DNA from: Nitrosospira sp.
GTDB lineage: Bacteria; Pseudomonadota; Gammaproteobacteria; Burkholderiales; Nitrosomonadaceae
DNA: 62,009 bases
Direction: 5' to 3'
Assembly (NCBI GenBank): GCA_013450215.1
Contig: JACDSH010000013.1
Coordinates: 1 to 62,009 of the forward strand
Every line of letters begins with the position of its first letter. Positions within the stretch are counted from its first letter, which is position 1. The notes under the pieces are model-generated. The model did not search any database. It was not told where the DNA came from and saw only the letters and a program-made list of their open reading frames with translations. A program made the translations under genes and the position numbers. Positions 1 to 62,009 of the stretch are shown here, in pieces.

Positions 1-408
1 TGACCCTGTATCCTCACCTCAAAAGGGTGGGTACGGGATGGGTGGGGTTCAGTGGTGAGGGGATGGTGAAAATGGGGAATTGGCTGGGAAGGACATACGC
101 TGATGCTAGAGATAGCCTCGGCGTTTTTAGTTTCTGGAAGGTGAAAGTCTAGTTACAGCCAAGCTCATAACGGCACGCTAACGGCGCGCATCATTGCTTT
201 AGGCATAAAAAGGAGCTAGCAGTTACGCTAACTGGTTAGCAATCAAGTCGAAGACTCCTAGTAACCAAGAAACCGCCTAAAGCCCTAAAATTGTTGTTTA
301 AATGTTAGTTAATTGTGAACTTTTTGTTAAGTATCAAGTCTACTTAGCTGTACTGCCGTCATATATGAAATGAAACCATTTAATAACATTCTGTTAGGAG
401 TATCGCTC
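1..408. other. gene-free stretch with G-rich repeat copy A
   Basis: I see no convincing coding region here. Positions 25-100 hold the first copy of a diverged repeat that recurs at 1513-1579. Positions 227-240 form a short perfect palindrome (GCTAAC-TG-GTTAGC). The stretch 250-360 is AT-rich and may hold the promoter for the small gene starting at 409, but no clear -35/-10 pair could be assigned. Confidence 0.5.
25..100 (+). repeat. diverged direct repeat copy A with G-quadruplex head
   Basis: The copy starts with five G-runs separated by loops of 1-3 bases (25-47), which fits the G3+N1-7 quadruplex rule. It ends with the 14-mer GGAAGGACATACGC (87-100). Copy B at 1513-1579 has the same head, a shared internal GATGGTGAAAATG and the same 14-mer, with about 9 bases deleted between them. 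Function is unknown. Confidence 0.7.
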
Positions 409-621
409 ATGAAAACAATTCACTTTTCCTATATGTTAGGCATGCCTGTACTTCTTGCACTTTTGTGGTCTGTTCCTGTCGTGAATTCAAGTGAATTCGA
501 TTTCAGTTGGGCTGCGATAGAACTCTGCGTCTTGATCGGAACTTACATAATGTGCGCCCACTCGAGTTTTTTCAGTTTCATACCGGACCGCAACAGGAAA
601 ACTTCTTATTTTGGGATGTAG
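409..621 (+). CDS. small hypothetical membrane protein (70 aa)
   Basis: I do not recognise this protein. The ORF opens at 370, but the ATG at 409 is a better start because TAGGAG lies about 10 bases upstream. The product would have two hydrophobic segments (about residues 9-25 and 36-52) and a short basic tail, so it may be a small inner-membrane protein; the first segment could instead be a signal peptide. It is followed tail-to-tail by a minus-strand DUF768-like gene. It may be a non-conserved ORF. Confidence 0.4.
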   Translation: MKTIHFSYMLGMPVLLALLWSVPVVNSSEFDFSWAAIELCVLIGTYIMCAHSSFFSFIPDRNRKTSYFGM

Positions 622-647
622 AATTGACGCTAAGAGGATGGCGGGGC

Positions 648-929
648 TCAGTCGCCGTCTTCATTCTCCCGCGCCAGTTGCGCCTTGAGATAATAGGCAT
701 CGACGTCGAAGTCGGTGCTGTCTGTGACCGCGGCCAGGACCCGGGGCGGGATGCGCTCCCGCTCCTCGTCGGTCTCGTACTTTGAGAAGCCGGCCGCAGC
801 CGCCTCGGCGAACAGTTGCTCCGTCAGCCGCTTTGCACGCACCTCGTGGCTCTCGATGTCAGAATTGGCGCCGGGAGGAATTTTTTCCTCGATCCAGGTC
901 TCGAACCACCTCACGAATCGCTGACTCAT
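648..929 (-). CDS. DUF768-like hypothetical protein
   Basis: This is a 93-residue acidic cytoplasmic protein with a spacing like the DUF768 family: an N-terminal FxxWIEEKIP segment, then SHEVRAKRLTEQLFAEAAAAG, then an acidic stretch and a short helix. DUF768 is best known to me from rhizobia, so the match is from memory and needs a profile search. A GGAGA-type ribosome site lies about 13 bases before the ATG. The gene is clearly more GC-rich than the AT-rich DNA around it, which suggests transfer. Function is unknown. Confidence 0.6.
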   Translation of the reverse strand: MSQRFVRWFETWIEEKIPPGANSDIESHEVRAKRLTEQLFAEAAAAGFSKYETDEERERIPPRVLAAVTDSTDFDVDAYYLKAQLARENEDGD

Positions 930-1144
930 GACTGCCCTCTCATCTCCTGCGTTTTATTCGGGGCCGGTTTCCCGGCCTACTGTGACCCACCCGATATTTC
1001 GATCCAAGTGAATAGCAGCTTACTACATAGCATTGATGGGTTCAATTGTTGGGATAGGTTATCGAAACGTGCGGCTGATTCATAAGCCGTGAAGGTAGTG
1101 GGGTGATGCCGCTGTTCTGAGCCACGGCAACCATTTCATCTGAT

Positions 1145-1339
1145 CTATCTCAGCCCTGATTTACCTTGAGATTCACAGAAAACTCGTGCTTGCATCTCTG
1201 CATCGAGCCGCTCTCCTTCAGTCAATTGCGGATGAGAAGCTTTATTGGATTTCATTATGGCTTCTACACATTTATCTACATTGCTGGCACAGCCAGACAA
1301 TATTAAGATTAGAGCCAGAATGGTCAACCGTCCTTTCAA
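1145..1339 (-). CDS. small lipoprotein (64 aa, TTG start)
   Basis: The open frame extends to 1417, but a TTG at 1339 gives a textbook lipoprotein signal: a basic MKGR start, a hydrophobic core, then the lipobox LSGC with the lipidated Cys at residue 17. A GGTGA sequence sits just upstream. The mature part is about 47 residues, hydrophilic, with two further Cys residues (30s region excluded; near residues 24 and 55). It is probably membrane-anchored and faces the periplasm. No family is recognised. The neighbours are also small orphan genes, so context does not help. Confidence 0.5.
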   Translation of the reverse strand: MKGRLTILALILILSGCASNVDKCVEAIMKSNKASHPQLTEGERLDAEMQARVFCESQGKSGLR

Positions 1340-1941
1340 TTTTTCACCGGCGGATTCAAGTCTGAAGTGCAACAGTGTTATGACACGAGTGTAACTTATA
1401 TTAGCAAGACATGCCATGTGACCCTACCTGTACGCCTAGAACTCTAGAAACAACCCCATCGTTTGTCCAGAATTGACTGCATAGGCTGACTAGGTACCAT
1501 CAAGCCAATTTAGGGGGTACCGGGTGGGTGGGGTGCTGCAGATGGTGAAAATGAAGGATGTAGCAGGAAGGACATACGCGGCACCTCAACCGGCACTTAG
1601 TCCGCACTCTCTTTGGAACAGAACTGTCATTAGGATTAATCCATCAACTCTAAAGCCATGAAAGCCATAACCGTGGTAACTAACGTGGTAACTTACTATT
1701 GAGCTAACACGAGAACCCAGTACTAGAAACGCTCTCGGAGGATAATGTTAAGGACACCCTCCCGCTAAGAACATAGCAATAGCACTTAAAGAGTATTTAT
1801 TATTTCAACATATCCAAAGACATGCCCAAAAACTTAGACTGGCCGTTTATAGTTGGAACATTGTGTTACTCTTTTCTACAAGTCTCTGCCAATGAAAACG
1901 AATAAGTGAGACTAAATAATATCTAAATAACGGAGACTCCA
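1340..1941. other. 600-bp gene-free stretch with repeat copy B
   Basis: No ORF with a ribosome site and coding character was found. The stretch contains the second G-quadruplex repeat (1513-1579) and two tandem 12-bp units CGTGGTAACTAA/CGTGGTAACTTA (1672-1695). The last 150 bases are AT-rich and lead into the VOC gene. Confidence 0.5.
1513..1579 (+). repeat. diverged direct repeat copy B with G-quadruplex head
   Basis: Four G-runs with loops TACC, T and T (1513-1533) form a strong quadruplex candidate. The copy then shares GATGGTGAAAATG and the terminal 14-mer GGAAGGACATACGC (1566-1579) with copy A at 25-100. The two copies bracket about 1.4 kb carrying three small orphan genes. Confidence 0.7.
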
Positions 1942-2325
1942 ATGACAATTTTTACTCATGTTACGCTCGGCACAAATAATTTTGATGCAGCAGTTACTTT
2001 TTACGATGCTGTATTAGGTGCATTGGGCATCAACAATCTCGGCAAGCTTCATGATACTGCCATGATGTATGGCAAAAAATCCTTCGAATTTGTGATTCTT
2101 ACGCCCTCAAATGGTGAACCTGCTTGCAGTGCAAATGGTGGGACTGTAGGATTTGCAGCAACCAGTCGGGATGCAGTACATAAGTTTCATGAAGCCGGTT
2201 TGGCTAACGGCGGTGTTGATGAAGGTAAGCCCGGTCCACGCAGTTTTGCCCCGAATGCTTACGCAGCCTATCTGCGGGATCCTGATGGCAATAAGATTAC
2301 TACCATTTGCTTTGCCTCGGAGTGA
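1942..2325 (+). CDS. VOC/glyoxalase-fold family protein
   Basis: This 127-residue protein has the vicinal-oxygen-chelate pattern. It opens with THVTLGTNNFDAAVTFYDAVL and ends with a YLRDPDGNKI motif typical of glyoxalase/bleomycin-resistance/dioxygenase proteins. One VOC module is about this size, so it probably works as a dimer. Members bind a divalent metal and act on small molecules, but the substrate cannot be read from sequence. GGAG lies 6-9 bases before the ATG. It appears monocistronic and ends at an intrinsic terminator (2364-2389). Confidence 0.8.
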   Translation: MTIFTHVTLGTNNFDAAVTFYDAVLGALGINNLGKLHDTAMMYGKKSFEFVILTPSNGEPACSANGGTVGFAATSRDAVHKFHEAGLANGGVDEGKPGPRSFAPNAYAAYLRDPDGNKITTICFASE

Positions 2326-2363
2326 ACTTAACGACCGGGTGAATGCTGATGCCAATAACACGA

Positions 2364-2389
2364 ACAGGGGCTTAGACCCCTGTTTTTTT
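2364..2389 (+). terminator. intrinsic terminator of the VOC gene
   Basis: A perfect 7-bp stem ACAGGGG/CCCCTGT with a 6-base loop is followed directly by seven T residues. It lies 38 bases after the stop codon and protects against read-through into the convergent btuB gene. Confidence 0.9.
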
Positions 2390-2493
2390 GAGTCAGGCCA
2401 ATTGATCCCAAGATGGGCAACCGCAAAGGGTGTACAAACAGAATTCAGAAGGTGCAATGAGATCGAGACACTGCCGAGTATGGGATACAGTAT

Positions 2494-4293
2494 TTAGAAG
2501 GTATGAGTCACGCTTGCCCAGACGGTTCGGGGTATCCCTCTGAATCCCACGGCAGGCTGATATTCCTTGTCCAGCAGGTTATCCACTTGGACCCGCAGTA
2601 TCGGCCCCTTACCGGGCAGTTTGTAACTAGAGCTTAACCCCACAATGGCCATCGTGGGCAACCTGGCCGTATTCATGCTATCGTCAAACCGATGCCCCTC
2701 AACTCGGACTATGCCCTCCAGCATGGCCGGACCACTTTCGTACCTTAATGCTGCTGTTCCCCATACCTGCGAGCGCCTAGCCAGCACCATTCCGTTCTGC
2801 TCATTGCGTGGGTCTTGCACAGTGACATTCACCCGCGTAGAAAGCCCGGCAAACAGGGGCTGAGCACCCGACATTTCAACCCCTTGAATCTTGGCATGCG
2901 ATATATTCTCCATTTGAGACCACATGGAGTTTATAGCGATGGCATCCTTGATGTTGTTAATGAACGCCCCAACTCGGTACCTGGCATCGCCCTTCTCGTA
3001 CGCCATGAAAACTTCCTGCATCGCTCCTCTTTCCGGTGTCAAGTTAGGATTTCCGCCATATCCCCAAGCCATCGGCCAGTAGAGGTCATTGAATGTCGGC
3101 GCCCGAAACGATGTCGAGGCAAGGGCACCAACTCTCCAGTCCTCGGCAAAGATTCGTGCCAGCGACACGTTATAAGTATTGTACCCGCCAAACTGAGAGT
3201 TCTCGTCATGCCGGTAAACGCCTTCAGCCACCATGCTGGCGGCTCTGAGCTGGGTTCCAACAAAACCGGAGACATTGGTTCTCCGATTCTCGATATATTC
3301 CGTAGTGCTGGTCACCTTCTGGATCTCGTGGTCGGCACCAACAAATACCCGCCCTATCTTCATATCCTTTTCCAACTGCACATTTCCTTGCAGGGATTGA
3401 GTGTTCAATACCATCGGCGTCGATCCGCGAAATGTTGACCTGTCCGTGGCGATGCCATAGCTCGCGATGGCGCGCATGTTGTCGGGCAGGTGATAAATGG
3501 CTCGCATATTGCCCATCCCGATAGCCTGCAGGTTCAGATCGTTGGTTGTCGCGCTTCCGTCGAACATCGTACGGACACCGGAATACAGACCCGTTAATTC
3601 CACTTGCAGGTTGTCTGTCGCCATCCCACCCGCCTTGGCCACCACCCCGATTCTTTTCCGAATATCCACATCGGGGTTATAGCTGTACAGATTATTCGCG
3701 TTGGTCGCAGAACCCTGATTGATTATGTCCTGGACTACACGGAATCCGTAGTGAAACCTGTCGTCCCGCGTGCCGGCAGAAACAGCCGCTCTTTCGGACA
3801 TTCGCGAACCGCCACCCGCAGATACCGTCAACCCTGTTGGAATATCCACCGACCCCCGTATCACACCACCGACCGCATTCGCACCAAACGCGGCGGAAGC
3901 CCCGCCCTGGAGAACGTCAATCGACGTTAACAACCCCGGTGCTATCGCGGCAAAATTCGGCGCCCCGGTTGTCGCAGACGATATCCGCATACCGTCAATC
4001 ATGAACATGGTCTGGCTCGACCCGCTGCCCCGCATGAACAAAGAGACAGGACCACCGGGTCCGGTCTCGTTTACCTGCACAGTTTCCTGCAGCACCGTCT
4101 TCCAGTCATTGTCTTCGACCTTCAGTTTTATTTTATCCATCCGGATATTCGTCAACTCCCGAGTAATCGGTATCCGGTTTCCTCCGTAAATGACCATTTC
4201 TGGTAACTTTGGCGACACTCCCTGCGCATTCGCAGTGGCCAAAGTCACCTGAGATGTTATCAACCCAAAAGCCAACAATCGTCCTAATTTCAT
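2494..4293 (-). CDS. btuB: BtuB-type TonB-dependent outer-membrane receptor
   Basis: The start at 4293 gives 599 residues, close to E. coli BtuB, and a clean signal peptide (MKLGRLLAFG, cleavage near ANA-QG at about 23). The upstream in-frame ATG at 4344 lies inside a terminator stem and is unlikely to be used. A TonB-box-like segment PEMVIYGGNR (31-40) precedes the plug domain with its GGPVSLFMRGSGS and MIDGMRI motifs. The C-terminal half is a beta barrel ending in an aromatic residue (VTHTF). The upstream cobalamin riboswitch argues for uptake of vitamin B12 or another corrinoid. No btuCDF or cob genes are in the window. Confidence 0.88.
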   Translation of the reverse strand: MKLGRLLAFGLITSQVTLATANAQGVSPKLPEMVIYGGNRIPITRELTNIRMDKIKLKVEDNDWKTVLQETVQVNETGPGGPVSLFMRGSGSSQTMFMIDGMRISSATTGAPNFAAIAPGLLTSIDVLQGGASAAFGANAVGGVIRGSVDIPTGLTVSAGGGSRMSERAAVSAGTRDDRFHYGFRVVQDIINQGSATNANNLYSYNPDVDIRKRIGVVAKAGGMATDNLQVELTGLYSGVRTMFDGSATTNDLNLQAIGMGNMRAIYHLPDNMRAIASYGIATDRSTFRGSTPMVLNTQSLQGNVQLEKDMKIGRVFVGADHEIQKVTSTTEYIENRRTNVSGFVGTQLRAASMVAEGVYRHDENSQFGGYNTYNVSLARIFAEDWRVGALASTSFRAPTFNDLYWPMAWGYGGNPNLTPERGAMQEVFMAYEKGDARYRVGAFINNIKDAIAINSMWSQMENISHAKIQGVEMSGAQPLFAGLSTRVNVTVQDPRNEQNGMVLARRSQVWGTAALRYESGPAMLEGIVRVEGHRFDDSMNTARLPTMAIVGLSSSYKLPGKGPILRVQVDNLLDKEYQPAVGFRGIPRTVWASVTHTF

Positions 4294-4318
4294 GTGCCAT
4301 TTCTCGCAGTAATTCGCC

Positions 4319-4355
4319 AAAAAGAAACCCATGGATAGCGCCATGGGGTTTCTTT
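4319..4355 (-). terminator. riboswitch-controlled intrinsic terminator before btuB
   Basis: On the minus strand a stem of about 14 bp (AAAGAAACCC..ATGG with CCATGGGTTTCTTT, one bulged C) is followed by a T-run, 25 bases before the btuB start. It follows the B12 aptamer in the same transcript. I infer it is the expression platform: cobalamin bound, terminator formed, receptor off. A second hairpin AGCAGAC/GTCTGCT lies just upstream of the stem. Confidence 0.85.
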
Positions 4356-4480
4356 AGGCTGAGCAGACCCGCCGTCTGCTGTTGTAGTAGACAAGGGAAT
4401 ACCACAGAGGGAATTACATGAACGAAGAAAAGACGTCGGTCAGGATACCGCCCCACGCGATATTTCCATACGCGTTAAAG

Positions 4481-4648
4481 GCCGGTATCCGGGCTCACAA
4501 GACTTGACGTATCACCTTCCCATGAATTGGAGAATTCACAGTGGCTATCAGATAGGTCCACACTTGCTAACCGTTGCGGGGGCAGCCCAGGCATTAAACC
4601 TGGTTCCCGTTTAACTCGACTGAACAATCTCATCCAGACGAGCACCTT
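4481..4648 (-). promoter_or_regulatory. cobalamin (B12) riboswitch aptamer
   Basis: On the minus strand the order of conserved blocks matches the B12 aptamer: AGGTGC near the 5' end (about 4642-4648), then GGGAA with the following GGT, then TGCCTGGGCTGCCCCCGCAA (4571-4595 region), a GCCACTGTG block, and finally the B12-box-like GAGCCCGGATACCGGCC (4481-4497). A -10-like TATAGAAT lies just upstream at 4662-4669. The aptamer is followed by a terminator and btuB, the usual target. Confidence 0.92.
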
Positions 4649-4886
4649 AAACGTTGCGCGGATTCTATACGATTCGCTCAGAAATACCTAATTTGGTGAA
4701 CCGACCTGATCCGTCGATCAACTCCGGCATCTCGCAAACTCCTTACCTACAGCGGTTAGGCTCAACACCATAGCGAGCCCCTGGTTAGGTAATCAGAGCC
4801 GGGCTCTTAAGACTGATCAGCAGGGTGACCTTAAATAGATGCCATCGATTCAGAATGGTAGATCACCCGTCATGAACATGGATCTG

Positions 4887-6053
4887 CTAGTCAGATGGCG
4901 TAGCGCTCATCACGAGAGCGATGAACTGTGTGAACTGACGACTGCTAAAGTTATTATCCGAGACCAGTATCACCGTAGCATTCCCCTCATGAATCGGGCC
5001 GAGTGTGATCCCCTCGATATTGTCGAGTGCGAGTACGGACCCATCAGCCTGCCTCAGGTCCGACAGATCGAGCAGAAGGGTCTTGTCCACTGGCTTAATT
5101 GTATGACCTGAGATGGATTCAAGGCCCGATATATCGGTTGCCCCCCTGGCATCGATATAGAAGAGTCGAATCGTCTTGCCGGTTGTGATGGATCCTTTGG
5201 TCTGTGCACCGATCGCGTAGGAACGCTCAATACTGATGAACTGACGGTCACCGATTGCAACCATATCGGTCAGACCATTGGTTGAAAATAATCCCGGCAG
5301 GATGGGCGGGATGGCGACCCTCTCAACCGGATATAGATACTCCTCACCAGGAAGGCCGGTTGCGATATCAAATGAGAGGATACGAGATCTCGATCCATTC
5401 CCCACCCCTGATGGGGGGCTATCCTGTGACAGACCATTCTCGGTGGCGGTGTATAGGGTCTTGCCATCGATGGAGAGTGTGAGACTCTCGAATGAGAGAT
5501 TGTCATAAATACCTCGATCACCCGGCCTCAGACCGCTACTTGATCCGGAGGGTTGGTAATGATCTGGCACTCTAAAATCGCGTACATGGCTGCCGTCCGG
5601 GTTCATCTCCCTCACGGTCGGTCCCCGGTATCCGAAACGGCTCCTCTGACCCTCATTCACCCAGTAAATCTTATGACGTGATCCGTCATACCGAAGTCCC
5701 TCAGGGTCGACCGTATTCTTCTCAAAGGGTCCCCCGATCGGGGTCTGTATGGTGGTCACACCGATAAAGGTCACACCCTCATGTCCCGGCTCAGAGGATT
5801 TCTTAAACTTAGAGAGGTCCAGACTCAATTCATAAAATCTGGCTGGATTATTGGCACTCCGGTCATCACTCACGGAGAGATAGTTACCGCTCCCAGAGAC
5901 GTAGTCGATCGATGACAATCCCCCGACAAGAGTCTCACCGAACCATGTCCCGGAGGGCACGACCTGCTGACCCAGATAGCTCAGGATGGGGACTTGAGAT
6001 TGAGCGAGTGAGGGGATTGAGAGGAATGCCAGAACGATCAATCCGATCCTCAC
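4887..6053 (-). CDS. secreted phytase-like / esterase-like beta-propeller protein
   Basis: The protein matches the 'esterase-like activity of phytase' family (PF13449), with an early SSIDYVSGSGNYLSVSDDRS segment, DPEGLRYD, FESLTLSIDGKTLYTATEN and a late LDNIEGITLG, which are typical repeat motifs. The frame is open to 6161, but the hydrophobic signal (IGLIVLAFLSIPSLAQSQ) starts about residue 38 of that frame. The GTG at 6053 is the most plausible start, though its ribosome site is weak. It is predicted to be exported. The substrate is unknown. Its 5' region overlaps the promoter of the divergent djlA-like gene. Confidence 0.75.
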   Translation of the reverse strand: MRIGLIVLAFLSIPSLAQSQVPILSYLGQQVVPSGTWFGETLVGGLSSIDYVSGSGNYLSVSDDRSANNPARFYELSLDLSKFKKSSEPGHEGVTFIGVTTIQTPIGGPFEKNTVDPEGLRYDGSRHKIYWVNEGQRSRFGYRGPTVREMNPDGSHVRDFRVPDHYQPSGSSSGLRPGDRGIYDNLSFESLTLSIDGKTLYTATENGLSQDSPPSGVGNGSRSRILSFDIATGLPGEEYLYPVERVAIPPILPGLFSTNGLTDMVAIGDRQFISIERSYAIGAQTKGSITTGKTIRLFYIDARGATDISGLESISGHTIKPVDKTLLLDLSDLRQADGSVLALDNIEGITLGPIHEGNATVILVSDNNFSSRQFTQFIALVMSATPSD

Positions 6054-6087
6054 CCTAAAATTTACTCGGGTTGGCTCCTCTCTAGGA

Positions 6088-6115
6088 ATGACGCCCCCCC
6101 GTGGCGGGTTATAAT
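6088..6115 (+). promoter_or_regulatory. putative sigma70 promoter of the djlA-like gene
   Basis: A perfect TATAAT (6110-6115) has an ATGACG -35-like hexamer 16 bases upstream. Transcription would begin near 6122, just before the GTG start at 6148. Confidence 0.55.
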
Positions 6116-6147
6116 CATTTTTTTCACATGCGATCTTGGGGGATATT

Positions 6148-6921
6148 GTGTTCAGAATCATTGGCGGCCTTTTAGGGTATTACTTCCTCGGTCTTGTTGG
6201 GGCATTCATCGGATACCTCTTAGGGAGCATGACAGACCGTTTCAAGGCTTACGGGATGGGTGGCATTAATCCGTTCAGCAGGGGCCAACGGCAATCAGTC
6301 TTCCTCGATACGGTCTTCATCCTGATGGGCAAGCTCGCCAAGGCGGATGGCCATATCTCACAAGGCGAGATCGATCATGTCGAGCAGTTCATTCAGAAGT
6401 TGGGCATGTCTGCCGCTCATCGGCAGCAAGCGATCACACTCTTTGGAAGGGGAGCATCACCCGACTTTGAGATTGAGTCTAGTCTAAACCAGTTCATGAC
6501 CGTCTGCGGTCAGACTCACAGCTTAAGACAAATGCTGCTGGTCTACCTGATCGTAATGGCACTCGCAGATGGAGGGATTCATGCTGCCGAAGAGAACCTT
6601 CTGAGCGAGATCGCCCGCCATCTGGGATATGACTCGTCCGCATTCCAGCAGATGCTGAACATGATCCTGAACCAGGCCCACTTTGCGGGCGGTCAGTCGA
6701 ACTCTGCCAATGCCCTGGAGGATGCGTATAAGGCCCTAGGGGTCAGCAAGGACAGTACCGACCAAGAGGTCAAGAAGGCATACCGTAAACTCATCAGCCA
6801 GTATCACCCGGATAAATTGATCGGTCAGGGCGTTCCTGCAGATATGATCGCGGTCGCTACCCGCCAGTCACAGGAGGTCCAGGTGGCGTATGACCTGATC
6901 GAGAAGAGTCGCAAGAAATAG
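6148..6921 (+). CDS. djlA: DjlA-like membrane-anchored J-domain co-chaperone
   Basis: The order of parts is that of DjlA: a glycine-rich N-terminal membrane segment (about 2-27), a central TerB-like domain (about 50-180, with two KLAKADGHIS/MALADGGIH acidic repeats), and a C-terminal J domain with the HPD tripeptide at about 220-222 (YHPDKL). DjlA stimulates DnaK from the inner membrane. I prefer the GTG at 6148 because GGGGG lies 5-10 bases upstream; a TTG at 6136 in the same frame would add four residues. It is divergent from the phytase-like gene. Confidence 0.85.
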   Translation: MFRIIGGLLGYYFLGLVGAFIGYLLGSMTDRFKAYGMGGINPFSRGQRQSVFLDTVFILMGKLAKADGHISQGEIDHVEQFIQKLGMSAAHRQQAITLFGRGASPDFEIESSLNQFMTVCGQTHSLRQMLLVYLIVMALADGGIHAAEENLLSEIARHLGYDSSAFQQMLNMILNQAHFAGGQSNSANALEDAYKALGVSKDSTDQEVKKAYRKLISQYHPDKLIGQGVPADMIAVATRQSQEVQVAYDLIEKSRKK

Positions 6922-7193
6922 TGCCTAGGTGAGAGTCACTCACCCAGATCCGAAAGACCGATCTTCAGGTGCTAAAACACCACTATTCGGTATAATTGCG
7001 ATCAAACCATACCAGTGGGATGATGGATTCGAACAGGATGGAGAGGAAGATGGCAGAACATCCTCCTCCGAAAGGTACCGAGTGCTGGACTCTGTCACCG
7101 ACTTTGGTTAAATTTTATGGATTAATTGCACTCCCAAATCCGCTGATTCAATGAACCCCTCAAATGAACTGAGCATTTAACTAAGGAATATCT

Positions 7194-7631
7194 GTGAGAA
7201 CAAGATCGATTGGTATTGCATTGATCGCCATCAGCCTGTCATTCCCAATTACGGCCTGGTCTCAATCCACTAAGGCACCCCCCCAAAAGACCCCCACCCC
7301 GCTCATGAGTGGTGATGGCTGGAAGTTGGTCCGATCGGTCCAACTGGGTACATCGGGTAGGTTCATCCATATGGTCCTGATCGACCCCAAGAGGGACTCG
7401 GACAAGACGGTCTATGGCGCTGCATTAAAGAGCATCTGCCGGTCAGAGCTTGAATTCTGCCGTGTCCGCTTCTGGAACCAGGCACGTGATGTTGCAGACA
7501 AGATCACTTTCACAGAGTCCCAGTTCAAGATGCTCCGAGCCGAATTCAATCTAAACCTTGCAGGCGGTATTGAGGAGTTGCGTTACGCATGCACCGTCGC
7601 ACCCGAGAATAAGCAGTGCTTCTCACACTGA
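7194..7631 (+). CDS. small secreted hypothetical protein
   Basis: This 145-residue protein starts with GTG, with AAGGAA about 6 bases upstream. It has a clear Sec signal peptide (MRTRSIGIALIAISLSF, cleavage near AWS-QS at about 24), then a proline-rich linker (PPQKTPTPL). The mature domain of about 105 residues carries four Cys (CRSELEFC, ACT and QCF contexts), which could form two disulfides in the periplasm. I do not recognise the family. It lies between djlA and a RidA-like gene, each with its own spacing of 100-270 bp, so it is probably a separate unit. Confidence 0.65.
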   Translation: MRTRSIGIALIAISLSFPITAWSQSTKAPPQKTPTPLMSGDGWKLVRSVQLGTSGRFIHMVLIDPKRDSDKTVYGAALKSICRSELEFCRVRFWNQARDVADKITFTESQFKMLRAEFNLNLAGGIEELRYACTVAPENKQCFSH

Positions 7632-7728
7632 TCGGTATAAATATTTTTGGGTAGACCCCTTTTACTTTGGGTTGAGTGACGAGATAATTCGTTCCCATCA
7701 GAATGACACTAAATAGAGGCGACAGAAC

Positions 7729-8118
7729 ATGACCCGAAGACTGATTAGCTCCGGATCCACCTTCGAGCAGGAGATTGGGTACTCCCGTGCCGTGGTTGAT
7801 GGGGACTGGATCTTCGTCTCTGGCACCACCGGTTTCGACTATAGTAAGATGACCATCTCGGATGATCTACTCGATCAGACTGATCAGTGCTTCCGTAATA
7901 TTGAGATGGCACTGAATGAGGCCGGATCGAGTCTGAAGGATACCGTCAGGGTGACCTACGTACTCCCCGTTGCCGCGGACTTTGAGAAGTGCTGGCCGGT
8001 ATTACGTCGTTACCTAGGGGATGTAAAGCCTGCTGCGATGATGATCTCTGCCGGTCTGTCAGATCCACGTATGCTGATCGAGATACAGATCACGGCACGG
8101 ATCCGTTCAGAAACTTAA
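7729..8118 (+). CDS. RidA-superfamily protein lacking the usual catalytic Arg
   Basis: The 129-residue protein has the YjgF/YER057c/UK114 fold pattern: VDGDWIFVSGTTGFD near 27-41, DQTDQCFRNIEMALNEAGSSL, then VRVTYVLPVAADFEK and a terminal IEIQITARI. RidA proteins hydrolyse reactive 2-aminoacrylate imines as trimers and use an Arg in a P-A-R motif. Here that position reads KPAAMM, so the Arg is missing. It is probably a non-canonical Rid protein without imine deaminase activity. A gene for a TIR-like protein starts 52 bp downstream on the same strand. Confidence 0.8.
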   Translation: MTRRLISSGSTFEQEIGYSRAVVDGDWIFVSGTTGFDYSKMTISDDLLDQTDQCFRNIEMALNEAGSSLKDTVRVTYVLPVAADFEKCWPVLRRYLGDVKPAAMMISAGLSDPRMLIEIQITARIRSET

Positions 8119-8170
8119 TTTAATGAACTCATCTCTTATCAATTCACTCAACCATGGAGGAAGAAACTAA

Positions 8171-8554
8171 ATGGCTAAAACGAATACCGTCTTCGTTAGC
8201 TTCGCTCTGAAGGATATCAAGCACCGTGACCGACTACTCGAACAACTGAAGACACAGCAGAGCACCTTCTCATTTGTCGATATGCCGGTCAAGCAGTCTT
8301 GGGAGCCGGACTGGAAGAAGGACTGCAGGGCCGTGGTTGAGGGGTGTGACGGTGTGATCGCGCTGGTGACTCATCACCTACTCAGGGCCGATGGCCAACA
8401 GTGGGAACTGAGATGCGGCTACGATAGCAGGCTCCCTGTACTTCTATTGCAAGGAGACTCCGAGAAGTTGCCTGGAAAGCTCCCTGAAGTGGGTGAGCGT
8501 GAGGTCGAGGCCTGGGAGTGGGATACCATCTCCTCATTCTTAAAGAGACTCTGA
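8171..8554 (+). CDS. stand-alone TIR-like (MTH538/ThsB-type) protein
   Basis: This 127-residue cytoplasmic protein looks like the TIR-like family that includes MTH538 and Thoeris ThsB (PF08937): VFVSFALKD at 7-15, then FSFVDMPVK at 33-41, a GCDGVIALVTHH strand (58-69) and a WEL motif (78-80). Glu79 sits where TIR NADases carry their catalytic Glu. Such domains can make NAD-derived signals in antiphage defence. No ThsA or other effector lies nearby, so a defence role is inference only. GGAGGA lies about 10 bases before the ATG. It may be co-transcribed with the RidA-like gene. Confidence 0.7.
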   Translation: MAKTNTVFVSFALKDIKHRDRLLEQLKTQQSTFSFVDMPVKQSWEPDWKKDCRAVVEGCDGVIALVTHHLLRADGQQWELRCGYDSRLPVLLLQGDSEKLPGKLPEVGEREVEAWEWDTISSFLKRL

Positions 8555-8592
8555 CACCATCTCTTGATACCGCATTAAGCATTTAAAACTAA

Positions 8593-8620
8593 GCGGCCAT
8601 TCAAAACTCTGAATGGCCGC
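8593..8620. terminator. bidirectional terminator
   Basis: A perfect 11-bp stem GCGGCCATTCA/TGAATGGCCGC with a 6-base loop lies between the convergent TIR-like gene and the ABC permease. The flanks are T-rich on the plus side (TCTTT) and give AGTTTTA on the minus side, so it may serve both genes. Confidence 0.8.
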
Positions 8621-8653
8621 AGTCTTTACCACCCCTCGTTTTCCCGCCCCGTA

Positions 8654-9853
8654 CTACTCATTCCTGAGTGCCTCAACCGGATCCATCCGTGCTGCCCTCA
8701 TCGCGGGCACCACCCCAGCAGACAGACCCACCACTACCGACAGTGCTAGTGCCCCCATCACGTAATCCCACGGGATACTGACCGGCAGACCGCTGACCAG
8801 GGTCTTCAGAATCCATGCGATAGATGTCCCCACAACGAGACCGACCAACCCACCGAGTGTCGACAACACGGTCGACTCCATCAGGAAGAGGATCCTGATC
8901 CGGGCACGTGTTGCACCCAATGCAGTCAGAAGACCGATCTCTGAGACCCGTTCAGCAACCGCGATATGCATCAGTGTCACCATCCCAACCGCACCCACCA
9001 TCAGTGACACCCCTCCCAGTGCTGCGACTGCGAATGTCAGCACATCCAAGACCGTGGACAGGGTGTCGAGCATTTGCTGCTGAGGCCTCAGTGTAAAGTC
9101 TTCACGTCCATGACGAGCGATCAGGATCCGCTTAGCCTCCTGAACCACTGCATCCAGGGGTGCCCCGGGTAGATATGCGATCTGGATCTCCATGACCCCT
9201 GTTCGGTTAAAAAGCTCCAGCGCCCGTGCGGTCGGAATATAGACCGTATCATCCAGATCGAATCCCAGTACCTGACCCTTGGACGCCATCACACCGATCA
9301 CCCGGAACCGAGATGATCCGACCTGAATACTCGACCCTAATGGATTCTTGCTACCAAATAACTCTGTCCGCGTCTTTGAACCAAGTACCGCGAAGGCACG
9401 TGGATTGCTGAGGTCGTCCGCCGGTAGAAATTGACCGATTGAGACTTTCATATTGAATGCACGTGCAAAGTCAGGGCCCTCTCCCAATACACTGACACGA
9501 CGGCTGAGACCGCCAACACGGACCTCTGCATTCCCCATCAGTCCCGCATTAGTGTACTGGACATAGCGCGATGACTTGAGTGCGATCGCATCCTCAATCG
9601 TCAGCGGCCGTGAGCTACTGATCGCACCGACTGATGCGCCGTGGGTACTGATCTTACCGGGGTTGATGCTGATGATATTGGTTCCGAACTGGGTGAACTC
9701 GGACAGCACGAAACGCTGTATCCCCTCCCCGATCGAGGTCAAAAGAATCACTGCAGCGATCCCGATCGCGATTCCAGATGCGGATAATAAGGTACGGAGT
9801 CGGTGCGAGTTGAGTGAGCCCATTGCGAATCGGAGTGTGTCGAGGGTATTCAT
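8654..9853 (-). CDS. MacB-like FtsX-family ABC permease (second of two)
   Basis: This 399-residue inner-membrane permease has the MacB layout: one N-terminal membrane helix with the RTLLSASGIAIGIAAV motif, a periplasmic domain of about 220 residues, then three C-terminal helices with ERVSEIGLLTALGATR (the cytoplasmic coupling segment) and a closing MDPVEALRNE. It lacks the ATPase domain that MacB itself carries. It overlaps the upstream permease by 4 bases (ATGA) and is the last gene of a four-gene export operon. The two permeases may pair as a heterodimer. The substrate is unknown. Confidence 0.85.
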   Translation of the reverse strand: MNTLDTLRFAMGSLNSHRLRTLLSASGIAIGIAAVILLTSIGEGIQRFVLSEFTQFGTNIISINPGKISTHGASVGAISSSRPLTIEDAIALKSSRYVQYTNAGLMGNAEVRVGGLSRRVSVLGEGPDFARAFNMKVSIGQFLPADDLSNPRAFAVLGSKTRTELFGSKNPLGSSIQVGSSRFRVIGVMASKGQVLGFDLDDTVYIPTARALELFNRTGVMEIQIAYLPGAPLDAVVQEAKRILIARHGREDFTLRPQQQMLDTLSTVLDVLTFAVAALGGVSLMVGAVGMVTLMHIAVAERVSEIGLLTALGATRARIRILFLMESTVLSTLGGLVGLVVGTSIAWILKTLVSGLPVSIPWDYVMGALALSVVVGLSAGVVPAMRAARMDPVEALRNE

Positions 9854-11052
9854 CGGCCCGCGAGCGCCTTGACCGGATTCATCTTAGCTGCACGGGATGC
9901 CGGCAGGAGACTTGCCAGGATCCCTGTCAGGATGGCGATCGTAACCCCCGCAATACTCGCCCAGACAGGGGGCCATGCGGGGAGCTGTGGGTATACCAGC
10001 CTTATCATAAGACTTCCAAACTGTCCCAACACAAATCCCAGAACGGCACCCGCGAGAGATAGCCACAGAGATTCAGCAAAGAATAGTCTTCTGACATCGG
10101 ACGAAGGTGCACCGATCGCTTTCAGGAGTCCGATCTCAGAAGTCCTCTGACTGACCGCGACCAGCATCACATTCATGACTAGGATACCTGCAACCGCTAA
10201 GCTAATCGCTGCAATCCCTGCAACGCCCAGTGTCAGCGCTCTGAGTATCCGGTCGAATGTGGCCAGTACCGCGTCCTGCGTGATGACAGTGACATCCTCC
10301 TCACCATCATGACGTCTCTTCATCAGATCCAGAATCGACTCCTTAGCAGATACGATATCGCTACGACTCCTGGCCTCGATCAGGATGCGGAATAAAGAGG
10401 ATGTATTGAATAAGGATTGTGCATGCCCTATCGGGATGATGACCAACTCATCAGAGTTAAATCCCATCGACTCACCCTGCACGGCCAGAATGCCGGAGAC
10501 TAGGAAACGACGGTCGCCCAGCCTGACCCTCTGACCGATGACATTCCCCTGAGGGAAGAACTCCTGTGCAATCTTCGACCCTAAAACGATCTGAGCGCTG
10601 TACTCAGAACCGTGTGCGAGGAAGCTCCCCTGGCCGAGCTTCATATGTCTCACAGGCAGTAAATCTGCGGTACTACCGAGAACGGTCACCTCTCTCAGAC
10701 GGCCGGCCGCTGCGAGCTCAATCACGCCCACATTCAAGGGGGCATAACGCTTGACCTGCGGTAATTGCCCTAAGAAATGAGCATCCTCGAGGGTCAGGTC
10801 TCGCGGTGTCTGTGCCAGTAATGCACCCGGAAATCCGCCCGCGGTCTCGGCACGTCCGGGTAGGACGATGATGAGATTGGTCCCGATCGATGAGAACTTC
10901 CCGACCACGTACCCCCTTGCACCATCTCCGAGGGCAGTTAAAACCACAACCGCTGCAACACCTAGCGCCATTGCCAGCACAATCAGGATGGAACGCGTCC
11001 GGTAACTGACTACAGTCTTTAATGAGATCTCGAGTGTATCCCTCAGATTCAT
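9850..11052 (-). CDS. MacB-like FtsX-family ABC permease (first of two)
   Basis: This 400-residue permease has the same architecture as its neighbour: an N-terminal helix with RSILIVLAMALGVAAV, a large periplasmic domain, and three C-terminal helices with QRTSEIGLLKAIGAPS and a terminal MNPVKALAGR. The two permeases are recognisably related, which fits an old tandem duplication. It overlaps the ATPase gene upstream and the second permease downstream by 4 bases each, so translation is coupled. The gene set resembles DevBCA- or LolCDE-like exporters more than single-chain MacB. Confidence 0.85.
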   Translation of the reverse strand: MNLRDTLEISLKTVVSYRTRSILIVLAMALGVAAVVVLTALGDGARGYVVGKFSSIGTNLIIVLPGRAETAGGFPGALLAQTPRDLTLEDAHFLGQLPQVKRYAPLNVGVIELAAAGRLREVTVLGSTADLLPVRHMKLGQGSFLAHGSEYSAQIVLGSKIAQEFFPQGNVIGQRVRLGDRRFLVSGILAVQGESMGFNSDELVIIPIGHAQSLFNTSSLFRILIEARSRSDIVSAKESILDLMKRRHDGEEDVTVITQDAVLATFDRILRALTLGVAGIAAISLAVAGILVMNVMLVAVSQRTSEIGLLKAIGAPSSDVRRLFFAESLWLSLAGAVLGFVLGQFGSLMIRLVYPQLPAWPPVWASIAGVTIAILTGILASLLPASRAAKMNPVKALAGR

Positions 11053-11720
11053 TTTTCATCCGCCACGATCTCTCCGTCCCTCATCGCTATATGCCGGTGA
11101 GCCCTCGCACCAAGCTCTCGGTCGTGTGTGACCAGTATCAGCGTGGTCCCAGCATGGTGCAGACTCTCAAGCAAGTTCATCACCTCAGCACCGATCTTGT
11201 GGTCGAGATTACCGGTCGGCTCATCTGCTAAGAGTGCGGTCGGTCTTAAGATGGTCGCACGCGCAATCGCGACCCTCTGTCTCTGGCCCCCTGATAACTC
11301 TGCGGGTCTGTGCTGGGCACGATCGACCAGATCAAATCCTCGTAACGCCTCGTTCACACGAGATTGGCGCTCCGAGTGTGGGACCCCTGAGAGAATTAGA
11401 GGTAGACCGATATTCTCTTCAGCGGTGAGCCTTGGCACGAGGTGAAATGACTGGAATACAAAACCGATCTTGTCCCTCCTGACACGTGCCTGCTCAGTCT
11501 CTGAGAGATCGGTCACATCACTCCCATCGAGCTCGTACCGACCGCTATCAGGACGGTCGAGAAGACCGAGTACATTTAAGAGTGTGGTCTTGCCGGATCC
11601 GGAGGGCCCCATGATCGAAACATACTCCCCAGAATTAATTGAGAGGTCTACCCCATTCAGAGCGAAGACATCCTGATCCCCCATTTTAAATACACGCTTG
11701 ATCGCGGTCAGACGGATCAC
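11049..11720 (-). CDS. ABC transporter ATPase, MacB/LolD type
   Basis: This 223-residue nucleotide-binding protein shows a Walker A GPSGSGKTT (about 39-47), the Q-loop FVFQSFHLVPRLTAEEN, the signature [14 protein letters not shown], the Walker [13 protein letters not shown] and the switch His in LVTHD. These are the hallmarks of the LolD/MacB ATPase group, which drives mechanotransmission by FtsX-type permeases rather than classical alternating access. It overlaps the adaptor gene (11717) and the first permease (11052) by 4 bases each. Confidence 0.9.
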   Translation of the reverse strand: MIRLTAIKRVFKMGDQDVFALNGVDLSINSGEYVSIMGPSGSGKTTLLNVLGLLDRPDSGRYELDGSDVTDLSETEQARVRRDKIGFVFQSFHLVPRLTAEENIGLPLILSGVPHSERQSRVNEALRGFDLVDRAQHRPAELSGGQRQRVAIARATILRPTALLADEPTGNLDHKIGAEVMNLLESLHHAGTTLILVTHDRELGARAHRHIAMRDGEIVADEK

Positions 11721-12907
11721 GGCCGGATCTTCTGCTTGACCTTTACACCGACCACCAGTCCATCCTGATCGGATGATAGGAGGACCTTCTCTCCGACACT
11801 CAGCCCCCCAGTAATCTCGGTATAGGCCCAGTTCGCAAGTCCGGTCTGGACTGTCCTCTCCTGAACCCTCTTGTCGGCATCCATAATCAGGACCCTCCCA
11901 CCCTGACGGATGGACTGTGTCGGGATGCGGAGAATATCGTCCCTCCTATCAACCACAGACTCAACATCCGCGCTATACCCAACCAGCAGCGGGAGCTTCG
12001 GAGGCTCATCAAAATTGACCTCGATATCGACTGTCCGTGCCTGCTTTTCAATCTCGGTCACGTAGGGTGCAATCCTTCTAATACGACCTAAAAAGATCTG
12101 CCCTGGGATGGCATCGAGCGTGACCCGTGCAGTCTGTCCAACCCGTAACTTAGGAGCATCCACCTCATCCATCGGAGCGCTCACGTAGAGACATGTATCA
12201 TCGATTAAGTCGATTGCGGGTGGGGTCGGTATGCCGGGTGGTGAGGGTGTTGCATACTCACCCAGTTCACCCGTGATTCGTGCCACGATCCCTGCGAATG
12301 GGGCCAACAAGATCGTTCTCTCAATCCCTGCCTGCGTCACCTTAATCTGGGCCTGTGCTCTCTTGATGTCGGACTTAGTTGACTCACAGCTCGCCTCCCG
12401 AGAACGCGCCTCTGCCTCTACAGTTTCGCTCCTCTGTGCACTCACAAACCCTTGATCGGCCAATTGCAGGGTCCGTTCTGACTCACGTCTCGAATTCGCT
12501 GCAACGGTACATACTTCAGTCCGACGCTCCTCTGCCATGGTCAGCTGCCTCCTGACCAGATCCCTCTGAGCGGAGAGGTCGTCATTCCATAGCTCGAGAA
12601 GGTGCTGCCCCTCCTCCACACGATCACCCTCCTTGACCAAGAGTTTGACGATATGACCCCCCGCAGCGGGGGCTAACTTAGCCCTGCGGCAAGCCTTTAT
12701 GGTGCCTGCACGGGTATTCACCACGGTCGACTCGACCAGACCCATCTCGGCTGTAGCCAGATCAACCTCGATTGGATCTGGACGGCTGATGAACCAGGTT
12801 GCAATGCTGATCAGTGCGATCAGGATTGCCAGTATCCAGAGACGGGGTAATTTTTTTGTTCTTAACATATGATTGGTGAGGAGATTACATTGGTGACAAT
12901 GTAACAT
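11717..12907 (-). CDS. MacA/HlyD-like periplasmic adaptor
   Basis: This is a membrane-fusion protein with an N-terminal membrane anchor (about 20-40), a biotinyl-lipoyl-like half (IKLLVKEGDRVEEGQHLLEL, second half near FAGIVARITGELGEY), an alpha-helical hairpin between them, and beta-barrel/membrane-proximal domains. A second start (ATG at 12868, residue 14) fits the membrane anchor better; neither has a good ribosome site. It is the first gene of the four-gene exporter operon. No outer-membrane factor gene accompanies it, so it probably borrows a TolC-like partner. Confidence 0.82.
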   Translation of the reverse strand: MLHCHQCNLLTNHMLRTKKLPRLWILAILIALISIATWFISRPDPIEVDLATAEMGLVESTVVNTRAGTIKACRRAKLAPAAGGHIVKLLVKEGDRVEEGQHLLELWNDDLSAQRDLVRRQLTMAEERRTEVCTVAANSRRESERTLQLADQGFVSAQRSETVEAEARSREASCESTKSDIKRAQAQIKVTQAGIERTILLAPFAGIVARITGELGEYATPSPPGIPTPPAIDLIDDTCLYVSAPMDEVDAPKLRVGQTARVTLDAIPGQIFLGRIRRIAPYVTEIEKQARTVDIEVNFDEPPKLPLLVGYSADVESVVDRRDDILRIPTQSIRQGGRVLIMDADKRVQERTVQTGLANWAYTEITGGLSVGEKVLLSSDQDGLVVGVKVKQKIRP

Positions 12908-13140
12908 CCGACCCGTCTTAATAGAAGGATTTCACAACCGAGTCTGTCCATTGAGAGTCATCTAAAACTCGGTCAAACATATACCAGAATGATCTCATGA
13001 CTTGACAGTCTCAGACCCCGAGAACATGATTCGTTAGCTATTTTTAGGGATAAGGGGTCGTATCTCTCACCTCACCGTGGGCCCTCAAGACCGGATCAAG
13101 CAGGCCCCTCTTTAAACGAATTACCGTATAAACGGAACCG

Positions 13141-13431
13141 ATGCAAACTACAACAAACAAGAAGGGGTGGTTCAATCTACCGGTACTGATGACCCTCTTA
13201 ATGGTCGCACTGGCATACTGGTTGTGGAGGGCTCATAGCCAGGTCACGCTCGAGATCGGTCTTGCATGTAGCCAGTTAAGTCGTGAAGCCTGCTCGGCCG
13301 CGGAGTCTCGTTATCTGAATAGTCTGTTAGCAGGTTGGCTGGGTCAGATGTTTCCATGGATACTTCCCTTCGTACCTGCATTCATTTATGTCTTCTTCTT
13401 CCACTGGCTACGGAAAGACCGATCGACCTGA
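13141..13431 (+). CDS. small hypothetical membrane protein (96 aa)
   Basis: The protein has two strong hydrophobic segments (about 13-29 and 64-88) joined by a loop with two Cys (LACSQLSREACSAAESRY), and a basic C-terminus. It is probably an inner-membrane protein with the loop in the periplasm. I do not recognise the family. It stands alone between the divergently oriented exporter operon and the 3' end of dinB, with no clear ribosome site. Confidence 0.5.
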   Translation: MQTTTNKKGWFNLPVLMTLLMVALAYWLWRAHSQVTLEIGLACSQLSREACSAAESRYLNSLLAGWLGQMFPWILPFVPAFIYVFFFHWLRKDRST

Positions 13432-13504
13432 CCGTATGAAGGGTGGTGGGTTGATCGTGGATGGGCTCACTGTTTAACTGCTACTCCCATCCTGATTTGT
13501 GTCA

Positions 13505-14665
13505 TTACTCAAGGGTGAGATGGAGCTCCTGCTGTTGCATGATAGGCCCCACGACCGATTGACCGGTGGCAGACAGGGATCCTGCCCTGACACCGAGGAG
13601 ACGTATCCTCCTATTTAGATTCACCCGTCTCAAGCACTCCTCACCCGCACGTCTGATCATGGTTGCATCATCGGTCGGTTCAGTGATCGTGATATCCCGT
13701 GTCACGGTATGAAAGTCCTCAAAACGCAGCTTGATCCCGATGGTCCGGCCGAGGTATCCCCTCCCCTTTAAGTCTTGTGAGAGTCTGTCACACAGATCCG
13801 TAAAAATCTTAGACAGCGTCGGTCGGTCATGACGTGGATGAAGGTCACGCTCAAAGGTCGTCTCCCGGCTGATAGACCGAGGCTCCAAGTGAGTCACCAC
13901 AGGTCGATTATCGACTCCATGGGATGCCGATTGCAGCCACCTGGCATAGTTCAGACCGAAGGTCTCCTGAAGTGTTGCAGGGTCCGCTTTAGAGAGTTGC
14001 TCGATGGTATTGATTCCGATCGATGCCAATCTCTCGGTCGCTCTTGGGCCGATCCCGTTCACCTTCCTGACAGGGAGTGGCCATATCCGGGAGGGTATAT
14101 CATCGGCCCCCAGGATGGTTAACCCATCAGGCTTTTCGAGATCTGAGCAGATCTTCGATAGCAATTTATTAGGGCTCAGACCAATCGAGCAGGACAGTCC
14201 TGTCGCGTCACGGACCGATTGCTTGATACGGCATGCGAGTGAAAGGGTTTCTTCTGGGTGTTGTGTCAGATCGATATAAATCTCATCGATCCCGCTATCC
14301 TCGATCTCAGGCGCAATGACCGCAACAGCCTCCTTAAAGAGTCTCGAGTAATGACGGTAGGCATTAAAATCGGCCGGCAGTAAGACCGCATCAGGGGCGA
14401 GCTTTGCCGCCTTCATCATCCCCATCGCTGAGAAAACACCGAGCGCACGTGCCTCGTAGGTGGATGTGGTGACAACCCCCCGTCCGACATAGTCTCGTAA
14501 CCTCGCGAATTGTCGGACCCCATCCAAGTCCTGAACCGACTGCTGATCATCCCCTCCTCCAATCACGACCGGAAGCCCTTTTAGTTCGGGATATCGAAGC
14601 AGCTCGACAGATGCATAGAAGGCATCCATATCGAGGTGTGCGATCCGACGATCGGGTGGATTCAT
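13505..14665 (-). CDS. dinB: DNA polymerase IV (Y family)
   Basis: DinB is an error-prone translesion polymerase. The N-terminal HLDMDAFYASVE holds the first metal-binding Asp residues and the steric-gate region. SGIDEIYIDLT holds the second catalytic Asp-Glu. A helix-hairpin-helix VNGIGPRATERL and the little-finger domain follow. The ATG at 14665 fits family N-termini and gives 386 residues; a GTG at 14698 is the longest alternative. A product C-terminus ending in QQQELHLTLE resembles a beta-clamp-binding tail. It follows ybbP by about 60 bp on the same strand. Confidence 0.9.
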   Translation of the reverse strand: MNPPDRRIAHLDMDAFYASVELLRYPELKGLPVVIGGGDDQQSVQDLDGVRQFARLRDYVGRGVVTTSTYEARALGVFSAMGMMKAAKLAPDAVLLPADFNAYRHYSRLFKEAVAVIAPEIEDSGIDEIYIDLTQHPEETLSLACRIKQSVRDATGLSCSIGLSPNKLLSKICSDLEKPDGLTILGADDIPSRIWPLPVRKVNGIGPRATERLASIGINTIEQLSKADPATLQETFGLNYARWLQSASHGVDNRPVVTHLEPRSISRETTFERDLHPRHDRPTLSKIFTDLCDRLSQDLKGRGYLGRTIGIKLRFEDFHTVTRDITITEPTDDATMIRRAGEECLRRVNLNRRIRLLGVRAGSLSATGQSVVGPIMQQQELHLTLE

Positions 14666-14727
14666 TGGTGTGAGATATCGATATCCATCATTTCCCACTC
14701 AGAAACAGAGTCTACTCGAGATGATCC

Positions 14728-17235
14728 TCAAGCAATCTTTCGAAGAATGGTAAGGGGTGCTTGTGAGAGGACCGATCTTGTCCCCATGAGTCCCGCGATG
14801 GTCACCACAACCACCCCCGTCACGAGACCGGTGACCCATATCCAAGGGTTAAAGCTATAGCTTAAGTTCAGGGCATACTCACCGATGGCATACCCCAACG
14901 CGCTCGCACCCGCAGCTGCAAAGACACCCGCAAGTCCACCGATGATGGTGAACTCCGCCGCCCAGGAACGGACCAATTGACTCCTCTTAGAACCGAGTGT
15001 TCGAAAGATTGCTGCCTCATGGATCCGCTCATCCTGAGTCGATGCAATGGCCGCATACAGAACCGCAAACCCTGCCAAGAGCGTAAATAAGAAAACAAAC
15101 TCGACCGCACGACTAACCTGGTCCATCACCCTCTGGACCTGATCGATGATGGATGCCACATCGATCACTAAAAAGTTCGGGAAGGACTTAATCAGATGGT
15201 TCATGAAATCCGCTTTCTTGGTCGGAAGATGGAAGCTCGTGATGTAGCTTGATGGATACTCATCCAGCACACCGGGCGGCGTCACCACAAAAAAATTCAC
15301 TCGGAATGAATCCCAATCGACCCTCCTGATGCTGGTCACGCTGGCAGTGAACGGACTCCCTGCAACATCATAGGTGAGCGTATCTCCGACCTTAATTCCC
15401 ACCGTCTTAGCAATCCCCTCCTCAACCGAGAGGACAGGCTTTCCGGTGTCACTTCTCCCCCACCACTGACCCTTGACGATCAGGTTGTCGGGCGACATCT
15501 CTCTCGCCCAGGATAGATTGAACTCACGCTCGATCAGCCTCTTGGCCCGTGTATCCGTAAAATCACCGGGCACAATGTTCTTTCCATTGATCCCGGTCAA
15601 CCGTCCTCTCACCATCGGAAACACGGGCGGAGGGGAGATCGCATTCTCTTTGAAGAATACCTCCAGGGGTTGTAACTGATCCTTCTGAATATTCACTAGG
15701 AAACGGTTCGGTGCATCGGGCGGGAGACTGGTCTTCCAGTTCTGAAGTAAGTCATCCCGGATGAGTGTCAGTACGAGTAGAGCCATCAATCCCAATCCGA
15801 GTGCAACCGACTGGACCACGCTACCGGTTGCACGTCGTCGGATGCTCGCGAGTCCGTACCGCCAGGCACCCCCCCCCTGACCGCTTAGTCCGGAGAGTAC
15901 CCTAACCAACAGAAAACCAATCAGACCAAAGATGAAAATCGCAACAATAAACCCACCCATGACTGAGAGACCGAGACGGACATCCCCCGCCTTCCACACG
16001 AACAGAACTGTCAATGCGGCTAGTCCGATCGAGTAACCGGCAATTCCGTGGTTACTGGATAGCCCGATATCACGTCTGAGTACGCGTAATGCTGGGACAC
16101 TACGAAGATTGAGAAGTGGTGGCAGTGCAAAACCCAGAAGAAGAATCATCCCTGTCAATAACCCATGGACGGCAGGGAGCATGCTCGGCCATGGGAGTTC
16201 CTCATTCACCAGCACCGAGAGCCAGTAGACCAGGGCCTCCTGAGCGACTAATCCGAGTAAACATCCGACTGAACTTGCGATCAGTCCGAGCAGTGTGAAA
16301 TGGTATAGATAGAGCCTGAGAATTGTGGATTGGCTCGCCCCTAAGCATCTCATGACAGCACATCCATCCAGATGACGCTGGCTGAAGCGTCTCACCGCCA
16401 GTGCGATTGCAACAGCCGCGAGGACCACACTCGCAAGTGCTGCGAGGCTTAAGAACTTCTCGGCACGGTCTAGTGCTGCCTTGATCTCGGGCCGAGCATC
16501 ACGGATCCCCTCGACCCTCTCACCAATCACCAAACGTGACCGAGACCACTCCCGAAATGTCTCAACCACCCCCGCCTCCCCGGCGACCAGCAGTCGGTAG
16601 ACAATCCTGCTCCCCTGCTGGATCAGTCCGGTTGCGGGCAGGTCGTCTGCATTAATGAGGATGCGGGGTCCTAAATTGATGAACCCGATCGAGTGGTCAG
16701 GCTCTTGGGTAATCCGTGCGGTCACCTTCAAACGTGAATCCCCGAGCTCGATCTCGTCCCCACGTTTAAGTGAGAGACGGACCATTAACTTATCATCGAT
16801 CCAGACCGTACCCCGCTCTGGAATCGATTCGGTAACACGACCTTGCAGGCCTGCCACCCTCCCCCCAAACTCCTCTGTGATGCGTAGCTCCCCTCGGAGG
16901 GGGTAGCCCTGGGTCACTGCTTTAATCTCTGTCAGGAGGCTGCTATCGCCACTTGATGCCATGCTCGGGAACTTGAGTGAGGATGAGACCGATAGACCCA
17001 GTCTCTTGGCCTCATCCTGATAATGACTCGGCAGTATTCGGTCAGATGCGATGATCAGATCCGCACCGAGTAACTGGTTACCTTGACGAGCGAGTGCAAG
17101 CTGAACACGGTCAGAAAAGAATCCGACCGTGGTCATTCCACCGACAGCGATGATCAGTGCAAAGACCAGAACCCGTAACTCGCCCGCACGCCAGTCACGT
17201 TTAAGCATCCTGACAGAGAGTCTAAAAAGATTCAT
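14728..17235 (-). CDS. ybbP: YbbP-type large FtsX-family ABC permease
   Basis: This 835-residue permease contains two FtsX-like modules: an N-terminal helix, a periplasmic domain, helices near 265-400, a second central block of helices (about 405-490), a second periplasmic domain and a C-terminal helical bundle near 720-830 (HEAAIFRTLGSKRSQL coupling segment). This is the layout of E. coli YbbP, partner of the ATPase YbbA. Together with TesA they are thought to handle hydrophobic or esterified compounds. It lies 37 bp after ybbA and about 60 bp before dinB. Confidence 0.88.
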   Translation of the reverse strand: MNLFRLSVRMLKRDWRAGELRVLVFALIIAVGGMTTVGFFSDRVQLALARQGNQLLGADLIIASDRILPSHYQDEAKRLGLSVSSSLKFPSMASSGDSSLLTEIKAVTQGYPLRGELRITEEFGGRVAGLQGRVTESIPERGTVWIDDKLMVRLSLKRGDEIELGDSRLKVTARITQEPDHSIGFINLGPRILINADDLPATGLIQQGSRIVYRLLVAGEAGVVETFREWSRSRLVIGERVEGIRDARPEIKAALDRAEKFLSLAALASVVLAAVAIALAVRRFSQRHLDGCAVMRCLGASQSTILRLYLYHFTLLGLIASSVGCLLGLVAQEALVYWLSVLVNEELPWPSMLPAVHGLLTGMILLLGFALPPLLNLRSVPALRVLRRDIGLSSNHGIAGYSIGLAALTVLFVWKAGDVRLGLSVMGGFIVAIFIFGLIGFLLVRVLSGLSGQGGGAWRYGLASIRRRATGSVVQSVALGLGLMALLVLTLIRDDLLQNWKTSLPPDAPNRFLVNIQKDQLQPLEVFFKENAISPPPVFPMVRGRLTGINGKNIVPGDFTDTRAKRLIEREFNLSWAREMSPDNLIVKGQWWGRSDTGKPVLSVEEGIAKTVGIKVGDTLTYDVAGSPFTASVTSIRRVDWDSFRVNFFVVTPPGVLDEYPSSYITSFHLPTKKADFMNHLIKSFPNFLVIDVASIIDQVQRVMDQVSRAVEFVFLFTLLAGFAVLYAAIASTQDERIHEAAIFRTLGSKRSQLVRSWAAEFTIIGGLAGVFAAAGASALGYAIGEYALNLSYSFNPWIWVTGLVTGVVVVTIAGLMGTRSVLSQAPLTILRKIA

Positions 17236-17272
17236 AGAACTCCATCAATCTGCGAGGGGCCATATGACCCAC

Positions 17273-17959
17273 TCAAACGACCGATCTCCCCGAATCCAGT
17301 CGTATTCGTCTCTCGCAACGGTTCGAGATGGTCTCGTCGTGTGTGACCAGGATGAGTGTTGCCCCCCTCTCTTGATTCAGTGCGAACATCAGGTCAATGA
17401 TCTGAGAACCGGTGGTTGAATCTAGATTACCGGTCGGCTCATCGGCCATCACCAATTGTGGTTCTGTAACAAAGGCTCGTGCGATGGCGACCCTCTGCTG
17501 CTCACCCCCCGAGAGTTGTTTTGGGTAGTGTCCCAGCCTCTTCCCAAGGCCGACACGATTCAAAAGATCCATCGCTGGGTGTTGGGGGTCACGGACACCA
17601 GCCAATTCCAGTGGGAGCATCACATTCTCAAGCGCGGTCAGTGCTGGGAGTAGCTGGAATGATTGGAATACAAATCCCAGCAAACGACCTCGTAGGGCCG
17701 CCCTCCCATCCTCATCCAGTGAGAAGATATCCTCACCCGCAAGGTGAACACTCCCGCTCGAGGGAACGTCCAGACCTGCCAAGAGTCCCAATAGTGTGGA
17801 CTTACCGGATCCGGATGAGCCGATCACTGCGAGCGACTCACCCGCAATCACAGACAGATTGATATCATGTAGGATGACCAGTTCATCACTCACAGTACTG
17901 ACTTGCTTGGTCAGTGCAATTGCCTGCACAATAGGACTTAAATTAGGCTCTTCTCTCAT
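17273..17959 (-). CDS. ybbA: YbbA-type ABC ATPase
   Basis: The start at 17959 gives 228 residues, the family norm; the open frame upstream runs into tesA and is not needed. CAGGAAA lies about 8 bases before this ATG. Motifs: Walker [11 protein letters not shown]-loop [17 protein letters not shown], signature [14 protein letters not shown], Walker [13 protein letters not shown], switch LVTHD. It is the ATPase for YbbP downstream. Its start codon overlaps that of divergent tesA within a CATG. Confidence 0.9.
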
Positions 17960-18587
17960 GAAATATTTCCTGATTATTCTGTGTATTCTATCAGGCGTAG
18001 CCCCTCTCAATGCGGGCGCTGCAAATGCTTCCTCACCACACGGGACAATCATGGTCTTTGGGGATAGTATCTCATCCGGTTATGGACTCTCTCCCGGATC
18101 GGGCTGGGTCAGCCTCTTATCCAAACGTCTTCAAGAGCGGGGCCCATCACACCCTGTGGTCAATGCCAGTATCAGTGGGGATACCACCTCAAGCGGTCTT
18201 GCCCGGATCGAGCAATCACTGAAAACCCACCGCCCCGAGATCGTCATCATCGAGCTCGGTGGCAATGATGGTCTTCGGGGATCGTCCATCGACTCAATCA
18301 GCCGTAACCTCGAGGCCCTGATAGAATCCTGTCACCGAAGTCAGGCCAAGGTCCTCCTAGTCGGGATGCATCTCCCGCCCAATTATGGAGCGAACTATAC
18401 CAAAAAATTCCAAGAGATCTTCCTTCATCTCGCGAAAAAGCATCAGATCAAGGTCGTTCCATTCCTTTTTCAGGGTTTTGGCGATCAGCGTGAATTCTTT
18501 CTGGCGGATGGGATACACCCGAATACTCAAGCCCAGGAGAAGATTCTTGAGAATGTATGGCCCACTCTTCGGGTGATGATGAAGTAA
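17958..18587 (+). CDS. tesA: TesA-type multifunctional esterase/lysophospholipase (SGNH hydrolase)
   Basis: The 209-residue protein has a signal peptide ([17 protein letters not shown], cleavage near AGA/ANA at about 22-25). The SGNH blocks are all visible: GDSISSGYG (nucleophile Ser), NASISGDTTSSG (Gly), ELGGNDGLRG (Asn) and DGIHPN near the C-terminus (catalytic Asp-His). TesA acts in the periplasm as thioesterase, arylesterase and lysophospholipase. It is divergent from ybbA with overlapping start codons, as in other proteobacterial tesA/ybbAP loci. Confidence 0.9.
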   Translation: MKYFLIILCILSGVAPLNAGAANASSPHGTIMVFGDSISSGYGLSPGSGWVSLLSKRLQERGPSHPVVNASISGDTTSSGLARIEQSLKTHRPEIVIIELGGNDGLRGSSIDSISRNLEALIESCHRSQAKVLLVGMHLPPNYGANYTKKFQEIFLHLAKKHQIKVVPFLFQGFGDQREFFLADGIHPNTQAQEKILENVWPTLRVMMK

Positions 18588-18763
18588 TCACTCTGCACCA
18601 ATTCTTCTTAAAATATCCCATTGAACTTACCCTCGGTCGGGCTATACTCCTCAATTGAGAGTGTTATCCCCCGCACATCGACCCGGGCCTAGGATCGCTC
18701 TTCATACAGACTCACCCAGACTGATCCGACTCTTATTCTTAAACTCTAACCCTAAAAAATATC

Positions 18764-19471
18764 ATGATGACACCCTTCCTCGGCGAATTAATTGGCACCT
18801 GTATCTTGGTAGTCCTAGGCGACGGGATTGTCGCTAATGTGCTCCTGAACAAGACCAAGGGTCATGGGAGTGGTTGGATTGCGATCACCCTAGGCTGGTC
18901 GATGGCGGTCTTTGTTGCTGTCTACTCGGTCGCAGCCGTGAGTGGTGCCCATATCAACCCCGCAGCCAGTATCGCTCTGGCCGCAGCCGGCAAGTTCCCA
19001 TGGGCGGATGTTCCACTCTACGTTGCAGGACAGATGATCGGTGCCATGATCGGCGCTCTGATCGTGTGGATCAGCTACCGACAACACTTTGAAGAGACAC
19101 TCGATGGGGATGCCAAGCTTGCGGTGTTCTGTACCGGTCCTGCAATCAGGAGTCCACTCAATAATCTCGCATCCGAGATTATTGGAACTTTTATACTGAT
19201 ATTCGGGATTCTGAGCATGGTATCCCCCCAGAGCAGCCTCGGTTCTTTGGATGCACTCCCAGCGGCATTGCTGGTTCTGGGTATCGGACTCTCACTCGGC
19301 GGAACTACTGGATTTGCGATCAATCCAGCCCGTGATTTGGGACCCCGGATCATGCATGCCATCCTCCCAATCTCAAACAAACGGGATAGCGATTGGGGGT
19401 ATTCCTATATCCCGGTGGTGGGTCCTATCGTCGGTGGATTACTGGCCTCATTCGTCCATGGACTCTTGTGA
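18764..19471 (+). CDS. glpF: aquaglyceroporin (MIP family)
   Basis: This 235-residue channel has six hydrophobic segments and the two half-helix NPA motifs: HINPAASIALA in the first half and FAINPARDLGPR in the second. The Asp after the second NPAR is the mark of glycerol facilitators rather than water-only aquaporins. It should conduct glycerol and similar small neutral solutes across the inner membrane. No glpK or glpD is next to it. A UspA-family gene follows 27 bp after its stop, so the two may form one transcript. Confidence 0.88.
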   Translation: MMTPFLGELIGTCILVVLGDGIVANVLLNKTKGHGSGWIAITLGWSMAVFVAVYSVAAVSGAHINPAASIALAAAGKFPWADVPLYVAGQMIGAMIGALIVWISYRQHFEETLDGDAKLAVFCTGPAIRSPLNNLASEIIGTFILIFGILSMVSPQSSLGSLDALPAALLVLGIGLSLGGTTGFAINPARDLGPRIMHAILPISNKRDSDWGYSYIPVVGPIVGGLLASFVHGLL

Positions 19472-19498
19472 TCTAGAATCCATTCATCCGAAATTATC

Positions 19499-19936
19499 AT
19501 GAATGACTATCAGATTATTCTGCTCGCATTAGACCTCTCTCATGACGACGAACAGGTCATCAGCAAAGCGCGCCGAATTGCAGATCAGTACGGATCAAGG
19601 ATCTTCATCATCCATGTTCTGGATAACATCCCCATGCCTGATACCGCATACGGGACAGAGATCCCTCTGCATGAGGGACTCAATGATGAACTCCTTAACG
19701 TAAAAAAAACAAGGTTAAGTCAGATTGGGGAGGGTTTGGGTCTGGACTCATCCCAAGTCAGGATGGTCTGGGGATTACCGCATCAGGAGATCATTCGGAT
19801 GGCTGAGGATGAGTCGACAGATCTGATCATTGTCGGGTCTCACGGACGCCATGGTCTCGCTCTACTACTCGGCTCTACCGCGAGCGGGGTACTCCACCAC
19901 TCACCCTGTGACGTCTTGGCTGTCCGGCTGCGTTGA
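19499..19936 (+). CDS. UspA-family universal stress protein
   Basis: This single-domain protein of 145 residues begins IILLALDLSHDDE and ends with the nucleotide-binding loop IIVGSHGRHGLALLLGSTA. The loop reads G-X2-G-X8-G-S, one residue shorter than the usual X9 spacing, so ATP binding is likely but not certain. Such proteins dimerise in the cytoplasm and modulate stress responses. Its last 36 bases overlap the 3' end of the convergent minus-strand gene at 19901. Confidence 0.85.
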   Translation: MNDYQIILLALDLSHDDEQVISKARRIADQYGSRIFIIHVLDNIPMPDTAYGTEIPLHEGLNDELLNVKKTRLSQIGEGLGLDSSQVRMVWGLPHQEIIRMAEDESTDLIIVGSHGRHGLALLLGSTASGVLHHSPCDVLAVRLR

Positions 19937-20242
19937 CTCTCCCCTTAGGGAGATCTCGTCATTGACACTCTTAAGTAAGCTGGTATTTGATTTGATTCTT
20001 TTATCTCCCCGATACCAGGAGAACATGATGATGAATCCCAGAGCCATCTCAAATGCATTAGGTGCGGTCACACCCGACTGAATGCTGTTGAAGAGCCCGT
20101 CGATTACGGCATACGCCCCTGCAAGGGCTGTGAACTGCCAGAACCGATTTCCCCATTTGGATGACTGGTGCTTTACCAGCCAAGCATCCAACTTCTTACG
20201 CATCTCGATGAGTTCTTCATCTGTCAGGGTTTTTAGATCCAT
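19901..20242 (-). CDS. small hypothetical membrane protein
   Basis: I prefer the ATG at 20242 (113 residues), with GGAG 11-14 bases upstream; the open frame reaches a TTG at 20287 that lies within the alpha-operon terminator. The N-terminus (TDEELIEMRKKLDAWLVKH) is helical and charged, followed by one or two membrane segments (about 35-50 and 60-75) and a polar tail. I do not recognise the family. It is downstream of rplQ but separated by a terminator, and overlaps the convergent usp gene by 36 bases. Confidence 0.55.
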   Translation of the reverse strand: MDLKTLTDEELIEMRKKLDAWLVKHQSSKWGNRFWQFTALAGAYAVIDGLFNSIQSGVTAPNAFEMALGFIIMFSWYRGDKRIKSNTSLLKSVNDEISLRGESTQPDSQDVTG

Positions 20243-20285
20243 CCGAATCGCCGCTCCAATCAGATCGTTTAATAGTGACTTGAGC

Positions 20286-20313
20286 AAAAAAGCCGGGGTC
20301 AGCCGGCTTTTTT
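20286..20313. terminator. terminator at the end of the alpha operon
   Basis: The stem AAAAAAGCCGG/CCGGCTTTTTT with a 6-base loop is a strong intrinsic terminator in both directions. It lies 24 bases after the rplQ stop and closes the ribosomal protein cluster. Confidence 0.92.
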
Positions 20314-20336
20314 ATGATGAGACTTATGTAACTCGA

Positions 20337-20738
20337 TTACTTGTCTGTACCAGAACTCGTTGATGAGACCTCGACCTGTTCAGGTCTATCCATCAACTCG
20401 ACCAGTGCCATGGGTGCATTATCCCCTTGGCGAAATCCAAATTTCAGTATCCTTAAGTATCCGCCATTTCGCTTGAGGTAGCGGGGCCCTAGTTCAGAGA
20501 AAAGTTTGCCCACCATATCACGGTCGCGGAGGCGGTTGAATGCCAAACGACGGTTCGCCAATGTTGGCTTCTTGCCCAGTGTAATCATCGGTTCGATGAC
20601 ACGACGTAACTCCTTGGCCTTGGGCAAGGTTGTCTTGATGACCTCATGCTTTAACAACGAGTTCGTCATATTCCGCAGCATCGCCAGACGATGGCTGCTT
20701 GTACGGTTTAACTTTCTCAGGCCATTATGATGCCTCAT
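20337..20738 (-). CDS. rplQ: 50S ribosomal protein L17
   Basis: The 133-residue protein opens [17 protein letters not shown], the L17 signature, and carries the [19 protein letters not shown] helix. It has a short acidic/serine tail absent from the conserved core. The start overlaps the end of rpoA by 14 bases, so translation is coupled. It is the last gene of the alpha operon (rpsM-rpsK-rpsD-rpoA-rplQ). Confidence 0.97.
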
Positions 20739-21729
20739 GACTTATTTCCTTATTGCTTTTCTCAAGATTGACAGGCAGCCAATTTTCTAACTTCATCCCC
20801 AACGAGAGTCCATGTGTGGCTAGGACTTCTTTAATCTCGTTAAGTGATTTTCTACCGAGGTTTGGTGTTCTCAAGAGCTCAGACTCGCTACGCTGAATCA
20901 GATCCCCGATATAGTAAATATTCTCAGCCTTCAGACAGTTGGCTGATCTGACCGTCAGTTCAAGGTCATCGACAGGACGGAGCAGAACTGGATCCACTTG
21001 TGGTGTCTTGGGTTGCTCGATTTGTACCGGCGTCCCTTTAAGGTCCGTAAAGACAGACAACTGCTCAACCATAACCTTAGCTGCATACCGTATCGCCTCT
21101 TCAGGGTCGACCACGCCATTGGTCTCGATATCCATAACCAATCGATCCAAATCAGTACGCTGCTCAACCCGAGCACTCTCAACCGAGTAGCTGACACGAC
21201 GGACCGGGCTAAATGAGGCGTCCAACAGAATACTTCCGACGGTGCGGCTTCCCTTCTCGATCAGGCGCGTCGATCCTGGAACATAGCCACGACCTTCCGC
21301 GACCGTGATCTGCATGTCTAACTTACCACCAGCGGTTAGGTGCGCAATAATATGCTCAGGGTTTAGGATCTCGACATCATGTCCTGCATCGATATCCCCT
21401 GCTGTGACCAGCCCCGCACCCTCTTTCTTCAACGTCAGTACCGTCTCTGTCCGGTTGTGAAGTTTAAGAACAATACCCTTCAGATTGAGCAGGATATCAA
21501 CCACATCCTCCTGTACACCATCGAGAGCTGAGTATTCATGGACCACACCGCTGATCAGTACCTCTGTCGGCGCAAATCCTGGCATGGAGGACAATAATAT
21601 CCGGCGCAGTGCATTGCCCAGTGTATGACCATAGCCCCGTTCAAATGGCTCCATGGTGACCTTTGCATGGAGTGGCGATATATTCTGGACATCGATAATA
21701 CGTGGCGTTAAAAATGTATTCCTAGACAT
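20725..21729 (-). CDS. rpoA: RNA polymerase alpha subunit
   Basis: The 334-residue protein has both alpha domains. The N-terminal assembly domain includes [20 protein letters not shown] (about 27-46), needed for dimerisation and beta/beta' binding. The C-terminal domain (about 250-320, [21 protein letters not shown] and [14 protein letters not shown]) contacts UP elements and activators. It follows rpsD by 34 bp. Confidence 0.98.
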
Positions 21730-21763
21730 GGCCTAATCCTTATGCAGAAATCTTGTTATTTAA

Positions 21764-22390
21764 TTACTTAGAATACAGTTCGATGACGAGAGATTCATTA
21801 ATCGTCGCCGGCAGCTCAGATCTCTCGGGCTTCGCCTTGAATGTTCCCTTCATGGCCTTCACATCCATCGTGATCCATTCAGGGAAGGCGCGCTGTTCAG
21901 CAGCTTCCAATGCGGATTTAATACGGAGATGATTCTTAGCCTTTTCAGTGACCTCGAGAACGTCACCCGGCTTGACTTGGTATGAGGGGATATTCACTCG
22001 ACGTCCATTCACGAGTATTGCATTGTGTCTGACGATCTGACGTGCTTCTGAACGTGATCCGCCAAAACCCATCCTGTATGAAACGGTATCCAGACGGCAC
22101 TCAAGTAATTGCAGAAGATTCTCACCGGTGATGCCTCTCTGACGGTCTGCCAGCTTGTAACTGTTACGGAACTGACGCTCTAAAATTCCGTACATACGGC
22201 GAATCTTTTGCTTTTCACGGAGCTGAACACCATAGCCAGAGAGACGACCACTCTTTTGTCCATGCTGACCAGGGGCATAGTTCCGTCGCTCAATTGAACA
22301 CTTATCGGTGAAGCATTTTTCTGCCTTCAAGAATAGCTTCTCGCCTTCTCGGCGGCACTGGCGGCATTTAGGATCTAGATTTCTGGCCAC
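21764..22390 (-). CDS. rpsD: 30S ribosomal protein S4
   Basis: The 208-residue protein has the S4 RNA-binding domain ([22 protein letters not shown]) in its second half. The N-terminus carries four cysteines in a CxxC...C...C arrangement (about residues 9, 12, 26, 31), so this is the zinc-binding (C+) form. S4 nucleates 30S assembly and in some bacteria represses the alpha operon. Confidence 0.98.
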
Positions 22391-22401
22391 AAATTACTCC
22401 C

Positions 22402-22791
22402 TTAAATACGACGTTTTTTCGGTGGACGGCATCCATTATGCGGAACCGGCGTCACATCCGAAATACTGGTGATTTTAAAGCCTGCTGCATTTAATGCACG
22501 TACAGCAGATTCGCGCCCGGGTCCGGGTCCCTTGATCCGTACCTCGAGATTCTTAACGCCACACTCCTGTGCAACCTTTCCGGCCTGTTCTGCCGCGACC
22601 TGGGCTGCGAATGGAGTGCTTTTACGTGACCCCTTAAATCCCGCCCCACCCGAAGTGGCCCAGGAGAGCGCATTACCTTGACGGTCTGTGATCGTCACGA
22701 TCGTATTATTAAAGGAGGCATGAATATGGGCGATCCCTTCCGCCACATTCTTCTTGATCTTCTTTCTTACCCGGGTAGCTGCTTTTACCAT
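22402..22791 (-). CDS. rpsK: 30S ribosomal protein S11
   Basis: The 129-residue length is the family norm. [17 protein letters not shown] near residue 25 and the terminal [13 protein letters not shown] are diagnostic. S11 sits on the platform of the 30S subunit. It follows rpsM by 49 bp and precedes rpsD by 11 bp. Confidence 0.98.
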
Positions 22792-22840
22792 GTCTGGCTA
22801 TTCCTTTACATTACGGCTTAAATTCTTCAAATTCTCGGAT

Positions 22841-23221
22841 TTATTTTGAGGCTGGCTTTGCATTGGTAGAACGGACCGCCTTGCGTGGCCCCTTACGTGT
22901 TCTGGCATTGGTACGGGTCCTCTGACCCCTGACCGGCAGACCTCGTCTATGACGTGTACCCCGGTAGCATCCCAGATCCATCAAGCGCTTGATATTCATC
23001 GATACCTCACGGCGAAGATCACCCTCGACCGTAAACTTGGCAACGCTGTCACGTACCTTTTCCATCTGAGCATCGGTGATATCCTTGACCTTGGTCGATC
23101 CAGCGATACCGAGTGAGGCACAGATCTGGCGTGCTCGTGTCCGACCGATACCATAGATCAACGTTAATGCAATCTCTGCGTGCTGATGATTCGGGATATT
23201 TACCCCAGCGATACGGGCCAT
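22841..23221 (-). CDS. rpsM: 30S ribosomal protein S13
   Basis: The 126-residue protein begins [20 protein letters not shown] and ends with the basic [16 protein letters not shown] tail that reaches into the decoding region. It is the first gene of the conventional alpha operon here, with rpmJ just upstream. A purine-poor leader of about 60 bp separates it from rpmJ. Confidence 0.98.
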
Positions 23222-23281
23222 ACGTTTTTATCCTACAAATAAAAGTGCAAAATTATAACACCGAATGACCTGACTGCCCAT

Positions 23282-23395
23282 TCAACCTTGGCGCTGTTTA
23301 TGCCGCGGATCTGTACAGATCACACGGACAACACGGTTCCGCCGGATGATCTTGCAATTACGGCAAATCTTTTTAACTGATGCCCATACCTTCAT
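23282..23395 (-). CDS. rpmJ: 50S ribosomal protein L36
   Basis: I translated this 37-residue gene directly: it begins [19 protein letters not shown] and ends DPRHKQRQG. Cysteines at 11, 14 and 27 and a His at 32 form the zinc ribbon, so it is the zinc-containing L36 paralogue. An AGAAGA purine stretch precedes the ATG. It lies between infA and rpsM. Confidence 0.95.
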
Positions 23396-23412
23396 ATCTT
23401 CTTCTCCTTGCA

Positions 23413-23631
23413 CTACTTGGCACGGAAGGTGATCCGTGCCCTGCTTAAATCATATGGTGTCAGATCAACAGTCACCTTATCACCTGGTAAAATTCTGATG
23501 TAATGCATCCTCATCTTGCCTGAGATGTGACCGAGCACGACATGTCCGTTTTCGAGCTTGACTCTGAATGTTGCGTTAGGCAACGTCTCCAGGATCTCGC
23601 CTTGCATCTGTATCGTTTCTTCCTTTGCCAT
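23413..23631 (-). CDS. infA: translation initiation factor IF-1
   Basis: The 72-residue protein is a single OB-fold (S1-like) domain, [20 protein letters not shown] at the start and [18 protein letters not shown] at the end. IF-1 occupies the A site during initiation. The infA position between secY and rpmJ is common in Betaproteobacteria. Confidence 0.97.
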
Positions 23632-23648
23632 CCTATCCTTATTCGACT

Positions 23649-24977
23649 CTACCGCGCCGGCAATCCGCCGCCACCCTTGAAGTTCGTTTTCTTCAAGAGG
23701 CTTTCATACTGTTGTGACATGACATACGACTGGACCTGGGACATGAAGTCCATCGTCACCACCACAATGATGAGTAGTGATGTCCCACCAAAGTAAAATG
23801 GAACGTTCCACTTCAGAATCAGAAACTCAGGCAATAAGCAGACTAACGTAACATAAATAGCACCTGCCAAGGTCAGACGGAGCATGATCTTTTCAATATA
23901 CTTAGCCGTCTGCTCACCCGGACGTATTCCGGGTATAAATGCACTGCTCTTTTTCAGATTATCTGCCGTTTCCTTAGGGTTAAACACCAAGGCGGTATAG
24001 AAGAAACAGAAAAATATAATCATCGCTGCATATAACAGCACATAGACTGGCTGCCCTGGAGACAATGCCCCGCTGATATCTTTTAGCCATGCCATTGATT
24101 CACCGGTCGCGAACCATCCTGCGACTGTGGCAGGGAATAGAATCATGCTAGACGCAAAGATCGGTGGTATGACCCCAGCCATATTCAGCTTTAAGGGAAG
24201 ATGGGAACTCTGGCCCCCATACACTTTATTACCGACCTGACGCTTGGCATAATTGACCAGTATCTTGCGCTGGCCCTTCTCTACAAATACGACGAATGCT
24301 GTGACCAGTGCTACCGCTGCAAATATTCCAAGAGCAACCAGGAAGTGCATCGCACCGGTGCTGACCAGATCAAGAGTTCCCCCGATCGCGCTGGGTAATC
24401 CTGCAACAATTCCCGCAAAAATGATCAGAGAGATACCATTGCCGATACCACGCTCTGTAATCTGCTCGCCCAGCCACATCAAAAATATAGTTCCTGTGAC
24501 CAGTGTGACCACGGTCGTCATCACGAACATCGGACCAGGCTGTATCACCAACCCTGCCTGTGATTGCAGTGCAATCGATATTCCATAACCCTGAACAAGA
24601 GCAAGGCCCAATGTCCCGTAACGGGTGTACTGAGTAATCTTACGGCGACCCGCCTCTCCTTCCTTCTTCAGCGCTTCCAAATACGGAAAAGCTACCGTCC
24701 CCAATTGCATGATGATCGATGCCGAGATATAGGGCATGATCCCGAGAGCGAATATTGAAAAGCGCGAGAGCGCTCCCCCGGAGAACATATTAAACATCCC
24801 GAGTATGCCGCTCTGTTGAGAGTCAAATAAGTCCTTCAGCACCACCGGGTCAATCCCCGGGACCGGGACATGTGCCCCGATCCGGTAGACGATCAGCGCC
24901 AACACCAAAAACCAGAGCCGGCGCTTTAGATCACCGAGCTTTCCGGAAAGACCTCTCAGAGAATCGTTAGCAGCCAA
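23649..24977 (-). CDS. secY: protein translocase subunit SecY
   Basis: The 442-residue channel protein has ten predicted membrane helices. It includes the plug region near [20 protein letters not shown] and the cytoplasmic loops with [18 protein letters not shown] and the conserved GIRPGEQTA segment. It forms the Sec channel with SecE (encoded at 59683) and SecG. It is the last large gene of the spc operon, 14 bp after rplO. Confidence 0.98.
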
Positions 24978-24991
24978 TCTCTTCCCCGACC

Positions 24992-25429
24992 TTATACTGC
25001 GCCGATGCTGCCGCCGGCAGTCTCAATGGCTGCCTTAGCACCCTTAGTCACTGCAATCCCTTGTAACGTAATGGCACGTTCAATCTTGCCCGATAGAATG
25101 ACCTTGGCAAAAAGCGCCCCACTCGGAACAACACCCGATTGCTTGAGAACTAGGATATCGATCGTATCAATCGGTAACCGGTTCAGATCAGAAAGACGAA
25201 CTTCGACCGTATCACCCCGTGTTGGTGAGATGAATCCACGTTTGGGTAGTCTACGTTGAAGAGGCATCTGACCCCCTTCAAATCCAACCTTATGGAATCC
25301 ACCTGTACGTGATTTTTGACCTTTATGACCCCGACCTGCAGTCTTACCAATCCCCGAACCAATTCCACGACCGACACGTCTCTTCGCGTGCTTGGAACCC
25401 TCACCCGGCTTAATCGTATTGAGTCTCAT
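24992..25429 (-). CDS. rplO: 50S ribosomal protein L15
   Basis: The 145-residue protein has the Gly/Arg-rich N-terminal tail ([23 protein letters not shown]) that threads into 23S rRNA, and a globular C-terminal domain. Its start is 2 bp after the rpmD stop. Confidence 0.97.
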
Positions 25430-25431
25430 CT

Positions 25432-25620
25432 CTAGGCCTCAACTTTAACGAGGTAATAGACTTTATTAATCATTCCACGAACAGACGGCGTGTCCTCTAA
25501 TTCAGACTTGCTATTCACACCCCTTAGCCCTAATCCACGAACGGTTGCTCGGTGTGATTGCTTGGTCCCGATGATGCTCTTAATCAGAGTCAGCTTAATC
25601 TTTTTGCCGGTCTCACTCAT
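25432..25620 (-). CDS. rpmD: 50S ribosomal protein L30
   Basis: This 62-residue protein has [25 protein letters not shown], the L30 core. Its start overlaps the rpsE stop by 4 bases (ATGA). Confidence 0.96.
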
Positions 25621-26159
25621 TTTGCCGTCCCCATGACCTCTTCCACACTCTTACCGCGCTTGGCAGCAATGTCGGACGGGGTATTCATCAACTGCAATCC
25701 ATGAAGAGTTGCTCTCACAACATTATAGGGATTGGTCGATCCGATACACTTGGCAAGAATATTATGAACACCCATCACTTCAAATATGGCTCTCATCGGA
25801 CCACCGGCAATGATACCGGTACCTTCTGATGCGGGCTGCATGTAGACCTTAGCAGCACCATGCCGACCGATCACGGGATGGTGTAGCGTCCCATTCTTCA
25901 GGTTCACCTTGATCATTTTACGACGAGCCTCGTCCATCGCCTTCTGAACCGCGACCGGGACCTCACGGGACTTACCCTTTCCCATCCCAACACTTCCATC
26001 GCCATTACCAACGACGGTGAGTGCAGCAAATCCGAGAATACGTCCTCCCTTAACGACCTTGGTCACACGATTAATCGCAACCAATTTCTCCTTAAGCCCG
26101 TCCCCACGATCCTCACCTTGTTGGGACTTACCTTGACTCCTTCCTTGCATCTTAGCCAC
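25617..26159 (-). CDS. rpsE: 30S ribosomal protein S5
   Basis: The 180-residue protein has an N-terminal double-stranded RNA-binding-like domain ([27 protein letters not shown]) and a C-terminal domain ending near GKSVEEV. The extra N-terminal [21 protein letters not shown] is polar and probably disordered. It follows rplR by 14 bp. Confidence 0.97.
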
Positions 26160-26173
26160 TATTTAATCCTCAC

Positions 26174-26530
26174 TTAGAATTTGAGGCCATGTTCACGGGC
26201 AGCCTCGGCCAATGCTTTAACCCGGCCATGATATCTGAAGCCAGAACGGTCAAATGCAACCGTCTCGATCCCCAGGCCTTTAGATTTCTCTGCAATACGC
26301 TTGCCGATTGCTGCTGCGGCATCGATCGTTCCACCATTCTGAAGAAGAGTCCGAACCTCAGGCTCTAGGGTTGATGCGCTGGCCAATACCTTTCCACCAG
26401 TGCCATCGATGACTTGTGCGTAGATATGGCAGTTGGTCCGGTGTATCGACAGACGGACCACCTTGAGTTCTGCGATCTTGGCACGGGTTTGACGCGCACG
26501 GCGCAGTCTGGATTCGTTCGAGTTAAGCAT
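26174..26530 (-). CDS. rplR: 50S ribosomal protein L18
   Basis: The 118-residue protein binds 5S r[23 protein letters not shown] at the N-terminus and [20 protein letters not shown] near the C-terminus are family motifs. It follows rplF by 11 bp in the spc operon. Confidence 0.97.
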
Positions 26531-26541
26531 ATCTTCCTTGA

Positions 26542-27075
26542 TTACTTCTTCTTGGTCTCTTTCATGACGATGACTTCATCCGCGTAACGTACACCCTTAC
26601 CCTTGTAAGGTTCAGGCTTACGATAAGCACGTACCTCCGCAGCAACCTGTCCTACCTGCTGCTTATCAATTCCCTTGATCAGAATTTCGGTTTGCGTGGG
26701 CGTCTCGACCTTAATCCCTGCTGGCATCTTGTGCGCAACCGGGTGCGAGAATCCTAGTGTTAAGTTCAGCAACTCACCCGCAGCTGCAGCACGGTATCCC
26801 ACCCCAACGAGCAGAAGCTTCTTCTCAAATCCCTTGGTCACACCGTGCACCATATTCGCTAAGAGCGCCCTCATTGTCCCCGACATCGCGTTTGATTGTT
26901 TTGAATTATTGGCAATCTTAACCAGCAACTGATCACCGGTATGCTCTATGGTGACATCTGGATTAAGATTACGCTGCAAGGTCCCCAGAGGGCCCTTCAC
27001 TGTAATCTCAGTTGAGGTCATCTTGACTTCAACATTAGATGGTACGGGTACCGGATTCTTTCCTACTCGAGACAT
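26542..27075 (-). CDS. rplF: 50S ribosomal protein L6
   Basis: The 177-residue protein has two related L6 domains and the conserved C-terminal [14 protein letters not shown] segment that contacts 23S rRNA near the factor-binding site. It starts 11 bp after the rpsH stop. Confidence 0.98.
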
Positions 27076-27086
27076 TTTCTATACCC

Positions 27087-27482
27087 CTAAGCTACGATAC
27101 ACAAGACTTCGCCGCCTATACCATTGGCCCGAGCCTTACGTTCGGTCATGACACCCCTCGATGTCGATACAATCGCGACCCCAAGGCCATTCATCACGGT
27201 CGGGAGCTTGTCACTCGCCTTATAGATGCGTAAACCCGGACGGCTGATCCGTTCAATCTTTTCGATGACGGGTCTACCAGCGTAGTATTTAAGATTGATC
27301 TCTAGTGTCGGCTTTCCGTCTGAATCTCTCATCGCAAAGTGATCGATATATCCTTCATCTTTTAACACCTGAGCAATGGCAGACTTCAATTTAGAGCCCG
27401 GCATCGCTACAGCGGTTTTTTCAGCAAGCTGAGCGTTACGTATACGCGTCAGCATATCTGCTATGGGGTCACTCATGCTCAT
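27087..27482 (-). CDS. rpsH: 30S ribosomal protein S8
   Basis: The 131-residue protein opens with [14 protein letters not shown] and closes with [17 protein letters not shown], both diagnostic. S8 binds 16S rRNA helix 21 and in E. coli also represses the spc operon. About 117 bp separate it from rpsN, longer than other gaps here; a TTGACA hexamer occurs there but without a matching -10. Confidence 0.97.
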
Positions 27483-27599
27483 CGAGGGGTACCTCTAAAA
27501 ATACAATCTATGTCAAAGACTCTGTTATCAGTGTTTACTATTTTTTGCACGGCACCTGCCTAAATTCTTTGTTATTCTGAATATTGATATGGGTCAGGA

Positions 27600-27905
27600 T
27601 TACCAACTGGCCTTAGCCATTCCAGGAATCTCACCCTTCATTGCGAAATCCCGAAGCTTACTACGACCCAGTCCAAACTTGCTGTAGACACCACGAGGAC
27701 GACCGGTCAGTGAGCAACGATTCCTCAGCCGAACAGGGCTCGCATTACGTGGCAGTGTCTGAAGCTTAATCCGTGCTGAATGCCGGTCCTCATCACTTGC
27801 CTTGGGATTATTAATCACAACAAATAACTCCGCACGGTAGGCAGCATACTTCTTAACTGTCTCACGTCGCTTTAAATCTCGGTTGATTACAGCTATCTTG
27901 GCCAT
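27600..27905 (-). CDS. rpsN: 30S ribosomal protein S14 (zinc-independent type)
   Basis: The ATG at 27905 ([14 protein letters not shown]) gives 101 residues, the normal long form; the open frame upstream overlaps rplE. No CxxC pairs are present, so this is the zinc-free S14 type, unlike the zinc-binding S4 and L36 encoded nearby. The C-terminal [19 protein letters not shown] is characteristic. Confidence 0.97.
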
Positions 27906-27912
27906 GACATCC

Positions 27913-28452
27913 TCAATTCTTAAATGGGAACTTAAATGCTGCCAGCAATGCCTTGGCCTCTGCATCGGTCTTGGCGGTGGTGGTGATGGTGATATTCATC
28001 CCCCTCAGTGCATCGATCTTGTCGTACTCAATCTCCGGGAAGATGATCTGCTCCTTGACGCCCATGTTGTAGTTACCGCGCCCATCGAATGCCTTCCCTG
28101 AGATTCCACGGAAGTCTCTGATCCGGGGTATCGCAACACTGACCAACCGATCCAGAAATTCATACATCCGGACACGTCTCAGCGTGACCATACATCCAAC
28201 CGGATAAGCTTCACGCACCTTAAAGGTCGCGATCGACTTCTTTGCCTTGGTCACAACCGGCTTCTGTCCGGCGATCTTTTGCATGTCCCCTACTGCGTTA
28301 TCCATGATCTTCTTATCAGCAATCGCCTCACCCACACCCATGTTCAGCGTGATCTTGCGAATACGGGGTACTTCCATCATGGATTTGTAGCCAAACTGCT
28401 GCATCAGCTGTTTAACGACGGTATCACGATAATATTCTTGCAACCGAGCCAT
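27913..28452 (-). CDS. rplE: 50S ribosomal protein L5
   Basis: The 179-residue protein has [16 protein letters not shown] and [20 protein letters not shown], the L5 signatures. It binds 5S rRNA in the central protuberance. It is 17 bp after rplX. Confidence 0.98.
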
Positions 28453-28469
28453 AATTCCCTCATTCCTAC

Positions 28470-28787
28470 TCAGGCGTTGAGCAACTCGCCATTCGATTTG
28501 AAATATCGTACCTTGCGCTTGTCTTCTAACGTTTTAAATCCAACTCTGTCGGCCTTCTGCGTCGTCGGATTAAAAATCGCTATATTTGAAATCTGTATCG
28601 GCTTTTCCATCGCAATGATCCCACCCGCCGTTCCCTTTGCTGGGTTTGGGCTCTGATGCTTCTTAACCTTGTTGATACCCTCAACCAAGATGAGATCACT
28701 ATCCGCAATACGCAATACCGTACCGCGCTTTCCTTTATCCTTACCTGTGATGACGATCACATCGTCACCCTTCTTTATCTTCTGCAT
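28470..28787 (-). CDS. rplX: 50S ribosomal protein L24
   Basis: The 105-residue protein has an N-terminal KOW motif ([20 protein letters not shown]), typical of L24, an early assembly protein. It lies between rplN and rplE. Confidence 0.97.
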
Positions 28788-28807
28788 ACTAACTCCTTAC
28801 CGTGCGC

Positions 28808-29176
28808 TTAAAGAACTTCTGGCGCAAGGGAGACGATTTTCATAAAGCGCGCATTACGCAGCTCACGTGTTACCGGGCCAAATATGCGGGTTCCGATCGG
28901 CTCTAGCTTGGCATTCAATAATACGGCCGCATTGCTGTCAAACTTGATGAGTGATCCGTCTGCACGTCTCACACCCTTTGCGGTCCGTACCACAACCGCA
29001 TTGTAGATCTCGCCCTTCTTGACTCGGCCGCGGGGGGCCGCATCCTTAATGGTGACCTTAATCACATCACCAATCCCTGCGTAGCGTCGTTTAGACCCCC
29101 CCAAGACCTTGATGCACATGATCGATCGCGCACCGGTATTGTCGGCCGCTTGTAGAATAGTTTGCATTTGAATCAT
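28808..29176 (-). CDS. rplN: 50S ribosomal protein L14
   Basis: The 122-residue protein starts [19 protein letters not shown] and ends [13 protein letters not shown], as in other L14 proteins. It is the first gene of the spc operon. The 254-bp gap upstream holds a strong promoter, matching the E. coli S10/spc boundary. Confidence 0.98.
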
Positions 29177-29315
29177 TTTTACTCACTCCTCCAACTTTTC
29201 CAGTTCAGGTTGCCCTGTATGGATAGTATTGGATCCCGTTAGGGTTATGACGGTGCCAGTTATTAACTAGCGACGCGTATTAAAAATCTAAAAACCAGTT
29301 GCCTGAAGAGGCGTG

Positions 29316-29344
29316 ATTATACGGTGTCTCTTGCAGGTTAACAA
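29316..29344 (-). promoter_or_regulatory. spc operon promoter upstream of rplN
   Basis: On the minus strand TTGTTA (29339-29344) and a perfect TATAAT (29316-29321) are separated by 17 bases. It lies about 140 bp upstream of rplN in the only long gap of the S10-spc cluster. An interrupted dyad GGTTAA-GATAT/ATATC-TTG-TTAACC (29336-29377) overlaps the -35 and could be an operator or the stem that ends the S10 transcript. Confidence 0.8.
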
Positions 29345-29430
29345 GATATAAACCTAGTTAGCCGTAATATCTTAACCAACTCCCCTTTCTAAAATAATTG
29401 CCCATCCTCGGTCTCTACTCGTTAAATCAA

Positions 29431-29694
29431 TCAGGCCGGATTGCCCTTTTCAATCAACTTAGTCACCCGCCATGCCTTGGTCTTTGAGAGTGGCCGACAC
29501 TCCTCAATCGTGACCAGATCACCCATATGAAATTCATTGCTCTCATCGTGTGCGTGGTACTTCTTGGTACGGACCATGATCTTTCCATAGAGTGGGTGCT
29601 TTACCTTCCTCTCCACCAAAACGGTGATAGTCTTGTTCATCTTATCGCTCACCACCTTACCCGAGAGGCTGCGTCCTGAATTTGTTTCGCTCAT
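29431..29694 (-). CDS. rpsQ: 30S ribosomal protein S17
   Basis: The 87-residue OB-fold protein has [19 protein letters not shown] and the [12 protein letters not shown] motif. It overlaps rpmC by 4 bases and is the last gene of the S10 operon. Confidence 0.97.
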
Positions 29695-29885
29695 AATTGT
29701 TTTGCTTTCTGACTGATGATGGTTTTGGTGCGCGCGATATCACGTCGCACAATCTGTAACTGGTTGGTATTACCCAGTTGCTGAGTGGCATGCTGCATCC
29801 TTAATCCAAACTGCGCCTTCAGCAATGACATTAACTCTTGCTGTAACTCTGCAGGGTTTTTGTTTCTGAGTTCACTTGTCTTCAT
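29691..29885 (-). CDS. rpmC: 50S ribosomal protein L29
   Basis: This 64-residue protein forms a two-helix hairpin near the peptide exit. [20 protein letters not shown] and [14 protein letters not shown] are the L29 motifs. It starts 2 bp after rplP and overlaps rpsQ by 4 bases. Confidence 0.96.
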
Positions 29886-29887
29886 AA

Positions 29888-30304
29888 TTAAACGCCCAGT
29901 TGTCTGACAACAAATGTGGTTTCAATCGGTAGCTTAGCAGCTGCTAACCGGAATGCCTGACGTGCTAATACTTCATCAACCCCGTCCATTTCATACAGCA
30001 TCTTGCCGGGTTGAATCTCTGCCACAAAGTATTCTGGATTTCCCTTTCCATTACCCATACGAACTTCTGCCGGTTTGTGCGATATCGGTTTATCCGGGAA
30101 TATACGGATCCAGATACGACCCCCGCGCTTGATGTGGCGAGTCATGGCCCGTCTTGCTGCCTCGATCTGGCGGGCTGTCAAGCGACCCCGGCCCACGGCC
30201 TTGAGTCCATACTCACCAAAACTCACCTTAGCGCCCCGGGTCGCAACACCCTTGTTGCGGCCTTTTTGCTGTTTACGGTATTTTGATCTAGCTGGTTGCT
30301 GCAT
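29888..30304 (-). CDS. rplP: 50S ribosomal protein L16
   Basis: The 138-residue protein begins [19 protein letters not shown] and contains [21 protein letters not shown], the loop region close to the peptidyl-transferase centre. It overlaps the end of rpsC by 17 bases. Confidence 0.98.
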
Positions 30305-31217
30305 CTTTTGCTCCTGGCTTTACTGTTTTGACTATCTTCTTGGCCGCTGTCTTGACGGGGGCCTTTGCATCTGTTTTGTCAGCCCTCTTAACCGCCTTTA
30401 CCGCAACCTTCGTTTCACCCCCGGTCTTGGCCTTAGGCTTGGCCTTTACCGCTGGCTTCACGGTCTCCGCTGCCGCAACCTTAGGTAATCCTGCTGGGGG
30501 CCTTTTAGGGGCCGACGGACGTTTCTTTTCGATTTCATTTGCAGGCATCGCTGAAACTGGCGCGGCCGCTACGGCAGGCTGCTCGTTATGTCCGATCACC
30601 TCACCCTTAAACACCCATACCTTGATACCGATGATCCCATACGTGGTCTGAGCTTCGGATGTACCATAATCCAGATCAGCTCTTAACGTATGGAGTGGTA
30701 CGCGGCCCTCACGGTACCACTCTCTCCGAGCGATTTCGATCCCGTTCAGTCGACCTGAACTCATGATCTTGATTCCCTGAGCGCCCAGACGCATTGCATT
30801 CTGCATGGCCCTCTTCATGGCCCTACGAAACATGATCCGTTTTTCGAGCTGCTGAGCGATATTATCTGCGATCAACTGAGCATCAATCTCAGGTTTACGA
30901 ATCTCTTCGATATTGACATGGACCGGCACACCCATTCGTTTCTGTAGTTCACTACGAAGGACTTCGATATCCTCACCCTTCTTACCGATTACGATTCCTG
31001 GACGGGAGCTATAGATGGTGATCCGAGCGTTCTTAGAGGGCCTCTCGATGATGACTCGACCAACCGAAGCATGTGCCAGCTTCTTTTTGAGGTACTCACG
31101 TACCTTGATATCTTCATTCAGCATCACTGGAAAGTTTTTGCTGTTGGCGTACCATTTCGATGACCAATTCTTCAGTACGGAGAGTCGAAAGCCTGTTGGA
31201 TGTATTTTCTGTCCCAT
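30288..31217 (-). CDS. rpsC: 30S ribosomal protein S3 with long C-terminal extension
   Basis: The first ~214 residues are a standard S3: KH domain with [18 protein letters not shown]-like loop (about 70-90), and the C-terminal S3 domain ending [13 protein letters not shown]3 lies at the mRNA entry tunnel and helps unwind mRNA. The remaining ~95 residues are rich in Ala, Lys, Pro and Val, with repeated KA/VK/PK steps, and are probably disordered and basic. Most bacterial S3 proteins are about 210-240 residues. The frame stays open to a stop inside the rplP start region, so the extension is not an obvious frameshift artefact. Confidence 0.96.
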
Positions 31218-31235
31218 AATTCCCTCGTGCGTCCT

Positions 31236-31583
31236 TTATTTTTTATTGCCGGCTTTGTCGCCGACGGTGAGAAGTATGTGACAGGTTGGCTTGACGATCC
31301 GATTACCACGACCCTTGGCCCGTGTGCTGGTACGCATCAGAGAGCGTCCTCGGTCGACATATATCGTTGATACTTTTAACTCATCGATATCTGCACCCTC
31401 ATTATGCTCAGCATTGGCAATTGCGGACTCCAGCAATTTACGAATGATGACCGCACCCTTCTTCGGGCTGAATGCGAGCAAGTTAAGCGCACGATCCACC
31501 GGCAATCCTCGGATCTGGTCTGCGACCAACCTACCCTTTTGCTCCGATAACCGAACCCCACGTAGTATTGCAGTTGTTTGCAT
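31236..31583 (-). CDS. rplV: 50S ribosomal protein L22
   Basis: I choose the second ATG (31583, 115 residues) because AGGAG sits 8 bases before it but only 2 before the ATG at 31589. [19 protein letters not shown] at the start and the exit-tunnel hairpin [20 protein letters not shown] are diagnostic. Confidence 0.96.
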
Positions 31584-31594
31584 ATTCATCGCTC

Positions 31595-31885
31595 CTATTT
31601 CTTCGACCCGGCTGCAGCAGCCTTCTTGTCGCCAGAATGTCCCTTGAATGTACGTGTGTGGGAAAATTCACCCAGCTTATGTCCAACCATATTCTCAGTC
31701 ACGTAGACGGGGATATGCTGCTTCCCATTATGGATTGCGATGGTCAGTCCAATAAAGTCTGGCAGAACGGTTGAACGCCGTGACCAGGTCTTAATGGGAC
31801 GCTTATCATTGGTCGCGCGTGCTGTCTCGACCTTGGTTATTAGGTGCAAATCTACAAATGGGCCTTTTTTTACTGAACGTGCCAT
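31595..31885 (-). CDS. rpsS: 30S ribosomal protein S19
   Basis: The 96-residue protein has [14 protein letters not shown] at the N-terminus and [20 protein letters not shown] at the C-terminus. It lies in the head of the 30S subunit. It is 6 bp after rplB. Confidence 0.98.
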
Positions 31886-31891
31886 GATTTA

Positions 31892-32725
31892 TTATCCCTT
31901 GTTCGAATAGCGGCGGCGTACGATCATGCCGTCGGTGCGCTTGTTGCCACGGGTCCGATAACCCTTTGCAGGTGTTCCCCACGGACTGACCGGATGACGA
32001 CCTGCGGCAGTCTTTCCTTCACCGCCTCCGTGAGGATGGTCGACCGGATTCATTACCACACCCCGAACAGTCGGCCGAATACCTCTCCAGCGGTTTGCAC
32101 CCGCCTTGCCGATGGATCTCAGGTTATGCTCTTCATTGCCAACCTCTCCAAGGGTTGCACGGCAATCGACATGCACCTTACGAATTTCACCAGAACGTAG
32201 CCGCAGCTGTGCGTAATCCCCTTCCCGAGCCAGCAACTGAACAGATGTACCCGCAGAACGGGCCAACTGAGCACCTTTTCCAGGGAGCATTTCCACGCAG
32301 TGGATCGTACTTCCAACCGGGATATTGCGAAGTGGCAAGGTATTACCATTCTTGATGGGAGCATCACCCCCGTTGATGAGTTGCATCCCCGCGCTGATAC
32401 CCTTTGGGGCAATGATGTAACGACGCTCGCCATCTGCATAACATAGCAGGGCCAGATTGGCACTTCGGTTCGGATCATATTCTAGCCGCTCGACCTTTGC
32501 TGGTATGCCGTCCTTATTGCGACGGAAGTCGACCTTACGGTAGTGCTGCTTATGACCCCCGCCCATATGCCGGGTGGTGATATGACCATTATTATTACGA
32601 CCTGCGGTATGACTCTGCTTTTCCAGAAGCTTTGAGTAGGGTGCGCCCTTGTGCAAGTCTGGATTAACGACCTTAATGACCGCGCGTCGCCCAGGAGAGG
32701 TTGGTTTAACTTTAATCAGTGCCAT
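31892..32725 (-). CDS. rplB: 50S ribosomal protein L2
   Basis: The 277-residue protein includes [18 protein letters not shown] near the N-terminus and the [11 protein letters not shown] loop with the conserved His near the peptidyl-transferase centre. It shares one base with rplW upstream. Confidence 0.99.
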
Positions 32726-33060
32726 TATTTGCCTCCCCCTTGTGCGATTTCAGCAAAATTTATTTCCTGTCCAGCCTTGATCCCTACAAAGGCCTTCTTC
32801 CAGTTACTACGTCGGCCCATGAAACGGCCAAAACGCTTTTCCTTACCCTTGATATTGGCTACTTGCACTGTATCTACCTGAATACTTTGTGCCTTCCACA
32901 TCAACTCAACCGCCGCCTTGATCTCAGCCTTGGTTGCATCCTGAACGACACGAAAGATGATCTGATTATGTTTTTCAGCGATGAGGGTCGCCTTTTCGGA
33001 GACCTGAGGGGCCAGTATGATCTGCATCAGCCTTTCAGGATTGAATGTTTTTGTGGTCAT
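32725..33060 (-). CDS. rplW: 50S ribosomal protein L23
   Basis: The 111-residue protein has [20 protein letters not shown] and the conserved [16 protein letters not shown] hairpin. L23 is the docking site for trigger factor and SRP at the exit tunnel. It overlaps rplD by 4 bases. Confidence 0.97.
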
Positions 33061-33677
33061 GCCAGCAACTCCTCTATTTGTGTCACCGCACTGCGAGTCA
33101 TGATGACATTAGCAAAACGCAGAAGGCTGACGGGGTCTGCGTGGCCGACCTCGACGATCATCACATGCGGCAGATTACGTGAAGAGAGGTACAGATTCTC
33201 GTCCACCTTGTCTGTGATAATCATCACCTCATCCATCCCTAAGCTCTTTAATTTCTGCGCGAGTGTCTTAGTCTTTGGAGTATCTACTGTGAAATTATCA
33301 ACCACTGACAACCGATTCTCACGAACCAGCTGCGATAAGATTGCACCTATTCCAGCACGGTACATCTTCCGGTTGAGTTTATGACTAAAATTTTCTTCAG
33401 GGCTATTAGGGAAAATCTTGCCGCCCCCACGCCACAATGGGCTAGAGGCCATCCCTGCACGCGCACGTCCCGTGCCCTTTTGTCCCCATGGCTTGCGTGT
33501 GGACTTGGCAACATCTGAACGTCCTTTCTGAGCACGGTTGGCGCTACGTGCATTGGCCAGGTAGGCTGTTACCACCTGGTGGACGAGAGATTCATTGTAT
33601 TCACGGGCAAACAGTGCGTCCGATGCCGTAATATTGGAGTCCGACTGACCGTCATCTTTAATAAGTTTAATTTCCAT
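33057..33677 (-). CDS. rplD: 50S ribosomal protein L4
   Basis: The 206-residue protein includes the tunnel loop [21 protein letters not shown] (with the residues near macrolide sites). In enterobacteria L4 also regulates the S10 operon, but no leader like that is evident before rpsJ. It shares one base with rplC. Confidence 0.98.
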
Positions 33678-34378
33678 TATGCACCCGCCTTCTTGCCAGC
33701 CTTAGGATCGATCTTGATGGCAGGCTTAGCCCCAACCCTAGGAGTCTTGACGCTGGGATGTATGACAACATCACCGCCCCGTGAACCGGGGATTGCCCCC
33801 TTAATTAAGAGTAATCCGCGCTCAGAGTCTACCCGAATGACAACCAGATTCTGGGTGGTCCTTTGCACACTTCCCAGATGTCCGGACATCCGCTTACCGG
33901 GGAATACTCGACCCGGATCCTGTGCCATCCCGATAGATCCTGGGACGTTGTGTGATTTTGAGTTTCCGTGCGTTGCACGATTTGATGAAAAGTGATGTCT
34001 CTTGATAACACCGGCATAACCCTTGCCGATTGAGATACCAGTTACATCCACCTTCTGCCCAACTTGGAAGATATCAACCGCAATGACAGCACCGGGTTTG
34101 AGAGTGGATAGCTGATCCGATGTTACACGAAACTCCTTGAGCATATGGCCGGCCTCAACAGCAGCCTTGGCGAAATGCCCCGCTGATGGTTTATTAACGC
34201 GACTGGCGCGCCGTTTGCCAAAAGTCACCTGCACGGCAGAGTAACCATCCGTATCAGGTGTTTTTATTTGGGTGACACGGTTGTTAGACACATCAAGCAC
34301 AGTCACCGGCTGGCTCTCACCATCATCAGTAAAAATGCGAGTCATGCCAACCTTGCGGCCGACTAGTCCTAAACTCAT
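33677..34378 (-). CDS. rplC: 50S ribosomal protein L3
   Basis: The 233-residue protein begins [17 protein letters not shown] and contains the [20 protein letters not shown] loop with the Gln that is methylated in many Proteobacteria. A 117-bp gap separates it from rpsJ. Confidence 0.98.
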
Positions 34379-34495
34379 TTTAATTTCCCTTTTTAAAGGT
34401 GCCGATTACAATTGACCGGCTTATTGCAAGCTTGTTCGAGTTACTTTTTCAGAAAGTGATTTGAAAATAGCGAACCCAAAACTCTTTTTATAAAA

Positions 34496-34804
34496 CTACA
34501 GCTTTATTTCTACATCTACGCCTGCAGGTAAATCCAACTTCATCAGAGCGTCTACAGTCTTGTCTGTTGGGTTCATGATATCCATCAACCGTAAATGGGT
34601 ACGTATCTCAAACTGATCACGGGAGGTCTTGTTCACATGTGGCGATCGTAATACGTCGAACCGCTCTATTCGGGTCGGCAGGGGTACAGGGCCCTTAACC
34701 ACTGCACCAGTACGCTTAGCGGTTTCAACAATCTCCATTGCTGATTTGTCGATCAGACGATAATCAAACGCCTTAAGGCGGATACGAATTTTCTGGTTTT
34801 GCAT
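34496..34804 (-). CDS. rpsJ: 30S ribosomal protein S10 / NusE
   Basis: The 102-residue protein has [20 protein letters not shown] and [20 protein letters not shown], the S10 signatures. It also serves as NusE in antitermination. It heads the S10 operon but follows tuf by only about 107 bp with no strong promoter visible, so read-through from the str operon is likely. Confidence 0.98.
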
Positions 34805-34909
34805 TTATGTTAAACCTCAGTTAAACCTAGGGATGGAGGATACAGGATTCTGGATTCGGTGATTTGCTTTTTCAGCGCTTATTTCCGTATCCTGTCGCCT
34901 TAGTCCGCT

Positions 34910-36105
34910 CATTACTCAATAACTTTTGCAACGACGCCTGCGCCAACTGTTCTTCCACCCTCACGGATAGCAAAACGCAGCCCCTCTTCCATCGCAATCG
35001 GTGCTATCAGATTCACCGTCACAGAAACGTTATCTCCCGGCATCACCATCTCTGTTCCTGCCGGCAATTCAACTGCCCCAGTGACATCGGTGGTGCGGAA
35101 GTAGAACTGTGGACGGTAACCTTGGAAGAATGGCGTATGACGACCGCCCTCTTCCTTGCTCAACACGTAGATCTCAGCAGTAAACTTTGTGTGCGGAGTG
35201 ATGGAGCCTGGCTTTGCCAGTACTTGGCCACGCTCGACTTCCTCACGCTTGGTTCCGCGTAACAGCACGCCAACGTTGTCGCCTGCTTGGCCTTGATCAA
35301 GCAATTTACGGAACATCTCAACACCGGTACACACGGTCTTAAGGGTAGGCTTTAAACCCACAATCTCAATTTCCTCACCCACCTTAACGATCCCACGCTC
35401 GATCCGTCCCGTCACCACGGTACCGCGGCCAGAGATGGAGAAGACATCTTCCACTGGCATTAAGAATGCACCATCAATAGCACGGACTGGATCTGGAATG
35501 TACTCGTCCAGCGCATCAGCTAACTTATGGATGGAAGGCTCACCAATATCGCTCTGATCACCTTCAATGGCCTTCAGAGCAGATCCGATAATGACTGGGG
35601 TGTCATCACCCGGGAAGCTGTACTTGACGAGTAGTTCGCGTATCTCCATCTCCACCAGTTCCAGCAATTCAGCATCATCCACCATGTCTGCTTTGTTCAT
35701 GAAGACAATAATGTATGGAACTCCGACCTGGCGTGCCAGCAAGATATGCTCGCGTGTTTGTGGCATCGGGCCATCAGCGGCTGACACCACCAGAATGGCG
35801 CCGTCCATCTGCGCAGCACCGGTAATCATATTCTTAACGTAATCTGCGTGTCCTGGGCAATCCACGTGTGCATAGTGACGCTTCTGCGTCTCGTACTCAA
35901 CGTGGGCAGTATTAATAGTGATGCCGCGGGCCTTTTCTTCTGGTGCCGAATCAATCTGAGCGTAGCTCTTCGCTTCACCGCCAAACTTCTTCGACAACAC
36001 CATCGTAATCGCCGCTGTCAGCGTGGTCTTGCCATGATCTACGTGTCCAATCGTGCCTACATTGACGTGTGTCTTCGTCCGCTCAAATTTGCTCTTTGCC
36101 ATGGT
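34910..36105. repeat. tuf repeat copy 1 (direct repeat of 60383-61578)
   Basis: The 1,196-bp block covers the whole tuf coding sequence plus 2 bases after the stop and 3 before the start. In the stretches I compared it matches 60383-61578 base for base, and the translated products in more than one frame are the same. Flanking DNA differs at once on both sides, as expected from gene conversion. Confidence 0.9.
34912..36102 (-). CDS. tuf: elongation factor Tu (copy 1, str operon)
   Basis: The 396-residue GTPase has G1 GHVDHGKT, G2 around [14 protein letters not shown]3 DCPGHADY and G4 NKADMVDD, then the two beta-barrel domains. EF-Tu delivers aminoacyl-tRNA to the ribosome. The product is identical to the copy at 60385. 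It sits 25 bp after fusA and before rpsJ, as in str operons. Confidence 0.99.
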
Positions 36106-36127
36106 TTTGTCCTATTCTTGGTATGAG

Positions 36128-38218
36128 TTATTTTTTATTGATGACCGCTTCAGCTACACTTTTCGGTGCTTCCGAGTATTGCTTAAATTCCATGGTGTAA
36201 GTTGCACGACCCTGAGTTGCAGAACGCAGTGATGTGGAGTAGCCAAACATCTCTGCCAATGGCACCTCTGCACGTATCACCTTCAATCCAGGCATGTCGT
36301 CCATGCCTTGTATCATCCCGCGGCGGGATGATAAGTCACCCACCACATTACCCATGAAATCTGCAGGCGTCTCAACCTCAACCGCCATCATTGGCTCCAG
36401 CAAGACTGGACTGGCTTTACGCATACCATCCTTAAATGCCATTGATGCTGCCATTTTGAAGGCGTTCTCATTCGAGTCTACGTCATGGTAAGAACCATCG
36501 AATAAAGTAACCTTGACATCAACCACTGGAAAACCTGCCAAAACCCCATTTGGCAGAGTTTCTCGCAGTCCCTTTTCTACTGCCGGGATGTACTCGCGAG
36601 GGACAGTTCCACCCTTGATTGCATCCACAAATTCAAATCCTTTACCCGCATCATTCGGCGCCATCCTAAGCCAGACATGACCATACTGACCGCGACCGCC
36701 GGACTGCTTGATGAACTTGCCCTCAATCTCAACTGATTTTCTAATAGCCTCGCGGTAAGCTACTTGTGGCGCGCCTACATTAGCTTCTACACCAAACTCT
36801 CGCTTCATGCGGTCAACAATGATCTCTAGATGTAACTCACCCATGCCGGAGATAATTGTCTGTCCAGACTCCTCATCTGTACGCACGCGGAAGGATGGAT
36901 CCTCCTGAGCCAGACGGTTCAAGGCGAGACCCATCTTTTCCTGATCTACCTTTGTCTTCGGTTCTACTGCCACATGAATCACGGGCTCTGGGAATACCAT
37001 CCTCTCCAGGGTAATGATCTTGGATGGGTCGCACAGAGTGTCACCTGTAACAGCCTCTTTCAATCCCACTGCGGCGGCTATATCACCCGCACGAACTTCT
37101 TTGATCTCTTCGCGTTGGTTGGCATGCATCTGCAATAAACGTCCAATACGCTCTTTACGACCCTTGATCGGGTTGTAGATGGTGTCCCCGGTTGCTACCA
37201 CACCGGAATAGACACGGAAGAAAATTAACTGCCCTACATAAGGGTCTGTTGCAATCTTGAAGGCCAGTGCAGAGAATGGGTCATCATCGCTGGCATGACG
37301 TTCATCCTTCTCCCCATTCTCTTTTTCACCATCAATTGCATGGATATCGACTGGTGATGGAAGATAGTCAATCACCGCATCCAGCATCGCCTGTACGCCC
37401 TTATTCTTAAAGGCGGATCCGCACAACATCGGAACGATCTCATTATTGATCGTTCTCATGCGCAATCCCTGCTTGATATCCGCAATAGAAAGATCGCCCT
37501 CTTCCAGGTACTTGTTCATTAACTCTTCATTCGCTTCTGCAGCAGTCTCCAGCATCTTCTCGCGCCATATTTTGGCATTTTCTTGCATGTCGGCTGGAAT
37601 TTCGCGTTCATCGAATTTCATCCCCTGGCTTGCGTCATCCCAGTATATGGCCTTCATCTTAAGCAGATCGACTACACCTTCGAATTTTTCTTCAGCACCG
37701 ATGGGGAGTTGAACGGGAATTGGATGGGCCTTTAGGCGGACCTGCATCTGCTCATATACGCGCATGAAATTGGCCCCTGCGCGGTCCATCTTATTAACAA
37801 ATGCAAGCCTTGGAACCTTATACCTGTTGGCTTGCCTCCATACAGTCTCGGTCTGCGGCTGGACCCCGCCAACTGCGCAGAAAACAGTACAAGCGCCATC
37901 CAGAACACGCAACGATCTCTCGACTTCAATAGTAAAGTCTACGTGTCCAGGGGTATCAATGATATTGATGCGGTGATCTGGGTAATTATTCTCCATCCCC
38001 TTCCAGAAACAGGTTGTTGCAGCCGAGGTGATGGTGATTCCACGCTCCTGCTCCTGCTCCATCCAGTCCATGGTGGCAGCTCCGTCATGTACCTCACCAA
38101 GCTTGTGCGACACTCCGGTATAAAACAGAATACGCTCGGTGGTGGTGGTCTTGCCGGCGTCGATATGCGCCATGATGCCGATATTCCGGTATCTCTCGAT
38201 GGGTGTTTTTCTTGCCAC
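36128..38218 (-). CDS. fusA: elongation factor G
   Basis: The 696-residue translocase has G1 [15 protein letters not shown]3 DTPGHVDF and G4 NKMDR, then domains II-V, including the conserved [10 protein letters not shown] of domain IV. The start is a GTG with GGAA upstream. It is separated from rpsG by 161 bp, rather long for this operon. Confidence 0.98.
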
Positions 38219-38379
38219 AGTATTCCAACCTTAAATTTAAACTACCCTGACGCCAACAATCTTGGGCAATATATCTGAAGAAAGTGCTTTTCTTATCAAG
38301 AAACTTGGTGCTGTAATTTCTTAAACAATAACTACATTGCCGCCTTGCTGATTCTTGCAATAGCGCGGGAGACCCTCTG

Positions 38380-38850
38380 CTAAAACCGGTAATGCGAAAA
38401 TGCCTTATTAGCCTCTGCCATACGGTGGACTTCTTCCCGCTTCTTGACTGCTCCACCGCGACCCTCAGCCGCTTCCGCTAATTCACCTGCAAGACGAGCG
38501 CCCATAGATTTCTCACCACGTTTACGAGCGGCATCACGCAACCATCTCATGGCCAGTGCATTGCGTCGGATTGAGCGCACTTCCACTGGGACTTGGTAGT
38601 TAGCACCTCCTACACGACGGCTTTTCACTTCAACCATCGGGCGAACATTAGACAAGGCCTGTGTAAACACCTCGACCGGATCCTTCCCGGTTTTCTTCTG
38701 GATCTGATCCATCGCCCCATAAATAATCCTTTCGGCGACCGATTTCTTGCCGCGAGTCATCAGAACATTGACGAATTTTGCTACCTCGGTATTGTGATAC
38801 TTAGGATCTGGCAAAATTTCGCGTTTCGGGACTTCTCTCCGTCTTGGCAT
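38380..38850 (-). CDS. rpsG: 30S ribosomal protein S7
   Basis: The 156-residue protein begins [17 protein letters not shown] and has [21 protein letters not shown]7 organises the 30S head and in E. coli represses the str operon. It lies 80 bp after rpsL. Confidence 0.98.
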
Positions 38851-38930
38851 TCTCTAACCTCGGTTGAATTATGATTTTTGTGTTTGTTCTGACTTACAGT
38901 AAACAATACACGCCAAACTTTACTTTATTC

Positions 38931-39308
38931 TTAAGATACTTTTGGTTTCTTGGCGCCGTACTTAGAACGGCTCTGTTTGCGATCCTTCACCCCAGCGGTG
39001 TCAAGACTGCCTCGTACCATGTGGTAACGAACCCCCGGCAAATCCTTCACCCGACCACCCCGTATCAGCACCACCGAGTGCTCCTGAAGATTGTGTCCTT
39101 CACCACCGATATAGCTTGACACCTCAAATCCATTGGTCAGTCGAACACGAGCAACCTTTCTTAAAGCCGAGTTCGGTTTCTTGGGTGTAGTAGTGTAGAC
39201 ACGGGTACAGACTCCGCGTTTTTGTGGACTATTGCCCAGCGCCGGAACCTTGCTCTTTACACGCTTTGCCGCGCGGGGCTTACGTACTAACTGACTGATT
39301 GTCGGCAT
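38931..39308 (-). CDS. rpsL: 30S ribosomal protein S12
   Basis: The 125-residue protein includes [18 protein letters not shown] and [16 protein letters not shown]. Both Lys residues associated with streptomycin resistance are wild type, so no resistance is predicted. The Asp in VKDLPG is the usual target of RimO, which is encoded at 42998. It is the first gene of the str operon. Confidence 0.98.
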
Positions 39309-39318
39309 TCCTGTTCCC

Positions 39319-39358
39319 TAAAAAAACCAAGACGGCAATTTCACTATTATGCCGTCCG
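39319..39358 (-). terminator. terminator-like hairpin in the rpsL leader
   Basis: On the minus strand a 7-bp stem GACGGCA/TGCCGTC with a 12-base loop is followed by TTGG and seven T residues, ending about 12 bases before the rpsL start. It lies downstream of the TTGACA/TAGAAT promoter. It may be an attenuator for the str operon. The 4-base spacer before the T-run makes it a weaker intrinsic terminator. Confidence 0.55.
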
Positions 39359-39420
39359 TTTAAAATGAGTCGAATTTCTCGCCGATCCAAGCGGTACTTG
39401 GGCGACTAAAAAGACTGCGG

Positions 39421-39449
39421 ATTCTATGAGATTTATCCCCTCATGTCAA
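39421..39449 (-). promoter_or_regulatory. str operon promoter upstream of rpsL
   Basis: Perfect TTGACA (39444-39449) and TAGAAT (39421-39426) are 17 bases apart on the minus strand. Transcription would begin near 39414, leaving a leader of about 105 bases. Position 39450-39630, between this promoter and the mtkB stop, holds nothing else I could recognise. Confidence 0.85.
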
Positions 39450-39630
39450 GGATATCGAGCCGTCCAATAGGATCTAGTTTGATCAAAATTCATGCCCTTC
39501 ATAGGTTCTGAGTTTAGCGATGGGATAGAGGTCTCAACTGAATGGGGGAAATTTTCCTGTAGAGGATACATACCCTACTTCACTAGTTTATATAGCGCTT
39601 CATCTGAACTTTAATCAGAAATCAATCATC

Positions 39631-40518
39631 TCAGATTCTTCCCAACATCCCCGCAACCGTAACGCCCATTGCAGAAGGGGTTGGACAGATTGTCACTCCC
39701 AGATCTCGCAAAATGGCCACCTTTTCAGAGGCGCTCTCGCCGGCCGAAGAGATGATGGCCCCTGCATGGCCCATACGTCGGCCTTCCGGTGCAGTCAATC
39801 CGGCGATATATGCAATGAGTGGTTTATTCATACTCTCTTTAGCAAAAATACCTGCATCGACTTCCTGTGGCCCCCCAATCTCGCCGATCATGAGGACTAA
39901 ATCAGTCTCGCTATCCTGCTCAAATAGCTCAAGAATATCCCTGTGTGAGCTTCCATTGACTGGGTCACCACCGATACCAACCGAGGTTGATATGCCGATA
40001 CCTAGAGCCTTCATCTGGTCGGCTGCCTCATATCCCAAGGTGCCAGAACGGCCGACAACACCGACCCTTCCCGGCATATAAATATGTCCGGGCATGATCC
40101 CCAGCATCGCACGCCCGGGACTAATGGTGCCAGCACAGTTAGGGCCGGTCAGTATCATTCTTTCTTCCTTGGGGAATCGACGCAGAAAACTCTTGACCGT
40201 CATCATGTCCTGGGTAGGAATTCCGTCCGTGATTGCAACGCAGTATTTAATACCTGCATCAGCAGCTTCCATGATTGAGTCTGCAGCAAAGGCCGGCGGA
40301 ACAAAAATGATGGTGGCCTCAGCCCCAACCTGTTGAACGGCTTCCTTCACCGTGTTGAAGACAGGCAGACCTAGGTGCTTTTGACCACCCTTCCCAGGTG
40401 TGATGCCGCCCACGACATTAGATCCGTAGTTGATCATATCTTGGGCATGGAAGGTGCCGATCTTGCCGGTAAATCCTTGCACAATAATACGAGTCGCCTC
40501 ATTAATTAGAATTGCCAC
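39631..40518 (-). CDS. mtkB: malate thiokinase (malate-CoA ligase) small subunit
   Basis: The 295-residue protein is of the succinyl-CoA synthetase alpha family, with [17 protein letters not shown] (CoA-binding Rossmann fold), [11 protein letters not shown] and the active-site His in [12 protein letters not shown]. Its sequence resembles MtkB of serine-cycle methylotrophs from memory, and the mcl neighbour favours malate over succinate. The enzyme makes malyl-CoA from malate, CoA and ATP. It overlaps mtkA by 17 bases. An ordinary SucD cannot be fully excluded. Confidence 0.85.
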
Positions 40519-41707
40519 TGTGACCCCCTTCTATTTTTGCGACCATCTGGTTGCGAGCCTGTACCGCCTTCTCGGCCGCCTCTGCTAACGTCTCTGCAAT
40601 GATGATTGGTAACCCACTATCTGCAATGATCCGACGACCCTCCTTCACATTGGTGCCGGACAAACGCACAATCAATGGAATCTTCATGTCAATATTCTTG
40701 ACTGCATGAACCACGCCCTCGGCGATCCAGTCGCAACGGTTAATGCCAGCAAAGATGTTGACCAACATCGCCTTAACCCCTTTATCGGCGAGCACCAGGC
40801 GGAACGCTTTCTCGGTACGCTCAGCAGAAGCACCTCCGCCGACATCAAGAAAGTTGGCAGGCTCTCCTCCGGCCAACTGAATCATGTCCATAGTCGCCAT
40901 AGCAAGGCCCGCTCCATTGATCATGCAACCGATATCTCCATCGAGTCCGATGTAGCTCAAGCCATGCTCGGCAGCAGCGACTTCGCGCGGGTCTACCTGT
41001 GTCTTGTCACGCAATTCGGCGATCTTGTGTCGCCTGAATAGGGCATTGTCATCAAATCCCATCTTCGCATCCAATGCAACTAGTTCACCGTTGACCGTGG
41101 TTACCAGGGGATTGATCTCTACCATATTTGCATCAAGATCGCGCATAGCACGGTAGCAACCCTTTATTGTCTTGACCGCCTGATTGAGTTGTGAGGTCTC
41201 TAGCCCTAATGCGAAGGCCATCTTGCGGGCCTGAAAATCTTGTAGTCCAACAGCCGGCTCAATATATATTTTTTTGATTGATTCTGGATGGGTCTCTGCC
41301 AGCTTCTCAATGTCCATCCCACCTTCTTTCGACCCCACCATCAAGATGCGTTCATGAGCGCGGTCAATCAGAAAACTCAGGTAGAGCTCCTTGGATATAT
41401 CTGTACCCGACTCGACATAGACCTTGGAACAGACCTTGCCAGATGGTCCGGTCTGATGGGTAACTAAACTCTTGCCCAGCAATTCTTCTGCCGCCGCTTC
41501 AACCTCATCGTGAGTCTTGCAGATTTTAATGCCACCGGCCTTTCCGCGCGCGCCTGAGTGGATCTGAGCCTTCACCGCCCAGACTGAACCACCGATCTCT
41601 CTGGCACGCTGTACCGCCTCTTGTGGGCTGTAAGAGAGCCCACCCTCAGCAATCTTGACACCGTATTCCGCTAAAATCTCTTTCGCCTGATACTCGTGGA
41701 TATCCAA
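40502..41707 (-). CDS. mtkA: malate thiokinase large subunit
   Basis: The 401-residue protein starts [17 protein letters not shown], with an ATP-grasp domain ([17 protein letters not shown]) and a C-terminal ligase domain. [18 protein letters not shown] fits MtkA better than the usual SucC NIFGGIVRCD form. It pairs with MtkB to convert malate to malyl-CoA, which Mcl then splits to acetyl-CoA and glyoxylate. It lies 73 bp after mcl and overlaps mtkB by 17 bases. Confidence 0.87.
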
Positions 41708-41780
41708 TGAATCACCCTCATCTATGACATAAAAAATATAAAGAAAGGGCCGCTAGAGGCGGCCCAAGAGATAACTCCCA

Positions 41781-42728
41781 TCAAATCCTTGCAGCGATGG
41801 CCTCAGCTGTTCTCACAATATTGAGAGCCATCCTTTCTGAAGCCGCGTCAATCAAGCGTCCATCTAAAGCAGCCGCCCCCTTGCCTTGTAATGCGGCTTC
41901 CTTCAACGCAACCATAATACGTTTTGCCTTTTCAATTTCCGCAGGGGGGGGCGTGTATACCTCATTTGCAAGTTCAATCTGTGAAGGATGAATCGCCCAC
42001 TTGCCTTCGCAACCAAGTGCGGCAGACCTTCTGGCTGCCAGCTTGTAACCGTCAGGATCTTTAATGTCGCCGAAGGGTCCGTCGATCGGACGCAGCCCGT
42101 AGGCGCGACAAGCGACTGTCATGCGACTGATAGCTGAGTGCCACTGATCCCCAGGATAGTCTGGATTAAGCCCTCCAATATTAGTCGTTCGTGCACGGTT
42201 GCTAGCAGCATAATCAGCCACTCCAAAGTGGAGCGCCTCGAGACGTCCTGAGGCACCATTGCGCGCGATATCTTCAACATTGGACATCCCCAGCGCCGTC
42301 TCAATCAGAGCCTCTATGCCGATCCGATTCTTCAGACCTTGTTGCGTTTCAAGCTGACTCAACATGGCCTCTACCATGTACACATCAGCATAAACACCCA
42401 CCTTAGGGATTAAGATGGTATCAATCTTATGCCCTGCCTGCTCGATCAAGTCAACCACATCCCGTACCATGTACTGAGTATCTAGTCCGTTGATACGAAC
42501 CGAGAGAGTCACACCGTTACCGCGCCAGTCAAGGTCATTAATCGCTCCGATCACATTCTTACGTGCTTGCACCTTGTCATCAGGAGCGACGGCATCCTCC
42601 AGATCAAGAAAAATGAAATCCGCCCCGCTTTTTAGCGCCTTCTCGAACATTCCCGGATTTGATCCGGGGACAGCTAACTCGCAACGCTGAACGCGTTGTA
42701 CGGTAGCTGAATATAGTGTGTGGCTCAT
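41781..42728 (-). CDS. mcl: L-malyl-CoA lyase (CitE-like)
   Basis: The 315-residue TIM-barrel protein has RCELAVPGSNPGMFEKAL, the metal-binding FLDLEDAVAPDDK, GIEALIETALGMSNVEDI, GVADYAASNRART and GKWAIHPSQIELAN. These match malyl-CoA/methylmalyl-CoA lyases of the serine cycle. A small insertion seen in some methylotroph homologues after GGLNPDY is absent. It is the first gene of mcl-mtkA-mtkB, with a good promoter upstream. Confidence 0.88.
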   Translation of the reverse strand: MSHTLYSATVQRVQRCELAVPGSNPGMFEKALKSGADFIFLDLEDAVAPDDKVQARKNVIGAINDLDWRGNGVTLSVRINGLDTQYMVRDVVDLIEQAGHKIDTILIPKVGVYADVYMVEAMLSQLETQQGLKNRIGIEALIETALGMSNVEDIARNGASGRLEALHFGVADYAASNRARTTNIGGLNPDYPGDQWHSAISRMTVACRAYGLRPIDGPFGDIKDPDGYKLAARRSAALGCEGKWAIHPSQIELANEVYTPPPAEIEKAKRIMVALKEAALQGKGAAALDGRLIDAASERMALNIVRTAEAIAARI

Positions 42729-42842
42729 TTTTCTGTCCCAATTTCGGTTATTTGATGAGACCGTATCGGTCTCGGTGTTATTCTCATTCAGACCCAGATA
42801 GAGATAAAGAAAAGTGCCATTCTTCCACCTGAAGAACCCCGC

Positions 42843-42870
42843 ATTTTACTTTTGAGGGCCACAATGTCAA
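42843..42870 (-). promoter_or_regulatory. promoter of the mcl-mtkAB operon
   Basis: TTGACA (42865-42870) and TAAAAT (42843-42848) are 16 bases apart on the minus strand, about 115 bp before mcl. The rest of the 269-bp rimO-mcl gap (42729-42997) shows no gene. Confidence 0.75.
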
Positions 42871-42997
42871 TTTTTACCTAAGCTTTAGCAGTCATTTACC
42901 AACCAATTTAGTCCCAAAGAATGCACCCCCATGCGCGGAAACAACATTCCAAAGAATTTTTGGAGGATCAAGCCAATTAGATCCAACCCTCTCCAGT

Positions 42998-44353
42998 TCA
43001 GGAGATAACTCGAGAGGGGATTAAGTTCGCGTGGAGGTCGTGGGTATCGGATCCTATAATCTCGACCTCCACAAATTGCCCGATCTTAATACCACCCGTA
43101 TTCGGCAGATATACCAATCCATCGATCTCTGGCGCATCGGCAGAACTGCGGGCAACAATCTCATCTTCACCGACTGCATCCACCAACACAGTCATCCTCC
43201 TGCCGACCTTGCGCAACAGTCGTGCACTACTAATCTCTTCCTGAACGCCCATGAGACGGGCTCGCCTTTCTTCCTTTAATTTCTCGGGAACATGGCCTTC
43301 CAGAGCATTCGCTCTAGCACCCTCAACTGGTGAATAGGCAAAGCATCCAACACGATCCAACTGCGCCTCCTTCAGGAAGTCCAGAAGCTCCTCAAAATCG
43401 GCATTGGTCTCACCTGGAAACCCGACAATGAATGTGCTCCGCAGGGTTATTTCAGGGCAGATTGAGCGCCATTCCTGGATACGGGTGAGATTATTTTCGG
43501 AGCTAGCAGGTCGCTTCATCGCCCGTAAGATGCGGGGGCTAGCATGCTGAAATGGCACGTCAAGATAGGGTAGGATCTTTCCATCCGCCATCAGGGGAAT
43601 CACCTCGTCCACATGAGGATAAGGGTAGACATAATGAAGACGTACCCATGCATTAGAGTCACTCGCTAGATCACCTAATGCTGAAACCAGTTCTGTCATA
43701 CGGGTCTTGATGGGCCTGCCACGCCAAAAGCCGGTTCGGTATTTCACGTCAACACCGTAGGCACTAGTATCTTGTGAGATTACTAGGAGCTCCTTGACGC
43801 CGGCCTTGATCAGATTCTCCGACTCCTGCATGACTTGATCGAGTGGGCGACTGATCAGATCTCCACGCATGGATGGGATGATGCAGAAGGTGCATCGGTG
43901 GTTACAACCCTCGGAAATTTTGACGTAGGCATAGTGGCTAGGAGTAAGACGAATTCCCTGAGGTGGAATCAGGCTAGTGTAAGGATCGTGTGGTTGCGGT
44001 AGGTGAGCATGTACCGCAGACATGACCTCATTCAAAGCATGCGGACCAGTCACCGCGAGGACCTGTGGGTGAGCCTTCTTAACCAGATCACTCTTAGCTC
44101 CAAGGCATCCAGTCACAATGACCTTTCCATTCTCAGCAAGTGCCTCTCCGATGGCGTCTAGTGACTCCTCTACTGCGCTGTCAATGAATCCGCAGGTATT
44201 GATCACCACCAGATCGGCATCTGAATAGGTGGGCGAGATGTCGTACCCCTCTGCCCTTAATTGGGTCAGAATCTGCTCGGAGTCGACCAATGCCTTAGGG
44301 CATCCGAGCGAGACAAATCCGACCTTTGGAGTAATTTTGTTAATGGTGGACAT
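42998..44353 (-). CDS. rimO: ribosomal protein S12 methylthiotransferase RimO
   Basis: The 451-residue radical-SAM enzyme has three N-terminal cluster cysteines ([28 protein letters not shown]), the SAM cluster [17 protein letters not shown], and a C-terminal TRAM domain (about 380-445). It adds a methylthio group to an Asp of S12. Its substrate gene rpsL lies 3.7 kb downstream. Start codon ATG, 58 bp after the ZIP gene. Confidence 0.95.
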
Positions 44354-44411
44354 TGGCTATTTTGTTAGTTTTGGGGGGTGGATGAATTTAGAAATATAAG
44401 GGCACTGAGGA

Positions 44412-45212
44412 TCAGTGCGCCTGATGACCAAAAAGATTGCCAGCCAGCCAGATGGAGCCAATACCCATAATAATTAGAACGACTTGTTGGAGGGTGGCCC
44501 TAATCTCGGGGCGTCGGTGTAGAGCTGGAATTAGGTCAGACATCGCCACATAGATCATACTGGCTGCCGCCAAACCCAGCAGTGATGGCAGGAGATGGTT
44601 CATGTCTTGCAACATGAAGTAAGCCAGCATGCCGCCTACCAGTGTTGCCATACTCGAGAATAGGTTAAACAGAAGCGCGTGCTGTCGGGTATAGCCTGAG
44701 TTGAGGAGGATCAAGAAGTCCCCCGCCTCTTGCGGAATTTCGTGAGCAATGATTGCAATCGCGGTGACGATGCCGAGCTGGATGTCGACCATGAATGCAG
44801 CCGCGATGAGGATCCCATCAACAAAGTTATGAAAGGTGTCTCCCACCATGATAAGCATTCCGCTACGACCATGGTCATGAGGATTGTCAGCGGATTTGCT
44901 CTTGCTGAGGAGTGGGTCGTGGACCTCGCACTCGTCGATATGACAGTGCCGCCATAAGACCAACTTTTCTAGAATGAAGAATAGAAGAATCCCAGAGAGT
45001 ACGGTAGCCGTGGTCTGTGATGGGGCCCCCGACAGCTTCAGGGCCTCTGGCAGCGCATTCAGAAAGGCCGCACCCAGCAACGCTCCAATCGCATAGGAGA
45101 TGAGCATCTGGACCCACGATATCCGCGTATTCAGAGTCAGTGCCGCTGCGAACAATACACTCAGTAGCCCTCCCAGCAGGCTGGTGGCGATGATCCAGGT
45201 GAGGGTGGACAT
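44412..45212 (-). CDS. ZIP-family metal transporter
   Basis: The 266-residue protein has eight predicted membrane helices and the ZIP metal path: VGDTFHNFVDG in TM4 and IIAHEIPQEAGDF in TM5. A His-rich loop (HCHIDECEVHDP and NPHDHGRSG) lies between TM3 and TM4. Family members import Zn, Fe or other divalent metals, and the metal cannot be assigned here. The promoter region carries a small dyad (45245-45259). Confidence 0.9.
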   Translation of the reverse strand: MSTLTWIIATSLLGGLLSVLFAAALTLNTRISWVQMLISYAIGALLGAAFLNALPEALKLSGAPSQTTATVLSGILLFFILEKLVLWRHCHIDECEVHDPLLSKSKSADNPHDHGRSGMLIMVGDTFHNFVDGILIAAAFMVDIQLGIVTAIAIIAHEIPQEAGDFLILLNSGYTRQHALLFNLFSSMATLVGGMLAYFMLQDMNHLLPSLLGLAAASMIYVAMSDLIPALHRRPEIRATLQQVVLIIMGIGSIWLAGNLFGHQAH

Positions 45213-45239
45213 GGGAAACGATCAACGGAAAAATGCAGA

Positions 45240-45259
45240 ATTATACGCTGTTGCAGCGT
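45240..45259 (-). promoter_or_regulatory. -10 box and dyad upstream of the ZIP gene
   Basis: A perfect TATAAT (45240-45245) is abutted by the dyad ACGCTG-caa-CAGCGT (45245-45259) on the minus strand. The -35 is poor, so an activator or repressor at the dyad is plausible, but no known operator was recognised. Confidence 0.5.
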
Positions 45260-45290
45260 TAAAAATTCAGATGATCACTATGCAGATGGC

Positions 45291-46019
45291 TTAGGATGTC
45301 AGCCAAATTAGGCCTGCCATCCGTCCGGTAGTACCATCGCGGCGGTAGGAGAAAAATCTCGTAGGGTCACTGAATGTACATAAACCACCCCCATAAATTG
45401 AGGTCACCCCGGAATTGATCAGTCGGTTACGGGCTAACTGAAAGATATCGATGGTCCACTTCCCAGGACCACACGCGGTGAATGCGGGGGAGCAGTCTTT
45501 GTCTTGCCCGACAAAGGACTCAAACACTTCCTCACCAACTTCAAAATGGTTGGGACCAATCGCTGGCCCAAGCCATGCCATTATTCTAGATCTCTCGCCA
45601 CCCATCGCCTTAATGGCACATTCAATTACCCCCGCGGATAGGCCTCGCCAGCCAGCGTGCGCTATTCCTACCCTCAATCCATCGGTATCGCACAGAAATA
45701 CCGGCAAACAGTCTGCAGTGAGTACCGCACAGACCGTACCGGGTGACTCGCTGAAAGCGGCATCGCTAGCAACTTCGCAATCGTAATCATCCGCCCTCAC
45801 GGCTCGGATTCCGTGGACCTGTTTCAACCATCGGGGCTCTGCTGGCAGGATTGCTTGAAGAATGGACCGGTTTTGATTAACGATTGAGGGGTCGTCACCG
45901 ACATGATCGCCCAAATTGAGGCTAGTATAGGGCCCCCGACTCAGACCGCCGGTCCGTGTAGTAAATAGCGACCTGACATTAGGCGGAGTTGGCCAGTCGG
46001 GAGTGATCCAGTCATTCAT
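45291..46019 (-). CDS. pgeF: PgeF/YfiH laccase-domain purine nucleosidase-phosphorylase
   Basis: The 242-residue protein has the zinc-site motifs QVHG, TADCLP and AHAGWRGL of the PgeF/YfiH (multicopper polyphenol oxidase, laccase) family. Members act on purine nucleosides and help peptidoglycan quality control in E. coli. It overlaps rluD by 4 bases, as in the standard rluD-pgeF order. Confidence 0.9.
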   Translation of the reverse strand: MNDWITPDWPTPPNVRSLFTTRTGGLSRGPYTSLNLGDHVGDDPSIVNQNRSILQAILPAEPRWLKQVHGIRAVRADDYDCEVASDAAFSESPGTVCAVLTADCLPVFLCDTDGLRVGIAHAGWRGLSAGVIECAIKAMGGERSRIMAWLGPAIGPNHFEVGEEVFESFVGQDKDCSPAFTACGPGKWTIDIFQLARNRLINSGVTSIYGGGLCTFSDPTRFFSYRRDGTTGRMAGLIWLTS

Positions 46020-47002
46020 GATAGTAAGGATGACGATTTTCGTTTCGACTGGCTGTCACGATGCTGCCGTAAAGAGCTTAAGAGCTTCTCCATATCGTCT
46101 GGCAGTGGAGACTCCCACGACATGTCCTTATTCGTTTTCGGGTGGGTCAATTCTAGTCTTTGTGCATGTAAGGCTTGCCTTGGAAAGTGGGCGATGATTC
46201 GCCCGATCTCAGGATCAATCTTGCTCGGCTTGCCACCATAGACTGGGTCACCCACTAGGGGGTGACCGAGGGATTGCATATGAACCCTTATCTGGTGTGT
46301 TCGTCCGGTCTCAAGGCTGCACAGGAGAAGAGTACAACCGCCTAGATGATCGATCACCCGGTAGCGAGTACGTGCTTCTTTACCACTGCTCGATATAGAC
46401 ATCTTGGTTCTATTCACTGGATGTCGGCCCACCGGTACGTTCACTAATCCATCGTGCAAGACCTGCCCTTGGACCAAGGCAAAGTAGTCACGCTTCACGC
46501 TGTGACTTTGCAGTTGCCGAACCAAACCGGTCTGAGATTCATGGGTCTTCGCGACCACCATCAGTCCGGTGGTATCTTTATCCAATCTATGAACGATGCC
46601 TGCTCGCGGGAGTCCGGTCAAGGCTGGGTGATGATGCAGAAGAGCATTCAAAAGAGTGCCTCTCCAGTTTCCACTGCCGGGATGTACTACCAGACCGGCG
46701 GGCTTATTTACGATGATAATACTGTCATCCTCGTGGAGAATGTTGAGAGGGATATCCTCGGATGAATACTGCTGCCCAGAAAGATCTTGTTGAGGGGTAA
46801 TCTGAACCCTCTCACCGCCCCACATTTTTTGCTTGGGGCTCGCACCCAGTCCATCTACGATGACATGCCCCTCCAAGATCCATGACTGTAAACGGCTACG
46901 CGACTGTTCAGGCATCAATCGTGCCAACGTCTGATCGAGTCGAAGCCCTGCACAGATAACGGGAACTGTTAGGTCAATGGAATTTTCTATCGATTCGAGC
47001 AT
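46016..47002 (-). CDS. rluD: 23S rRNA pseudouridine synthase RluD
   Basis: The 328-residue protein has an N-terminal S4-like domain (RLDQTLARLMPEQSRSRLQS) and the catalytic motif GIVHRLDKDTTGLM with the nucleophilic Asp. GRTHQIRVHMQSLGHPLVGD is also diagnostic. RluD modifies helix 69 of 23S rRNA. It is divergent from bamD, as in E. coli. Confidence 0.93.
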   Translation of the reverse strand: MLESIENSIDLTVPVICAGLRLDQTLARLMPEQSRSRLQSWILEGHVIVDGLGASPKQKMWGGERVQITPQQDLSGQQYSSEDIPLNILHEDDSIIIVNKPAGLVVHPGSGNWRGTLLNALLHHHPALTGLPRAGIVHRLDKDTTGLMVVAKTHESQTGLVRQLQSHSVKRDYFALVQGQVLHDGLVNVPVGRHPVNRTKMSISSSGKEARTRYRVIDHLGGCTLLLCSLETGRTHQIRVHMQSLGHPLVGDPVYGGKPSKIDPEIGRIIAHFPRQALHAQRLELTHPKTNKDMSWESPLPDDMEKLLSSLRQHRDSQSKRKSSSLLS

Positions 47003-47071
47003 TCAGTTGTTTACGTTATAATGAACAATGGATTTATTGCCGTTTTCCACATAGTTCACACAGAGTTCAAC

Positions 47072-47878
47072 ATGCCCCGTAGTTTAGCTTTAATCTTGCT
47101 GCTGCTGTTATCGTCATGTGGCCTCCTGCCAAAGAGTGCTGACCCGGAAGAACAAAAAAACTGGTCTGCGAGCAAGTTCTATTCTGAAGCCAAGGCCGAA
47201 CTCAATGATGGGAACTTCGCAGCAGCAATCAAGCTATTTGAGTCGTTGGAGGCGAGGTACCCTTATGGGAGATATGCTCAGCAGACACAACTCGAAGTGG
47301 CCTATGCCCACTACAAGGATAACGAGAAGGCCTCTGCCATCGCCGCCGCCGACCGATTCATAAAGCTTCACCCAAACCATGCTAATGTGGATTATGCTTA
47401 TTATCTGAGGGGGTTGGCTAATTTCAATGACGACCTTGGATTGATGGGCATCATAACTGAGATGATCAGCGGTCAAGATATGAGTGAGCGTGACCCGAAG
47501 GCTTCGCGCGAGTCATTTGAGAACTTTAAGCTACTGGTGACACGGTTCCCAAATAGCAAGTATAGCCCCGATGCAGTCCTCCGGATGAACTACCTAGTCA
47601 ACATGGTGGCCATGCTTGAGGTCCATGTGGCTCGTTATTACATGAGGCGCGGTGCCTATGTCGCAGCAGTGAACCGGGCCCAGGTTGCTTTAAAGGACTA
47701 TCCCCAGACTCCCGCCACGGAGGAAGCCCTCGCCATCATGGTAAAGGCTTACCATGCACTCGAAATGACTGATCTGAGGGATGATGCGGACCGCGTGATG
47801 AGGAAAAACTTCCCCAACAGCCAATACCTTGCAGACTCACCCGTTACGGATGGTCGGCCTTGGTGGAGGAGCTGGTAG
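47072..47878 (+). CDS. bamD: outer-membrane assembly lipoprotein BamD
   Basis: The ATG at 47072 (not the upstream one at 47021) gives a lipoprotein signal MPRSLALILLLLLSSC with the lipidated Cys at residue 16. About 268 residues follow as TPR-like repeats (ASKFYSEAKAELNDGNFAAA, ARYPYGRYAQQTQLEVAYA, LVTRFPNSKYSPDAVLRM). BamD is an essential part of the BAM complex that folds outer-membrane proteins, including BtuB-like receptors. It converges on rpoC. Confidence 0.93.
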   Translation: MPRSLALILLLLLSSCGLLPKSADPEEQKNWSASKFYSEAKAELNDGNFAAAIKLFESLEARYPYGRYAQQTQLEVAYAHYKDNEKASAIAAADRFIKLHPNHANVDYAYYLRGLANFNDDLGLMGIITEMISGQDMSERDPKASRESFENFKLLVTRFPNSKYSPDAVLRMNYLVNMVAMLEVHVARYYMRRGAYVAAVNRAQVALKDYPQTPATEEALAIMVKAYHALEMTDLRDDADRVMRKNFPNSQYLADSPVTDGRPWWRSW

Positions 47879-47954
47879 AAGATATACCTTAGAGATTCTG
47901 ACGCGGCAGACTCACCGGTTAGATTATTTCAGTATCTTGATGACGGCTATTCAG

Positions 47955-48006
47955 TCACTTGTTGAAACTGTATCTAAAAGTAAAAGTCTACAGTTGCAAC
48001 AAGTGA
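47955..48006. repeat. 18-bp near-perfect inverted repeat between bamD and rpoC
   Basis: The arms TCACTTGTTGAAACTGTA (47955-47972) and TACAGTTGCAACAAGTGA (47989-48006) pair over 17 of 18 positions around a 16-base loop. The genes on both sides converge on it. It has no T-run, so it may be an RNA-stabilising stem or a processing site rather than a simple terminator. Confidence 0.85.
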
Positions 48007-48023
48007 TCTCACCAGCTTGTTAG

Positions 48024-51000
48024 TTACGCAGCGCTGCCCTGAACTTCTCCAATCTCGCTCAACCCATGGTCTTCAGCAAAGCCACCATCCGTCACTGCCC
48101 TCTGCTTCTTACGCTTATTGTGGGAGGCTAAACCTGTACCAGCAGGAATAAGTCGTCCCACAATGACATTTTCCTTAAGCCCTCTCAAATCATCCTTCTT
48201 GCCCATAATTGCAGCCTCAGTTAGCACTCGCGTAGTTTCCTGGAAGGATGCTGCAGAAATAAATGAATCGGTAGAAAGAGATGCTTTGGTAATACCCAGA
48301 AGCGTGAATTCATAGACAGCTACTTGTTTCCCCTCAGCCAACATTTTCTCATTCTCTATAAGCAGATCTGCGCGTTCCACCTGCTCACTGGTGATGAAGC
48401 GAGTATCTCCAGCATTGACGATATGAACGCGACGTAACATCTGCCGTACAATTACCTCGATATGCTTGTCATTTATCTTTACACCCTGAAGCCGGTATAC
48501 ATCCTGTACTTCGTCTGTGATGTATCGTGCCAGCGCCTCAACTCCGAGAAGACGTAGAATGTCATGTGGGTCAGCCGGACCATCAACAATACTTTCCCCT
48601 TTATTCACCACCTGACCATCATGCGCGGTCACGTGCTTCTCTTTTGAAATTAGGTACTCATGAGCAACTTCATCCAGATCTGTAATTACTAGCCGCTGCT
48701 TTCCTTTAGTATCTTTACCGAAGGATACGATCCCAGTTACTTCGGCAAGTACACCTGCATCCTTCGGAGAGCGTGCTTCGAATAGTTCCGCTACACGGGG
48801 AAGGCCACCGGTAATATCACGTGTTTTAGAGCTTTCTTGCGGTATTCTCGCCAACACCTCACCTACATTGACCTGCTGTCCGTCTCGGACCGTTATGATA
48901 CATCCGACCTGGAACGTAATGCTGACGGATAAATTTCCAGCAGCGATCTTTACTTCATTGCTTTGGTCATCCAATAGTTTTACCAGTGGACGCAGCCCCT
49001 TAGCCTGTATCACTCCCCGACGCTTTGGATCGATAACTACTAAGGTAGATAGACCTGTCACTTCATCAATCTGTTTGGCAACCGTCACCCCTTCCTCAAC
49101 ATTCTCGAATCGTACTTTGCCGGCATACTCAGTGATGATTGGACGAGTATGAGGATCCCATGCCGCGAGCACCTTCCCAGCTTTCACCACCGCTCCATCA
49201 GACACCAGCAGGGTAGCGCCATAGGGAATCCTGTGACGCTCACGTTCGCGTCCTACATCATCTTGTATCACTACTTCACCACTACGAGAAATAGCAATTA
49301 ATTCTTGACGAGAATTAATTACGTAACGCATTGTTGGTGAATAACGAACTGCTCCATTTGACTTACTCTCTACCTGGCTAGCTACCGCGGTTCGTGATGC
49401 TGCGCCACCAATATGAAATGTACGCATGGTTAGCTGTGTACCGGGTTCACCGATAGACTGAGCGGCAATAACCCCAACAGCCTCTCCCACATTAACGGGT
49501 GTTCCACGTCCTAGATCACGTCCGTAACATTTGGCGCACAGACCATAACGAGTTTCGCACGTCAGTGGCGTGCGAACTTTTACTTCATCAATACCCATTG
49601 ACTCGATTGCATCTACCGCATCCTCGTCCAATAGAGTGCCGGCTGGATACATTACTGACTGGTCATCCGGATTGATAACATCATTCGCCGCTACTCGACC
49701 TAACACGCGCTCACGCAATGCTTCGATTACTTCACCACCCTCGACCAGCGCTTTCATTACTGCGCCCATACTGGTCCCGCAATCATCTTCCGTTACCACC
49801 AGATCCTGCGTTACATCAACTAAACGACGGGTCAAGTAACCTGAATTTGCAGTTTTTAATGCCGTATCTGCTAAACCTTTGCGCGCACCATGAGTCGATA
49901 TAAAGTACTGTAAGACATTTAACCCTTCTCGGAAATTTGCAGTAATGGGTGTCTCAATGATCGAACCATCCGGCTTGGCCATCAGTCCTCGCATCCCTGC
50001 GAGTTGACGGATCTGGGCAGCAGACCCGCGAGCGCCTGAGTCCGCCATCATATAAATTGAGTTAAATGATTCCTGCGTTACTGGTTTCCCCTTTTTGTCT
50101 TTTTTTGCTTCGCCGGTCAGTTGATCAATTACAAGCTCAACCCCAAGCTGGTCCATCATCGCTTTAGCTACTTGATCCCCAGCACGTCCCCAGATATCTA
50201 CTACTTTATTGTACCGTTCACCTTGAGTCACCAAACCGGAAGTGTACTGAGCCTCAATGTCCTGAACCTCAGTCTCAGCCGCACTAATAATATCGTTTTT
50301 CTGTGGCGGAGTAAGCATGTCATCCACACAGATTGAAATGCCTGCACGGGTAGCGTAGGTGAAGCCAGAATACATCAACTTATCCGCAAAAATTACCGTC
50401 TCACGCAAGCCACAACGACGGAAACTGGCATTGATCAGCTTAGATATCTCTTTCTTTTTGAGCGCTTTATTAATTAGCGAGAACGGCAAACCAGCCGGCA
50501 AGATTGCAGACAGTAACGCACGTCCGACAGTAGTGTCATAACGTGTGGTTACTTCACAACGTCCGCCCTCTGCGTCTTCTTCATACTCCTTGATCCGAAC
50601 GAGTACCTTGGCATTCAGCTCTACCATTCTGCTCTCATAGGCGCGGGATAGTTCGCTAATATTTGCGAACATCATTCCCTCACCACGCGCACTCACTCGC
50701 TCACGTGTGGTGTAATACAAACCCAGCACGATATCTTGCGATGGCACGATAATTGGTTCGCCATTAGCGGGTGAGAGAATGTTATTGCTTGACAGCATCA
50801 GTGTGCGACATTCCATTTGTGCTTCCAGAGATAATGGCACGTGTACTGCCATTTGGTCGCCATCAAAGTCAGCATTGAATGCTGCACATACCAGCGGATG
50901 CAACTGTATCGCTTTACCCTCAATCAGCACCGGTTCGAATGCTTGGATACCCAATCGATGTAACGTTGGCGCTCTATTTAACATTACTGGGTGCTCACGA

Positions 51001-52247
51001 ATTACGTCTTCCAATATATCCCAGACAATTGGCGTTTCATTCTCTACTTCCCGCTTGGCTGCCTTGATTGTGCTGGCAATACCCATTATTTCCAATTTAT
51101 TAAAAATGAATGGTTTAAACAGTTCCAGCGCCATCTTTTTTGGTAGTCCGCATTGATGGAGCTTAAGCTGTGGACCCACCACGATCACTGAACGTCCAGA
51201 GTAATCCACACGCTTACCAAGCAAGTTTTGTCGGAAACGTCCACCCTTGCCCTTGATCATATCGGCGAGAGATTTTAGTGGTCGCTTATTGGCACCTGTC
51301 ATAGCCTTGCCGCGACGTCCGTTATCCAGCAATGAGTCTACTGCTTCTTGCAGCATGCGTTTCTCATTACGCACAATGATTTCAGGTGCTTTCAACTCCA
51401 ACAACCGTTTCAAACGATTGTTCCGATTGATGACTCTACGATATAAATCATTCAAGTCAGAAGTGGCAAAACGTCCACCATCTAACGGTACCAGTGGTCG
51501 CAGTTCTGGTGGCAATACCGGCAAGACCGCCAGCACCATCCATTCTGGCTTAATACCTGATTTATTGAATGCCTCCAGCACCTTCAGGCGCTTGGAGATC
51601 TTCTTCATCTTGGTCTCGGAGCCGGTAGTTGCCATCTCGCTCCGCAAGCTATCGATCTCCGAGCGGATGTTTATATTGGCTAATAAATCGCGAATTCCTT
51701 CTGCGCCCATGCTTGCACGGAAGTCATCTCCATACTCTTCCGTCTTTGCGCGGTAATCATCATCTGTCAGGAGTTGACACCGTGCCAACGGTGTCATGCC
51801 AGGGTCTGTCACCACAAAAGCTTCGAAATAAAGTACCCTCTCGATATCCCGCAGAGTCATATCTAACACGATGCCCAACCGAGACGGCAACGACTTCAGA
51901 AACCAGATATGCGCCACTGGTGAGGCTAGTTCAATGTGCCCCATACGTTCCCGCCGTACCTTGGATAGCGTAACTTCGACCCCGCATTTCTCGCAGATTA
52001 CCCCGCGGTGCTTTAGTCGTTTATATTTCCCGCACAAACATTCGTAATCCTTTACTGGGCCGAAAATTTTGGCACAAAAAAGACCATCCCGTTCTGGTTT
52101 GAATGTACGGTAGTTAATTGTTTCTGGTTTTTTTACCTCGCCATAAGACCATGACCTTATTTTCTCAGGTGAAGCGAGGCCGACCTTGATCGAGTCGAAC
52201 TCTTCTTTCTGGGTAACCTGTTTAAATAAATCGAGCAGAGCTTTCAT
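48024..52247 (-). CDS. rpoC: RNA polymerase beta' subunit
   Basis: The 1,407-residue subunit has the N-terminal zinc finger ([22 protein letters not shown]), the catalytic [12 protein letters not shown] with three Mg-binding Asp, the bridge-helix/trigger-loop region ([21 protein letters not shown]) and the second zinc site ([15 protein letters not shown]). It follows rpoB by 97 bp. In contrast to the common order it is not followed by rpsL here. Confidence 0.99.
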
Positions 52248-52344
52248 TTTTCACTCCTGTTAATCAGGTATTAATGCAAAATATTTCGGTGAAGTTTCCC
52301 GAAATATAAATTTTTAGCTTTTATTTCGCCGTAGAAAAAAAATT

Positions 52345-55300
52345 TTAATGCCGATCTAAACTGATATCCAATCCTAGCGAACGGATTTCTTTAACGAGCA
52401 CATTGAATGATTCCGGCATCCCTGCTTCGATCTTGTGGTCACCCTTAACGATGCTTTCATACACCTTGGTACGTCCATTCACATCATCAGATTTGACTGT
52501 CAGCATTTCTTGTAGCGTATAGGCAGCACCGTAGGCTTCCAATGCCCAAACCTCCATCTCGCCGAATCGTTGGCCACCGAACTGAGCCTTGCCACCTAAC
52601 GGTTGCTGAGTTACCAAGCTGTAAGGGCCTGTAGAGCGCGCATGCATCTTATCGTCTACTAAATGATGTAGCTTAAGTACATGCATGTAACCCACCGTCA
52701 CTGGACGGTCGAATGCTTCACCGGTTCTGCCGTCATACAGCACAACCTGACCTGATCTCGGTAGCCCTGCAAGTTCAAGCATATCTTTAATTTCATGCTC
52801 GGTAGCGCCATCAAACACAGGTGTTGCAAATGGTACCCCGTCCTTTAGATTTTCAGCTAAGTCCAGCACTTCTCCATCGGTGAGCGAAGCGATGTCCTCG
52901 GGTTTGCCACTACTGTTGTAAATTTTGTTGAGAAACTTCCTGATCTCCGTGGGTTTGTTATGAGCCTCCAGCATATCGCCGATCTTTCTGCCTAGTCCTT
53001 TTGCAGCCCACCCTAAATGAGTTTCTAATATCTGACCTACATTCATCCGTGAAGGCACGCCTAGAGGATTCAAAACCACATCCACTGGTGTCCCATCAGC
53101 CATGTAAGGCATATCTTCAATGGGTACGATCTTGGAGATTACGCCTTTATTACCGTGGCGGCCTGCCATCTTATCGCCCGGCTGTAAACGACGCTTCACC
53201 GCAACGTAGACCTTTACCATTTTCTGTACACCCGGGGGCAACTCATCTCCCTGGGTTAGTTTTTTCTTCTTTTCATCAAAAGCGGCATCAAATTCTTTAC
53301 GCTTTTGTGCCAACCCTTCCTTGATCTGCTCCAACTGAAGGCTTATTTCTTCATTGGACAACCGTATGTCGAACCAGTGGTGCGGATCAACACTGTCCAA
53401 ATATTCCTTCGTTATTCGAGCGCCTTTAGCTAGTTTTTTTGGTCCGCCAGTTGCTGTTTTCCCCTTAAGCAAGCGCTCGATCCGCTCAAATGCATCTGAT
53501 TCCACGATACGCATCTGATCAGCCAGGTCTTTCTTGTAACGTTTAAGTTCGTCATCTATGATCTGCTGCGCTCGTTTATCACGTTCAATACCCTCCCGTG
53601 TAAATACTTGGACATCAATCACTGTGCCAGAGATGCCAGAAGGCACGCGCAGCGATGTGTCTTTCACATCAGAAGCCTTTTCACCAAAGATTGCTTTCAG
53701 TAGCTTCTCTTCCGGCGTCAGTTGGGTTTCACCTTTTGGGGTGACCTTACCCACCAAGACATCCCCTGCTTCTACCTCGGCACCAATGTGAACGATGCCA
53801 GATTCATCCAAACGACCAAGTTGCATTTCAGATAGGTTAGAGATGTCACACGTAATTTCTTCCGTCCCTAACTTGGTATCGCGACTCACCACGGACAATT
53901 CTTCGATATGGATTGAGGTAAAACGATCTTCTGCAACTACACGCTCAGAAATGAGGATAGAGTCCTCAAAGTTATATCCATTCCAGGGCATAAATGCAAC
54001 GAGCATATTTTGCCCCAATGCCAACTCACCTAAATCGGTGGAGGCTCCATCTGCCACAACATCGCCCCGAGCGATTACATCTCCGACTTTTACTAGTGGA
54101 CGTTGGTTGATATTTGTATTCTGGTTAGAACGGGTGTATTTGATAAGGTTATAAATATCAACACCCACTTCACCGGCACGTGCTTCGATGTCATGCACCC
54201 GTATCACGATCCGGCCAGCATCGACATAATCGACTATCCCACCCCGCACCGCCTGTACTGCAGTACCCGAGTCTACTGCTACTACACGTTCAATACCGGT
54301 ACCTACTAATGATTTCTCTGCACGTAAGCACGGTACTGCTTGCCGCTGCATGTTAGATCCCATCAAAGCACGGTTAGCATCATCATGCTCTAAGAATGGA
54401 ATCAATGATGCCGCAACCGAAACAATCTGTGCTGGTGCCACATCCATGTATTCAATCCGATCCGGACTTGCTAACGCAAATTCATTTTTATGACGGCAGG
54501 AAACTGTTTCACTTGAAAATTTTCCATGTTTGTCCAACTCCGCATTGGCTTGAGCAATTACATACTGCCCTTCCTCGATGGCTGACAAATAGTCAATCTC
54601 ATTGGTGACCTTACCGCTCTTTACCTTCCGGTACGGTGTTTCCATGAACCCGTATTCGTTGGTTCTGGCATATAACGCCAGCGAATTAATGAGCCCAATA
54701 TTAGGGCCTTCTGGCGTTTCGATTGGACATACCCGTCCATAATGGGTGGGATGTACGTCACGTACTTCAAAACCCGCACGTTCTCGCGTTAAACCACCGG
54801 GTCCCAGTGCTGATACCCGGCGTTTATGTGTAATTTCTGAAAGTGGATTCGTTTGATCCATAAACTGCGACAGTTGACTCGAACCAAAGAACTCACGTAC
54901 GGCTGCAGATACCGGCTTCGCATTGATTAGGTCATGGGGCATTAGGTTATCTGACTCAGCCTGACTCAAGCGCTCTTTCACTGCACGCTCCACCCGAACC
55001 AACCCTGAACGGAATTGATTTTCTGCTAATTCGCCAACAGAACGTACACGCCGATTGCCGAGATGATCGATGTCATCTATCTCCCCACGACCGTTACGTA
55101 ACTCCACCAGAATCATGATGACCGAAATGATGTCCTCATTGGATAGGGTATTAGCTCCTGTCAGCTCTGTCTTACCGATACGGCGATTAAATTTCATCCG
55201 CCCTACTACAGATAAGTCATAACGCTCTGGTGTGTAAAACAACCCGTTGAAAAGTGATTTTACTGACTCTTCTGTGGGTGGCTCGCCAGGACGCATCATT

Positions 55301-56418
55301 CTGTAAATTGCTACCTGGGCTGCCAACTGGTCAGGCGTTTCATCTATTCTTAAGGTCTGCGATATATATGCGCCTTGATCAAGATCATTGGTATAAATTG
55401 TGTAAATCTTTTCTGTCTTGGCTTCTTGTATCTTGGCAAGGATAGCTTCAGTTATTTCATCATTCGCTAGTGCAACAACTTCTCCTGTATTTTGATCTAC
55501 CACGTTGTGACCCAACACTCGTCCCAATAGAAAATCCTCTGGTACCACAAGACTCTCTATTCCTGCCTGCTGTAGTTCACGAACATGTTTAACCGTGATC
55601 CTTTTGTCTTTCTGTACGATTACTTTGCCGCTTTTGGTGACAATATCAAACCGAGCAATGTCTCCACGCAACCGCTCCGGCACCAATTCAAACTTTATGT
55701 ACTTCTTGGATAAATGGAAAACATCGAAGGAAAAGAAACCTGCGAGAATCTGTTCTGGTGTATAGCCTATTGCCTTCAGCAAAGTTGTAACCGGCATTTT
55801 CCGGCGACGATCAACCCTGAAATAGAGATGATCTTTAGGATCAAATTCGAAGTCGAGCCAGGATCCACGGTAGGGGATAATTCTTGCAGAAAATAGCAAC
55901 TTTCCAGATGAATGAGTTTTACCTCGGTCATGCTCAAAGAATACTCCTGGTGACCGATGTAGCTGAGAAACTATTACGCGCTCGGTGCCGTTGATAACAA
56001 ACGACCCCGTGGTGGTCATGAGAGGAATTTCTCCCATATAAACCTCTTGTTCCTTAACCTCCTTAATCGTAGGCTTGGAAGCTTCTTTATCCATAAGTGT
56101 AAGTCTCACCCTGGCACGCAGGGGTGAGGCATAGGTCAGGCCTCGTTGGTGGCATTCCTTGACATCAAACGGGGGAGTTCCTAGCTCATAACTGACAAAA
56201 TCTAGACGCGCATTCTTGGAATGGCTCTCGATTGGAAAGATCGATGTAAATGCTGCTTGTAATCCCTGATTGCTGCGCTGGCCAGATTGAACTCGCGCTT
56301 GCAGAAAAGCTGCATATGATTCTAGCTGGGTGGCGAGAAGAAAAGGAATCGGCAGTACGCTTGCGCGCTTGGCGAAACTTTTACGAATACGTTTTTTCTC
56401 GGTAAACGAATAGCTCAT
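52345..56418 (-). CDS. rpoB: RNA polymerase beta subunit
   Basis: The 1,357-residue subunit includes the rifampicin region ([20 protein letters not shown] and [11 protein letters not shown]), which reads as wild type, and the C-terminal active-site part ([15 protein letters not shown] and [19 protein letters not shown]). A weak hairpin lies in its leader after rplL. Confidence 0.99.
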
Positions 56419-56520
56419 GGAATCTCTCCGGAGGGTCAGGGAACAGCGGGTAGAATACTTTCCTACCTTTTATGGTGTGTGCTCTGCATCACTAATACTT
56501 TTAGTATGCAAAATTGACCG

Positions 56521-56551
56521 GAGCTGGCAGCACCTTTTGTGCCACCAGCTC
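56521..56551 (-). terminator. rplL-rpoB intergenic hairpin (attenuator-like)
   Basis: On the minus strand GAGCTGG/CCAGCTC encloses an inner GCAC/GTGC stem. It lies 26 bases after the rplL stop, without a T-run. In E. coli a partial terminator and an RNase III site occupy this position and set the ratio of L7/L12 to RNA polymerase. I infer a similar role. Confidence 0.6.
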
Positions 56552-56576
56552 AGCTCAAGTTATGTTTCAAACTTCT

Positions 56577-56957
56577 TTACTTGACTTCGCAAGCCGCCCC
56601 AGCTTCAATCAGCTGTTTCTGAATAGCATCTGCATCAGCTTTGGAGACACCTTCTTTGATCGCCTTTGGAGCTCCATCTACTAGGTCCTTAGCTTCCTTC
56701 AAGCCTAGACCAGTCACCGCGCGAACGACCTTGATTACATTTACCTTACTATCGCCTGCTGCGGTCAGTATCACGGAAAATTCAGTTTGCTCTTCCGCAG
56801 CTGCTGCAGCACCTGCTGCGGGAGCAGCTGCCACTACTGCTACAGCAGCAGCAGCAGAGACCCCAAACTTCTCTTCCATCTCCTTAATCAACTGAGAGAG
56901 TTCCAGCACGGTCATACTCGCGATTGCATCTAGAATTTCTGCTTTGGCTACTGCCAT
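56577..56957 (-). CDS. rplL: 50S ribosomal protein L7/L12
   Basis: The 126-residue stalk protein has an N-terminal dimerisation domain, an Ala-rich hinge ([16 protein letters not shown]) and a C-terminal factor-binding domain ([20 protein letters not shown]). It is 62 bp after rplJ. Confidence 0.98.
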
Positions 56958-57019
56958 GATTTTCTCCTGATAGAATTAATTTATTGTTTAATTAAAGTTT
57001 TAAGCAATTTTAAACCGGA

Positions 57020-57544
57020 TTAGGCAGCTTGTTTCTGATCACGGACAGCTGCAACACCGCGTACGAATTTAGTCGGCACTTCGTTCAGTGTCTGAACAAA
57101 TTTCACGATCGGAGCCTGCATCGTTCCTAGTAATTTCGAAAGTAGCTCTTCGCGGCCTGGGAGAGTAGCCAAGGTAGCAATATCCTTTGTAGATATTACT
57201 AGATTAGCCATAGACCCTGCCTTGATTAGGAATTTGTCATTGCTCTTGGCAAATTCATAAAGCACTTTTGCTGCCGCTACCGGATCACTTCCGATACCAT
57301 AAACTAGCGGTCCCACCATGTGTTCAGATAACCCTGAAAATGGTGTATCTGCAACTGCACGTCGTGCCAGCGAATTCTTCAGCACTCGAAAATATATTCC
57401 GGATTGACGTGCCTTAGCACGCAACTGCGTCATATGTCCGACTCCGAGACCGCGATACTCTGCAACGATAACTGCCTGAGCCTTCGCCAATTCTGCGCTG
57501 ACCTCGGTTACTACCGCCTTTTTCTCTTCACGATTTAGACTCAA
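57020..57544 (-). CDS. rplJ: 50S ribosomal protein L10 (TTG start)
   Basis: I place the start at the TTG at 57544, giving [11 protein letters not shown] as the family N-terminus and 174 residues. GGAG lies 8 bases before it. The frame is open upstream to 57619 but that part has no L10 similarity. The stalk base binds L12 dimers through the C-terminal helix. The ~370-bp leader to rplA is untranslated. Confidence 0.95.
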
Positions 57545-57912
57545 AATACGTTCTCCATCAGTTAATAAAGTATTGACTCTTAGCTTCAAGCTATCGTGCC
57601 GCCTGATGCTTCGTTTCAATACTACGAACCAGCGATCTTAAATCAGGAGTTAAATTTGTTCCTGTTTTCGGATACGCCATCTACGTTGGGCGCTAAGAAT
57701 TGTAAAAGTTGGAGAATAAGGGCTACTTGCCAATCACACCCTATATCCGCTTTCTTTCATATTCCGCGATTAAGTCTTCAGTCACAGCACAATCTTATGG
57801 TGAAATTTCATAAACCCCACCTGCTGTTAATTTTGAAAACCCCTAACGGTCTTTGACAACCTGCTGGATTTACTTAATACAAAACCCCAGCAGTCCAAAG
57901 TCTTACAAATAT
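57545..57912 (-). promoter_or_regulatory. rplJ leader region with stem-loop
   Basis: This 368-bp gap is the long L10 leader. A hairpin at 57851-57900 pairs CTTTG(G)AC and CTGCTGG with CCAGCAG and GTCAAAG around a 19-base loop, near the rplA end. In other bacteria L10-L12 represses its own leader. The exact L10 site is not identified. Confidence 0.5.
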
Positions 57913-58608
57913 TTATTGCGTCAAACTTGATTGATCTACCCGCACACCTATCCCCATTGTGCTTGAAATCGAAATCTTTCTTAGATAGACACCCTTCGAT
58001 GTGGCGGGTTTAGATTTGTTGAGTGCATCTACCAATGCCAGCATGTTTTGCTTTAATGCATCTGCACTAAATGACGCCCGACCGATAGTACATTGCACTA
58101 TCCCCGCCTTGTCTGCGCGATACTGCACTTGACCAGCCTTTGCATTTCTAACAGCACCTGCTACATCTGGAGTTACTGTGCCCACTTTAGGGTTCGGCAT
58201 CAGGCCGCGCGGTCCCAGTATTTGGCCCAATTGACCAACTATACGCATTGCATCGGGACTAGCTATAGCTACATCAAAATTCATATTGCCGGCTTTAATC
58301 TGTTCAGCCAAATCTTCAAACCCGACAATGTCAGCACCTGCGGCTAGCGCTTCCTTTGCTTTATCACCCTGAGCAAATACTGCCACACGTACTGTCTTGC
58401 CTGTGCCTGCAGGTAGCACCACCGATCCCCGCACCGTCTGGTCTGATTTTCTTGCATCTATTCCGAGATTGACCGCCACATCAATTGATTCGTCAAATTT
58501 TGCTGTTGCCGCCCCTTTTACGATTCCGAGTGCATCCGGTAGTGGGTACACTTTGCTACGATCTACTTTTCCAGTTATTTCTTTAAAACGTTTGGATATA
58601 TGTGCCAT
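57913..58608 (-). CDS. rplA: 50S ribosomal protein L1
   Basis: The 231-residue protein has [20 protein letters not shown] and the [16 protein letters not shown] loop. L1 forms the mobile stalk for tRNA release and represses its own operon by binding a leader. It starts 2 bp after rplK. Confidence 0.98.
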
Positions 58609-58610
58609 GG

Positions 58611-59042
58611 TTATACACCCTCCACTTCTACGCCCATGCTGCGAGCACTACCGGCAATCGTGCGAACTGCAGCATCCATATCCGCTGCCGTTAAGTCCGG
58701 CATTTTTGCCTTGGCTATTTCTTCTGCTTGACTCCGGGTTAATTTACCTACTTTGTCGGCATGCGGTTTTGGACTCCCTTTACTGATACCAGCCGCTTTC
58801 TTAATCAAGACCGTTGCCGGCGTGGTCTTCATGATGAAGGTAAAGCTCTTGTCAGCATAGGCCGTAATCACCACTGGCACGGGTAAGCCAACCTCCATTT
58901 TCTGAGTGATGGCGTTAAAAGCTTTACAGAATTCCATGATATTAAGCCCGCGCTGACCGAGCGCAGGTCCGATAGGAGGACTTGGATTAGCCTTACCCGC
59001 CGGCACTTGCAATTTGATATAGCCAATTATTTTCTTTGCCAC
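58611..59042 (-). CDS. rplK: 50S ribosomal protein L11
   Basis: The 143-residue protein begins (GTG start, AGGAG upstream) with [20 protein letters not shown] and contains [18 protein letters not shown]. It binds the GTPase centre of 23S rRNA. A 107-bp gap to nusG may contain the L1 repression site. Confidence 0.98.
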
Positions 59043-59149
59043 ACTATCTCTCCTGTTGGGTACAAACGAATGCTATTGCACTCTCCCCGGTTGTTAATTA
59101 AAACAAATACTCTTTTCTAGTTAATTGAGACTTACCACGCTTTATTTTT

Positions 59150-59683
59150 TTAGGCTTTTTCTATTTGACTAAAATCTAACTCAACTGGAGTGGGGCGGCC
59201 GAAAATTGAAACTGATACCCTAATTTTGCTTTTGTCATAATTAACATCTTCCACATTGCCGTGGAAATCCGTGAATGGACCCTCCTTAACCCGAACTGCT
59301 TCGCCTATTTCAAACAGAATTTTAGGTTTTGGTTTCTCCACCCCTTCTTGAATCTGATGCAGAATATTTTGTACTTCCTTCTCGCTGATTGGTGTCGGTT
59401 TCATGGCTGATCCACCGATAAAACCTGTAACCTTTGCAGTGCTCTTGACCAAATGCCAAGTCTCGTCAGTCATGTCCATCTCTACCAATACATAACCAGG
59501 GAAAAACTTACGTTCGCTGATATTTTTCTGTCCGGCTTTCATTTCGACCACCTCTTCCACCGGCACGAGTATCTGACCGAACTTGTCCTCCATGCCGGCA
59601 CGTTTGATCCGTTCCTGCAATGCGCGCTGTACGCTTTTCTCGAAACCAGAGTAGGCGTGAACCACAAACCATTTCTTACTCAT
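59150..59683 (-). CDS. nusG: transcription antitermination factor NusG
   Basis: The ATG at 59683 ([20 protein letters not shown]) gives 177 residues with an N-terminal NGN domain and a C-terminal KOW domain ([20 protein letters not shown]). The open frame upstream lies in secE. It overlaps secE by ATGA. Confidence 0.98.
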
Positions 59684-60027
59684 CAATCCCCCTGGCCCAT
59701 CAGATACTTCATCCCCAACATCAAGCTGGCATCTACCAGCCATAAAAATACAGCCATTAGTCCAACAAAAGCAAAAACGATAGCAGTCGTCTGAAGAGTT
59801 TCTTTACGGTTCGGCCATATTACCTTCTTGGTTTCTTCTGATGATTCCCTACTGAATGCATAAAACTGCTTGCCTTGAGAGGTGAACCATGCGACTCCCC
59901 CTGCTAGTATGAAACCCGCTAGCACCGAAATCACACGAACTACCATAGCGCTATCGCGCAGGTAATAAAACCCGCCAATACCCGCAGCCATTAACAGAAA
60001 GGCGAACCCTAACTTGATCTTATCCAC
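59683..60027 (-). CDS. secE: protein translocase subunit SecE
   Basis: The 114-residue protein (GTG start) has three hydrophobic segments and the conserved [21 protein letters not shown] amphipathic region. Its stop overlaps the nusG start. It pairs with SecY encoded 35 kb away. Confidence 0.95.
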
Positions 60028-60187
60028 TCTACCCCGCTCTGCTTTTAATACCCAAAGAAACCATTTAAGAGCGTTTATTTAGGACACATCTCTAACTTCC
60101 TTTTACTCATGTAGTTAGGACAAAATCATCTTTGTACTTGTCATGATAAACATTGTTAGTATCTTATCGACAATCCTTACCTTATCT

Positions 60188-60263
60188 TGGCAGGCCAGGA
60201 GGGCATCGAACCCCCAACCTTCGGTTTTGGAGACCGACGCTCTGCCAATTGAGCTACTGGCCT
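60188..60263 (-). tRNA. tRNA-Trp (CCA)
   Basis: The 76-nt gene (CCA end encoded) has a 7-bp acceptor AGGCCAG/CTGGCCT, discriminator G, and anticodon loop CTCCAAA with anticodon CCA. It lies between tuf and secE, a placement common in Proteobacteria. Confidence 0.97.
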
Positions 60264-60382
60264 ATTCTGCTGACAAACTGAGAGTTAATAAACAATCTTT
60301 TACAAGAAACTGTCATCGCATTCACTTATCGTCTCGCTTGTGATCGTTTAATTTAGGAGCCTTGATACATGACTTTTATAGC

Positions 60383-61578
60383 CATTACTCAATAACTTTT
60401 GCAACGACGCCTGCGCCAACTGTTCTTCCACCCTCACGGATAGCAAAACGCAGCCCCTCTTCCATCGCAATCGGTGCTATCAGATTCACCGTCACAGAAA
60501 CGTTATCTCCCGGCATCACCATCTCTGTTCCTGCCGGCAATTCAACTGCCCCAGTGACATCGGTGGTGCGGAAGTAGAACTGTGGACGGTAACCTTGGAA
60601 GAATGGCGTATGACGACCGCCCTCTTCCTTGCTCAACACGTAGATCTCAGCAGTAAACTTTGTGTGCGGAGTGATGGAGCCTGGCTTTGCCAGTACTTGG
60701 CCACGCTCGACTTCCTCACGCTTGGTTCCGCGTAACAGCACGCCAACGTTGTCGCCTGCTTGGCCTTGATCAAGCAATTTACGGAACATCTCAACACCGG
60801 TACACACGGTCTTAAGGGTAGGCTTTAAACCCACAATCTCAATTTCCTCACCCACCTTAACGATCCCACGCTCGATCCGTCCCGTCACCACGGTACCGCG
60901 GCCAGAGATGGAGAAGACATCTTCCACTGGCATTAAGAATGCACCATCAATAGCACGGACTGGATCTGGAATGTACTCGTCCAGCGCATCAGCTAACTTA
61001 TGGATGGAAGGCTCACCAATATCGCTCTGATCACCTTCAATGGCCTTCAGAGCAGATCCGATAATGACTGGGGTGTCATCACCCGGGAAGCTGTACTTGA
61101 CGAGTAGTTCGCGTATCTCCATCTCCACCAGTTCCAGCAATTCAGCATCATCCACCATGTCTGCTTTGTTCATGAAGACAATAATGTATGGAACTCCGAC
61201 CTGGCGTGCCAGCAAGATATGCTCGCGTGTTTGTGGCATCGGGCCATCAGCGGCTGACACCACCAGAATGGCGCCGTCCATCTGCGCAGCACCGGTAATC
61301 ATATTCTTAACGTAATCTGCGTGTCCTGGGCAATCCACGTGTGCATAGTGACGCTTCTGCGTCTCGTACTCAACGTGGGCAGTATTAATAGTGATGCCGC
61401 GGGCCTTTTCTTCTGGTGCCGAATCAATCTGAGCGTAGCTCTTCGCTTCACCGCCAAACTTCTTCGACAACACCATCGTAATCGCCGCTGTCAGCGTGGT
61501 CTTGCCATGATCTACGTGTCCAATCGTGCCTACATTGACGTGTGTCTTCGTCCGCTCAAATTTGCTCTTTGCCATGGT
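60383..61578. repeat. tuf repeat copy 2 (direct repeat of 34910-36105)
   Basis: Same 1,196-bp block as at 34910-36105, in the same orientation. Identity stops within a few bases outside the coding region on both sides. Confidence 0.9.
60385..61575 (-). CDS. tuf: elongation factor Tu (copy 2, tRNA operon)
   Basis: The 396-residue protein is identical to the copy at 34912. It lies after tRNA-Tyr, tRNA-Gly and tRNA-Thr and before tRNA-Trp, like tufB of other Proteobacteria, and may be co-transcribed with them. Confidence 0.99.
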
Positions 61579-61625
61579 GAGTTCCTTTTTAATGCGCTTT
61601 TAGTATTTTACTATTTAAATATCTA

Positions 61626-61700
61626 TGGAGCCCATGGCCAGGATTGAACTGGCGACCTCTCCCTTACCAAGGGAGTGCTCTGCCACTGAGCTACATGGGC
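61626..61700 (-). tRNA. tRNA-Thr (GGT)
   Basis: 75 nt with encoded CCA. Acceptor GCCCATG/CATGGGC, anticodon stem CTCCC/GGGAG and loop TTGGTAA with anticodon GGT. Confidence 0.96.
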
Positions 61701-61755
61701 AAGCACTGTTACTGCTTGAAAACACCTTACAATATATCCTTTTTCAATCTTGTTC

Positions 61756-61829
61756 TGGAGCGGGTGAAGGGAATCGAACCCTCGTCGTAAGCTTGGAAGG
61801 CTTCTGCTCTACCATTGAGCTACACCCGC
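61756..61829 (-). tRNA. tRNA-Gly (TCC)
   Basis: 74 nt with encoded CCA. Acceptor GCGGGTG/CACCCGC, loop CTTCCAA with anticodon TCC. The last pair of the anticodon stem looks mismatched. Confidence 0.95.
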
Positions 61830-61942
61830 GACTAGCAGTCATTCGGATAGAAGCAACAAAACCAACTCATACAGAACCAGTTATCTCGCCCCAGTTCCTT
61901 CACAAACCTTTCAACGGCTCTGTATACAGCATCCATTCCCAA

Positions 61943-62009
<67 letters not shown>

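Follow-up and report, generated by a model that had tools for sequence, protein, structure and literature searches.

In uncultured communities, matching satellites to their helper phages is still an open problem. The satellites proposed for aquatic bacteria include the tycheposons, which insert at tRNA genes, and the VEIMEs; the likeness of these two groups to the islands considered here is one of description. Both names appear in PMC11389934. The cos-type PICIs, including SaPIbov5 and E. coli EcCICFT073, resemble our best-bounded example, an island with copper-type efflux cargo on contig C32 of genome G000, in size (SaPI genomes are about 14 kb) and in carrying an integrase and a short site common with phages; an AlpA-type regulator, also present in C32, is found in the E. 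coli PICIs (PMC5052747 and PMC6092414). The C32 island differs from these cos-type PICIs in its host group, its copper-type efflux cargo, its lack of recognized interference genes, its phage-type DNA polymerase A instead of primase/rep genes, and, apparently, the sequence of its site. P4-like satellites, as presented in PMC8628076, have a tyrosine integrase, AlpA and a cos site on the element, as does the C32 island, in which the site is putative. However, Psu, delta, Sid, epsilon and alpha were unmatched among 13 C32 proteins searched with Pfam; detection of Sid in that source used a custom profile. The PICMIs of Vibrio are small satellites without capsid-remodeling genes, as C32 appears to be, but according to PMC10803314 they insert beside fis, whereas the islands lie at tRNA genes. 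The authors of that study found that cos or pac sites were not identifiable in the helper genome, whereas a site common to island and phage is the main feature here.

The islands described below apparently constitute a new group of satellites whose site seems undescribed and which would work like known cos-carrying satellites. No title or abstract opening among those listed in our literature search mentions this site, and none of the papers whose text was searched has both 'terminase' and the string GGGTGGGTGGGG. Through one short site, detected without culturing, a satellite-like island is linked to a broad group of uncultured phages, and the site provides a sequence profile for further searching.

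Copies of the repeat in the window and in related genomes

The window, i.e. the whole stretch of 62,009 nucleotides that was analyzed, is the entire contig C6 of genome G000 (1.6 Mb, 59 contigs). An earlier note on this DNA had described a diverged repeat pair with G-rich heads near the start of the contig. Both copies exist, copy A at about 20-146, in the very first bases of the contig, and copy B at 1461-1579. The only places in the window with the 14-mer GGAAGGACATACGC are 87-100 and 1566-1579, and allowing 2 mismatches adds none; shuffled sequences had a mean of 0.35 matches, and two matches were reached in 4 of 100 shuffles. A common internal GATGGTGAAAATG is found at 62-74 and 1541-1553, and the G-run heads can be read from the sequence at about 25-47 and 1513-1533. 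The start of copy B had been placed too late, as its conserved core starts at 1461, about 50 nt earlier. Over about 72 nt the two copies were 73% alike (E 0.0013 in a search of the genome).

The core of the repeat has two parts, box 1 (AGAATTGACTGCATAGG) and, after about 27 nt, a G-rich box 2 (GGGGTRCCGGGTGGGTGGGG), such that box 2 starts about 45 nt after the start of box 1. Copy B contains the whole packaging-like site at 1461-1537 on the plus strand, as are all of the elements of this copy. This stretch was the top match of a profile built from phage sites only (30.1 bits, E 4.9e-8), and model R1, of which copy B is itself part, matched it with an E of 1.2e-14. Box 1 of copy B (AGAATTGACTGCATAGG, 1469-1485) is by alignment the counterpart of phage GGATTAGAGCGTATAG, and the 20-mer form of its box 2 (GGGGGTACCGGGTGGGTGGGG, 1513-1533) is present in 25 viral contigs. 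The tail (1541-1579) is without the TGATGCTAG part that follows in alignments of copy A and of the third copy described below. Beyond the tail, a direct repeat CGTGGTAACT occurs twice, 12 nt apart, at 1672-1693 on the plus strand; these are candidate integrase arm sites. In copy A, which is cut by the contig start, box 1 would fall off the contig and box 2 is decayed (20-48, plus strand); R1 matched it with an E of 0.00225, and the phage-only profiles gave 5.8 and 9.4 bits, near noise. The copy A tail (GATGGTGAAAATG ... GGAAGGACATACGCTGATGCTAGAGATAGCCTCGGCGTTTTTAG, 62-146, plus strand) was 88% identical to C32:14325-14409, and related tails were found at L057 (94%, 65 nt), L058 (95%, 73 nt) and L053 (91%, 54 nt).

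Three small genes between the copies had been regarded as orphans within a cassette, an idea that did not hold for any of them. The gene at 648-929 on the minus strand belongs to the DUF768 family (PF05589, E 4.1e-36), and its DNA was 82-85% identical in nine genomes of genus g2. The ORFs on either side, one membrane-type by eye (370-621, plus strand; no Pfam match above the cut-off) and one lipoprotein-like by eye (1145-1417, minus strand; no Pfam match), have DNA relatives in other genomes. Window 379-609, most of the former, was 70-75% identical in G001, G003 and G006, and window 1065-1348, most of the latter, was 99% identical in G006:C13. As a single cassette the three genes also fared poorly, since two of them have relatives on separate G006 contigs (C13 and C17) and the DUF768 gene had no G006 match.

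Further copies, which the earlier note had suggested looking for, were found, giving a total of ten: three in G000 and seven in relatives. The third copy in G000 (copy C) is at C32:14245-14410; its left part was 92% identical to copy B and its right part 88-90% identical to copy A. The 14-mer has exactly three exact sites in the genome, corresponding to the three copies, and is informative only when exact, because with 2 mismatches it gave 9 sites compared to 7 for the reversed pattern. A search of 199 related genomes, G000 included, gave matches at E 1e-6 or better in G000, G011 (four), G004 (one) and G008 (one, limited to the tail); anything weaker had an E of 0.008 or more and was put down to chance. 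When the genome collection was scanned with a pattern, one genome only was identified, with five places: BJGV01, Nitrosomonadaceae bacterium LBMAG_Betaproteobacteria_hypo.bin3. We infer that BJGV01 is G011, which would give G011 a fifth copy. G000 and G011 have the family label in common, and from its name G011 is presumably from fresh water. The looser 20-mer pattern GGGGTRCCGGGTRGGTRGGG occurred 7 times in 399 genomes of the order, in G000 (2) and G011 (5) only, and the control occurred 0 times. Model R1 (34 sites, 7 of them from islands) identified no copies besides those of G000 in 369 genomes of the class when 12 candidates per genome were scored, and a weak R1 match in G136 (E 0.003, 121 genomes searched) was within chance. 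Gapped patterns requiring GATGGTGAAAATG and the 14-mer had no match in the genome or viral collections, the tail pattern and the island-type box 1 had no match in viral contigs, and blastn of 166 bp against plasmids and phages gave no match.

The G008 copy is a tail-only remnant (L058, G008:C32, 9337-9408) at the 3' end of a glyoxalase gene, near two transposase-like ORFs. By eye this gene is nearly identical to window 1942-2325; in the window, the repeat copy is on the other side of the gene. For four of the ten copies the nearest contig end is at most about 600 bases away (window 1-146, L015 14245-14410, L060 166-247 and L053 9805-9960), so island interiors may be lost in assembly. We also considered that the repeat might be a small RNA gene, from TTGACT/TACCAT spacing and a T-run in the tail seen by eye; this idea was dropped because several copies are without the tail.

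tRNA-linked copies and the C32 island

Seven of the ten copies adjoin tRNA 3' ends, all in one orientation, and hence their placement is not random; the exceptions, with no tRNA beside them, are copies A and B and the G008 tail remnant. In the seven (five G011 copies, the C32 copy and the G004 copy), the repeat is oriented toward the tRNA from a position downstream of its 3' end, with about 155-380 bp between box 2 and the tRNA as judged from coordinates. The chance of one copy lying in such a place is about 1 in 100, assuming about 40 tRNA genes. The G011 copies are beside tRNA-Asn, Pro, Thr, Asp and Ser, C32 ends in tRNA-Leu, and the G004 copy has as its neighbor a truncated 3' fragment that by eye is tRNA-Lys-like and is itself adjoined by tRNA-Arg.

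Paired direct repeats of at least 8 nt, 11-12 nt apart, are present beyond the site in five of nine stretches (C32, Asn, Pro, G004 and window B), and none of that length was found there at Thr, Asp, Ser and window A. Their sequences vary by locus, except that the CGTGGTAACT pair of window B resembles the CGGGTAAC pair of C32, whose two copies, with a spacing of 12 nt, are found on the stretch from the site to tRNA-Leu. These pairs could be integrase arm sites. Of the six tRNA loci other than C32 that were tested for a second att copy, one had it, and most copies are therefore single ends. At the G011 tRNA-Thr locus the second att (32 of 36 nt) is 1434 bp from the tRNA and encloses one glycosyltransferase gene and the site. 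This locus is an integrase-less mini-element of 1.4 kb (att, glycosyltransferase gene, site, att). No second att was recognized at the Asn, Pro, Asp, Ser and G004 loci, of which Asn and Ser are near contig ends.

The idea in the earlier note that the pair marks the ends of a mobile unit proved half correct. The repeat does belong to the ends of mobile units, but copies A and B are not both ends of one unit, as they represent the same tRNA-facing end twice, in direct orientation, with no convincing att-like direct repeats around them. The best reading of these two copies is that they are remnants of further elements.

The C32 island provided the clearest view of an element and its insertion site. 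The end of contig C10 and the start of C43 have exactly 55 nt in common, corresponding to an empty site, and the ends of C32 have exactly 39 nt in common with the C10 tRNA end and the C43 start, corresponding to a filled site. We read this junction as an assembly graph in which tRNA-Leu is joined to the flank either directly or through C32, and C32 as a 14.6-kb element carried by a portion of the population. One att copy is in tRNA-Leu and the second is diverged. C32 encodes a tyrosine integrase with Arm-DNA-bind_3, AlpA (PF05930, E 6e-6), a family A polymerase (DNA_pol_A), several proteins without an assigned function, an HGGxSTG-domain protein and an efflux set. The latter (L015, i.e. G000:C32, 7836-13856) consists of an outer membrane protein, a CusB-like protein with a fused CusF domain and an RND pump; by family, this cargo is predicted to confer copper/silver-type resistance. 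HGGxSTG-domain proteins (NF041373) are found on two site-carrying islands, at L015 6194-6652 (minus strand) and L054 9203-9451 (plus strand); the tRNA-Pro copy is adjoined by an 82-aa ORF with this domain. Two ORFs neighboring the AlpA/DNA_pol_A region had no matches.

C32 thus integrates between att repeats with its own integrase, and virion structural genes were absent among the scanned proteins. Terminase, capsid and portal gave no match in 13 proteins from the larger, non-overlapping C32 ORFs scanned with Pfam, 9 of which were also scanned with PHROGs. No TerS, capsid-remodeling or interference genes were recognized in C32, and five of its proteins of unassigned function had no defense-system match. 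The polymerase was not found at E 1e-20 or better in any of 120 further genomes and had no relative in viral contigs in a search that reaches close relatives only.

A related site beside phage terminase genes

A pattern scan of viral contigs identified 11 contigs with the box, and the 20-mer alone identified 25. A TerL homologue lies within 3.8 kb of the site in 24 of these 25 contigs (phmmer E 5e-154 or better), and the 25th, L089, has TerS. In 21 of the 25, a TerS-like ORF is within 0-429 bp of the site, on either side: the site is 73-119 bp past the TerS 3' end in 11 contigs, 113-429 bp upstream of a TerS-like ORF adjoining TerL in nine, and overlaps the ORF as called in L081. In three of the four contigs without a TerS-like ORF (L072, L074 and L075), the sequence stops 85-279 bp past the site on the side in question; the fourth is L077. 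PHROG support for TerS was strong for L070, L076, L081, L087 and L089 (E 1.2e-8 or better), moderate for L080 (5e-4) and weak for L078, L079 and L085 (0.016-0.058); L082 and L083 had no PHROG support, and their TerS calls rest on position. L074 and L075 have a capsid protein and L070 has a portal.

A motif-free test was carried out with a TerL-only search, which matched 98 stretches, some from contigs already in the motif set; the best 80 were kept. A first-round profile of 19 exact-motif phage sites matched 27 of these best 80 of 98 stretches; upstream sequence of 2.5 kb or more was present in 37, and 19 of those were matched. The iterated profile matched 47 of the best 80 of 98 and 31 of the 37, missing L118, L130, L133, L134, L147 and L151; these counts are partly circular because matches entered the profile. 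All 47 matches are upstream of TerL and on the strand opposite to it. Among the phage sites, box 1 shows good conservation, and the middle of box 2 is variable. Up to 4 kb on each side of TerL in six cultured phages (TerL 35-58% identity) contained nothing under 6 mismatches to box 2, and a blastn search of phages with 1.2 kb from around one of the phage sites gave one stray match (E 0.4).

The likeness of island and phage sites was examined by running the phage-only profile (19 sites) on ten host stretches totaling 188,386 bases, nine chosen as copy-bearing plus the tRNA-Leu contig end. The eight best matches were copies B, C, Asn, Thr, Asp, G004, Ser and Pro (30.1 to 11.0 bits), compared to 6.3 bits for the best of ten dinucleotide-shuffled sets; copy A (5.8 bits) was no better than the shuffles. 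The iterated profile gave the same eight copies 22.0 to 11.0 bits and copy A 9.4. The distance between box 1 and box 2 was similar in an alignment of seven of the eight host copies with 27 phage sites. With the eight island copies anchored on box 2, mean majority identity was 0.91-0.96 within this box and fell to about 0.4-0.5 farther than 100 nt upstream or 60 nt downstream. The measure allows no gaps and so gives too low a value for box 1, whose position varies by a few nt. From these data we conclude that the core of the repeat is like a site that phages have beside their terminase genes.

Nine viral contigs end between 29 bases inside and 85 beyond the site model (L120, L149, L165, L157, L080, L156, L171, L144 and L072). 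These ends are either assembly breaks at G-rich DNA or genome termini; they scatter across more than 100 nt and hence reveal no cut position. The composition of L087 resembled G000 most (r 0.785) and that of the largest phage group resembled it weakly (r 0.37), such that composition does not tie the phages to this host. A search of the window's genome for the phage TerL, run without a positive control, gave no match.

Function of the site

We consider it rather probable that the repeat is the tRNA-facing end module of elements inserted at tRNA 3' ends, and that its core is a phage terminase site enabling packaging by a helper. A small clade of Nitrosomonadaceae-type bacteria would harbor such elements, integrated at tRNA 3' ends, and the two-part core of these elements would be homologous to the site that many uncultured tailed phages have beside the small-terminase gene. 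The site would be recognized by phage terminase in a cos/pac-like manner. Upon helper infection, the element would be excised by its own tyrosine integrase and replicated, and the replicated element would be packed into helper capsids because it carries what we propose is the helper's packaging site. The match of the core to a site adjacent to phage packaging genes suggests that phages carry these islands between cells; terminase recognition, helper dependence or induction, packaging and transfer are what we infer from sequence comparison, whereas the copies with their placement and direction at tRNAs, the tRNA-Leu site in its empty and filled forms, the genes carried and the phage likeness with its terminase neighborhood were observed directly. 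Counting against packaging are the TerL search of the window's genome, which had no match, the weak compositional tie, the cultured phages, the scattered viral contig ends, the genes not recognized in C32, the lack of a tRNA next to copies A and B, the predominance of single ends and the polymerase results described above. If this is a packaging site, it is a packaging-signal candidate for that phage group and would provide a route for the spread of metal-resistance genes.

The strongest rival, which we consider unlikely, is that the site is a helper-responsive late promoter, i.e. an activator-plus-promoter of phage late genes copied by islands to switch on cargo during helper infection. On the opposite strand, the site lies about 45-235 bp before an element-inward gene at the tRNA-Thr, G004 and window B loci, as a promoter would also be, which counts against packaging. 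Box 1 has a TATA-like stretch (by eye) at a near-fixed distance to box 2, and an 81-aa repressor-like ORF (phrog_362, E 4e-9) lies between the site and TerL in L070. However, all inward ORFs of at least 80 aa for several kb in C32 overlap an efflux gene or the site itself, and at the tRNA-Pro locus the nearest ORF not overlapping the site points toward it, yet surE, about 620 bp off, is inward. Moreover, the distance from the phage site to TerL varies from about 340 to 2500 bp, while the site stays near TerS on either side.

It is quite improbable that the site is an element-end or integration accessory sequence, such as an accessory factor site, with its phage resemblance due to phage descent only. 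Its position a few hundred bp inside the tRNA-proximal end, next to arm-like repeat pairs in five of nine stretches, would fit such a role, but those repeats differ between loci and the site does not, and the phage site adjoins terminase genes. We give slightly lower credence to a replication origin or other cis element common to phage and island. A conserved non-coding two-part site and a short ORF near a phage site with a weak replication-initiation match (E 0.003) are consistent with that role, but small-terminase-like genes lie beside the site in 21 of 25 contigs.

The explanation offered in the earlier note, G-quadruplex-headed ends of a small cassette with orphan genes, accounts for the two copies in direct orientation, each with several G-runs, on either side of small genes, but it is hardly credible given that the genes are not orphan and are scattered in G006, that further copies are single ends at tRNAs, and that the quadruplex is not a conserved feature: the G-runs said to stay intact do so in copies A, B and C, but two of the five G011 copies read GGGTAGGTAGGG and have lost the pattern, and a four-run G3 pattern is present in 17 and absent in 20 of 37 distinct phage box-2 sequences.

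Returning to the packaging site, we offer a broader proposal with considerable doubt. Elements inserted at tRNA genes may need only att and a phage packaging tag, with C32-type islands and mini-elements having in common one terminase-recognition module with several arm-like repeats; phages might thereby move metal-resistance and surface-modification genes among Nitrosomonadaceae.

A search of window 1-5000 with Rfam for a known RNA gave, besides a sub-threshold chance match, only a cobalamin riboswitch away from the repeat, at 4463-4664 on the minus strand (RF00174, 100.9 bits). The riboswitch precedes an ORF at 2494-4344 (minus strand) that by eye is TonB-dependent receptor-like.
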